A stretch of 64,000 bases of DNA from Neelides folsomi (lineage: Eukaryota; Arthropoda; Collembola; Neelipleona; Neelidae). This document shows positions 1-64,000 of this stretch, in pieces. The stretch lies in contig JAQGBZ010000251.1 of assembly GCA_034687125.1 (NCBI GenBank), forward strand, positions 1 to 64,000, given 5' to 3'. The notes under the pieces are model-generated. The model had not been told where the DNA came from. It saw only the letters and a program-made list of their open reading frames with translations, and did no database searches. How positions within the stretch are numbered: the stretch's first letter is position 1; each line of letters opens with the position of its first letter. Made by a program: the position numbers and the translations under genes.

Positions 1-60
1 AATTTACCAATTAAATGCATAATTTTAAAGTACTTTATTTCGGGATCATGTTGAAGCTCT

Positions 61-286
61 CCCTATGTTATAACATAAGGGTGTAAAGACCAAATTCCTG
101 AGCCTTTTTCAACTTTTATTTTTAATTCATGAACCAATAATCATATTAAAGAAATATTTGGCAGGTATGATGTTTGTACATATATACACATGTCGTTAAA
201 TTTTGGTTTAAATATAATTGTTAATAAAAAAAGTTATTTACAATTAAACGTATAAACGAATGGGATGTAAAGACCAATTTCCCTGA
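61..286. repeat. Short palindrome plus a ~23-base direct repeat
   Basis: At 61-81 there is a near-perfect palindrome (CCCTATGTTA, then TAACATAAGGG). Its right arm runs into GGGTGTAAAGACCAAATTCC, and a close copy of that unit, GGGATGTAAAGACCAATTTC, occurs at 262-281. A weaker third partial copy follows near 295-308. No protein-coding exon was recognised in 1-483, which lies downstream of the last ATPase exon. Confidence 0.5.
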
Positions 287-483
287 TAGTAAAGGCGTAA
301 AGATAAAGAAGTTTACCAAATAACACAAGAGAAGAAGAAGCCTGTCCAACATGTATGTTCTAATCTTTTTCGTTGAGCATAATTCTGCAAAATATTCATT
401 GTCATTAAGTGAAATTTTGATGTTTATATCTTTAAGAGTGAACACTAATTGTGAGTATCTAATATTTAAAAATAATTAAGCAT

Positions 484-3400
484 TCATTTGTATACCCATT
501 CTTGTCCATAAGAATCTGTTAAATCAGTTACAGCTTGTGAATCCCATTTTCCAGCCAGACCAATAAGAATATCGGGAAGAAATCCATTTTGTCCCATGAT
601 TACAAAATAAGTGAAAAAGGATGCAAATGACTCAATGATTCCAAGTTGTCCATATGAATAAAAGACGAGTCTGCAAAAGAAAAAGTTTGAAAACAATGTA
701 ATTGTTAGCCAATTTTTTTAAACACATTCGTACTTACCTCCCAGTCACCAAATTATCGTTAATTGGATCTCTTGGCTTTCTCTTCATGATGTCCCCTTCT
801 GCTTTTTCATAGCTAAGACTAATGGTTGGAACAATGTCTGTTCCGAGACAGATCATCAACCTGCATTGGTCATCAAAAAACATTCATTTAACTCACAACC
901 TACGAGATTAACTCTCAAGATTCCAATTTCATTCTTACATAGGAATAGTGCCCATTGGGAGTGGAATCCTGAGAATGATGAAAATCAACTGTAAACATAT
1001 AAAATCATCTAATTATTGATTATACAAATACCTAACGGGATTTGACTGCGTTGACAGGTTAATATTTATTTAAAGTATTTAAGTATCTGTATATTCCATA
1101 AATTAAAATTACAAATGGAGTAAGTTCGACAATGTTGGCAGCAAGGAGATAGCAAATGCACTTTTTCAAATTGTCAAAGATGAGTCGACCTTCTTCGACT
1201 CCAGAAACAATGGAAATGAAATTGTCATCTAAAAGAATCATGTCGGCCGCCTGCTTCGAAACATCAGAACCAGAAATTCCCATTGCAATACCAATATCAG
1301 CCTTTTTCAGGGCAGGAGAATCTGAAACAAATTACATCAAGAAAATTGTAGAGAGTGGAGTAATCTAATAATACTTTTGAATAGGGAATTTCACCATTAA
1401 CTCCATCCCCTGTCACCGCTACGATATTGTTGAGTCGTTGGAAAGCCTCAACAATGATGAGCTTTTGTTGTGGTGAAACTCGGGCAAAGACAATTTCAGT
1501 GTGGTTTCTACATTGCAATTCACAATTTGTTAACTTTATAACAATTCCTCAATGTTGTTGAAATTTTGCAATGAGATTATCAAGTTATATAAAATATTTT
1601 GGTTACGCCAAAATGTCGTCTAAATGTCCAGAAGCCATTTCCATCAAAGCTTGGCCATTAACAACACAAGCAGTTATTGTATCAGGATTAACTTCAAATG
1701 GATCACATTTCATTCGTTTAGCGACTTCTTCAACGGTTTCATTTCCTTCAAAACCATATTCATTTTAGTTATGTTCAAAGATAATTTTTTAAAGATCTTT
1801 ATTATATTCTAACATTAACTAAGCTGGCGCTCAAATGAATAGCCGATTAAATATTTAATATTTCTAAAACCATTTTAAATTTTTACTCAAAATTTGTATA
1901 TTATATTAATCATTTGAAATGAAGTTGAACAACGTAAAGAAATGACATATTGGAAAACCGCTCATTCGAATAAACACTTTGCTTAATTATGGTGATTAAA
2001 ATTAAAATTTTGGGTTTAATAATTAATTGGTCTTCCATTTTGCTGAATTAAAGCGAAAATTCGATTCTCCATTGAATCAGCCAGAGTTTGAAGCAGGTTT
2101 TCGGGGATTTCACGCCACGCCCGCTCCAACGCAGTCTGAAGCTCAATGATGTTGGCATAAACTTTACTGTTCTCGTAAAGTTTGCGAGTGAGATACCCCC
2201 AAAGATTCTCAATTGGATAGCGAGGAGTGGTTATCCGAATGAGCGACTCAAAATATGAATTTTAATTTTATCTAATGAACTGAACAAGTTTAATTTTTGG
2301 ACACTTGGCCAATTAATTTATAATGCATAGCCGTAAATACAGTCCAAATTTGAAAATTCAAACTTGTCACATTACTTAGTTCTCATAATTTTGTCTCTCG
2401 GTTAAACGTATGAGCGGCAGCTTAAATATAACATACCTTGAGAAATAATTCCAACAGATTTAGCTATTGCTTTAGCTGTAATTGGATGATCTCCAGTGAC
2501 CATTACAACTTTAATACCAGCATTTCTACAACTTTCCACAGCTTCGGGAACTCCTAACCTATAGCATGTATAGAGATTGTATTTTGTATTCCACATTAAT
2601 TATTCTTTTATGATTCTAAATTCTAACCATAATGCTGAAGATTATTGTATTATTTAAATTTTTAAATTTAAATGAAGACCTTGGAGGATCTATCATTGAA
2701 ACAAGGCCAACAAATCTGAGTCCTAACGAAAGAAAACTTGTGTCTTCAGGGTCGAAAACATGGCCGCGTGGATATTTATCAGATGGAAGGAGGAAGTCGC
2801 AAAATCCTAAAATTAAACGGTATGCTTACAATTAGTAAAATTAAATAAAATTCAATTGTAAGTGCTATATTATCCTAATAGTAATTTTTTTTACTATTCA
2901 ATATTTAATTAACTTCTATTAGTATATTTCCACTTACAAAACTGTTTGTGAAATAATGTCTATTTTAATTTTTTAACACCAAGTTAATTACCTATAACTC
3001 TTTCACCCATTTCCGCAATCTGCTCACAAGTTTCGTTAAAATTATAAAGCCAATCATCGTCCAGATCTTCTTCTTTATCTCCAATGAGGATTTTTTTGCA
3101 ATATTTTATGATTCGTTCAGGAGCGCCCTAAGATTTAATCACTCGTTAATGAGGAAAAATCCAAGCGGTTTTAAAAATTCTTACTTTCATGACTAGAAGA
3201 TAACGATCATCCGATGAACTGTCGGTTGAATGTATAGAGACTTGATATTTATTACTTGAATTAAATGGAATTTCAAACAACTTCTTATTGCCTTTTTGGA
3301 ATTCTTCCACTTTACCAAAATTCTGTTCCATTGCACGGATGATGGCAGATTCAGAAGCATCTCCATTAACTTTCCTATAGTGAAGGATGATTGGTTAATT

Positions 3401-5727
3401 TTTAATACATTGGATAAAGTAGGGACAATTATTCAATATTACCTTTCGGCAATTGGTACTGATTCTTGATCAGGAAGAAATTGAGCTCTTGAACATAAAG
3501 TTGCAACTCTTCCAAGATTAAAAAATCCAGCGTCCGATCGTTTATAGTTGAAATTCTCCAGAGTGCTGATGATTTGATTGTTAAACCACATATGCGAAAC
3601 AGTCATTTTATTCTGCGTTAAAGTCCCTGTTTTGTCTGAACAAATAACTGTTGTTGATCCTAAAGTCTCAACCTTAAAATGAAATGTATTAATTACAGAT
3701 AGTATGACCACATTTTAATAAATACAGATACTGTTGTAATTGCTAGTATTGTTAATAATTATGTTTTTGTATTGTATGAGCTTACTGCATGCAATTGTTT
3801 GACAAGACAATTTCTGCCTGCCATTTTCTTCGCAGTTAAGGCCAAAACCACAGTGAAAGTAACGAGGAGTCCTAATGATTAAAAAAATAAACGATATATA
3901 AGAAATATATCGTACTTTCTTCGCATTATTTTTTATGTATTCATAAACATTATTTAGTTAATTACCTTCAGGAACATTTGCGACAATGATTCCAATAAGG
4001 AACAAAGCAGCATCAACCCAATCATATCCTATACTGAGGGAGATAATGAAAAACGAAGCTCCAAAAAACACAGCAACTCCCGAAATGATTTTGACAAAGT
4101 GAGAAACTTCTCGGGCTAAAGGCGTATCAAGAGAGTCAAGCCCGGAAGCTAATCCAGCAATTCTTCCAATAAACGTGTTATCACCAACTCCAACAACAAT
4201 TGCACGACATGTTCCTAATAATTGACATTAAAATAAGTTAAATGTATTTATGGAGATTTGATACTGTCAATTTTTGATGTCATTACCTTCTAATGCATTA
4301 GTAGAGAAGAAAGCAAGATTTTTTGATTCCATTGGATTGTCATCTGTACATTCAGCACTTCTTGATTGAGGTTCTGATTCTCCAGTAATACTTGAATTGT
4401 CGACCTGTTTAATAGCACATTGCTTATATCATAATGTCATGGAATATTTAAATAAATAGCATTTATCAGTATATTATGTTTTACTTTGAACCCGTGAGCT
4501 TCTATTATTCTGATATCAGCAGGGATTCGATCTCCGAATTTAACCTTTAAATAAAATGGGGAGAATTTTTATTTTGAAAATAATAATACTTTAATTTAAA
4601 TGACAATAATTGTAAGCACCTCAACGATGTCGCCAACAACCAACTCAACAGCATTGATATTTTCCAACTTTCCATTTCTTTTTACAACTGCATAGCTTGG
4701 AACCAATTTTGAGAAGGAGTCCATGATTTTTCCACTTGAGTATTCTTGGTAAAATGTGAACAACCCAAGAACAACGACGACGAAAGCCAATACAACTCCG
4801 AGATACAACTATAAAATAATTGTTAAATTACAACAAACGGTTATATTGGTATATGACAAGCCAACACTAATGTCATTTAAACTTTCAAAAATAGCTTACA
4901 TTATCTGGTGGCGGATTCGATAGAATGGTTGATTGAGCTAATAATTCATACAGTAAACAAACGTTAGTTGATTAATCGATTTGTGATATCAGTGATATCA
5001 CATGTAAAGTAATCTAAAAACCTGCAAAAGCAGCAAAACTTAGAAACGATCCAGTCCAAAGAAGGAGCTGAAAACCGCCAAGAAGCGTTTTGATGAATTT
5101 CAACCATGTTGGTTCTTTCTTGGGAGGCGTCAACTCGTTTTTTCCATATTTCCGCAAGTTTTCAATTACCATATTGCTATTCAATCCCTGAAATACATCA
5201 CAGCATCATTTGGAGATGTCTTATATAAAAATAAAGATCAGATTGGAAAATTCTTTACTTTATCAGGATCAGAGTTGAAACGGTTATACAGCGCGCCAAT
5301 ATCAACTTCATGATAATCAATTTGAAGTTCTTTTTTCAGATAACTTATGGACTTCTTTCGGATGTCTTTAGAATGACCAAGATGAAGCTCAACATGCTAA
5401 AACACAATGCTGATTAAAAATTCATCATTTTATTATTTTCAATGTTTTTTCTGTATTAACCTCATCTTCATCTTTGACAAAGTTGGGATTGTCAAGACCG
5501 CCTGTGGAAGGAGACGATGACTTTCTTCTATCCGCTCGGTTTGTTAAATGGTAGGAACTTTTCCTGTCGGTTTTCGCCCAAATTTTGTCATTTGACTATA
5601 ATTTTTATATAACATTGATTATTTCACTATATTAATCATCATTAGTTTATTAAGTAGCTTTATGAAAATTCCTTACGTCAATAACAAGAGAAACTTTTCT
5701 GTTAGAAAACCTTTTCAAATCTGCCAT
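484..5727 (-). CDS. Na+/K+-ATPase alpha subunit-like P-type ATPase (divergent paralogue, C-terminus not found)
   Basis: P2C-type cation pump catalytic chain of the plasma membrane. Exons in transcript order: 5727-5677, 5595-5461, 5396-5259, 5187-5022, 4937-4900, 4808-4620, 4544-4485, 4404-4287, 4214-3966, 3871-3786, 3672-3443, 3374-3185, 3127-2992, 2806-2680, 2558-2437, 1745-1607, 1507-1395, 1321-1113, 988-939, 860-738, 670-496 (or to the stop at 484). All phases agree, giving about 948 codons. Visible motifs: TGES in the A domain, phosphorylation site [17 protein letters not shown] nucleotide site, TGDHP, hinge TGDGVND, M4 NVPEG. The M1-M2 loop keeps Q and the DN pair that matter for ouabain binding. 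Oddities: about 50 extra N-terminal residues rich in K/R/S, M5 reads [10 protein letters not shown] and M6 reads ICLGTD. The last exon ends at DSYGQEW, where a GTATAC donor is followed in frame by a stop. M8-M10 (about 125 residues) are absent, so the gene is either partial at the window edge or truncated. Family membership is certain; transported ions are not. Confidence 0.94.
1950..2253 (-). mobile_element. Internally deleted Tc1/mariner-like element
   Basis: This lies inside an intron of the ATPase gene (1746-2436). The ends are inverted copies of CGCTCATTCGRATAAMCAC (1959-1977 and 2229-2247), possibly extending out to TA dinucleotides at 1948-1949 and 2254-2255. Between them on the minus strand only the C-terminal end of a Tc1-family transposase remains open (about 2237-2016), with readable pieces [29 protein letters not shown] and a terminal GRPINY before the stop. 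The catalytic D,D and the DNA-binding domain are missing, so it cannot move by itself. The transposase signature is clear; the exact ends are inferred. Confidence 0.75.
2016..2237 (-). pseudogene. Transposase C-terminal fragment (Tc1 family)
   Basis: About 73 codons of uninterrupted reading frame ending in TAA at 2016-2018. The PIENLWG motif normally surrounds the last catalytic acidic residue of Tc1 transposases, and the fragment ends with the usual ...GxxxxY tail. There is no start codon or upstream catalytic part, so I call it a relic. It lies antisense to nothing and in the same direction as the host ATPase gene, within its intron. Confidence 0.72.
4982..5002. repeat. 21-base perfect inverted repeat in an ATPase intron
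   Basis: TGTGATATC and GATATCACA are perfect 9-base arms around AGT. It sits just downstream of the exon-4 donor of the ATPase gene (intron 4938-5021), so it could form a small stem in the pre-mRNA. No function is implied. Confidence 0.6.
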
Positions 5728-8381
5728 TGTTTGCTCTAATACTTAATTTATATTGCAATTTAGATAAAGTAATTCGCTGATCAATGAAGAAATAACTAAC
5801 TACAACTTTTTTGATTCTTCATTTTGGATCGATGGACCTCAAATGGTTAATAAAATCAAGCGTAACTGGTTTTAACTTACAAGTTCAACTTTCTAATATT
5901 AATTCAAATTCAAACTAGTGTTGAAAGTGGAAGAACTAAAATGAAGCTGATTGATATTTATGTAGGATCTACAAAATGCTAACTTTTGGAGAACATCAAG
6001 ACTGAGAATAGTTTGAAAATAATTGATGGCAATCTTTAAACCTTTAAAGTTAATGTGTGGTTCCTTATGAAGTAGTAAAGTGAGAATAATCAGTAGAGTA
6101 ATTACAATCTCTCATTGAAAATGCCTAATATAGAATTTTGTATACAACCATCTCACATAAAAATAGCAGGGAACAAAGAGCAAATTTAAAATTCGAGGTT
6201 GATGTTAATTAGCTGTTAGAAAAAGATACCTTCCTATCGTAAGTACTTCAGAATAATTTGCTTCTGTATATGTAATTTTATAAGTTAAGCTCTTAAAGTT
6301 AGTAGCTTTATATAACGATCGTTTTAAAATTTATTAATTATTCATTTGAAAACATTGCCTTTTTAAAAAAGATTATTCATTCAGAAACCAGTCGATTATC
6401 GTTTATAAGCATTGAAGCGAGACGTGTGTGCCCATGTGCTCCCCATTCTCATTCAAAGCCAAATTCAATGCTAAAGGCCAAGGAGGCTCCTTAGATCTTA
6501 ATTGTTTCAATGGAGGAATTCATATTCCTATTGTTTTGCATTGAGCCAGTTTAAAGTGTTGAAGCTAGGCGTCTTTATATGGTAAATACTCACAAATTTG
6601 CACTTTCCTGTGCTACAAGTACAAACTAGTTTTTAAAGACCTCATAAAATTCCTAATGCTAATTTAATACTAAATGACATTTTAAATTAGCAACAATAGT
6701 TAAAATTGGTTTGGGTGACGCCAGAGTTTCAGGTTACTCGTTTAATTAGCCACTGCTCAAATCCCCTCTTTAACGATTTAATATGTAAATTATCAACTTA
6801 GCAAATGGATATAATAATTATGATACCTAAAAATACTTTTCAATTATCAGCATATAAAACACCCAATGGTCATATCTCCCATATTGTAAGTGCAATGAGT
6901 AAGAATCTCCTTTAAACTTTAACAATGAAGTGGTGGTGATTTTTGAATTGTAATTTTGGCTGAGGTGAAACATAAAAGTTTATGGGCCATTTTGATAATT
7001 TTAATAGGTGATTTAACTACTCGACGGGATGAATCAATTTGCCTTAAATGACGTTGACGGTCACAAGAATGAATGAAAGATTACTATCCGAGAGTTTATT
7101 TTACATTTTTCATTTGAATCTAAATTGATCTTGCTTCATAATGTAATTTAGTTGTTAACTTATTAAAGAATTGATTTGATAGCAGTAGATGTTAATATAT
7201 TTATACATTATATTACAAATATTATTATTAACATTTAAATTTATTCTTTTTATAAACTTCAATAAAAGCGTTCACTTTGTGAAAGCCGCCTCACGGGCAA
7301 TAAGTTTTAAATTCAAAGACATGCTATCAGCGTCAACAATAAACAAAATTATTTAAACTCCTTCCAAGAACACTCTGAAAATCTTATCATTCATCATGTC
7401 TATTGAATTGATCTCTAATAAACTAATAAACAAGCTGAAAAGGGGAATTCGATATAAACCTTTTATTTTATATTTTAAAATTAATGCTTTCTAATAGTTA
7501 AAACCCTTAAAGGTAATATTTTCCTATATTTTGTAGGATAGGGATAAGTGTATATAATATTTTTACCTCAGATCTGTGTAAATCAAGGATATTTCGAATG
7601 TTGTACATTATAGCTTGCAAACGATTTGAAAAAGACTAAAATTCTAATAATGAATTTACTTAATTACTGACACATTTATTCCTCATCAAATATATTGGTA
7701 TACTTACTTTTAGTATTTATAAAGGTAAAGATATTTATAACCATTGCATCTATCAGCAAAAGACGTAAGTACCTTATAAGTAAAATTAAAGGAGTTCTGC
7801 CTTAAAAGTCTTGTCATTAGTAGAGGTTTCTAATACTTGTTATAGATTACCTAATTTCACTATATTTTGTGAAATTAGGTTCTAATATATCGATTATAAA
7901 GGACATCCCATAATGTTCTTACTTTTGTAATAATTAGCATTATCTGATAACTACCTGATAATTTCAAACTACTAAAATTGTAACTTGTCTTAATAACAAA
8001 TCATGTCAGTAATGACGTCAATAAATCTGTCCTAAATCAAACCGTGGATGATTCATATATCATATTTAATAATCCTTTAACCTTATCTTATACAACAACA
8101 AAAGCTCACTGTATATTTAAAATAAATTATCGATAAGTTCTTTGTTCTCAAATGCCAACTAAAGGCCTACAAATACAAGGATATTTAAGACAAGACAAGC
8201 AGTCTGAAATTAATGGGGAATTAGGATACTTGATCGGACCTGATGCCTAAGATTTCATCTAGACCCCGCAGCCCATTGGAAAAAACATGTGAAAATATAA
8301 AATATTGAATAAATAAAGGTCCACGTAATAAAGGTTGTTTCATAAATTAACATTAACCGATAACTATAACCATCAGATAAA
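5728..8381. other. Intergenic region between divergent ATPase and RBM34-like genes
   Basis: This is 2.65 kb of AT-rich DNA with no ORF or exon I can support. The two flanking genes are transcribed away from each other, so both promoters should lie here. The only distinct structure seen is the perfect hairpin at 7849-7880. Confidence 0.7.
7849..7880. repeat. Perfect 12-bp stem hairpin
   Basis: ACCTAATTTCAC and GTGAAATTAGGT are exact reverse complements separated by the 8-base AT loop TATATTTT. It lies about 500 bases upstream of the RBM34-like start codon. It could be a small foldback-element remnant or a regulatory palindrome. Confidence 0.7.
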
Positions 8382-9847
8382 ATGAAGAAGGCAGGGTCAA
8401 TTACTAAAAAGAAAAAAGCTAAAGTCAATTCAAATGAAGATGATGATAGCGAGCCCACACCTTCTAAAGTTTTTAAGAGTGATTCCGGCGATTCGCCCAA
8501 GCCCATCAAGGTAAAGGCAGTTAAAGAATGGGAAAAAGAATTGGCAGAGAAAAATGCTCCTAAAGAAAAGGACCCAGAACTTGAGAGTAGAACCATTTTC
8601 ATTGGAAATATTCCCATTGAACTCGAAAAACGGCAACTTGCAAAGATCTTCAAAGATTGTGGAACAATCGAGACAATACGATTCAGATGTGCCACTCGAA
8701 AAACTCCAAATGCTCTCAAAAAGGTCGCTGCCAATAAGTAAGAAAGATTGTAATTTTTATGATTGCTTTTACCAGATTTACTAATTGTAAGCTTCTTAAA
8801 TGGTCGTTAAATGATTAGCTAATAATGTGTTAATTGTTTGACTAGAAAAGAAATCCATCCAGAGCGATCCAGTTTTGCTGCCTTCATAAGGTTTAAAACT
8901 AGAGAGGAAGCCGAATATGCAATAAAGGAACACAATGGACTTGAAATTAATGATCATCACTTAACGATTGACATGGCCGATAATACTTCTAAAAGCAAAG
9001 ATAGCAAAAAGGGAATTTTTATCGGAAATCTTCATATTAGTATGCACACTTAAATTATAAAAATTATTCTTCTTTGTTATAATTTATACAACCTCTATTT
9101 CAATAAATAAACAAGAAACATTTCCTCCTTCAATGATTAAGAAAGATCTTAAATGCTTATAATATGCAAACTTACAGAGTTAGAAGATGATGATTTATGG
9201 AACGCTTTTCAAGACTGTGGTAAAATTCTGGGCGTGAGAATTGTTCGTGATGCTTCTACTGGAATAGGGAAAGGGATTGGTTTTGTAAATTTTGAAGTAA
9301 TTAAAAGTTTTAGATATTAAAATTTACCTTTAGACATTACAATAATATTGTCCGACGTTGCTGTTTAAATATCGCTTACTTTTATTTTTTAATTGCAGAG
9401 TAATGATTCGGTTGAAATAGCATTGCGCAAGGATGGCTCTCCTCTGAAAGGAAGAGAAATGCGAATTTCGAGAATTTCCAAAAAGCAAAAATTGAACAAG
9501 CTCCATGTAACAGGAAGTCAATTGAACCCACGAGAGAAGAGAAATGGGAAATGGAGGAATCGCAAAGGTCGACCAAGAGGAAATAATTCAAAGAAAAACG
9601 ATGTAAATCCAAGTGAATTCGAAGGAGAATCACAAACTCAATCTAATTTTGCTGGCGACAATTTATCAGAAATAGGAAAATTGAAGGTATATTACCTACA
9701 TTAACTATTATATACAAGGTTTGTTTTATATTTAATAATTTACAAGTTTCTTAATAAGATAATTTATGTTTTCAGAGAAAATCCAAGAAATTCAACAAAG
9801 GAGAAGCAAAGAAGACAAGGATTGCTAAGTTTTTGCTCAGGGAATGA
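8382..9847 (+). CDS. RBM34: RNA-binding protein 34-like (Nop12 family), two RRMs
   Basis: A nucleolar RNA-binding protein; the family (yeast Nop12) acts in large-subunit pre-rRNA maturation. Exons: 8382-8737, 8846-9039, 9178-9296, 9399-9686, 9776-9847 (342 aa; all phases fit). The N-terminus is Lys/Asp/Glu/Ser-rich. RRM1 has RNP2 [10 protein letters not shown] and RNP1-like [10 protein letters not shown], interrupted by the lysine-rich RATRK/KKEIHPE stretch typical of RBM34. RRM2 has GIFIGNLHI and GIGFVNFE. The C-terminal third is basic ([14 protein letters not shown], then [12 protein letters not shown]), as expected for nucleolar targeting. The start is the first ATG of the open frame. A poly(A) signal lies 133 bases after the stop. 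The family call is strong; orthology to RBM34 rather than another Nop12 relative rests on motif layout only. Confidence 0.9.
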
Positions 9848-9979
9848 ATTATTGAAAAATTTTTTTAGATTATACTGATACTTTACTGTCAATTTTCTAT
9901 ATTATTTACAAATTCTTTCATGTTTGCCTTTTGCATTTACAAATAAGTGCCGATGTTGATGTAAATGTTGAGAAGATGC

Positions 9980-9985
9980 AATAAA
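9980..9985 (+). terminator. Poly(A) signal of the RBM34-like gene
   Basis: AATAAA lies 133 bases downstream of the TGA at 9845-9847, in the correct orientation, and is followed by AT-rich DNA. The neighbouring IBA57/CDPF1 unit converges on this region from the other strand. Confidence 0.6.
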
Positions 9986-10326
9986 GATTCATATGAATAT
10001 GGAATGATAATTAACGTAAATCAATTTTAAAAAGTGTTTTGTTTGTTAAAATTCATAATTTAATAATTTCAATTTTGATATTTTATGGATTTATTTTTAC
10101 AAAATTTTTTTGGCTTAATCATGTTTATCGTAAAATAATAACTACATAATAGTTAAAAACATGAGGACAAATTGACCCAGTTAAATAAATATTTTACGAC
10201 GACTTATTGATTTTCATGAGGTTTAATTTAACTATCCATTTTAAACTTTCAATTAACACAATTTTTTGAGATTGAGGTGAAAACGTTCATGGATAAACAA
10301 AATGACTCACATTTCTTCCAAAATAT

Positions 10327-10689
10327 TCACGACTCTTTTTTCTTTTTCCTTAGCTCTTCTGGTAAAAGATTACTATTAGTTTGAGAACATGATTTACAAA
10401 ATCGTTTTGTAAAGAAAAGACTACACTCTTGACACGTCATTTTTGAACAAATAATACAATTACCTCCTAGAAGGAGAAAATTAGAATTATTACCACTTTG
10501 AGCCATAAAGGGATCTCTCATAACATAACTTTTTTCAATGAACACAATTGATCTACAAAAGGGAGGATGAGTTCCAAAATAATCATAAAATTCTGATAAT
10601 CCACAAGAAGAACATGTGAATTCTTCTTTCTCCTTCTTTTTCTCTTCTTCAGTTATTGTTGCATTAAACATTGCCTTTTCCTCCATCAT
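10327..10689 (-). CDS. CDPF1: Cysteine-rich DPF motif domain-containing protein 1
   Basis: A single-exon, complete 120-aa ORF. It has the family hallmark of paired zinc-type cysteines (CSSC near residue 26, then CIIC, CQEC and CKSC) and the RDPF motif after a YFGTHPPFCRSIVF stretch. The function of this family is not known. The protein starts MMEEKAMF and ends in a basic KKKKES tail. Its first ATG is only 10 bases after the stop codon of the IBA57 ORF on the same strand, with no room for a promoter, so it is probably translated from a shared or trans-spliced transcript. No intron is needed. Confidence 0.85.
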   Translation of the reverse strand: MMEEKAMFNATITEEEKKKEKEEFTCSSCGLSEFYDYFGTHPPFCRSIVFIEKSYVMRDPFMAQSGNNSNFLLLGGNCIICSKMTCQECSLFFTKRFCKSCSQTNSNLLPEELRKKKKES

Positions 10690-10699
10690 TTCGGATTTT

Positions 10700-12563
10700 C
10701 TAATCTTTGGTCAACTCGGGGTTCCACCAGCAAGGTTTCTCAACTTTAACTTCGCTTCCTTCTAATAAAAGTTGAGGTGTGGCGAGGGATTCATCAATAC
10801 GAAATAGCGCAAGGCCCACTTTTCCACTAATGTCACGAACTTTGCCCAAGAGCTTTCCTTTATCGTTGTTAATCTTTAAGGATTCAATGTCAATTTCTGG
10901 TTTTGGTTTAAATTCTTCCGGCAACCTGTGAAATTAAAATATATGAATTGACGGAAAGAACAGCGTATCCAATTTCGAGCTAATTTTAATAAATCGTAAC
11001 CTTGCCTAAATTTGAAGAATTAAAAATACTAGCAGTATAAGTTCTTACAAAACACAAAAATATAAATAGTGTTTAAATAGTGTAAATGAACAGTTTATAG
11101 TTTCTTTAAAAGTGTATACCTAGTTATTATAATGCATTTGCGCTGCCAATACCTGCAGTTCAGTGGGATTCAAATAAATTTAGAAAACGTTTGTTCTTCC
11201 TATCCTTATGCATTACAAATTTGAACTTCGCAATTTTATAGTGTTCCCCACGGCTTTGGAACATGGCGCTTGGCAGACATGTTGGTAAGACCATTCTAAA
11301 CAACATATTCAAGTTTCGTTAAGGGCAGATCAGCCCAACTTAAACAATCTTAAAAAGCGCCAATTTTTAAAATCTTTACATGTATTTTATTACATATTTT
11401 AAAATTCACTGATCTGCCCACAATCATACTTGGACATATTGTTTAGAAAGGGTGTATAAAGATGTCTGCCAAGTCCCATGTTTCAAAGTGGTGGGGAACA
11501 TTAAAAAACCGCGAGTTTTAAATTGTATGGCTGAAATTGTGTGCGGGGCGGTAACTTTATGTACATTATATAATCTAAGGTTTTTTATTATAAGGATCCG
11601 ATTAATAATGGATAAGTTAAAAAATTTAAAAATACCAAAAGGGCATTAGTCGCTTTCGAACAACTCCAGTGTGGTGAGTTCTTGCAGTTAATTCTTGACC
11701 TATGTAACAGCCTTTGTGAAAACTTATTCCTTGAAGATAATCTCCGTTCGATTCAAGAGGAAAACAATTCCCTAATGGATAATCAGCAGAGCCTTCTCCA
11801 ACTCCAAGAGAAAATCGAAATTGTTTGTAGTCGGATTCTGACACCTTTTCAAATTGTTTTTCTAATTCTTCTGATATCCTTTCCCCACTAAGAATTCTCC
11901 AGCCTAATAAAGAAATTCTCGGATCGGCAAAAATCCTTTCAGATTGTGACACTGCAAATGGAAATTCTTCTATGACTTCTTTGAGAGGAATACCTCTGAA
12001 ATTGTAAAAGGTCGATTCAAAAAAAATTAAAACTCTTTAATTAAAAAGATTATTATTTCATAAATATAGTTTGTAAATCTTCATTCGTAGGTATTATTAT
12101 CTATAATTTAATCAACCTTAATTTTTGGAACTTACTTGTTAAACTTTGGATTGTAAACAGTCCAAACTTTTAATGAAGTTTCTTCCTTCGCTTCAACTTT
12201 TCTTCTTATCTTGTAAATTTTCAAATGCTTCAAAAGGCGATCTTTTAAAGACGAATCACATTCGATCAAAACCTTTTCCTTCGAGTTCAACGAGTAAAGA
12301 ATTACATCGAAGATAACTCTTCCTTGTTGGTTGAGAAAGAGAGTGAACAGCGATGGTTTATTTTCTAGTTGTTTTACATCATTTGTAATTAGCCCTTGAA
12401 GATATTCAAGAGAATCTGGTCCAGTTAATTTAACTAAAGATCGTCCTTTGAGTTCCAATCCAAAAAGTTTGTTTTCTTTTGGTATGTCAGTGGAAAATAA
12501 CTTTCTTAAAAAATTTATTTTGCTCCATGAATTTGCTAAGTGGGAATTCAAAGGCCGGTACAT
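10700..12563 (-). CDS. IBA57: IBA57, mitochondrial iron-sulfur cluster assembly factor (GcvT/YgfZ family)
   Basis: A mitochondrial matrix protein that works with ISCA1/ISCA2 to build [4Fe-4S] clusters. Exons: 12563-12136, 11995-11636, 10925-10700 (337 aa; phases fit). The first ~30 residues are basic and hydroxylated (a targeting presequence), followed by [18 protein letters not shown], the folate-binding-like fold entry. Exon 2 carries the family signature [17 protein letters not shown], with the conserved cysteine. The last exon supplies the C-terminal beta-barrel and ends WWNPELTKD. Intron 2 (710 bases) contains a foldback element. The upstream neighbour kindlin is divergent at 2.3 kb; the downstream neighbour CDPF1 follows after 10 bases. 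Confidence 0.94.
11241..11500. mobile_element. Foldback/MITE-like element in IBA57 intron 2
   Basis: The two halves are imperfect inverted copies. Left: GTGTTCCCCAC at 11241, TTGGCAGACAT at 11270-11280, CTAAACAACAT near 11296, GGGCAGATCAG near 11325. Right, as reverse complement: TGTTCCCCACC, CTTGGCAGACAT, CTAAACAATAT and GGGCAGATCAG. Weaker similarity extends outward to about 11213 and 11530 (CTTCGC against CTCGCG, AATTT). The arms are roughly 85-110 bases around an AT-rich centre. No coding capacity was seen. This is typical of a non-autonomous DNA transposon; the superfamily is not determinable. Confidence 0.75.
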
Positions 12564-14867
12564 GGTTCTAACTGGAAGTGAGATCTGAAGAGATGGAGCT
12601 TCATCCCTCGTTGTTTCATCCTCATCTTCTTTTCACTTTTTACATCATTCATTCATTCTTTGTCTTCTTGATCACCTCACTCAATCTCTATCTCTACAAG
12701 TTTGTACGAATCATATCATTATCATATGAATTATTCAATCAATCAAATGACAAACCATCGAATTAATTAATTTTATAATACCCATGTAATTAGTAATATT
12801 CATAGTTGGATACTCATAAAATGTGGATAGAAAATACTTTGAGTGAGTATCATAATATTAGTATTTGGATAATACAGGTAAAGATTTCGAAGGATCAGGA
12901 AGGAATTTGGAAATTGGGATAAATTAAAAAATCATAATACCAAAAAAAAAGATTTGATACAACACACTAACGATATAACACTTACTTTTGCACACTATTG
13001 TCAAATAAAGAATAAATGTGGGACGAAGTCAACGTGGGCGACAAATTGTAAATTGTAAGGATCTTACTAATAAGGTATGTCCCAACAATAAGTAACACTA
13101 TTGGCAGTTTGTGTACTTTGCCTATTTATTTAGTCGGTTGTATTTATATGAGTTTACTAACTTGGATATGGATAATCTGCACTTCATAACATACTTACAC
13201 GAAAATACACATTGGAAATGTCCATACATGCTAAGAGATTATCTTCAATTTTAGGTTAAACTTTACATGACAGACATGGATGTTGGGAATGAAACATGGA
13301 GATTAGTCATTAGTTGCCTATATTGCAATAATAAATATCTAATAAGATCCATAAATGCACTCTCTAATAAAAAGGGATCAGCAGTTCATCATCATTAGAT
13401 TTTCTTATAAGGATTGAGCAAATACATGGTTTCTCAACTCAAATCCGCCCCTAATAAATACAAAGACGAAAAGGGTAATTGTAATTAACTGAATCTTAGG
13501 GGAAAGAGCGAGTGAGTGAGCGAGAGTCGCGTAAAAGTCGTGTACGGGAATCTCATCTCCAAAGCCTCATTCATCTTCCTTATGCATCTCCAGAAAGGTC
13601 CAAATTGCAGAAACAGGATCTGTAGTTGAAAACATATTTCTATCACTCCACTCCTTATGTATTGACAGAGGGAAGTTCCTTAGTGGCATTGGTTCATCCT
13701 CATAATCGCTTTCTTATTAAAGAGGGAAAAGAGCATAAAAGTAAATGAAGGCTGTTTTTGATTTATTCTCTGGGGTATTTTTGAGAAGTCGCCCATAAAT
13801 CATAATTAGACAACCAGACATGGCTATATATAAGAAGAGATCGGTGAGCATTCCTCCCTCTATTCCAGCCACCTATTTTTTACTACCTGTCTCAAGCAGT
13901 CCTGTTCTCCAGTCCTGCCCTTTCAACTCTGATTCGATCATCGAAAGGTCGGAGGCCGCATGCATATCCTGACGACTTGAGATTGATCCAGTGATAGGGA
14001 CCATTAGACCTAAGTCGGCGTATTTGCCTAACCAATTAATCTTCAATTAAAGATTAATCGACTGGACGGAGGCGATTGAACAACAACTTTGCAATTTCTT
14101 CCAATGTAAAGAAGGACTCTTTGTATTAAGAGTTTAACTCAATGTACCATATAGGAAACTCCGTTCTTGAGATGTTCAAGTGTGGGAGTTAAGGATCTTT
14201 TTCCAAGTGGGAACTTTTTCCAATGGTAGGTTCGAGCCAATGAGAGGTTGCCTTCCCTTATTCGGTCATCTCCCATTTCTTCTTCACAAGATTTCGCTCG
14301 AATTTATTCTTTTACACTTGGGGTTGTGCGGCAGGGCGGTCGGGGGATCCTCCTCAGTTGGTAGGATGTGCTCCTCATCCTCCTCGCTGAGGGAAGGATG
14401 CATGCTGCTCTCCACCTCTCTATATGCTTTATGAGGAGAAGGAGAAGTGGAGTTGTAAAAGAGCCTTCAGGCTGGAGCCAAAGCTGAGGCAGTCAGTCTG
14501 AACACAACTCTCGCTTCGCTTACAACAACATACTCCTACTCCTCCGCAAACCGAGTCAGGTCCAACAACCCACTCATTAATTTCCAACTCACCCGGGTTA
14601 CTCTTGACATGAGACAGTCTGTGGAGCATAGGGAGAAATATATAATATTATTTAACCTCAACAACATTCTTCCTTCTGGTCCAAGTCGCCTTTTTATTTT
14701 GACAGTGGCCCAGTTTTGAAGGACACGTGGTGGGATAATTGCCACCGCTCGCTCTCCTCTCCAAAACTACCAATTGTGAAACAATCTCCGATCACTTAAA
14801 TAGTGAAAAGTGATTTGAATTATTTGTTTTCGGCCTGATCTTTGTTAACCTTCGTGGTATTTTAAAC
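12564..14867. other. Shared upstream region of IBA57 and kindlin
   Basis: This is 2.3 kb between two divergent start codons. From about 13,500 onward the base composition changes from AT-rich to about 45% GC, continuing into the kindlin gene. Short ORFs here (for example 14180-14434) show no recognisable motif and overlap ORFs on the other strand, so I treat them as chance. It presumably holds both promoters and the kindlin 5' UTR; no clear TATA box was identified. Confidence 0.6.
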
Positions 14868-17800
14868 ATGTTTTCCGACGGGAATTTGGTTGGGGACGGA
14901 TCCTGGGAACTCCAAGTTCGCGTCACTGACTTAAATGAAGAGCCAAGGACCCTTAGGGTCAAAGGGGATCTTCACATTGGTGGGGTCATGCTGCAGCTCG
15001 TTGAAGACTTGGGTCAGTAAATTTTATTTATTATTTCATTACCTTTATCTCCATTTTCACACTCGGATGTGAGGAGAGGAAGCTGACAATGAAAAGTATG
15101 ATGTGACGTCCATAGCCCATACTCTGCCACTTGTAAAACCAGTAGATAAGGATTTATTCAGATTGTATCATTTTCGGCCATGAACGTTAATTTCATAATC
15201 AGTAGTAATAACACATGATTTTAACACAGAGTTAAGTTCTCTGACATGGTCTGCTACCCATTCATTTCATACTCCTCGCCGATGTGGAGCCAAAACAAAG
15301 ATAAAGGCCGAGTGTTGAAGAAGTTTTGTTAACGCTTCAAATGTGACCATTCTACGGTTCGCCTCCTTTTCTTCCCTCGTCTCAAAAGTAAATCTGACGG
15401 CAGGGACTAGTGGCACGAATTAAAAAATGTCAATTTCCAACATGTTTGTTGTCGTCGATGAAAGTCTCCTCATGCGAGGTTCTCTCTCATTAATATTATG
15501 AATTATAATGTATTGAATGCTCCCCTTCTGCACGACGAATGAATAATGGATTAATAAAATGAAGAGACGTCTTATAAACGGAGGCAATGAATAATTTATG
15601 TGTATGTTTGTCTTCTCTGCTTGACATCAAATCAAAATGTGGCTGCGGAGTGTCTCTCAACATCCAAAGGCTTGGTCGGTGTAGAATTAGGTTAGGTCAA
15701 AGGAGGGAGAGTCAATTGACTCTTAATTGAAGCCCCTCGCTTGTACTCAGTTCTGGTGCCGGTCTTTAAATGGGGATGACGTAAGAACGCAGATTCCCAC
15801 ACACAATCCACCGTCCGCTATTTCGTGTTCTTGTGTTGGGCCATCGAATTGATGGCTTGTTGTTGGAATGAGATCTCCGCGACCTTCCTAACACCAACAG
15901 CCTTGGATGCACCTACTTGAGACTCTTCCACTCTGGCAGCGAGGGACGGACAGAGATCCCCCGCGTATATTCCTCACGTCCACATTGATACTCGTACCAT
16001 CTTGGAGAATGGGCCCTTCGCTCAAGGAAAATCCACATGCATTGAGAGAGGCTGTAGGGTCTCAGTTCACTGGAGCTACATATTCCTATATTTTTATTAT
16101 ACTTTGGCTCTCCCTCCGAGACAGGAAATGTTTTGAAGAGTCCCCCAGCTTCCCCAAACATTCTCTTCCTCCCATCATCCACATAAATTATCCCATTTTC
16201 TACTCTTCAGAATTAAGAGCAAAGGATTTTCCGTTTTTTCGATTGGGCTCTTGAGACGAGTTCTCCGATCTCTCTCACCACATAACTCATCCTCGTCCAT
16301 TAACGTAAATTATGGAGCCTTCAGTTGTAAGTTTAAATACGGACTTTGTACTACTCGAACATTGAGGTGTTTGGCCGGGGGTTCCCATCTCTTAATGTGA
16401 GCGCCCGGCCCCTCAAATGAATTAGGAATATGATCCGAGAGAAGGTTCGAGTAAGACCAGGAGAAGCAATAAAGGCGGAACGAATCTCGACTCTCCACGA
16501 ATCTACCTAAATTCCGGAGACGCATAAATCTCATGCTCAACTTACTAAACTTACTTACACGGCTCCGGAGGCTTTTGCTTAAATGATTTTATTACATTTG
16601 ACTTTAGCTTCCCAAGAGTTCAAGTGCTCTCCTCGATGGCTCTATCTAATCTATTTTTACGTACGGAGCAAAAAGCCCGTAATGACCTCTTTGGCAGTGC
16701 GCACTCACAATTATCCTAGTGGAGGTTCTTTCATCACAGAGGAGCCTCAATGGTTCTCGTTTCCATTTAATCACAAAAGGAACGATTAATATCGAAGCAG
16801 GTTGAATTCTTCCATTCTATTACTGGACCTTCCATGTGGAGCTGGGGAGACGATGAAGGTGGAATGAGATTTGATACCGGTTCCGAGGGCCTGCCACACC
16901 GAGAGCCAATAAATTTCAATGCTCATACATACATAATCAAAGAAAGTGGATACTTGACTCCATGCACAAGGGGATCGAAGGGGTTAAAAAAAGATTCCAC
17001 CGAGCAGAGTCCATTGTGTTTAATACTGGCTTATATGGAAGTCCCTATTAGGGTTCTTTACCTCTAGATATCTTTACCAAGGCATCGTATTTATAGAAAG
17101 GTAGACTCCAGCAGCCTCCGTCAAACAGAGCCCAAGTTTATAAAATTAAATGCACTCCCTCCATGGTTTATCCCTAACTACGGTCGTAATTGACCTCTTA
17201 TGAGAACCGCATGGGAGACTTATTTCCTAATGGGTCATCCCTACTGAGACAGGAAGAACCATGACATTTTAAATGTTTTTCCTCCTTCCTTTTAAATACG
17301 CACACCTTCATTTGTCCCTCAACGGAGCTAAATATGGAAACTGCGAGTCGAATCGAAGAGGAAGCAGAGGTGAAATGTGAGGAACGCCAATGGTGTTCCT
17401 TCTCCTAGAGGAGTCACATTGACACAATATGAGTTCTATATTCGTTTCACATCGTTCGTGGAGTGATAAGAGTGAAGTAGCTCCTTTTATTGAATATTGT
17501 AATGACTTTATAATGTCAAGCATAATTTTACTCCCCACGTACCATTTTACAATTTTTGAGATGAGCGATGAAAGGTTCGAGGAAATGATAAGAGAATATT
17601 ACCCCTAGGTCTCACCATATCGGAAGGTTTTTCTCAAGAGATAAGTCTTTTATTGAGACTCGGGGGTTATTAGCATTTTATATGAATTGTTTTATTCTCT
17701 CGTACTTGAGCATTCAACTCCTCTTATCTAGATTGAATTAAATGGCAGGAGACCATCGAGGGTTCACGACATTAGCAGAAGGGATGTATCTTTATTAAAT

Positions 17801-20800
17801 AATTCCATATGGAGTTACATGCATTTATGAAATACAAATTCTCTCCGCCCGGCAAATTGGCAAGAAGAGGTTTATGGGAGTAACGAAGAGTAATTTGCAG
17901 TTCTTTTGTCAAGTGTGAGTCTGAATTGTGCAATTATGCTTCGTCGTCCCTATTCATCATCTCTTCACTTCCCTATCATTTACTCCATTAAATAGAACCC
18001 TAGTTGGATTATCTTTCCTTTCTCACAGCTTCTCTGAGGGCTGGAATGGGGCCGAGGGGCCAAAGCGGGCTTCGTTTTTCCGAAGGTCAAAAGAATTATT
18101 ACTTTGAGGGAAGATATTATGAATACTATATGTGGATTAGATGATGTGTGGGAGATGCATTTTCCCTTCTTTGGGATACGAAGGAAGTCTCGGATTGGCG
18201 GAGAAGGTTTAAATGATTATCCATGTGCAAATAAAAAGATTAGAGAATCCTTGGGGGATAATGGAAATTTAATGGAGAGAAGGATTGGCAAACAAAAGAG
18301 AAACATGGGGCTTTTGTGGTATTTAATAACATTGGAAGGAGACTCTGGATCTCTCATAAGACACGGCTTCCGTGGTGGAACACGTCGATGACTCCATGAA
18401 TCTATTATCCTTCCATTGAACCATGTATTATGGATTAGGTGACTCTCCCCTTGGGAGAGAGCAAGTGGAGAAATTGGGCCCAGGAGCTTCAATCCTCCCA
18501 CTATGCCCCAACACTATACTCTCGAGGGATCCGAGAGAGTGTAAATAATGAGACTCTACATCGTTGTGGGACGAGATGAGATGATGATGAATGAATTCGT
18601 CATGAAATGAATAGAATTTGATGTGATGAATTTATCAACCGAGTCCAGTCGTGCTTCACCACAACTTGTAAACAATACTTGAAAACTTTGCATGCAAATT
18701 ACATATTCTCGATTCTTTTCCTCCCTTTTATTTGGAAGCTCTTGGTAGTCTGAAGATGACTCTAACTTACAATCAACCAGCTTTTCTTGTGTCAAGTTTG
18801 ACCCTCCTTGTCCGTTCAAATAGGTTGTTAACAAAGTGGCGACATTTGTTTTTTTCTTCTCTCCATTTAACATGAGAATAGAGTAATGTAGGGAGTAGGC
18901 CGTTTAAGGAGGAAGTGGATTAAGAATTTTCATGAGAATGGTTCGACGTTCAATTTAGAAAACTGAATGTATTGGAGGAACTAATCATCATAATTTTCTC
19001 ATTATGAGGGTGAAATCCATTGGATTCGGCGAGGTCGAAGAGGCGCGGAGAGAGGATTGGCCGGTCGGAGGCAATCGTGGTATAATCAGCTCATGTGCCG
19101 GCTTGGAAAAGGGCATAATTAATTGGGAGAGCTCTCGAACACAATTGGAGTGAATCACTTCGGCGAGGGACGGAGTGTGAGTGAGTATTGGAGGAAATTG
19201 AGGATTGAGTGGAAAAGAGAGTGAATCGAACGCCTTTGTCATTCCGCCTCCCGGAATTGCTCAAATGCGTAAGAGTATTATGAGAGGAACAGAGGAAGGA
19301 AACATGATCGGAACTGGTGATAAAATTATTCAGTTCTCTTTTGATGGGATTATGCTCCAACGAAGGTCGGAATGAAGCCATACAGCCTTATTTTGTTCCA
19401 TTATTTGTTAAGCTGATTGAGAGGATCGGTCCCTTTAAAATCGATTCTATTCCTATAAACCTCCATGTGATTAGCGGAAAAGTCGGTGTTGGGGAAAAGT
19501 CTTCGTGTGCAAGCTGGACGCAATGACATGCACAAGCATAGAAGGATGCTGACGAGGCTGAAAAGCCGGAAAACAACTCATTGAGCCTCCCATTATCTCT
19601 CCCCGCTCCAATCACTATTTCCCTTCCCAAGAATAGAAATGTCAAGGCTCCTTGACGGGCTTTCATCTCCACATTGTTGGATTTACACACTTTGACTTTT
19701 TCAATGGTTTCCCACACGCCCGTGTTGTAATGCTATAAATCTCAGGACAGGCTCAAAGGGAGTCTCGTTTAATTACAATTTTAATTTGACGCAGACAAAT
19801 AATTACTCTCATCCGAAAATGAATGGGGCAGAAACAACGGAATGAAATTAATGAAGGTAGTGAAATTTCCTGAGCAGGTTTCATCTTACAGACTTCCCCG
19901 ACAGTTCATTAAGTGGACGTCCAATTATGATATTCATTTTCTCTTGACTTTTAATCATAGTGATAATTTAAAGGCTGGCCCTAATTGGACACGACAGCGG
20001 GATTGAGACGGATAGGGCCATGAATAAATGTTTCCAGGATTCTCGTCAAGTTGTGTATCCAAAAGTTCTCCTGAGTCCTGACATGAGTGACATTGGAGGC
20101 TAATCTCATTAATCGATCCAGGGCTTCTTGAGCTGACATTTCATTCCTAATCCACTTGAAGGCAACTCCCTCGCCCGACCATGTTCACGACGTAGAAAAG
20201 ACAACTCCAGGCGAGGAAATCTCGTTCTTTGGAAACATGGAAAGTTTACGAGCTTTTGTTTGCTTTTGTCGTGTTCACGGTCTAATTGCCACTTTTCGTT
20301 GACGTGTGCCGGGACTCGTTCTCGTCCTAATGATCCTTCGGATATATCGCTTTCAAGAACTGTCTTCCCGAAGTTGGGAAGTTGGGTTCCCCTTATAGAC
20401 TTCTATTCTTTGATTCAGTAGTTGTGGAGCTCCATGAAGTGGAGAGGAAAGCAGAAAGCAAATAGAGTTCCAATAGATCGTTATCTATCTTGTCATTGAG
20501 GATAAATTGGCCACGATTTATCCCCTCGTTCTCCTCTTTTCACACGGAGCGGAGGAAGTGGAAAATGGTTGGGTGAATCCGCACTTTGAGTTTCATCCGC
20601 CCTCGCCGCTACATAAACTTCGGATTAACATTTGATCGTGTTTGCAAATCCGAACGAACTTTGAACGTTTCCTACACGAACTCTTTGAATTAGTCAAATC
20701 AGAAATTGAATTTGAGCTTCGTGGCTCGCTTTGCTTTCCCTCCTACTTAATCTACTCCTAAATTATGATTCGCCCTGCTGTTTTCAACTTAACTTTAGTA

Positions 20801-23800
20801 GATAAATTATCCTGGATCCTCCTATGGCACAGAGGGACCATGAACCAGGCATTAGTATTTCCCATGTGCTCTTGGCCAGATTGATGAGGGAGGGAGGAAT
20901 ATTATTTATTCTCGACTCGAAGAGCCTCCTTGGAAAACCTGGTTTTCTACTAATATGAGCAACACCTGATTGGGGGGTTTATGGTTTCTGCGAGTGGAGG
21001 AGCCTTATATTTGGAAAGAAGGCCCCTATTTGTCAAATGGACATGAGATGGATGAAGGGATCTTTGAATGTTACTAACTTTAAGCACGGAAATTCCTCAT
21101 GATGGGCTGGAATTGAACACTCTTTTGTGGCGGCATCGTAAATTTCCTCCTCCTATTTGATGAGAATTTACACACTCGGACACGCCTCAGTGATGAGGAA
21201 TGGAAGGAGTGATTTTTCCTAAGGAAGACTCCCACTCGTTGGGAATTGAGGTGCTCCTTTGTTTCTTAGCATGAAGCCCACGACTTCCATTCCCTCACTC
21301 CGAGAGATCTTTGGGAAACTGCACTTGGATGAGATGAACGAAGAGAATAGATTTATTGAGAAATTCATTTACTTCATTGCCCAATTGCAGTCGAGAAGTT
21401 CCGTGGTTTCCGACGAGCAACTTGCCAATTTACCTCACATTCTCCACGGCCTCTCGTTCTCACCAAAAAACTGGAACTGAGCTTAAAAGTTGCCTTTCCT
21501 ATCCATTTCTCTTTGCTTATTAGTTGGAGCTGAGACTGGCAATTTTTTTGCATTCATCTGTCAGTAGAAGAAGGAATGATGAGTGAAGAGGTAGGAGCAG
21601 ATAAAGAAAAGTTTTACTTCTTACTCATCTCTTTTTCCTACTATACTTTATATGAGACCAGAACTCACAAATTGGAAGATAAAACGATCAGTGCCAAGCA
21701 GAACTCCAAGTCACTCAGGATTGATGATTGTTAAAAGAAAAGACACTATTTGTAAAAGAGGCTGACTGGTTCAAGTAATTCTTCAATGGTCACAACTGAA
21801 GAGATCTCCGTTACGAACCCCACAGACATAAAAATAGGAAAATTAGGCCATAAATTATTGGGGAAGGGAATTGAGATGGATATCTGATGAGTCCAGTGGG
21901 TGTTTTTCCTTTGCTAAAACCCTCCTACCAAAAATGTCATTTAATTATTTGTGACAATGGGGAGGACGGGAGTATCTGGATGAATTAATTTGTCCCTCGT
22001 CGGGATCTTGATAAGGGCGAGTGTGCATGGGGATTTAATTTCTTCAGCAGGGAGTCTTTTCGAGTGGGAGTGATGGCATTCACTCACTGGCTCCCCATAA
22101 CTCCTATTCTCATTATTTAAGTTCTCTGGATTGAAAAGGAAAAAGGATAAATTGCCCTGCACTTCATCTCTCCTCATAAGTGGCCATATCCAGCCGAGCC
22201 TCCTCATCATCCTCTTTTGATCCAAAGAGAGAAGACAGTCGAAGGAAAGTTTGAGCAGGCTGAGGAAAAGCATGGTGATCCAGATATTTATGAGTTGAGT
22301 AACAAAGTGTGTAGTGGGCTTGGTGGGGCGAATGGCCCTCGACTCTGTTTGCAAGGAAATGATATCAAGCTGCAGAATCTCTCTCACTTAATTGGATTGC
22401 CTTTGATGGAAATGGTAAATGTGATCGTGGAGGAAGGAAGGCCGGACCACCCAATTTGACCTTATTTCCTATAAACCCTATTATACACGAGGAGTATAAT
22501 AAATATAAAACTCTTTCATTCTTTCCCCAATCTATGGACTCTTCAATGGGCGCAAACGAGAAGTTTGAGCAGAATCGGGATTTATCTCCCAGAACATTAA
22601 ATGTATTTGTTTATTTTTTACTCGGGTGACTCTTCGATCCCGTAAAGAGCACTTATAAAATTGAATTGAATGTGTAATTTATTCCCTTTATGTCACACGT
22701 TATTTTATTATGTGACTCTTATGGGCGACCCTGCTCACCGTCCCGAATGCCATTGGGACAGGGAAGAAGTGGTGGGGTAGGAGAAAGATAAGCTAATTCT
22801 TTATTTTGTCAACCCATCTGCCCGTGTCCGTGCAGAGAATGGGGAATGGGAAGAATGGACCCTTGTTGAGGTTGTAAGTGGAGCATCAGAAGAGATGCTG
22901 CAGGATAGGAAAAGAATGTGTTCCATGAAGATCCACTCCCGATCTGTCCACGTCTGTCCTAGAAAGTGGAAAGGAAGAGATGTCTTTGAGATTGTGGAGT
23001 CACTCAACTTGATATTTTCGGCGGGGTGTTTGCCCAAGCCCCCGCGTCGTCGATCCCCTCCCCCCAGAAAAGGACGATCGGAGTGGGAAGCCAAGGGTGG
23101 AAAAAACGTCAGAATGATAAATGTGAACAAGTTCGTCTCGATCGTTTTCATTTTAACGAGAAATGACGGGGAAGACATCTCCCATCATCTCTCCTCCTGA
23201 ATTCCCTCAAATTGCACTCACCCCTGCTCAGTGAGTTTCCCTCTCTCTCAGCACCAGGCATTCATTCCCTGTCATTTTTGAGAGAGTCTGAAGAAGATGA
23301 TTTTCCGTCCGCGCCCCATTCCATTGGAATAAATACCAACGCGTGCCGGAGTTGGAGAGGAAATTAGTGTGGCCAAAACGGAGGAACTCTCCCATTACTT
23401 TTCCCCACCTTGAGTCTAATTGAGTGGCTCAAAGGTTCCTCGTTCATTTTCCCACTCCATCCAGAAGCGGGAGCTGATTGGAAATGCCGGGTGGGAGCGG
23501 AAAGGCTTTTCCGGTCCTTCGCATGTGGTTTTACTTTAGCCCCGTGAAGCCTCATCCAAGGAATTATCTTTCTCACTCCGAACCACATTTTGAAAAAGTA
23601 AACTGAGATATGGTGAGGCTGCTGGGTCTTGCAGTAGCCGCAGTTTGGGGTGAAAATGTCATCATGCCACGCGACCAGGCAGGGAGCTCCGTCTCTCTCA
23701 CTCATTCACTTAAAGAAGAGTCTGGCTAGCTTGAAAGATTTGTTTACATCTGCACGCGGGCTACGCTCCCTTGTCTTTCTTTCTTCTACCCTACCGCCGC

Positions 23801-26800
23801 TCCCACCCTTCCATTTATTTTCTTCCGAGTCAAGTCTCCCATTTACATTTCACATAGTTCACTGAAGCCCCTGATAGAAAACAGTGGTCAGCCATGTGAT
23901 GTTCAAGGTTTGTTCAAATGTGCATGAGGTTCCTGGGCCTTCGTAACTTCCTACGCAGACAGGGAAGGATTTCTCGTGTCAATAATCAAATGAATGGAAA
24001 GGAGCCCAAGGAGTATTGACAAACCATTAAGGGAGAAGAGATGATGCCGCGATATGCACGTCCACTCCCATCCGCCAAATAATGAATTGCGAGAATGGGT
24101 GTGTGCAGTGTGTGCGGGTGTGTAGGAGTTAACTGAAGGTTCGCGTGATCCAGAATTGACTCAAGTAGGGCAGAAGAGTGCTAAAAAGGAGGAGAGAAAC
24201 GGAATGTGGAAATTGCAAAATCTGCTTAGAGGCCCCCAAACGGAAAGGAATTTCTCCGAGGAAGCGGGTAATTCGGCGGAGAGGAAATGGCTCATCGCGA
24301 GACAACTCCAATCGCATGAGAAGGGAGAGAAAGAGAAAGGAGTTTTATACATATCTTATCAAGAGGAAATAAAATGTGCATGTCTAATGTTATTTCTGGG
24401 CTCGGGAGATAGAAAACCCTTTTTGCTCCCACTCTCCACTTCATGTTTTTGGCTTCTCCCATCGGAGGAATATACATGTGGAGTAATATTTTTGGGAACT
24501 ACGACCAGCAGCCCTCAGCACAAAACACGGCCTCCATTTCCCTACGCTTCTTCGCCACACATGGCACCCATCCAAAGACCTCAATTCTCTCTTGGCTCCC
24601 GAACCTCCCGAGCCCTGTCTTATGGGCCATCTCATTTTCGAATTGAAATCTGTGTAGCAACAATGCAATTGAATTGAAATACGCTTCCTCCTTGTCGGAT
24701 CCGCGGCTCAGACCCATACCTTGCTGTTTGAAAACACAAGCTTTTAATGCCAGCCTCGACTTCCTCCTTCCAAAAAATAGCAAACGGAGTCAATCAATTT
24801 TAATGAAAGGAGTTGATGGCCCAGGATGAGAATGTAATATATATATATTTGACAATGGCCAACTCGCTCTCTCTTCCGCGGAAGATCAATATTGGCTCGT
24901 AAGGCTTCTCTCACACTTTTTGCAACATCCATTTACGATGAGGAGACAAGGGGCAATTATTCTCTTTATCCTCCGTTTTTATTTTCTCTTTCAAAAGTTT
25001 CCGAATGAATTTATGGAGGATCCGAAGTGTTTCAGGGTGACGAGTTGGAATTTCACTTCCGCTCAGCTCAATTCGAAACCATTTTACTTAAATTCGCGAA
25101 ATAGTGAGCCAGTTGGGAGAGAAATTCCAGAGTAAAGAAGTGAGGAGTTTTTTATGGGTTGCATAGTCATGCAGGAGATACTCCTTTGCATATATCTCCC
25201 CTATATCCCATTGCTATTAAGAGTCACACTCCCCGAGGCTGTAAGCATCCGCCTTGGCCAACTGGCCTTTCCTTCCAGCTACACATCTCCGGCCTCAGGT
25301 TCCACCCTTTATATTTGGATAATACATATAAATGCATATATAATGGTCCGCTATTTACTAATGCTATTACCAGAACATTCTGAAGGAAGAGGAAAGTGTT
25401 GTTCCTTATATTCCTTTTTATATTCTTCCTCTATAATTTGAGTGGAGGAATGAGGAGAGAAACGACCGGCCTTGCCATAAAGTGTAATAAAAGGCAAGCT
25501 TGCCACGAAAAGCTGATCCTGTCCGATCGAATCGAACCGACGAGTCACCTTCGTTTCCCTATTTAGGTGTTGGGAAAGGTGCGCTTACTCATCATCTTGA
25601 GTTGAGGATTCTGAGGAAGAGGCACTTGGGTCTTACGAGTCTATTACACTACTCCTTCTTGAGCCCATCATCCTTAGGGTACCTTCACTGACTATATCCC
25701 CATAATACCCTCTTGTGTTTGGTCCATAAAATCTGGCTGGAAGAGAGAGAGAAATCCCCGCACTTTGACTGTGTGAGGAGGTGAGGCTCTCCACTCATTT
25801 TTACACTCTCCCTTTAGCCCACCACTCCCGAAATTTTTCACTTACAAAAAAATAATTCTCAAAGGGCACCACATTTCATGTATTGAGGCGACGGAGGCTG
25901 CCGAATGGGACGGGTTGGTTCTCCCATTTCGATCTACGAGCTCTCCGCGGTTGTTTGTGTGTTTTCGGCATTTCAGAGAAGTTCCTCTGGGCCTTATGGA
26001 ATACTCTGAATGTATACACAATCCAATCCAGCATTCTCAGACAACAATGTTCTTTAGTTGAAGAATGGGCCACAAAGGAAAAAAAGAGTCCTTCCTTCAA
26101 CTATTAGGTCCCTCCGACAAGGAACCTCACATGTAGCATTATGATCCCAAACATCCCCATATACACAATTTATTGACCCTCTCTTATCGCAGAGTGAGTT
26201 CCATTATTTGTAGTGAATTAGTAGGAACTCAGGAGCTTTTCTCTCCTTTTACCAGATTCACCTGCCTTCTCTCCTCCCCATCTAACACCTTTTACGCTTT
26301 GAACACTTTGAAGCTATTCATTATCCCATTTTACTTTTATCCATTTACAACACGCGCGGGCCAAACCTTGACGGCTCTGGCGGGTGGCAGAGTCCCACAG
26401 TAAAAATGCAAATGTTCGAAGCTATCAACACAAACACATGGCGAACATCCACGCATCTCTGATGCGAAGATTCTAAATGCAAAGCGTGTAATTATAGATA
26501 ATTAACCAATTGTGTGAAAGGCTTGAACTGTTCCTGAAATTGGACCCAGTGCGGATGGGAGAGATTTGCTGGGGCCAGAGTACACCATTTACCCCTCTTT
26601 ATATTGAAAGGGACAGAAGGTGGGGGTAAATAATAAGTTCAAGGATGGGGAGCTGGAACTGATTTATACTCCTTATCTCAGGAGAGTTGAATATCCATAA
26701 GGTGTTTTTAATATGGGCTGAACATGGAGATTACCTCTTATCCATCTCCATTTGTCACTCGCCATGATGGAATTAAAAATGTAATAGATAGGTTTCTCCT

Positions 26801-29800
26801 GGTGCCTCGGCTATCCTGTCTATTTATTATACTACCTTGGTCTGCCGCGAATGTTAATGCAATATATTAGAAGCGTTGGAGCGACTGCCAACCTGGGCTT
26901 CTATTTGCTTTGGCACTCCGTACCTACAACATAAATAGAAGGCGATGTGATATTCAAGGGATCAAGCCTTTTCTATTCACAACTTTCATACATTCTCCAC
27001 TTCCACGAATTGGTGTTTGGTTGAGAAGTTCAGATTTTATCACTTGACAACTCTCGCGCCTCTCCCTCCTGGAAAAACAATGGAAGAAATGAATCTGGAA
27101 GCTGAGGACCTCTCACTCCTCAGTTACACTTGAGAATGAAAAATCATTTTAATTTGACTACTATTTATTATTCACTTTCCAACCACATCATCAAGGGGAG
27201 AAATTCTGGAGGCGGAGAGTTCGCATAGTTTCACAATCTCAAGCACCTTCCGCTGTCTCTTCCCTCGCCAACTTCCCTCATTGGCGATGATGAGGATGAC
27301 GCATTCCTACCCCAGGAGTTTATGGACCATGTCAGGACAATGAAAATGGGAGATCCTAATGTCCCATGCTCGTCGATTCAGCTCTTGGAGATTCAAGAAG
27401 TGCCATTTAACTTGCTTCATCATCATCCATCTCCCTTCTTTCCACTCCACTTTGTCCGGAGTTCAAGGGAGGGCTTGGCGAGGTTTTAACTAACGCGCAT
27501 CACATTAACTTTGTTTCACCCAATGAAGTGTAAACGCGGCGGACCGAGAACCTCTTTGTCAGATTAAAAATGGGAGACATTTGCCCTCTGCGCATTTAAG
27601 AGACACTTACTCAGAGAGGAGAAGCCTTTGTGTGTGTTGTTGGGGATAAGGAAATAGCTCTTTGTTTTCCTTACAGTTCGACAGGGACGACTTGCGTCCC
27701 AAATTCCTTCTGAAGGCTATTCTCCCATAAAGTCCCCCCTTTCCCTTGAGCCAGACCCCTTCTTCTCGAGGGCTCATTGAGAAGGAGTTGAGTCTTTGCC
27801 TTGTTCCTAATGGCCCTGGCCAGGCTTTCCACTCTCTCCTTCGTTCCCGTCAATTGAATGGAATCTGGGTTTGGAGGGATGAGGAAACTCGGGAGGTTAA
27901 ATTCATGCACTCCCCTGTTCTTCTGATGCAAGGAACATGGGACTGGTAGTTATATGGAGACTCATGGGATCATCCGTGTTTTCCTTCCCTTTTCGTCAAG
28001 ATCATCACGTCAGGAGTTTGAGAAGAGAGTTAAAGAAGATTACCATACATATTTTTCTCTAACTCTTTACTGCTTGGTTTTGAAAAGATATCTCTCCTGG
28101 TGGTTCTTTCCAAATGACTCTTTTTACCTTTGAAAGGAGCAGAAGCCATATAAGGGATTATTAGGATCCCATTCTATATATTCTTTAGACTGGTCGGGTG
28201 AGCTAAAATAAAAATGAAGCCTTCTGTCGGGCGGGAGGAAGCGGACTGATGAAGAGCCTAAGTTTAGAATAGGAATGCAGAGCGAAGGGGAGCTCCGTCC
28301 CTAAATGAATGGATCTCAAATGCCATCCGATCCGGAAAAGTTTTCCTTCGACGATGAAGTTTTATGATCCTCGTATTATGGACATTTTCTTTCAATGACA
28401 TTTCTAGGAAGACTCTTCCCCTACTTTACATGAAGAAAGAAATGAAATAAAGGCCCGGGAGAGACGACTCACTCGCCTCCTAATAACTTACAACGACTAA
28501 AAAGTTGCTCAGGAAGCTTCCCCTTCTTCTAACTGAGTCAACGTCTTCATCAACCTTTACAACCCTCACAAATCGCCTTGCTCCTTATGACCCTCTTTTC
28601 TCAAAACCAAAGTTGTTCATAAAAGAAGAGGAAAACGGAATGGAAATATTGTAAGGAAGCCCCAGCCGCAAAACTTATTTTTTGTAACTCACAACTTCCT
28701 TCATTTCCCAATAATTGAGATGAGTGGACGGAAGTAGTATAATTGAAATCTTCCCTTACACCAAAACCATATGGACTTATGGTTTGTCCCTTTTGTATAA
28801 GCTTGTAATATTTCCTACTTATCTCAATTACATAAATCGGTCTCTCGGTTGTTTTGAAAATTGTTTTCCTCGCAAAGGAAATTCCTCCATTTTTCATATG
28901 AGAAAAAGTTTCTACAAAGATAAAAAGAACCGCATGAACTTTGCAATTAGTTTTAGTGTTTTCCTCATTTGACTCAAAATACGTATTAAGAATGTCTTGC
29001 GTTATTATAAATAATTACATTTAATACTCATAATTATAAAGGAGGAAAAGGAGAAACCCCGTGGGTTGAAGCACCAAAATTTATGAATCCTTTATAGCTA
29101 AAATAATTTCATTTAGAGGATTAAAGCATTTCAAAGGCGCATAATGGCCCTTTCCTTCTATAGTCATTCGGATGTGATTGTTTTGAGGGTCTGGGATGAA
29201 TAAGCGAGTTGGAGATGGATTTAAATAGGAGCTTAGCCACATGTGACAGATGAATTGAGATGAATGGGTGGGCTGAGGCTGGGAGAAGGTGTCCAGAGGT
29301 GAGAGAAGTGAAACAGTGGCAGCGATTAGAGTAAATGGGTCTGTTTCCTCCCAAATAGGGAGAAGAGTCATTTGTCTGCCGCTCTCTTTCTCTTTGTTCC
29401 TTTTAAACCCCGAGTCTTTTGGATGAATGGGAGGGAAGAGCGGAACAAGGGCTACTTTATCTCTCCCCAATCTATCCTCATTTATAAATTTGAACTTGTT
29501 CACGCGGCTCCTTCACAACTCTCCCCAAATCATCTGCGAGTGAGAGGAACAAAGACCGAGTTGAACCTCATTGAGCAGAGACTTATGGGCTTAACCTCTT
29601 GCGACACTTGAGAAATTTCCTCTTGCCGCAACGGGTGAATCCGAGGAGAGTGAGTCGTTAAATTAAATGGGCGAGCTTATTAAAGGAACTTTACATGACT
29701 TGGAATGGGATTTGTGTCGGCGTGAGCATTTGGCTTAATAAGAGTAACTTGTAAGGGGTGAGGTATGTTTGCAATTTGGTCTTCACTCCGCTCCTCGTTT

Positions 29801-32800
29801 TTGCCCCTTATCTCCATTTGTTCTTCATTTCCCTTTGTGGTCCCGAGAAAGTTGAGAGAGGATGAAGATGGAAAGAGATAAAACCATCGCTATCAAAGAA
29901 TCAATAGTGAGAGACGAGACGATCGGAAGAGTAAATATGTGTGACACAAATTAGGGGTCTTCCGCCCTATTTTTACCATCCCACACGTTTTTTGCATAAT
30001 GCACGGACTTCTTTTCCCAGATATTGTAATAACATCCCCGAAGGTAAAGTGGGCTGAGGACAGAAGGCAAACCAGAGATCATGTCATTCTTGTCACTTTC
30101 AAAGTAATTCAATATCATTCTCACAGTAGCTTATGTGTGTTTTCCCCCGTTCGTTGGTCTAATGGATAGAGTGGAAAGGGAATTGAAAGATATTAGGTAT
30201 CCAATCTCTCAACTCCACATCTGAATGCATTTCCTACCTGGCTTCATCACCCATCTCTTTTTCTTCCTCTTTCCATTAAGAGATCCACTCACTTAACTTG
30301 TGAGAGAAGAACTTGTATTTATGCAAGAGTGTATTTTTATCACACCGCTAAGAGAGGGGAGTAAGTATCCTTTGGTTTTCTTAAGTAATTAGCTGAAAAA
30401 TAAAAGTGCCATTAGAGCTAGCCAATTTGTAGTGGATTTCTCAAGGAATGTTCAAACCATTTATCAGGGAAAGCTCTCTCTCGAGTCAGAAACTCGAAAG
30501 GGTAAAGAGGATCGAACGTGATGTAGTGCCGAAACGCGTCTTAAACCCGAGTTTTCTCTTCAAAAGGAATAATGAGTCAACATGAGGTGTGAGTTGGTGT
30601 AAAAATACACCCAAAGAGGAGGGACGACCGAGAATTTAATGAGCTGCAATCGGGGGGTTGGAGGACGGGTGGCTAATAAGAATATATCTGAATGCTAATG
30701 ATCCCTGGCTTCGACGGCGGAGGAAGTGACTCCCTCGGTGCCCTCAGTAAATGTGAAATCCTCTTCGTCGTAAAAACAGGGCAACTTCCTCTTAAGCTAA
30801 TTCACCCCACTTTTAGTGTGTCTTTTGCAACATAATCTGAACGTAGGGTGTTCGCACCACAGGAAAAGATGTCTTGCTTCATCAACCATTGTTCAATCCT
30901 TGTTGTAAGAACATCAGTTTTCAAACCCACACGTGTTGGGACCTTTTCTCTTTGGTTAGCGAAGGGTGAGTCCTCCACTAAATCGCTCTTTCCCACATTT
31001 TTGCACCCCCGCTCAGAGGATCGTAAAATGATGGCGATGACTTGACTGAGAGAAGTAATGAATTTTTCAGACAAGGGTGGAGATGCCAAAATACTCGACG
31101 GACACATGAACTCTAATGGAGGAGTTTCTTTTCCTCCATGTTTGAGATAAGTTAAAGACTTTTCAGTTTTCTCATACATACGAGTATTACACTCATGTAC
31201 ATAATATGTATGAGTTAAACTGTATTCCCACTGCATCCCATCCAACTCTACTTATTTGGACTTCACAGACTCTTCATGGATATTAACCAAAGTCATAAAT
31301 CCTTGTTGGAGAGGAGAGCGGGAAGTTAAGGATATGTAAGGCGGCTCCCACTGGACAATTTTAATCTCAAATGAGTTCCACTTCTGCCACTACTTCCTAT
31401 TCCATCAAATGAAGCTCATTGAGAAATTTTCCATTTTTTCTCCTCTGCAATCATAATGATATAATGAAGGTCCGAGTTAGCCCGGAGTGACCTCAAGATG
31501 ACTCCATTTAAGGAGAGGGTGGTGGAATCCCACGCATGGAGTCAATTGGTATGTTGATGAAAAGATGATGGGAGGTCAATTGGCCTAATTAGGTGTCTGG
31601 ATGCCACTTATTTCCCAATTATATTCGATTGCTGGGACGTGATGGTGCGGGGAATATCAAAATGCCGAGAGGTAGCTGGCATCTTTAATGAATGAATCTC
31701 CTCTTGTTGGTACATTCAACATGTAGGTATGATGCTGATGAGCTGTAAGTTTGAAATGTAGCGAGTATTTCTTGTTTCGATATCTGACCACCTCTGAATG
31801 TGCTCACCTCCGGCCAGGGCGTGAGGGATGGGAGATCTTGAAATCAAATCAAATTGGCCACAGTCATTGACATTTGACTCCTTTTTGGTCCAGTTTGAGT
31901 ATTAAGAAGCCATGGCTGTCTGCCTCTCCCTCGCCTCGGTTGACAGGAGAGATGTATGAAGATGAAGTATGCCATTGGATTATATAATAATATTAAATAT
32001 TCTCCGAACTTCCTGAAGAGGTCGAGGAGAGAAATTGGTTTACTGCAGTTCATATAAATGTTCATGTTAAGATAGCCCTTTGATGGGAGGCCAAGGGAGA
32101 GAGCAATAACGTCAGCCCACGTTGCTCATTAGAAAATTCTGTTCGCCTACGCTTCCCGAGCGTGGCTCGTTTTTGCGAAAAATTGTTGGAGATAAGATAG
32201 GTATTTTGGACAGGATGGCCAGCGCCTACTGTCTTCCTTGAATATTAATTCACTCCCTGAGATGTCATTTCACATTATTATAAAGATGAAGATTACGGAG
32301 CTTGGGTTTCATCCTTGGGTTTCTTCACCTCTCGACGTACTCTCGTCATTCTTTCCTTCTCCTGGATGTGAGAACACTCTTTGTTCCTATTCCTTGACAA
32401 TCGATGGAGTGAGGATGGAGCGAAGGCACGACCCCGCATTTTAAACTCCGCATTAGAATATTGTTCATTATTTATTCGTGGACGAGGGAATGGAATGGGA
32501 GGATGTATGGGCACGTAGGAGAGGAACAAAGGAGGATTGAATTAAGGAATGAATGGGCCGAATGTCTGGGAACTCGGGTGGGTGTAACATGTAAATTAGT
32601 TCGTGGCGAGAGAGTCGGGTGGAGAGTCGGAGGGTCGCGTTGGTGGGCTGTATGGGCCATTGATGGTCTCTTGAAAGAATCCGTCATGTCATGAGCAGCG
32701 TCTCCGAACCCTTGTCCTTCCGACTGATCAATCAAGAGCCGTTTAATGTCCAGAGTGTAATTGATGGTTTTATTTTCAGGGATCTCCATGGATTGGTCAG

Positions 32801-35800
32801 ATCATGCCTTATGGTGGCCCGACCGAAACATGTGGCTGAGCCGGACGCGGTTCACACTCGACCAATATGGAGTTCAAGCTGACGCCCTCCTTTACTTCAC
32901 CCCCGTTCATAAGGTGAGACCTTAAAGAGGACTCGAGTGAGAAATTGAACCTCGTGCCCATTTTCACCACACTTAAATAAATAGCCATCACCACCTCGTC
33001 AGAAGACTTGAGACGGAATGGCTCGGGTGCATCCGTCGAGTTCAATCTCTTTTCCCTATACATTCCTGCTCATGTTTCGGGCCTTGTGGATTACCATAAT
33101 TTTGATTTCCGTCAATCACACTCTTTGATGTTTGTTGACTCTTGATTCCTTTCAGATGCTCCGGGTTCAGTTACCAGACCGAAGAACATTAGATTGCAAA
33201 GTCGACTTTTCAATCAAAACATTCAACGCCATAGTTCAGCTCTGCAAAGAACTAGGTAAACATCAACGGAAACATTTTGCATCTGTCATTGTCATTAAAT
33301 TTTAATTTCGCAATAATTCATTGAGAATCAGTGCCACATGGTTTCACTCTCACTCACATTTCTACTCAATATTATCCCATACTCGTTTGATGATGGGTGT
33401 ACTTTGAAAATGAGAAGGAATGAATGGTGAAATGGCGTCAATCTGAGTTTCATATTTTTATACTTACATATCGTTTAATGAGGCTTTTTCCAATCATAAA
33501 GCATTGCATATTTAAGCATTCATAAATACCTACTCTAGATAGTTTTTCAAAGAGTGGAGTATAAATAAAGCAGATAAATTCGACAGTTATAATGAGTTTT
33601 TTAAACCATTTATTATTAAGATTTACCTTGAGTTGGGGTTTTTATCAACGTTTATTGCTTTTTTAAGCTAATGTTAAATAGATATCTATCAGCGTCGTAA
33701 TTAGTTTTATCAAGGTAGTAATTATAACAATGGTTCATGCAAATTAATTAGGTGAGATAGAACTGGAACCTCAAACCACAAAATTAGCTCAACAAAAGGT
33801 CTTTTGGCAATAACACTTTCGCATATAAATATTTGATTGCCATATGTAGAGTATTTATTTATGCTTATATTTATGTACATAGGTTACTCATTCTAATATT
33901 TATTTACTTAATCTTCACTATACATTCAACGAACTGAAATTGGATCATTTTTGTGTATTAATTTAATTCCATCTGGATTAGATCATACTACGATGTGAGC
34001 CAATTGAAATTGAGAATATGGGGCTTGGAATGTTACTCGAATTACTCTATATAAACTAAAGCAGGAGAAATGATTTGTTAGAGGAATGTAGTGGTTTTGA
34101 GATTAGATAAATATCTTTTTAAACAACAGCTTGCTTTTCATGAAACCAAATAAAACTATCTTTTCTGATATTAAATTCATTGGTTTATAACTCCTCTCCT
34201 ATGTAGTTAAAGCACTTAGGTGCGTACTGCGTCTCTTTTATTTGATCCGGGCAAAGAGAGACGTTGGGTTTGATATCAAAGCTGTCGATTCTACGAAATG
34301 TTTCGAAGAAAAAAACCAACTGTTTATTTAATGAACCATTTTTGATTATGACTTCATTTTTAAGAGATTAAATATCATTTTATTTACCTAGTCGGAATAT
34401 CCTTTTAGGAGTTAAATTACATAATGATATAATGTTTTGTCGTGTAAGTTTTATTAACAGCTAAATTCTTAAATTATGTTGCTCTCATGTTCATTTATTG
34501 ACGTATTGAAAATTAGAAATATGTAAATTAAAACTTGGTCATACTGTTACGTAATGTGACTTACTTTTAGGTAGTTAACTTATAGTTTCACCTTTCAAAT
34601 TCAGTATGAGGTTAATAAGGAAATGCGCTTGCATAAAAATTTCTATTTGAGCTATGATTATAAATGACTTTATTGCTTAATTCTGAAAGCAGAGGAACGT
34701 TTTATTTATGTTATAATCGGTTTTACATAAGCTTTTAAAATACTCAAACTTAAACATTAAAGTAATATAAATATAATGGAAAAAATTACATATAAGTAAA
34801 TGTTATGTTTAATTTTATGAATTGTAAATTTTTACTTGTTTAAAACAACAGTAATTGGAATTTCTCAACTGTAACGTAACGTGCATATAAATTATTCATT
34901 TTGAACAAAAACTATGAGTTTGAATTCATTTTAACTGTTTCTGACAAATGGAATTTTGTGAATTATAAATTACATTTACATTAGGGCTATAAAAGGAATT
35001 CCAAATTATTGTTCAAATTGCAAAGAATTATGAGGGGAAATGATTTACAAGAATTCTTGAAGACTCATAAAGACTTTAATAATTCATATTTGAATTACTC
35101 ATACTGAAAAATATATGAGAGTCAAATGGTAAGGGAAAGCTTTAGTGCTTAATTATGTGGTGGCTGTATAAAATCCTATAAACGTCTTAAGGTTAATCCA
35201 TAAGCATCTATTACATATATGCAATTTAGGATGAAAAAAGAGAAGAAAGAGCACAATAAAGACTATTTTCCGTTTTATTACATCGTAAAGCGAAGTAACA
35301 AACAGTCCGAAACTACTTTCTCTCAATATTACCAGCGAGCAAACGATGTCTCTGGTTATTTATTCAGAAGATAAACAAACATTTGCATAATAATCCGATT
35401 ATTGAGAAGTTACGAATTTAGGTGGACAATAATAGGAGCCGTGATTTTTATAGGGATCATAAATTATGGCAAGGTACACACGAAGAAGTTCTGGCGACTT
35501 CTAGTTTCCGTCCACTGCCTTTTCCTTGATTTATTATTCAACTTTATTCATTGGACTTACAACTAAATTTACTTGTCTCCATTTAAATCCCTGCAAATTG
35601 AAGCCAAACCATGTTGCTCTCATAACTTAATGTCAAGTTCCTGATCGAACAAGTAATTTGAACTTTTATGAGTTGAATCAATTAGCCAAACTCTGGTTTA
35701 GGCAGATTTATATAACGTAAAACTGCCAGAGAGCAAGTTTCTCAAATTCCATAAACATGGCACAAATGCACAGAAAGCAATTTGTAATTCTCATCAGCGC

Positions 35801-38717
35801 ATTCAGTAGATGTTTGAGCAAGTTCGTAAATATTAAATGTAATTCAATAGGATTCAATAGGAGGTTTCATTAATTGCTCAAGAAGCTTGAAACTAATGTA
35901 CGGACATTAAACAACAACTAGGAATGTGAAGAATGTCATGCATAACCAATATTGTACTAACTACATATTTAATTAAAGCCAAGAATTTTTCAATGGCTGG
36001 TTTCACACTAAATCACAAGTTAAGTAGTTTTACATGCTTAACTTTATATCCTGCAATTAATTTGGTGATGCATAAGCGCCCTAAATTACCATCATGGGAT
36101 TAACCAATGAATAATTTATTTGACAGCTCTGAGACATCCAGAAGAATTGTCCTTTTGTCGTCCTTTGAATCAAGAACATTTAAAAGCGAATTACCAACAA
36201 GTCCGGAATCGGAAAATCACCCATCAGGAAGAAATGAAGCGTGGGCGAAGTCCGCTTCCTCCCCCAGACACGAATTCCTTCATCCCGACGGCCAATTCAA
36301 ACGGGTCCATGTACAGCCGCCACAATCATAGCACGGGTAGCAGCAGCAGTTCCGGGAGCAGCAATGGCTACCTTTGTGCTCCAGTCCGCTCTCCCTCCAA
36401 GAGCACTCCAATCAGCTCTCCGATGAGCTCGGGCGGGAGCGGCGGGGGTGGAGGCTGGAACTCCAACCAGGCCTCGCCCTACAACACGATGAACTTGAAC
36501 GGGTCCTACTCTCCCCAGCCAATCCTCAACGGCGTCAACGACATCGATGTGGATGTGTTGGCCCAGAGTCCCCCGCCCCTGACCAACGAGGCGAGGTCGA
36601 AGATGTTGAGGCCGAAGAACCTTTTGGAGCGAGCTCGCATGAACGTGGCGTAAGTAAAAATTCCCCTCAATTTACATTTCTCATATGGGCATAAAGTCAT
36701 TAAAACGAGGATTTAATGATCCAAGAAATGGGAATAGAATGTCAGGGGTCAATTTGTTGTTAGATGGATGATTAGATGGGGCTCGACCTGTCCCATCAAT
36801 TGTAGTTTTCTCACTTGCCGGGCGGCTCCTTGGAGCCGCTCAGGCCGACTTTATCTTAAGTGGGGAAAGTGAGAGAGAAGGATTTAACGTGCCGCTTTTA
36901 CAGGTGGCTCGACTCGTCATTGTCAATTATGGAGCAAGGAGTGAGGGAATTTGACACGCTGTTGCTCCGATTCAAATTCTACACTTTTTACGACCTCAAC
37001 CCCAAGTATGACTCCGTGCGAATCAATCAACTGTATGAACAAGCAAGATGGCAACTCCTCAATGAAGAAATTGATTGTACTGAGGAAGAGATGCTCATGT
37101 TCGCCGCTCTCCAGGTATCCAGTCAAATACTTTTTTTATTCTTAAAAAACTCTTAAAACCCCCACCGCCCCACTCATCGAGGTTTTTATAATGACTCAGC
37201 TGCAAGTGAACCTTCAAGCCAATGTGCCTCAGCCAGAGTATGGATCCCCTGCCGAAGACGACATCGATGCGGCGCTGAACGACTTGCAAATAACTCTTGA
37301 AGGGACGAGCGTCAACAATCGGAACATGATGCATGTGCCGGAGCTCTCGGACAGCCTGAGAGTCTTGAAGTAATTATTTAAAGAGTGTGGGCGGCGACCG
37401 ATTCTAACCGTTTCTTTTCCCAATAGGCCAAAGAAGTTTACGCTCAAGGCGTATAAAAAGTACCACGTAACTTGTCGGGACCTTTACATGAACTTCCAAA
37501 AAGCACGAGGAGATGTAGAATCTTCTTTTTCAATCAGCCTACGGGGGTGTGAGGTGACGCCGGACGTGAACCTGAGCCAGGGGAAGTACGGAATTAAGCT
37601 GGAGGTTCCTGGGCATGAGGGAATGTCAGAGTACTGGATTCGGTGCGATTCGGTGAGACTGATGTTATAAAGCTATTATAAAGCTTCAGGGCTCACCTCT
37701 AACTTTATTTTGGGGTAAACAGGAAGAACAGTATGCCAAATGGATGGCGGCTTGCAAATTGGGGTCAAAGGGGAAGACCCTCGCTGACAGCTCTTACGAT
37801 ACCGAAGTGAAAACAATCCAGACATTTTTATCGATGCAGCACCGGGCTCCCACTCTTGCAATTAACCCTTCTTCCTTTGAAATCACACCGGCGGACTATG
37901 TGGCCCCGCGGTTCTTGAAGAAAATAAAGGGAAAGGTAGGAGGAAACCCATTTACTTTTTTTCTCTCTAAATTTTTTCCTTCATCCGCTGCCAAATGGTC
38001 CTTGGCTTCATCGATCTTCCTTTCTTCTTTCCTATAAATGATGTCAATATTTATGGTTTGTTGAACTTGGGCGTTTCCAGTTGACCCAGCGGATTCTCGA
38101 AGCCCACACGAATGTCAAAGATTGCAATCTCATCGAAGCTAAGATGAATTACATCAAAGCCTGGCAATCGCTTCCGGACTTTGGTTTGACACTTTTTGTC
38201 GTCCGCTTTTCCAATGGGAAAAAAGACGAGCTCCTTGGCGTCGCCTTCAACAGGATAATGAGGATGGATATGAATTCAGGAGACCATATCAAGACTTGGA
38301 GATATAGTTCTATGAAGGTAATAACATTATTTTGTTAAATGCTATATATTCGAATCTCACACTCGCGATATTTTATTAACACCAAAATCATGCCAACATT
38401 TTTCATTATGTGCATTACAATCAATTATATGACTTGTAGGCCTGGAATGTAAACTGGGAGGTGAAAGTGATGATGATTCAATTGGACGACGAGAACGTAA
38501 ATTTCAGCTGCCTCTCAGCCGACTGCAAAGTCGTCCATGAATTCATCGGAGGGTAAGTCATCATTCATCATTGAGGAAAGCGAGGTTTAATGAGAAGTGA
38601 TCAGTTGTGTTAATTCATTTCTCTTCCAGGTACATTTTCCAAATGCAGAGAAGTAAAGATGCGAGTCAGAACCTTAATGACGAGCTCTTCCATAAATTGA
38701 CCGGAGGCTGGTCCTAA
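14868..38717 (+). CDS. Fermt: Kindlin (fermitin / UNC-112 homologue), integrin co-activator
   Basis: A cytoplasmic FERM protein that binds integrin beta tails at adhesion sites. Exons: 14868-15012, 32780-32913, 33156-33255, 36127-36649, 36904-37114, 37200-37369, 37427-37652, 37723-37935, 38081-38317, 38440-38552, 38630-38717; 719 aa with all phases consistent. F0: [16 protein letters not shown] and [15 protein letters not shown]1 start: DWSDHALWW and [15 protein letters not shown], then RHPEELS. Exon 4 is a long Ser/Gly/Pro-rich F1 loop. F2: [40 protein letters not shown] domain is inserted in F2 (exons 6-8: [30 protein letters not shown]). F3: [46 protein letters not shown], ending LTGGWS. 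Intron 1 is 17,767 bases while most others are under 200. Vertebrate kindlins are about 680 aa; the excess lies in exon 4. Confidence 0.96.
15013..32779 (+). other. Giant first intron of kindlin
   Basis: The GTCAGT donor at 15013 and the TTTTCAG acceptor ending at 32779 are fixed by protein homology (codon G split after EDL, then [12 protein letters not shown]). The whole 17.8 kb is clearly richer in G+C than the genes around it. ORFs up to 173 codons occur on both strands, overlap one another and carry no recognisable domain, so none is called. No tandem repeats, transposase remnants or long inverted repeats were noticed. It may contain regulatory elements or unrecognised nested exons. Confidence 0.85.
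33256..36126 (+). other. Kindlin intron 3, AT-rich
   Basis: This is 2.87 kb between the exon-3 donor (GTAAAC) and the exon-4 acceptor (GACAG). It reverts to the AT-rich background seen outside the gene, in contrast to intron 1. No ORF, repeat or RNA gene was recognised. Confidence 0.75.
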
Positions 38718-39232
38718 ATCTGTCGACTCGTATCATCCTATTAATTTATATCCTCTTTTGACTAGATTTCTCTATAATTAACTGCTATCTATATTTACCA
38801 CTTCAACGTCATGTGAACGTGGTTTTTTTATTATCGTGTATGAGTTATAAAGTTATAATTAAAGCCTACGATGCGTAGGATCGTCGTTTCATGTAGACTC
38901 AAGTTTTGAAAATTATTCTTTATTAATAGGGAATAGTGAAACTTTAAGAGTTTAGTTAACATTCATATCGTTTTAATGATGAGATGTTTTTTCTCCTCTT
39001 ATTTAAGATCCGTATGTTACAAAAATGTTTACTTAAAGTTTGTACATAATCTTGTAAAATTTAACAATTTTTATATAATATAAATATTTATATAAATCTT
39101 AAAAGTATAGTAAAATGGATGCTTCCCTTTGATGTGTGTAGAAATGAGAGCGTGGTTCTGTTTGCATTGATCAGAATGTGTTTGTATTATGTATTGATTT
39201 TGTAAATTACAGTAATTATTGTAAGTTAAGTA

Positions 39233-39238
39233 AATAAA
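39233..39238 (+). terminator. Candidate poly(A) signal of kindlin
   Basis: AATAAA on the coding strand 516 bases after the kindlin stop, followed by a T-rich stretch (CTTTATTTTTG). Other AT-rich variants occur nearer the stop, so the site actually used is uncertain. Confidence 0.45.
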
Positions 39239-41400
39239 ACTTTATTTTTGAGGATTCAATAATTATATTAACGCTATTAATTTTCGTTAAATTATTAAAG
39301 TTATAAGTTTTAATGGACAGAATGAAAACCTACTTATTAAACTATAAACTACTAATATTACCTGATTTGAAATATAGATTTGACATATTTCAATGGATTC
39401 AAAGTGCAATTAAATTGTAAAAATGAATTACAAAGTTCTAGTTATTCTTCTAGATAGAGACATTATTTAAACATTGTTATCTTACATGTTTACAATGTTA
39501 AAAAATACTTATAGAGTAGAATTAAGTTTAATGCTTAAGAAATAAGATGGGTGTGATGCTGTTTTAATATCTGTGTGATTATATCTGAATGATTCTTACT
39601 AATGTTATTAAAAAAGTATTAATGTTTCAATGTGTAAGCAAAACTTAACAGTCGAGCACATAAATGAATGAGAGATTTTTAAGTTAGAATTGAGAATGAG
39701 ATTAATAGTTAATATTAGGCGTATAGTTTTATCAAACTTTACTTATAATCTATGTTATAAGGACTATATTATACATTTTGTAAATCATAAATTCGTTTTA
39801 AACGGAACAATGATATATCTCAGATCAAACGGTGCCATAAATGTACAGAGAGTATTCAATTTTAAATCGAATATTATTATACATAGAGCTTTTAACAATG
39901 CATTTTTAATTCTCAAGTTTTTTTGTTTAATTATTAGAAACTTATTAGAAATATATTGGATGAATGATGTTTTTAGAAGTATCGATGTAAGATCTTTATG
40001 AAATTCTTAGAATCAATCTTACCTATCATATATACACACAGATACTTTAAAATTGGGCATAAAATGTTATATCAATATATTGGTAAACAATTGAATGTCT
40101 CTATTAAAATAAAGCTTGTTATATAATAATTAGCTCTCTAAAAACTATTAATATTTTGAAGTTTATATGCAATTTGCGCTAAGCAAGCTGAGCTTAAGGG
40201 TAATTTAGAAATGCATATTTACGCAACATGTTACTTCGTTAGTATCTGTACTTACAATTTATAAAATTTCATTGTCATTATAATTGTCTGAATTTCTGGA
40301 TATAATGTAATGATTAAAGAGCGTGAGCACATGATTTAATTCTAAACTAAAAAATTAATATTTATCAAATATGTTATGATAATAATATTACATATTTAGT
40401 AATCATTCAACGATAATCGTGTTTGAACATAAAGATGCAAAAGATAATTTGAATTCTTATTTGCGACTTTCACTAATGAAGAAAGTTTAATCGAGTCAAT
40501 GTAATGTCAATCGCTTCTATTTATGAAATAAACCAAAAGCTACATCTATAATAGAATTTATCAATAGTTAAATATTATGAAATTATTAAGATAAGTTACA
40601 ATAAATGTTAGAAAATATTCAAATGTTATAATTCAAATATGTATAAAGACCGTTGATTTTTGATTTTCTAGCAATCAATATTAATATGGAATAAATTATG
40701 GTAAGAATAGGAGATGATAATTTGATGACAAGTAAGGAAAACGGGTTTTTAAATTGGTCAAATTGATGGGTGAAATACAAATCATCCTAAATTGTAAGTT
40801 TGTTTACAATAATTTTTATAGTAGTTAGCCTTATAAATCTGTGTAAGCAAGCTACATAATTAAGCTAAAGCACTTCGTTATACTTCTGTTCTAGGTATTA
40901 TCTTTAAAAATTATAAAATTGATTATATAAATCATAATATTAATAAAGATTTAAAAATAGATCAATTTTATTGACTGTAACCCAACAAAATTAAGAAATA
41001 AGATGTCAATTTAAGTAAATTCAAAGAAATCTTTACGTTGTCCATTTCATTTGAAGAAAATACTTTCAGAATTTGTTTCGTGAGTTTTGTATAATTAAGG
41101 TTTATCTATACATTAACTGTTTTGTTCTTTTTTAATATTAAACAAATATTAAACAAATATAAAATAATATCCAATTAAAAAATATTTTACTTGCAAGTAA
41201 CAAAAAGCATTAACATGCGATGGCAATTCAACTTACCTATACATACAATTTATGACTATTGCGAAATACGTGTACTTGTAATATTTGTTAATTCACCATA
41301 ATTATTTCAATAAAAGTATGTATAAATAGGCTTTGAATTAAATCGATGATAAAAGTTTAAGTTGAAAATAAATGGCTATTGAAATGGGCCTTTACCTTAC

Positions 41401-41406
41401 TTTATT
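41401..41406 (-). terminator. Candidate poly(A) signal of the radial-spoke gene
   Basis: TTTATT on the plus strand reads AATAAA in the gene direction, 140 bases after the stop codon at 41546-41548. The region is AT-rich, so chance occurrence is possible. Confidence 0.4.
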
Positions 41407-41545
41407 TATCACTCTTTGATTCACATTGAATAATCATTGTATAGATAATGCCAAACTACCATACTTTTGTGTACCACGTAATTACGTATACTTTGATAAA
41501 TTATTATGTAGTTATTGATATATTTATATCTGTATTTAATATTAT

Positions 41546-44500
41546 TTAGTCATCCTCCTCATCATCTTCTTCATCGTCTTCTTCTTCGTCTTTTTCACCT
41601 CCACCTTCTTCATTGTCAACAAATTTTTCTTCAACATCTCCAATCTCATGGAGCTGTAATAAAAAAATACATGAAAACATACATTATATTACATAAAACC
41701 CAAAAGTTAATTTATCTACTTAATTGAACGTTTATTTACCTGAAGCTTTGCAAGCCAAGCTTGCTCTTCTTCCACAGTAGGATCCGTCATCTCTCCCAAT
41801 TCAGGACCTTCTATATACGCATCAACTTGTTGAATTGGCATATTGGGGGCGTAAGTATGATTTTTGAATTTCAATCCATCTCCAAAATACACGCTTTCAA
41901 CCTTACCCCTTATAAAAACATAACAAACATTGTTAATTAATACTCAATGATTAAATATTAAGGAAATAAAATTATTATAAATAATGTGAAAAGTATTTTA
42001 TGACATGTGATATTTTATACAGCTTGTTTACTTTATACCTTTCTTTTTTAAATTCCTAATAATACTACTATAATACTACTTCCTTAGTTATTGGGAATTT
42101 CAAAAAGAAAGGTGCAAAGTAAACACGCTGTATAATAATATGTTAACTTGATTGTGCAAATCGTCTCAGATCCAGGCCAAAGATTTGACACAGCTTTAAC
42201 GACTTGAAACTCTTGAAAGACACTCGACGAAGGTCTGAAGCTGAATGGCAAAGATCCATCAAATGCAATATCATCCTTCACTGGTGAAAATAGTCCAGGG
42301 CCAAATTCCCCTTGACCTGGAGGATTTTCTGGTCCTTCGCCATCTTCTCCCATTATTTCTTCATCACTCATTGTATTCCACCAGTCGACTCTTCCCTGCA
42401 TCAAGATATAAGAAACGTGATGAATCCACGCGTCTCCCTTTGGATTTAGCAATTCTTTCATAAAAGTCGGCCTGAACTTTTTGTTCGGATACACTTTGTC
42501 ATTCACTTTAAAAAATTAATAAATTATAACAATCTTATAGGTGAATTAGCATCTTAAAGCAAAGTATTATTTAAAGTTAATTAAAGTTAGTTATACAAGA
42601 TCCTGCATCTTCGCCTTCCTCCTCTTCGTCCATAAATTCGTCATAAGCTTTTGACCGGAAATATCCCTTTGGAGAAATTTCACTCCCTGCCTTGATCCTT
42701 GCAATAAGTGCTCTCAAGTAATTCGCTTCTCTTCCAGGAAATTCAGGCAAAGTTCTTATTTCCGCTTCAAGTTCTCCGTTCAATGCCCATCGAACAGACC
42801 TTGACACGCTGATTTGTTCTGGTGTAACTTGAGGCAAAAGATACCAAATTCCATCGAGTTCATTACAAACATAAAATGTTCGACGATTACATCCTTGTCC
42901 CCAATTCTCTTGTGGGATTGGAGGAGGCAAAACTTCATGTTGGAGATCTGGAAAATGATCCATCATTTCCAATTGATATCCTTGCCATTTCATTTGTTCC
43001 TCTACTCCTTCTGGATCAGAGATATTTGTAAGGTCGGCTGCAAGTGAGTTGCGAATAACAACTTCTTCACCGCAAACTTCATCGTCTCCTTTGAGGGGAT
43101 CTCGTTCTTTCATTGGTGGGATTCCAGAAATTGCTTTCTTGCTTTGGTAAAGTTTAAGAATTTCAGGATCGGTAACTGCTTCGGCAGCCCTTTCAAAAGA
43201 CGCACCTGCACCTGGACGATAACACATACAAGGATCGCATTTGCAGTCGACATTGCAATCTTCACCACACTTCTCGTCATAGTCTGTGATCTTTATTGCA
43301 GTACGCTTAAAAAATTTATGATATTAATTACAATTCGAGATTCAAAAAATGTAAATTTAAGTGGGTATTTAATTTAAAGCTAAAGTATATTAAATATTAT
43401 GTAATTCAAATAAGAAAAGTACCGGTGGTAGTTGCCAAAGATCGTCCATTAATTCTACATCCATTTCGGCTTCGGCAACATAATAATTCTTGTTGCGACC
43501 AAATATTTTTCCAAAGAATCTAAATGGCAAAAGCTCAATTTAACAACAATCTTTTTATTTGTCACTAATTGTCAATATATATATAATATATATTTGCATG
43601 TAGTAATTTAAAAATGAATCTTACCGAATGCGGGTAATATTTGGGCGTGTGATAGCTAATTGACGAATGGACAAAGCAAGTTTAAGCATTTCCTCTCTTG
43701 GGAGTCCAATTCCAACTTGTTCCAGATAATAAAGTAAACGAAGAAGATTAGGAAATCCGTCAAATGACTTTATTTCTTCTTCCTTGCTCTGTAAGCCTTC
43801 AACACTTTCCATTGACCATTGAGCATTTTGCTAGATTTTTTATTATACGATAAATATGACAAATATGGTATATGGTAGACATAAAAATGTATTTTAATAT
43901 TAAAATGGGTACAAAATTTTATATAAAAACCTTCCAGTTTTCAACAAGATTTCGACATGTGTCCAAAACTCTTTTGCTGATTGTGTAATCATCAAAAATG
44001 ACGTCTTTGTTCATCCGGAACCTATACCGTTTGACGTTCATGCTGATTTCTTCAATATAATCAACAGGATCAGTGGGAGCTTTTCGATCCAGAAGTTTTC
44101 TTATAAGTTCACTGAAGTGCTCGTATCTAAAATGAAAATTTATCATCTTTGCAAATTTTATTAAATATTTGAGTTTAAAGTTGATTTACAATGAAATCCC
44201 TGATTTTTCACTCGTTTTCATAAAATATTCCTTTGCTCGAATAAAGTCGTCTAATTGAAAACCATTGTCATCTTCATCCCCAGCCTCGTCTTCGCCGATA
44301 ACTAAAATAAAGAAAGTTTAATGTGGAACATTGGAAATTGAGTCAACAAAATTTATTTTATCATAAGTGAAATCACTACCTTTGATTAATTGAGATCCTT
44401 CGGTTGGCACTTCTGTGTAAGCGCCTTCGCCTTCATCTTGATCCCATTCATTTTGATCATACATTTGATCCCATTCATCACCATCTTCCTGATATTCATT

Positions 44501-44782
44501 TTGATCTCCCATATAAAGTTGATCCTCCATTTCTCCGTCGACGTACGGAGTTACACCAAATATATTCGGATTTTGTAATTGTCCTTGCATAGGCTGTCCC
44601 ATACCTTGCATATCTAGCATTGGTTGTCCCATCATTTGCTGCATTGGCTGTCCCATTTGGTTCATTCCCATTTGTTGCATTGTTTGTCCCATTTGCTGCA
44701 TTGGTTGACCCATTGGTTGCCCTTGAAAATATTGGCCTGGCATTGGCTGCCCTTGCGTTTGAAACATTTGCAGATTGTTCAT
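41546..44782 (-). CDS. RSPH4A: Radial spoke head protein, RSPH4A/RSPH6A family
   Basis: A component of the radial-spoke head of 9+2 axonemes, relaying signals from the central pair to dynein arms. Exons: 44782-44380, 44301-44190, 44126-43931, 43830-43625, 43519-43423, 43305-42597, 42505-42148, 41908-41740, 41653-41546 (785 aa; phases fit). Conserved landmarks: YEHFSELIRKLLDRKAPTDPVDYIEEIS, PNLLRLLYYLEQVGIGL, RFFGKIFGRNKNYYVAEAE, FYVCNELDGIWYLLPQVTPEQI, FPGREANYLRALIARI, WIHHVSYILMQGRVDWWN, SNLWPG, VEEEQAWLAKLQ and an acidic D/E tail. Oddities: an N-terminal Met/Gln/Gly repeat region (residues about 5-70), a dense cysteine cluster early in exon 6, and a palindromic MITE in intron 7. Human RSPH4A is 716 aa. 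RSPH4A versus RSPH6A cannot be distinguished, as invertebrates usually have one gene. Confidence 0.94.
42016..42134. mobile_element. 119-bp palindromic MITE in RSPH4A intron 7
   Basis: Left arm TATACAGCTTGTTTACTTTA..CCTTTCTTTTT..AAATTCC; right arm as reverse complement TATACAGCGTGTTTACTTTG..CCTTTCTTTTT..AAATTCC. The inverted repeats are about 48 bases with few mismatches and nearly meet in the middle. TATA at both ends fits a TA target-site duplication of the Tc1/mariner group. It fills half of the 239-bp intron and ends 14 bases from the exon-7 donor. Confidence 0.85.
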
Positions 44783-45224
44783 GGTTAATAATTTCTAATT
44801 TTCGCCACTAAATAGGTTCAATTTGATTTGATATTTCGTAAATAATAAAGTTGAAATAATAATGATGACAGTGTATTTAGTAACCTTAATGATTAGAGAT
44901 TTGATTTTAGGATTTTAAAGGCTTGCTTAAGTACTCTAAAGTATCATATAAGAAAATTCCCCAAGAGAAAATATTTAAATATTTTCTATGTATTTTATTT
45001 AACATAAAATATATTGTGCAATATAATTGATTTATGCGAAAAGATAAATAAATTTTTAATGTGAAAATTTATTTATTAATTTTCTAAACATTAGAAAATA
45101 AACGGTTACAAACATGGTGGAAACTTTCTATACAGAATATGCATATAATTATTATTGTTATAATAAATACACATGACTAAAATATTAATGATAAATGTTT
45201 AAATGTATTAAGAATTTATGCTAT
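44783..45224. other. Short spacer between RSPH4A start and bL9m end
   Basis: This is 442 bases of AT-rich DNA between two genes transcribed in the same direction. It should contain the RSPH4A promoter and the bL9m 3' UTR; TTTATTTATT at 45068-45077 gives overlapping AATAAA signals for bL9m. No other feature was seen. Confidence 0.6.
45068..45077 (-). terminator. Candidate poly(A) signals of the bL9m gene
   Basis: Two overlapping AATAAA hexamers on the minus strand, about 150 bases downstream of the stop at 45225-45227. Confidence 0.45.
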
Positions 45225-46474
45225 TTACTTGCTTTTTCCCTTCCTTCTTTTCCGCTGAGAACCAGCTTGAATGGCTGCAATATCAAAGAATGCAGATGGA
45301 TCTGGTGGAATTAAGCGAGGAAGAGTTTTCTCAATTTCAATATCCTCTTCCAATATAAGGTCAGCCGGATATTTGTCAAAATGAGGTGAAAGTGGGAGTC
45401 GATGACGATCTTCCTTAGACCAATGATGAATTCGACATCTCACATGAGCGGTGTCTGTCTTGTTAATCTGAAGAAAACAATAAAAAATTATACATTATGT
45501 TCTAAGATTTTTCCAATCAAAACAACGTAGGTATTTAAAATTACAAATCATACCGTGACAGATATAATAAATTCTTTATTCTCAAGAGCCAAATCAGGGC
45601 CTGAAATTTTTTGTTTCGGCATGGTAAATGTCCCTTCAGGAACATTTACTCCTGCTCTTCGAAAAGCACATTGAATATGCCAGGGTTCCAAGACCCAAGG
45701 TTCTTCTTGATTCATCTTCACACTTAACACAAATCTCGAGAGCAAGTTACAAGTCTGTAAAACATATAATGAATCATTAGAATAAACATTTTAATTACAT
45801 TATCTGTATTTTGCTCTAACTTAAATGTAAGAATGTACTCTAAAGTTTAATGTCATCTTACCGTCCCGGCGAATTTAGAGCTGAAGCTTTTCTCTCCAAC
45901 AATTTCATTTCGAATTTTTATATTTTCAGGGCTCGCATAAACTGCTGCATTGGTTAGTAAAAGAAATCTAGCTTGTGTTGCATCAATTTCCACCAATTCG
46001 CCTGGTCCACCAATATCTAAGGTATTGAAAAGAAATTATTTTATAAAACGAATTTACTTGAAATGTTTAATCACTAGCATTTATATTTAAATTATTGTAA
46101 TATTTATATATAGTTATATAAATAAGCGTACCTTCTATGTATTTTTTCAAAATAATGGGAACTTCTATATTCTTTTCTATAAATGTGTGCTGTACAACTT
46201 CATAAACATGATTAGCATTTTGCACATGATAAGTACTTCCAGGTCTAGCAGGCTTAACAGGAACCTGTCGTTTTAAAACGTACGTGATGTTCTATAAAAA
46301 GAAAAATTTGCCCAATGCAATAAGAATAAACTCAACAAATTCGTTTAATTATTTGATGATATAGTTATAAACTTATAATTAACAAAATATTTATTTGTTG
46401 TTCAATATTTTTACCCGGTAAAATTGCGATTTGGCAGGAACAAAAAATGTGTTTAAACCAATTGATTTCAGCAT
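45225..46474 (-). CDS. MRPL9: Mitochondrial large ribosomal subunit protein bL9m
   Basis: A structural protein of the mitoribosome large subunit. Exons: 46474-46415, 46291-46132, 46016-45862, 45754-45554, 45467-45225 (272 aa; all phases fit; human MRPL9 is 267 aa). The N-terminus MLKSIGLNTFFVPAKSQFYR is basic and hydroxylated, fitting a mitochondrial presequence. The bL9 core follows: KRQVPVKPA, NHVYEVVQHTF, DIGGPGELVEIDATQARFLL and the diagnostic AAVYASPENI. Then come NVPEGTFTMPKQKISG and TDTAHVRCRI, aligning with the C-terminal part of animal bL9m. It ends in a basic tail (QRKRRKGKSK). The call rests mainly on the VYEV, VYASPEN and VPEGT landmarks plus length. Confidence 0.86.
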
Positions 46475-46995
46475 ATTAACTATTGATCCTTGAATATACT
46501 TTATTATAAATACGGGTGCATAAGTTTATAATTAACCAGCTAAATTTTCTAAAGGTTAAAGAAAATTAAAGATGAATTTTGATTTTGATCATTTTAAGTT
46601 TTATCCTTTTTAGATATTTATATTCCATATCTTGTACTCGCATGATTTAAGGTCAAATAGTTGTTCAATGTTGCATATTCCACATTATAGGCGTTTCTTA
46701 CTTTTATTCTCCCAAAATGCACGTTGTCTTCATTGAAAAATTAAAAGCCAACCTCTTTATATGGACAATGTTTTAAAAAGTTTATATAAAATATACAAAA
46801 CCGTATAATTTTATATAAAAAAATTGTGTGATTTATATATTTAATGATATATATGGATTTTTATCTGCTAGTAAAATGTATTGTATATATTTTAAATGCT
46901 CAATTATTTTCATCCATTGAAAATTACAGATAGTTTAATACAATTCAATTTATTTGAAGTTCTATTAATCATGAGAAAGTGTTATTGCAAGGTGG
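46475..46995. other. Spacer between FABP end and bL9m start
   Basis: A very AT-rich 521 bases on the tandem minus-strand array. It includes a minus-strand AATAAA (plus TTTATT, 46949-46954) only about 42 bases after the FABP stop. No exon or repeat was recognised. Confidence 0.6.
46949..46954 (-). terminator. Candidate poly(A) signal of FABP
   Basis: AATAAA in the gene direction about 42 bases downstream of the TAA at 46996-46998, implying a short 3' UTR, which is common for abundant FABP mRNAs. Confidence 0.5.
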
Positions 46996-47640
46996 TTAGA
47001 CACGCTTGTAAAGGCGAACGCATTTAACGTTTGGAGCTTCAAGGGTCAGCGTCATTTGAGTATCAGTGAATTCTCGAGTTGTCTGAAGCATCATTCCATC
47101 CAAATTTTGTGTATTCACCAATTTATTCCCTTCTTGTCGAACAGTTGATTTGGCCTTTAAATAAATTCATCCATTAATTACACTTTATATATTGATTAAC
47201 AAGCTTATGTTAATAATGATTAACAAATGAACACTATGTTAAATACGTCCTTATAAATATACCTTTCTGCCATCAAGCATTTCTTCGTCGAATTCTGTAT
47301 CCAATTTAAAAGATATCTTGTGGGTCTTAATTGTTGAAGTGGTCTTGATTGTGTACTCATCGCCGCCAAGAGTAATTTCCACTTTGGGGTTTAAATGAAC
47401 GCCGATATTCCGGTTAAACATTGATACACCTGTATACAAATTAATAAAATCATAAGTTACTCATTTATCATTTTTTGTTATTTAAACAAATGATAATTAC
47501 AATTGTTATCAAATTAACAAAATGTATTAATTGCTAAATGCTTCTGAAAGAAACTGAGAGTCCTTACCAATGACTTTCATATATTCCAAAAAGTTGTTCT
47601 TGTCAGCTTCAACAAGCTCGAAATTCCCAGTGAAGCTCAT
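46996..47640 (-). CDS. FABP: Fatty-acid-binding protein (cytosolic lipocalin-like iLBP family)
   Basis: A small cytosolic beta-barrel that carries fatty acids or retinoids. Exons: 47640-47568, 47429-47263, 47154-46996 (132 aa; all phases fit, standard length for the family). It begins MSFTGNFELVEADKNNFLEYMKVIG, covering the first strand and helix-turn-helix lid. It continues with KVEITLGGDEYTIKTTST and FKLDTEFDEEMLDGRK, and ends VKCVRLYKRV, which keeps the Arg-x-Tyr pair that binds the carboxylate. Introns 1 and 2 are at the classical FABP positions (after about codons 24 and 80). The classical third intron is absent, so exons 3 and 4 are fused. A poly(A) signal follows closely. Confidence 0.96.
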
Positions 47641-50600
47641 GATTGAATTGATGAATGCAGCGAATTCGAAGGATGGAGACAATCTGAAGAGAACCTTTCT
47701 GATGAGTCTAAGAAGAGCAAATGGATTTTAAGTAGGAGGAGGTTGGGGTACAGGGTGGCGTGATAACTTTACTCTCATGCCCATGTCAATGTCTGTTTTT
47801 TAATTGGAACAATTGAGAAAATAAAAATCACTTTTTGTCCATTCACGAGAGGGGGATTCCACTCACAATTCCGATTTATTAAAGTTGTAACTTGAGGTTA
47901 TGAATACTATTAACCAGTTGTAAAATTACCAGTCATAAAAGGCTTGTATTCAATAATGAACTTGAATCGAGTTAAATACGTACGAGGACCTCGATTTTTT
48001 TACAAGTTCATCAATTAAAAGAACATGTTATGAAATTATTCATAAGTAAATACATACATAGATCAATATTAAGTAGAGTTAAGACTGGAAAATGGCAATG
48101 TATTTATGTAGGAGTTCATCAAGTAAATACGTAAAACTGCTTAATTAAGGAAGTTCATTGTTGTGGTAAATGCTTAATGCCTGCTTCACATAGCATAATT
48201 CATACTTATAACTAATCGTACAAGTTCATAAAATAAAATTCTGGTATTGTTTTCACGTATCTTATGACTTATGACTGTAATTGTTTTTGTTGTGAATTTT
48301 TTACTTACAAACAACAGAATCTTCTTTGTAGCTTCTTGAAATTAAGTATTTAAGTATGTTGAACAGCTAACGAACAAACTTTCCTATATCAAAAGAATCA
48401 AAATATTTTATATAGTAAAATCAGAAAAAACCATTATATAAAATATATTTCATATGTACCTATGATTTCGAACCTTCAACAAAATGATTTTTTCTGGATT
48501 TACCCTGTGGTTTTATAACAATTTGAAAAGGTGTGAGGAAATACTGAGGTTTTTTACAAAAAACCTTTATTTACGAAAATTATGCAATAAAGTGTGTATG
48601 CAAAAAACATGATCTAGAAATGTATTTTCGAAGATTTCTATAGATCCATAAGGATCTAGAGTTCTTGGATGAACCAGATTTTACATTATACACTTACAGT
48701 CACAAACCTACATGCAATACACTTAATGTTAATGTGGTTTGATACAAAAATTACAGGTAGGTTATTTAGCATAATAAGTATTGTGTTCATCAAAATATAC
48801 CAATGAAAATAATAATCAATAATTATATACTGGTACTTATGGTTAGTATTTTTAATTCAAATAAGGTTAAACATGCATAAAAGCTAATCCTCCAATTTAC
48901 AAATACCTAATATATTATACTTATTAACTTTATAAATAACTACCATACTGGACATACTCACCATGTAATATGTGCACAAAATTCCGTATACGTAAAATCT
49001 AAATTTAAGTTGTAAATGTGTGCAACATTTCCACTAGATCAGTCAAATCTGTAAAAACATATTTTAGCGAAAGTTATTAAGATATCTTATCTCTGCCTTT
49101 ATAAATAACGTCTCAGCCATTTTATGTCTCAGAAATGGTATGATTAAGCGATTATTTAACAAAAGCATCATCTTCAGAATAAGCAACATATCAATGGGAA
49201 TTACTTATTTATGCGACCTTTTATAGTCGATGTCAGCTGCCTTTTCACTAATGCCACTAATTCCAATGCTTGCAGGTTTAAACGAAATCTTATTATGCAT
49301 TTATAAAGATGAAGATGAATAAAAGTAATTCTGTTTACTACATGATACATTCATCACATTGGATAGAATATTGAATGAATCAACTTTACGATGACCTCTG
49401 AAAGATCAAAGATAAGCTAGCACTAGAATTATCGCCAACAGTATATGAATCTCATGAACTTGAATTCAGATTCAAACACAGAAATACACAAGTTTCAACT
49501 CTTTCAAAGATATTAGTAGTAAACACGTTTTAGCCATTCAAATATCTATTATATTACAGTTCACAAGTTCAAAATTAATTTTCAGATGTTATTAAATCTA
49601 CGAAGATAAAATTGTGAGAAATGTTTAGATCCACTATCATAAATTATTACATATTTGCCATTTTTTTTATTAGAAATGAATATTATCATTTCATCCTACA
49701 TTCTGACACGAAGTTTTTTTTTAATTATAAATGTTGTAGGTATAACAGTAGTAGTAGTAGTACCCTTACAGTATCGTATGGCCATACGAAGTCATTTTAG
49801 TTATCAGACGATCAAAAATTATTGATAATTTCTTTATTGGCTTAATCGTTATTATATGGCTATTCTATACTTTCAATTTCATTAACTAGTCCAAACATGT
49901 AACTAATTAGTTTTATGTATGGATCATGAAAAATTGCTACTTGTAAGTATGGAACATTTGAGCTCATCATCTCATTCATACGTATAGTTTAGAGTTAATG
50001 GCCTAAAAAATACAGAAAATGAAGGCCACTGTTCTTAATGGGATCAAACATTAACGTTCAATTAGACTTTAGACTTTGTAAACTTGTATACTTTAGCAGG
50101 AATTCTAGCAAAAGTTGCAAAACTTTGCTTTCAGGAATAAATTCATCATAATTAAGTGCTTGTATAGGTAAATAGGTATAGTATTATGGTTGTTTTGATA
50201 AAAAAAGTATATTTTAAGTTACAGATTGAACTATTGTTTTTTCGTTTTAAATATGTAAGTTCGCCAATAAGAAAAAAATTACTAACACTAGCATGGTAGA
50301 AGATATTAGAATTTGTTATTAGAATTTCGAGGAATTCTAATAACAAGCACAATTTTTTAAAAAATATATAATTCTTAACCATTTAGTTTGAAAAAATTCA
50401 GAAATATTGAATTACATAAATGCAGATGCATACCATAGTGTAATTACGTAACTAAAAGGCATAATATTATAGAATGTTGATGTATAATAACCGGTTGTAT
50501 GTAAAATAACTTGGCTTGCAATACCAGAAACAACCCAAGTAAATAAAGAAGAAATTACTAAATACATTATTTTTACATTGCAGGTATTCATATATATGTA

Positions 50601-51297
50601 ATATGTAGGTTTAATAGTCGGTTTAATAGTATAAGTTACTAGATCGATTTAATCAGTTATGAGTTTTAGAATTAATAAAAGTAAAAATCATTTAAAATTT
50701 TAACAAATTACTTATAAGGTAGTTAAATGGGTTAAGGCTAGGTTGCTTAACCAAGTTAAAACTTAAAACCTTGTATTGTAGAAGCATAAGGTAACTTTTT
50801 GGTGGTTTTTAATTACATAATAATTATTATACGTTGATTCTAGATTTTATTTTAGCCATCTTTATAAAATAACATTTTGTAAAAATTCAATCTGGCATAT
50901 GCAATTCTTTTGTTAAATTACGATTAAACTAAACTAATTTTATCGGTCAATGTCTTTGCTGTACTCGAGGGAGCTAACGAGCTAACAAGGAGCTCATGGT
51001 TCATTATCTTTACATATAAGTTTGTGCATTGTAAATTAAATATTTAAGATACAATATTAATATGGGCATATGCATTAATTTCTCTTATGCTCGACTTTGA
51101 TATTCCATGTTTATGTTTTCTCTTGAAATATACTGATTCATACTTACAATTCATAGGAGATAACCTTTTGATGTTTTGGCCTATTTTTTTAAACAAAACG
51201 AGTTGCAAATTTTGGATGTGAGTTAGTCCTGTCACCAGACTTTTTCAATTTGCTTCATCTTTAGTCAGAGCCTTCTGTCTCAAGTATTCTCATTAAA
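47641..51297. other. Intergenic region, AT-rich
   Basis: This is 3.66 kb between the divergent FABP and crystallin-like genes. The first ~200 bases are less AT-rich and probably contain the FABP promoter (TTAAAA in gene direction near 47731). The rest has short ORFs only and a small AGT trinucleotide run near 49749. No gene or long repeat was recognised. Confidence 0.6.
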
Positions 51298-52191
51298 ATG
51301 TGTTTATTCAAGAAGTTATTAAACTTTGGACTTTTGTTTTGTACGATTTATTTCATTAGTTCAACTGTTGCTTATATTCAAGCTCGAGATAAACTTCGAG
51401 CTAACGTGAGCTGTGCAAGGCTTTATGAAAAAAGATTCTGGGATGGAAATTCAACAGAATTCAACAATTTTGAGAAGAAAACGACGCTTGGCATTTGGAA
51501 CAGTCGAGCTCAATCAGTCATTGTGAAGGATCGCTGCACTCTCACACTCAAAGACGATGCTGGGAAAACAAAAATCCAAGATTATGATGTAAACAATCTC
51601 GTTAAATCCTCTCAAGCACATTAATCTTTTCTAAAGTTTAAGATTATCCATGTTTTAGATTATTTAATTTAATTACTTTAATTATTATTTTACAGATCCA
51701 CTGTCTATGGAAGGTAATTTGGAAAGCTCCAATAAAGTGGAGATTCATCAATTCCATTTGGCAAGTTGAGTAAGATTGTTTTAATTAAAAACTATTGTAG
51801 TGGAACAAAAAGGCCACGGCTGGGTGCTGCGAATGCGGTGGGTGTGTGGCTTATCATGATTATCCGGAGGAAGTCCCTTGTGCGAAACTCTTCCAAGCTA
51901 GGTCATGTAGTTTTTGCCGAGGAGAAAACTTGGCCGTAAATGTGAATGAGGCTGGAGATTCTCTCCCGACTTCCTGGCAGTACGGCGTCGCTTCAATGAT
52001 AGTCAAATCTGGATGCTTTCTAAATGTCTCTGACAAGACGGGATTTAGAGGAAGAAATGAAACTTTTTGGGGAGCACACGATTCTCTCCCGAGGGTAAAC
52101 TTCTCAAATTATCGCGACTTTCTAATTATTCCTTTTACAGCTATGGCACAATCGGATCGCATCCTACAAGTGCTGGTGCCAGTCTGGATAA
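51298..52191 (+). CDS. Secreted beta/gamma-crystallin-like protein
   Basis: Proposed exons: 51298-51588, 51696-51713, 51801-52094, 52141-52191 (217 aa). The N-terminus MCLFKKLLNFGLLFCTIYFI is a clear signal peptide. Two Greek-key pairs follow. Domain 1 has ARLYEKRFWDG, LGIWNSRAQSVIVKDRCTLTL, then WNKKATAGCCEC. Domain 2 has CAKLFQARSCSF, SWQYGVASMIVKSGCFLNV, then LWHNRIASYKCWCQSG and the stop. The repeated W-N-x-R/K-A-S pattern and Y-x4-W-x-G are the beta/gamma-crystallin signature, and the many cysteines suit an extracellular protein. Exon 2 as drawn is an 18-base microexon (IHCLWK) needed to reach the second half of domain 1. A longer version ending at about 51768 also keeps the frame but uses a poor donor. 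Role unknown; secreted relatives exist in many invertebrates. Confidence 0.62.
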
Positions 52192-54181
52192 AATGGCTAC
52201 TAGGGATTCTCCAAGACAGAAGTTCATTTACTTATTCGCTCCAATATTCTTGCTCATCCTACTGAATATCCATATACAGCTCTCTATTGAGTAGTTATTA
52301 TAGAGTTTAAATCTTAACCCACTTTGGAAATGTTAAAGGTATGCTTTAGATGCTATTTGTTACAAAGATTGGGAAAACTAATTCAATTATTATCATTCAA
52401 GCGAGAAATATTTAATTCAATTTAGTGCCTTAAAGTACGTTAATAATTTTTAATATTAAGTATGAACGGATTTAGTTTAGGTAATTGAGAGGCATTGTGT
52501 AGAAAAGTAATTTGAAATATAATTAGGAGTGTTTGTAATTTATTATTTAATGTGCGAATTTTCTTTATATTTATTGCAACTTGCGAATTAAAGGTCTTAT
52601 AGGTTCATTAGATAATTGTTCAAAGGTTATTTATTAGTTGTGTTTTTTTGTTATTCAAAATGCCTCTGTATATTCAATGCATACCTAAATAATGGACAAG
52701 TACAGTAATTTAATAGCAACAATATTTTATAATATCTACAAATACTTAAATGCCAAAAGATAAATGTAGATTCAATACACCAATTATAATTTCACATCAT
52801 AAAATAATTTAGATTTCAAATATTATACTTGTACACATTCTACGTATTTATGTTATTAAGAGAGTGTTGAGATTATATGAAATATATTAAAATCGTAAAG
52901 ATCACTTTATGTGCAAAAGGCATGATTGATCCACCTTTCCCATTCCTTTCAAGAGCAATTTAGACGAATAGAAAATGAAAGAAATGCCAACTTTGACTTT
53001 TTTATTACTCTTATTACTTTTCATCTTTCGATTTGGTTCAAGTATTCACAAATTCTCAATTTCATTTCATCATTGAGAATTCAAAAAGGATCCTGGCTGT
53101 TAAATAAATTATTAGTTTCTGATTCCATCCACCCTATGTTCCTCTATGTCGTCTACTATCTGTACACAAATGCGAAGCCCAATATTGCCAATACACCATT
53201 GATATAAAAATACATCTTTATCATGTAGTCTGTAGTATAATATGCTCAAAAGGTCATAAAGTCATTATAGTATTTAATTTCGCATGGAATAATATACGAA
53301 TGTAAATGTATATTTGGTAATTTGACATTTATTGGGTATTCAGGATTTCTCAATAAAAAACATAAACTTAATTATGCCATTCATTGGCAATTTCAAAGAA
53401 TTATATTAAAATGCTGATTGTGTGATAATAAATATATTGTGCTTTTTAAAATTATTTATATAAATTACTTCAAAACAATAACTATTACTAAACTAATTGC
53501 CTATAAATCATATTTTTGTATGTATGAAGATAACATTAAGTACTTTACTTAATTTTATATTTAGCGTTATTTATTTATTTACTAATATTAAAATATTTGA
53601 ATATTTAATCGAAAGCGAGTCATGCTTTTTTAATACTACTTAAATTAAACTTCAATACCAATAAAATTATAATGGGATTTTTCAAAATGCAATACCTTTA
53701 TATTATGAAAATGCAGCATTGCATCTAAACACTAAATTACCGTGATAAATATTTAAATTATACTAAAATGGCTATTTTGAAGGCAATCACGTCTAAAATA
53801 ACAATCTCTAAAGTGTAATAAAGTATATGATCGTAGAGTAGATATTTTATGTAGGATAAGATATATTTTATATCATATGATATCACTTTACTACCTCTCA
53901 AGATACGAGTTATTGATTTTAACAAAAGTTAAAGTTCCATATTATACCCATTACCAAAAGGAAGATACATGCATAGTATGCATAGGTAGTATGAAACTCG
54001 TTAGGTTCGTGCCACATGTCGCCTGAATATTAAAATCTTGTATTTGCATTGGCGAACAGTTAGCAGACCAATATGTAGGTAGTTTGTCTATGCACTTTGG
54101 GAATTTATCTTTGTGTTTCCAGTATTATTTATAAATAAGCATCTCAAAATTTAATTTGCCTTTATATTTTTTATTTAGTTA

Positions 54182-54511
54182 TTAGAATTGAAAATCCCGT
54201 CGAGCATTATACTTAAGAATATGATGAGAAAGGGAATCAGGGAAAGGATAAAGTTCAAATTTTGAAATTCGTCTTATATAAAGAGAAGGATTTAACTTTT
54301 TGAGTAAGCTGTTAGTAATCGAGTCAATTGAGAGTCTGAGAAGTAGAAAAGATGGCTTGAGGGTGGGCGTTAAATTGGAAGACTCCCCTGAAGGACATTC
54401 CTTTTTCCATAGTTGAGCGCTTTCATTCTCATCCACTTGAAGTGAAGTGGGAGAAAGCCGCAGCGAATCCTTCCTTATTTTATATGTGACATTAGAAATG
54501 TCAATAGTCAT
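54182..54511 (-). CDS. Hypothetical small ORF (109 aa)
   Basis: An ATG-started open frame, unrecognised. It begins MTIDISNVTYKIRKDSLRLS, is mixed polar with a Ser/Leu/Pro-rich middle and ends NARRDFQF. It has no signal peptide, membrane segment or known motif. It is unusually long for a >70% AT neighbourhood and coincides with locally higher GC, which is the only support. It could equally be an exon-like chance ORF. Confidence 0.22.
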   Translation of the reverse strand: MTIDISNVTYKIRKDSLRLSPTSLQVDENESAQLWKKECPSGESSNLTPTLKPSFLLLRLSIDSITNSLLKKLNPSLYIRRISKFELYPFPDSLSHHILKYNARRDFQF

Positions 54512-55780
54512 GGTCTATATTGTCATAGCCTTCTTTAATCTTGAATGAAATGTCCAGTAGCCGACTTTGAAATCAGAAAGGAATCCCGACCTAGATAAAA
54601 TAGTAGTACTTTAAAACTTTAAATTGGGGTGTTTAAAAATACTACTAAAAAGGTAAGTACTTTAAATAAATACATTAGTAGTAGAAGTGTTTTAAGAGCA
54701 GAGGACTACTGAGCTTTTAAAAGGGCATATGCGCCTTATAGAAACTTTAATCATCGATTAATTAAATAAGTGTAGTTCTGTAATACCTACATTACTTGGA
54801 TTAATAAAGTTAAATAGTACTTACTTGACTTTAATAATAATAATAATGTATGATGACAGTAATATAGGATAAGTATTCATAATTATTAAAAGAGCTAATT
54901 GTTTTATCCTTCATTCACATTTAATATAAAATACAAACTTACTTTATGTATTGGTACCAAATGAGTGTAGTAGTATACGTAGGTAGGTACATATTTTATT
55001 TGATATTGGACTGTATTGTATAGAAAATAGAATGTACCTTATGTAATCAAAGTAATTCTATTGGAGAAAAGCCAACGCACTTAAATCACTTCTTTGGTTC
55101 ATTTCCAATTCGGAAAATTCACACCTTTGTATTAGTTTCTGTTCTAAATTAACACACTCCTCTATTAATATTATGCTTGATAAAGACGAGCTTCATAATT
55201 AAAACTTTCTTAATTATTCATAAAGATTTTCTTCATTAAAGAAATGACTTTGATCCAATTTTGAAAAGGGTTTATGCTCATTATTATGAAAGTTTGACTT
55301 GTTAATCCAAAAATGTAATTTGGCGAATGTACTATAACTATTTGACAGCTTTAAAATTGTATGAGAATCAAAATTAGGAATTAAGGTTAATGTATGCCTG
55401 TACTAACTTTAAGTATAATATATCGAGTTTCGTATTTTCTTTCACAAATTTCTGCAATAGAAGGACTACCACATGTTTAAATGTTGAATAAATGTAAAGC
55501 TTTTTCCTATTAAAAATCTAAATATTCGACAAAAAAATTGAGTAACTATTTATATAGTACAGAACAGATAGCATACAATATTTAATCAGTAAGACGCTGA
55601 AATCATCATAAAAGTATCAATATACAGATATCTTATAAATTCTGTTATGTAATTGAAGGGATAAAGAGATAAAGAAATCACAAAATATTAGTTATTTATA
55701 AAGAAAAGCGGATAAAATTATGTGGATCAGCGATAAGTTCTGAGTTAAGCAAGAGGATTGTGATTTTATGAAATGTTTGA

Positions 55781-56032
55781 ATGGTTTATTATGATTCAAC
55801 CTCCCAGCCGAATTGGAAGAGCTTAAATAGGAGGAAAGAGAGCCTTTGGAGTAGTTTGGGGGGATCAACTATAAATCTTCATCGAAATGAACTCAACCAA
55901 TGGAGAAGTTTATATGAGAAAATCAGAAAGCCACAAAAAGTAAATAAAAGAAGATTTGAAGAAATCGGATCAACAACAAGGGCAAATAAAGGGAAATCCT
56001 TCAGACAGAAAAATAAATCTTTTATGAAATGA
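55781..56032 (+). CDS. Hypothetical small basic ORF (83 aa)
   Basis: An ATG-started open frame, unrecognised. It starts MVYYDSTSQPNWKSLNRRKE and ends with a Lys/Arg-rich tail (KGKSFRQKNKSFMK). It is strongly basic with no hydrophobic segment. No splice context, promoter or family was recognised. The balanced amino-acid usage differs from the Ile/Asn/Tyr/Phe-dominated junk ORFs nearby; that is the only reason to list it. Confidence 0.2.
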   Translation: MVYYDSTSQPNWKSLNRRKESLWSSLGGSTINLHRNELNQWRSLYEKIRKPQKVNKRRFEEIGSTTRANKGKSFRQKNKSFMK

Positions 56033-59000
56033 ATACAAAAGTTTAACTTTTACATTTATGATAAACCAGTTCAATTGACAAGAAAACCATCATTCCCAGA
56101 AACATTTTTAACAATGTCGTTAGCAAACCATGAACCACTGCATTACACAACATTTCACCTTTCAATATCTCTCTTTATTTTACCATTAATAAATTTAAAA
56201 CAATTCCGGAAATCCATTGTTTGTTTGAACACACTTTATACAATATACCTACATACAACCTAGTAGTTATGTATAGTAGGTAAAATTAAAATCGATGCTA
56301 AACACTTTTTGATATTGCAATTCAACTATTTAATATTTAGGTTAAGTTAGGATTAGCATTTGGTCTGTATTATTGTATTTTCAAGAATTTTTCCAGAAAG
56401 TGAGATTTCATTCTTATTTACCAAATTAATATTTTCTAAAGTGTAACAATAAAAGGGCTAATAAATTCAATTTTCACTGACGTAAAAAGGTAATAGAGAA
56501 ATGAAAACTTCAAAATTTCCCCTAAAGCTCATTATCCTGAAAGTCCCTTCCCCCAGTTCCCCTTCATTGGATATGGTCGCTAATGCATGTAGTTAAAAAG
56601 CAGAAAGGGTTCTGACATTAAGAGGAAATAACATTACTTTATGAGCTTTCTCCCATTAACTCTGCCCTATCTTCAATTTGTAGACTTAAGCGCGTCCCCT
56701 TCATCCTATTAGGAGTTTAGCACGGCCAACATCTTGGTTTTCCTCATGGTCCTCTTTCTCCAGGGAAGGTCGAATCATTCGATAAGAGATAAAGGAGATC
56801 ATTTGTTTAAAAATTAAAATGAAGAAGGGATTGAAAAGGGCTGAATATATCCCAGCAGATCAGAATAAATGACTCTCTTACTTGGTTAGTTAAGCTAAAT
56901 AGAATTGTTATTTGGAACTCGGTCGAATTTCGGAAAATTGCGTATTCCATTAAGCTAACTTATTTCATGCGTTTCACATCCATTGTATTGGGAGTTCCTT
57001 ATTCGCACAAGAGAAAAAAGGATTTTTCCATTGGACCAAGATCGAAATTGAAACTGAGGCGGTGAATGTCTTCGAATGTATGTAATGTGAGGTTGTAAAG
57101 ATGGGGAAAGCACTTGTCCCGATTTAAAAAGAGCGAGACAAAAGGCTGTTGTGTTCCTACTTAACACATCCACGTTTTGGACCGAATGAAACAAAATGTG
57201 TCTTCTCAATCCCCTTATGATCCGAGTATAGTATACAAGAGAAGAGGAGAATTCAATTAAATGGGGTCCTCGTTTATTCCAATTGCTTTTCATTAGTCCA
57301 TCCGTTTCACTCCTTATTGAAGAGACATTCCTATTCGAGTTGAGCTGAGGAAGCTGAAATCAATATCTTTAAGCCACCTAGCCCCTTCAGCGCCACACCA
57401 ATAGAATTTTCTATTTTCTAATTCTCCCATTTGAATGCATGCTTGAGAGCTCATCTCTTCCTCAAAGATCTCCTCCGTTTGCCCTCCGGAGTTGATATGG
57501 AATTGGAAGCTGAGGTTTTCCATTCACACCACCTCTCTCCCACACACGAGGACTTCAAAGGAGAAAAACCAATATTTTCTTTATGACCTGTGAAAACTGG
57601 GAATCCGACTCACTTATAACAATGAGTTTGATGACATGGGGCCTCAACCCTTTCCTCAAATCAACTGGGAAATGATGATGGCCTGCTGGGGAAAACGTTC
57701 ATAAAAGGCTTTTTTATCATGAAAGTGATAGGGCTTTTCCAAAAAGTGCTCTTTCGAAGGCTACGGCAAAACTTAATGGAAAAGTTCGCTTTTGTAAACT
57801 TTACCAATTTTGTTCTTCAAATTGTCAATTTATCCTATTATTCTCAATTGATGACAAAGTAATAAACCAGGCATTAACGTATTATTCATCATAAACTCAA
57901 TATTAAATCCGATTCGAGGACTTTGTAATAATGGAAATATTATCAAGTTTTAGCCGAGTCAGTCAGTTGAAGTCAACTTCAGTTATTAATTTTACCCGTA
58001 TTAATTTACGAGAATTTAATTTCAAATTCTCTAATGTATACATATTTTCTTTGCGCAATGACAAATTATGCTAGTGAATCGTTATTATTTGTAGTTATAT
58101 TAGATTTTACAAGTCGATATTAAATAGGATGTGTATTGAATGTACCATATACCCATGTACTTATTTACACATTTCACCACAGATATACAGATACTGTATT
58201 TGTATCTCTCGTATTATTTTCACACAGATTGATTTGTTGTTGTTTTCTGAAGCGGCTACCGCATTATTAAATGAGAAGCACTTCACGGATGTCAATGTTG
58301 AAACTATAATAATATGGTATGGATATTATAAAATTAGGTCATACCAAGAATATTAAAATATGTATAGTGGCCATACTGATTTATACACAAACATAAGATA
58401 TTAGCTACTACGTAGATTTATACTAAATACTAACATTAAGTTCATTGTTAAAATGATACTCGTATAAGTCGTATACCTACTACATATATACAATATTAAA
58501 ACTTTAAGATTGACTACTTGTGAATTTACTTTCGCATTATTTCATCGTTAGCAATATACATAGTCCTCTATGTATGAAGAAATGTGCGTATTTTCATTTA
58601 TGTATGGTTAAAGATATCTCTATTGCTTTCAATTTATAAGAGAAAGTATTTCCAAGGGCTCTTTGTTAAGAATTTATTAAGCTCGCGAAAAGTGTACTTT
58701 ATACGTTTCGACGCATTCCATACTTTGAGCATGTGACCATACATAAATTATTTATAATCTAAATTTTGAACTGACTTTGAGAACTTTAAAGGCAAACTCC
58801 AGAGTCCTTAATTAAATTTTTGCCTTTTGATGCTATAATGAAGGATGGATAGAGGGATAAATGGAGAAGTGGTCGGACTCTGCGTAATCATGTACTCATT
58901 TGATTTCCTACATTTATTAAAAACTCCTTTGAACCTTTAGGAAAGAGCTCTTTAGCTATCACTATCACATATTCGATTTGAAGTAGTACAAGAACCTTTT

Positions 59001-59473
59001 GAAATTTTCCTACAATTCAAAACATAAGGAAAAGCGTATCTAACAAATGGAAGGCGCCCAGCTGGAAAACGTCCCAATTTTTCACTTGTTAAGCATTTCT
59101 ATTGTCGGATTCTTTATTAACCTTTTATTCGTAAATCCTATCTTGGGTGAAAGTGCAATTTACTATCAAATAGCATAACTTACAGGGTGATAGGGTAGGG
59201 TAAGAATTTGAATAATAATAACTTAAGGTTTTGCTACAATGCGCAATGATAGAATTTTTGCAGAAATCCAGGAATAAAGAATATTTATTTATTATAATTG
59301 GGCACAACGCACAATTCTTGGAGATAATTTGCAAGTTTTGCAAATTTCATACGTAAATGTTGACTATGCACCAATATTTCATGCCATGTATTATTACATG
59401 CTAATATTAGATACTTTTTAGTGAAGTTCAGTAATATTATTTTCATTTCTGAAATAAATACTACTTTTATATA

Positions 59474-59890
59474 CAGGGGATTCCTTAATGTGCTTTCTTT
59501 TTTTAATGGACAATCACCTTAAAATAGTTAAAGGTAAAAATCTGTAATTTTGTCTGATGAGTGGGGAATATAATAAGCTACTATGCAGCCAAATATAAAC
59601 CGGAATGGTCAACCCGTTAATAAACGACAGCCACTTTTCTTTGAGAAAACGCAATTTTCTTCTAAATTGAGCTCCGGTTGCTATGTGCAAACGATCATTT
59701 GAGGCAGTAAAACGTCGTTTTTGCTACGCTGCATTGAAGCGAATGGAGCTCAAGTTGGGAAACTTAGTTCATGAATAATAAATTATATGATATATAAAGA
59801 ATGGTGTAACCAAATTTCATGAACTTTGGTTAATGATTAAAAAAGATACAGTTCATTAAATAAAAGGAAAGCACATTAAGGAATGCCCTG
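59474..59890. mobile_element. 417-bp MITE with CAGGGxATTCCTTAATGTGC termini
   Basis: Left end CAGGGGATTCCTTAATGTGC then TTTCTTTTTTTAATGGAC; right end as reverse complement CAGGGCATTCCTTAATGTGC then TTTCCTTTTATTTAATGAAC. The inverted repeats are about 40 bases with few mismatches. The left end is preceded by TA. The interior has no meaningful ORF. CAGGG ends next to TA fit a non-autonomous Tc1/mariner derivative. Confidence 0.85.
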
Positions 59891-62800
59891 CACATTACAT
59901 TCCAAAACTATCTGTAATAATTCGTATAAGTAAGAAATGATTTGTTAATACTTGTTAAATTGATTTAACACACAAGACTTGATAGGTAGTATTTATTTAT
60001 GAAAATGTTTTTGTTGGTGTTTTGTGTCAACGTTCAAAGAACAAATTGTTTATTTAGACAAGGGTTTCGTTGTTTGAATGTTTTCATAAATCCATAAGCC
60101 ATTAAATAGGTATTCTTTCATACCTAACCTACTTTTCGCAATGTTTGATATAATTTGATTCTTTGGGGTAGGCAGTCAATGAAATGGTTAGAATGTATAA
60201 ATTGCTAAAGTATCTTGCCTAATTCTAATCATGACTTCGTGACAATAAGGTTTCCAAAAGGAACTTTTGCTCTTCAAACTTTTTCAATGAGCCGCGTAGT
60301 CGCCCATTGAGGGTGAGTCAACATTTGGTAAATTGGAATGTTTGTTTTTAAGAGCTCTTTGGAAAGGGATAGTTTCCATTCCGTTGCAAATAACGGCTCT
60401 AAATGAAAGTAAATGAAGATTGGTCGTCGAAAAGGAGGCTTGGGACATCGTAGATTCTTTTCACTCAAAGCAACTGATTTTTTTATCTTCCATACATATA
60501 TTTTCAAGAACATCGTCAGAATTCTCATTCACTTTCCCTGTGAGTATAAAAGGATTGAGGGAGGAAGAGGGGAGAACAAATGTCGACTCTTCCTTTTTGT
60601 CGAAAGTGGAGTTAGTAAAAAGACCAGTCAAAGGTTGATTCCCTTTCGCCTTGATGAAGACGGAGACAATTTGTGTTGGCTCCCTCGATACTCAAAGGTG
60701 GAAGAGAAACTACCTGAACCTCTTTAAGCTTTAATGCATGAGAATGTCCCTTTTAGATAAGAAAGTTCCATTTTCAACATTACATTACTTTTTCCACTCA
60801 GGACTTTCTGCTACTCATGGGGCTCTGAGCAGGGTTTGAAGTGAGAATGCAAAATTTTTGAATAATATTATTATTTCAATTTTTATGGGAACGCCTGCCG
60901 CTCCGTCGAAGAACTTGAGAGTGTTGGGGAACCATTAGGACCCCTGTGAATGTTATGAATTAAACTCGAGTTGAATATAAAATAGAGGCCATCAGTCAAA
61001 TTCCCAGCCCATATATAAAATATCATATTCGACTCGTAAAACGAAAGATTAATAAATTAGACTTGACACAGACATAGTTTACAAATTTCTTTGTTAAACT
61101 TTAAACCCTTTCTCTATTTCATGATTAAGCAGATTAACTGATCAATAAATGAAAAAAAATTTAGCACTTAAATCTTCATCAATCTTCTACATTTTAAAAG
61201 GCCGAAATTTCAAAAAATGCCAAGTTTTAAAAAGATGGATCCTTAATATTGATCTTCTTAATACTTCCAGTTTGGAAAAATAGTCTGAAAATTAAAGAAA
61301 GTTCCTAACATGGTTTTCTACTCCTTCTTTCTTCTCATTATCCTCTCGGGCCATTTATCATTCATCAACTCTGCTATCAATCATCAGAAAATAGGATTTG
61401 AACAATGTTTTTGACACTGGAGCTTATTTCCATTTGAGACCAAATGAACTTTCAAACATTTACTTTATCATTAGTAAATTACTTAAAACTAAAACCTATC
61501 TGTAATTTAAAATTAATAATTTATAAATATAATGCAAAATATTAGCTATATTTACATATTTTCAAATATGTATTTATCATTAATTCATTAATCTTCCCAA
61601 AATTTCATTTAAATACTGGATTAAGCATGATAAATTATATAATATCAGCTTATGGTAAAATAAGAAATACATTTCTCAGATATTCCGGGCCGTTTTCAGC
61701 CTTGAGCTTTACCTTCTTATTAAAACCCATTATTTCTTATTTTGCTTATTCACAATGCAAATGAATAAGATAATTGAATAAATCATAAATTAATGCAAAA
61801 GCCGAACTGTTGAGGCCGTATATCTTCCAAAAAGGAATTTAATTATATGACATAAATTAGAAATGATAATATTAAAAGGGGCGAAAAATAATGAAGCACT
61901 TCATAAATTCAAGTTTTGATTTGAAGTTTTATTACTCAGCCCCTCGAGTTGGAGTTTGAGCGAACACTTAAGTTCATGCATTGCGACTAACAGCGTTGTA
62001 TTTCCCACTCTTAAGCTTGGATGTGAAGAGGACTTGGTTCATTAATCTTTGAAAAAGTTGAAGAGGGGCCTTTGTTATTTTTTATAAACAAGTAGATCCA
62101 TTGTCTGTCAAAAAAGAGATGTTCATGTCGCTCACCACTCAAGTGGAAGTAGTGAGCAAATGAACGGAATATACGAAATAAGAAAACAAAGAGATGATTA
62201 AATATAACAATTTCTTTTCTCCTTTTGTGTTTATTTCCCATTTTCCCTCTTGTTAGATTCATCGCGGGATTGAAATATATATCACTTGCTACTCACCCGG
62301 GTCCGGGAATTGGACTAGCAAAACTTTCACTTCCGAACCACGGAGCGGAAAGAGAGAAAGTTGTGCAATAAGTTAGAGGGGAGTCAGCCCTGTCTGTGGA
62401 CTCTGTAATTCATAATGGGGAAGCGGCTGACTGAGAGTGAGGGAGACCAAAAAATAATATATGGGACCCGTTCCCAACTGACTGATTGTTTTTATGTGGA
62501 CCGACAGTCGATTGGAGAAGTCAAACCAGCGAGCTCATCTCATGTCCTTCCAGACGATTCCTATTTATTACTACAACATCCCATTTGTCAAAGAATCCTC
62601 TTCTCATTTGACAAGGGTTGGGTGGTGGGAGAGGAGAAAGAGACAGTTAGATAATACGAGACCCACCACATCTTTATTCACTCGAGGTTTTACAAAGGAG
62701 ATCGATACTACTTGTGTCTCATGCCTCCAAGAAAGCAGTTCATAACGAGACTGGGAGCTTGGGCTGTCAAGGTATGTTCATACGCCTCTGTCCCAACCAC

Positions 62801-64000
62801 TATTTCTCCACTCAGCCCCTTGCTAACAATTTTTTTCACTCTCTCCGGAGCTTTTCCGAGAGGAAAAGACGGTACCAGTGATGGGATTTCTTTGGGGTTT
62901 CTTCACTATTCCGATGTATCTTCCTCTGTCGCACTGTCGCAAATTCCAACTTATCGTCGGAGATCTCATTCAATGCCGGTTCAAGCTGGTGCTGAAGGAT
63001 TCAGAATTTCAATTCTGCGAGAATCTTTACGTGATGTCATGTAGGAGATGGGTTATGTAATGATGGAAAGCAAAGCAGTTTGCATAACACTCCTCCAGGC
63101 TTGAATATTTCCATTTACAGTTCCTCTTGTTTTCAATTCAACCCAATTTCCATCCTTTATTTTTTTTACAAAATTTGTGATTTTGCCATTTAGGATCATT
63201 CCAGCTGGTTGAGCATGGTTTTTTCCCTCAAGACTTGTTTTTTACAATCGTAAATGATCAGCAGTTTTTCGCTTTCTTGGGTTGTTCTTTATGGCATTTT
63301 ATTGAGTATGGATTTTTTGGAACAGATTTTATTAGGACAAAATGATGACCTCTTTTTAAAATGCTATAAATTGGGAAATAAATGAAATTGTATATTTCTA
63401 TCAAGCTGAATTACTATCATTATTATCATTATTATCCGATTACTGTAATATGTAAAATGGATGTTCTACTCATGTAGAACTAAATATGCACTTAACTAAC
63501 AATATAAGTTCATACATACATAATGTACATAGTACATACTTAATATGTATATTATACATAGTATCAATTTGTCCTGTGAGGGAGATTTTCATTTGATTAA
63601 TACGATATCATTTTGCTTTAGTCAAAGTTTGATGTTTATTATGCAACAAAATAATGTTTATTTTCATATGAGTATGAACAAAGTTAATTTGTCAACTGCT
63701 GTATGCAAATAAGAAAAGTTAAAAGTTATCATGCAACATTGAACTTGTTGCTGTAAATTTATTTTATTATAAAACTCGGATTCAAGAACTTCCTTCTTCA
63801 GAAACAAAGTTTACATTCATAATATGTATTTACACAGACTTATAAATTCCTACACACATCCTTTTATTTTATCATTATACATTTGCATATTATATGTATT
63901 TTATATAACAAAATACGACTATAAAAAGAAAAAAGTTCATTTACATAAATGCTTTTCTTGACGCTTGTGGGAATGTAATGAATTTTGTCAATTTACCCAT
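59891..64000. other. Unassigned region to the window edge
   Basis: No gene I can support. Two islands of higher GC (about 60,240-60,960 and 62,280-63,060) contain overlapping ORFs on both strands without domains. In the second, a frame ending at a GTATGT donor at 62772 (…PPRKQFITRLGAWAVK) could be an exon of a gene running past the window, but it has no family match I recognise. A short TTATCA-type microsatellite lies at about 63,416-63,436. The end of the window is AT-rich. Confidence 0.5.
63410..63440. repeat. Short TTATCATTA microsatellite
   Basis: TATCATTATTATCATTATTA is a run of a 9-base unit repeated about twice to three times. It is ordinary simple sequence with no evident role. Confidence 0.55.

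Follow-up and report, generated by a model that had tools for sequence, protein, structure and literature searches.

The closest described relatives of the gene reported here are the alpha chains of the canonical Na,K-ATPase (human alpha-3, PDB 8d3u, and pig alpha-1, whose numbering is used throughout with an offset verified at 14 positions). In these pumps Asp804 is reported to take part in the two K sites and also, according to simulations, in Na sites I and II; Ser775 contributes to K site I, Thr772 and Asn776 to site I, and the backbone of residue 774 to Na site III (PMC5026471). The same source describes D804N as keeping the selectivity for Na over K, and raising it at site II, and D926N as losing most of the Na selectivity. 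Ser775 (777 in rat) is described as common to Na sites I and III (PMC10812997). According to the same account, bulky residues at this position left Na-activated phosphorylation through site II and no pumping, Na at site II alone being able to drive phosphorylation, and small residues (Gly, Thr, Asn) gave a pump that was still active; Ala was not one of the seven replacements examined there. M5 is said there to be bent in the E2 state by a proline near Ser775. At the position of Asp804, the ATP1A3 variant D801N is reported to impair the pump strongly (PMC13134723).

Departures from this arrangement occur naturally in several related proteins. The gastric and non-gastric H,K-ATPase alpha chains are P2C pumps with changes at 775 and 804; in the gastric enzyme 775 is Lys and 804 is Glu (YTLTKNIPE, LFIELCTD), and the non-gastric enzyme is reported to have Ala at the Pro778 position (PMC9463140), so that a working pump tolerates the loss of this proline. 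Among arthropods, the brine-shrimp alpha2KK chain (PDB 8k1l) also has an altered ion site and has been reported to exchange 2Na:1K (PMC10812997). Nematodes are ecdysozoans in which one genome holds several divergent alphas, CATP-1 to CATP-3; whether these have a pump-independent role is debated (PMC11631496). Divergent nematode alpha sequences, which we infer to be CATP-1 to -3, have further been reported to be without SYGQ, the motif of beta assembly (PMC9609216).

The window analysed here, that is, the whole stretch of 64,000 nucleotides, covers positions 1-64000 of contig C251 (92,207 bp) in a genome of 75.1 Mb and 840 contigs. Near its start it carries an alpha-chain gene on the minus strand, running from 5727 to 317 in 22 exons, with all introns of the GT-AG type. 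Exon 1 (5677-5727) holds an ATG, picked by eye as the start codon, ahead of a GT donor, and is followed by exon 2 (5461-5595). Alignment to human alpha-3 placed exons 3 (5259-5396), 4 (5022-5187; M1 region), 5 (4900-4937; M1-M2 loop), 6 (4620-4808; M2 and A domain), 7 (4485-4544), 10 (3786-3871), 12 (3185-3374; N domain), 16 (1607-1745), 19 (939-988; M5-M6) and 21 (496-670; M7, the M7-M8 loop and the beta-assembly motif, here DSYGQEW, whose role is taken from PMC9609216). Comparison of motifs placed exons 8 (4287-4404; A domain, TGES), 11 (3443-3672; phosphorylation motif DKTGTLT), 13 (2992-3127; KGAPE, with its K in the region of the exon 12/13 junction), 14 (2680-2806; DPPR), 15 (2437-2558; [12 protein letters not shown]) and 17 (1395-1507; TGDGVN). 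Exons 9 (3966-4214; M3 and M4, with NVPEG and E327), 18 (1113-1321; end of the P domain and M5) and 20 (738-860; M6) were read position by position at the ion site, with their codons, and exon 22 (317-384; start of M8) was defined from the gene model and comparison with paralogues. The window thus covers the chain from M1 to the start of M8, and the 2912 coding bases (970 codons) read are open, with no internal stop. The product scores 1360.8 bits against TIGR01106, the family model of Na,H/K P-type ATPase alpha chains (cut-off 946.1), and 1180 bits against human alpha-3, with 58% identity over 895 residues. By its sequence the gene is a class IIC (P2C; Na,K/H,K) ATPase alpha chain and a divergent member of a fast-evolving, lineage-specific group of paralogues, in keeping with the Na,K-ATPase alpha paralogue that the preliminary description had recognized from positions 738-1321. 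That range comprises exons 18 (from 1321 to 1113), 19 (988 to 939) and 20 (860 to 738), which splice into one continuous protein reading (...[46 protein letters not shown]...).

Several other features of the window and the genome were recorded. Intron 15 contains an 81-codon frame (2016-2261, minus strand) with no Pfam match, which we take to resemble the end of a Tc1/mariner transposase, and parts of the intron stretch 1765-2436 recur on C318, C52, C173, C118 and C288. Between 14000 and 34000 the GC content is 0.43, with flanks of about 0.31 and no listed open frame longer than 183 codons; a 1.5 kb probe from this block (22000-23500) matches only itself in the genome. A radial spoke head protein is encoded at 42577-43323 on the minus strand (PF04712, 144 bits), which makes motile cilia or flagellate sperm probable in this animal. 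A weak match to Syncollin (PF15138) lies at 51801-52265 on the plus strand, with 26.9 bits under a cut-off of 32.8. On the mitochondrial contig C742 (15,157 bp), whose protein genes were named by eye, tRNA-Leu(UUR) lies between COX1 and COX2, presumably a mark of Pancrustacea, and the gene order otherwise reads as the ancestral pancrustacean one. This order, together with the radial spoke gene of the window, led us to reject a nematode source for the DNA.

The ion site differs from that of canonical alpha chains by T772L, T774A, S775A and P778V, all in exon 18, and D804C in exon 20, M5 and M6 reading YLLAANIVE and ICLGTD. The canonical ligand set T772, S775, N776, E779, D804, D808 and E327 is accordingly incomplete, with T772, S775 and D804 replaced. 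Unchanged are V322, A323, N324, V325, E327, Y771, N776, E779 and D808. The substitutions T774A, S775A, P778V and D804C, claimed earlier, were all recovered in the spliced gene with their codons checked, and E327, N776, E779 and D808 are retained as had been stated, E327 being located in exon 9, beyond the range then described. That list lacked T772L as well as additional substitutions in M6, among them I800M and C802M. A splice error was rejected as the origin of D804C; a splicing artefact behind the substitutions is unlikely, since the exon ends obey GT/AG and the alignment to human alpha-3 runs without gaps through M5 and M6. The gastric pattern is absent, as Ala and Cys stand in place of Lys775 and Glu804, although the gene shares with the H,K-ATPases its departures at 775 and 804, and with the non-gastric enzyme, as described in PMC9463140, the lack of Pro778. 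Positions 324 and 776 are both occupied by Asn and D804 is lost, unlike in the brine-shrimp chain, and a lysine of the alpha2KK type is absent from its M5.

One further resemblance concerns the Ca pumps. SERCA1 has no beta subunit. It belongs to another P2 subclass, and its M5 and M6 in the PDB (YLISSNVGE, VNLVTD) have Leu, Asn and Glu at 772, 776 and 779 and Asp at 808, exactly the residues found in the window gene, so that the pocket might have drifted towards the pattern of pumps for Ca or other divalent cations and might carry a different ion. Agreement at so few positions can, however, arise by chance: residue 804 is Cys rather than the Asn of SERCA1, the rest of M4-M6 is of the Na,K type, and no Ca-pump model reaches its cut-off, whereas TIGR01106 is far above its own. 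We regard a change of this kind as very improbable.

The catalytic part of the protein has fared differently from the ion site. Across seven catalytic motifs ([27 protein letters not shown]) 1 of the 66 positions differs from human alpha-3, in line with the earlier description of the phosphorylation, A-domain and hinge motifs as intact. By comparison, four of the seven ligand positions are changed (Fisher P = 0.00016). Human alpha-3, pig alpha-1 and L022, the most conserved alpha of the same genome, agree at these seven (327, 772, 774, 775, 779, 804 and 808, with 774 as a backbone ligand); 324 and 776 were left out because L022 differs there, 776 being unchanged in the window gene. The rate of ligand change is not significantly above that of all 587 positions conserved across the same three chains, 143 of which are changed (P = 0.06), nor is it with a wider set in which four of 11 ligand positions are changed (P = 0.27). 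The ligands are thus without their former special protection, as they have changed far more often than the catalytic motifs yet without a significant excess over other conserved positions, and they form no hot spot. Between the window gene and the four paralogues, the differences at first, second and third codon positions (0.32-0.40, 0.22-0.26 and 0.57-0.62) follow the pattern expected for a selected coding sequence; third positions among the paralogues are too diverged for dN/dS.

At its 3' end, on which the preliminary description was silent, the gene passes into a transposable element where the contig ends. The window starts at base 1 of the contig, inside this element, of which positions 1-289 represent the end of a palindromic unit of about 980 bp cut by the contig start. 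A full copy lies at C189:2408-3389, parts are also present on C182 and C407, and the unit ends in CTATCA...TGATAG, with a probable TA target duplication. Between the element and exon 22 are 27 bases (290-316, minus strand) that are either the start of an intron or decayed exon. Exon 22 has 68 nt, against 131 coding nt in all four paralogues (one exon in L023, L024 and L025, two in L022), and if left unspliced it would meet an in-frame stop one residue further on. The element thus begins 27 bases past this exon, and reading in three frames as far as the edge of the window showed no match to the remainder of M8. It is conceivable, then, that the gene has recently been broken, or is breaking, in M8 through the transposable element, after constraint on the ion site had been relaxed. 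Against this, the 970 codons are open and all introns keep GT-AG ends, and exon 22 itself stops at GTAAAC, a donor that could be used. When the M8 stretch that is missing was sought with a peptide, only L024, L025 and L023 matched and no free piece was revealed, but this silence is weak, as the split copy of L022 was missed too; the test for a decayed exon in the 27 bases was without power, its positive control being detected against one of the four paralogues.

A possible continuation of the gene lies elsewhere. Contig C61 (239,972 bp) carries at its far end two minus-strand exons, 102 and 118 nt long, that code for M9 and M10 and are intact to a stop codon, closing in ERETYY, with only about 135 bases of contig upstream of them. 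Two of the paralogues, L023 (aligned part 222.7-228.2 kb) and L024 (230.4-235.5 kb), are situated on C61 on the same strand as these exons. Because matching last exons stand intact and in the right orientation at the end of C61, this contig is probably followed by C251, and the window gene would be the third of a tandem trio. On the simplest reading, the gap between the contigs would hold the remaining part of the element together with about 21 residues from M8 and the loop that follows; Q923 and D926 of the window gene fall within this gap, and position 954 is Glu in the C61 exon, if that exon belongs to the gene. The two exons, on the same condition, also speak against a broken gene, a reading to which we assign a low probability.

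Five alpha genes were found in the genome, and none is canonical at every ion position read. L022 (C501:2500-12499), with 69% identity to human alpha-3, keeps D804, D808 and D926 but carries N324W (TGG) and N776K (AAA), the codons lying at locus positions 5775 and 7742. L023 and L024, in which M5 is split by an intron and was read from the spliced alignment, have S775D, P778T or A, and D926N, and L025 (on C38) has T774A, S775D, P778A, D804V and D926N. S775D and D926N occur together in L023, L024 and L025, as though M8 had given up an acidic residue to M5. The C-terminal YY is present in L022, L023 and L024, and the alignment of L025 stops one residue earlier, in LY. An unrooted tree (LG+G4, ultrafast bootstrap) built from the five alphas, human alpha-3 and pig alpha-1 sets the vertebrate chains and L022 apart from the other four with support of 100, the window gene grouping with L024 and L025 at 90. 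Of the 19 intron positions of the window gene that could be mapped, on a model without its first two exons, 11 are held in common with L023 and 11 with L024. Position 324 is what we take to be the M4 lysine position of alpha2KK; L022 has the M5 lysine of that chain, but Trp rather than Lys at 324. Among solved structures 8k1l gave the best score for the M5-M6 and C-terminal pieces of L022, though not for its M3-M4 piece or the whole protein, and the likeness may reflect a general arthropod resemblance rather than orthology. Searches with PF00689 (8 matches from 14 candidates), with the human alpha-3 M5-M7 peptide (19 from 21) and with an M4-P peptide (7 from 10) matched only these five alphas and a gene on C52 (L021), and thus disclosed no canonical alpha elsewhere in the assembled genome. 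The C52 gene reads as a PMCA-like Ca pump, a call made by eye. The Na,K-ATPase beta-subunit model PF00287 has 13 exon matches in all on C31, C469, C19 and C204.

How might such an alpha chain work? Our preferred but tentative reading, to which we give slightly less than an even chance, is that the window gene encodes a P2C alpha chain that assembles with beta and has weakened ion sites, its cycling moving fewer ions per ATP, proceeding independently of K or being partly uncoupled. In such an enzyme sites I and III would be weakened, the carboxylate of Asp804 would be missing from both K sites, and in the E2 state the bend of M5 would be eased. A site-II-like cation pocket would be the main remainder, with the M4 backbone site kept. 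Phosphorylation by ATP would then still depend on a cation and K would bind poorly, so that whichever of the three outcomes applied, the protein would not be a 3Na:2K pump. The altered sites of the other four alphas, the beta-subunit genes, the retained SYGQ and the nearly unchanged catalytic motifs together suggest a pump of this kind. The published tolerance at 775 and 778, set beside the effect of ATP1A3 D801N, makes S775A and P778V tolerable on their own, and D804C therefore would be the heaviest change. For the earlier proposal of a changed selectivity or stoichiometry the support is partial and only indirect, coming from published mutants and from the altered ion sites of the genome's other alphas. 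Several observations count against our preferred reading. S775A alone would not be expected to disable sites I and III, the mutants limited to phosphorylation being bulky ones in the account of PMC10812997. The excess of ligand changes over the conserved background stands at P = 0.06, the D926 region falls in the gap, and the 3' end is possibly broken.

The loss of Asp804 and other ligands, with SYGQ kept, would also fit an alpha that does not pump at all but assembles with beta and reaches the membrane to serve there in a scaffolding, junctional or regulatory role, the catalytic motifs being kept for folding or signalling. A pump-independent role of this sort has been proposed for nematode CATP-1 (PMC11631496); the same paper, however, finds pump activity to matter for one phenotype. 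The window gene has SYGQ, which is reported to be absent from divergent nematode alphas. It retains four acidic or amide ligands as well as 65 unchanged positions out of 66 in its catalytic motifs. A pure scaffold is disfavoured because it would have no obvious need for intact phosphorylation, ATP-binding and hinge motifs, and we consider a non-pumping alpha rather improbable.

The preferred reading, that of a pump with weakened ion sites, has a broader counterpart. The only near-canonical alpha of the genome, L022, carries N324W and N776K, and the other four have moved or lost acidic ligands; the animal might therefore be without any canonical 3Na:2K pump, the whole organism being energized by pumps of reduced stoichiometry. 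We hold this to be possible but unlikely, the count of alphas referring to the assembled contigs. Among the open-licence papers listed for ion-site paralogues or divergent arthropod alphas, neither an alpha paralogue lacking D804 nor an animal without a canonical alpha was found in the titles or the opening lines of the abstracts. The five alphas, each of them off the canonical ion site and in different ways, represent a natural set of mutants for asking by which ligands stoichiometry and selectivity are set; among the five as read, the M5/M6 ligands are most neutralized in the window gene. Exchange at 3Na:2K is commonly regarded as near-universal in animals; if the broader reading is true, the question arises of how an animal lives without the standard pump.
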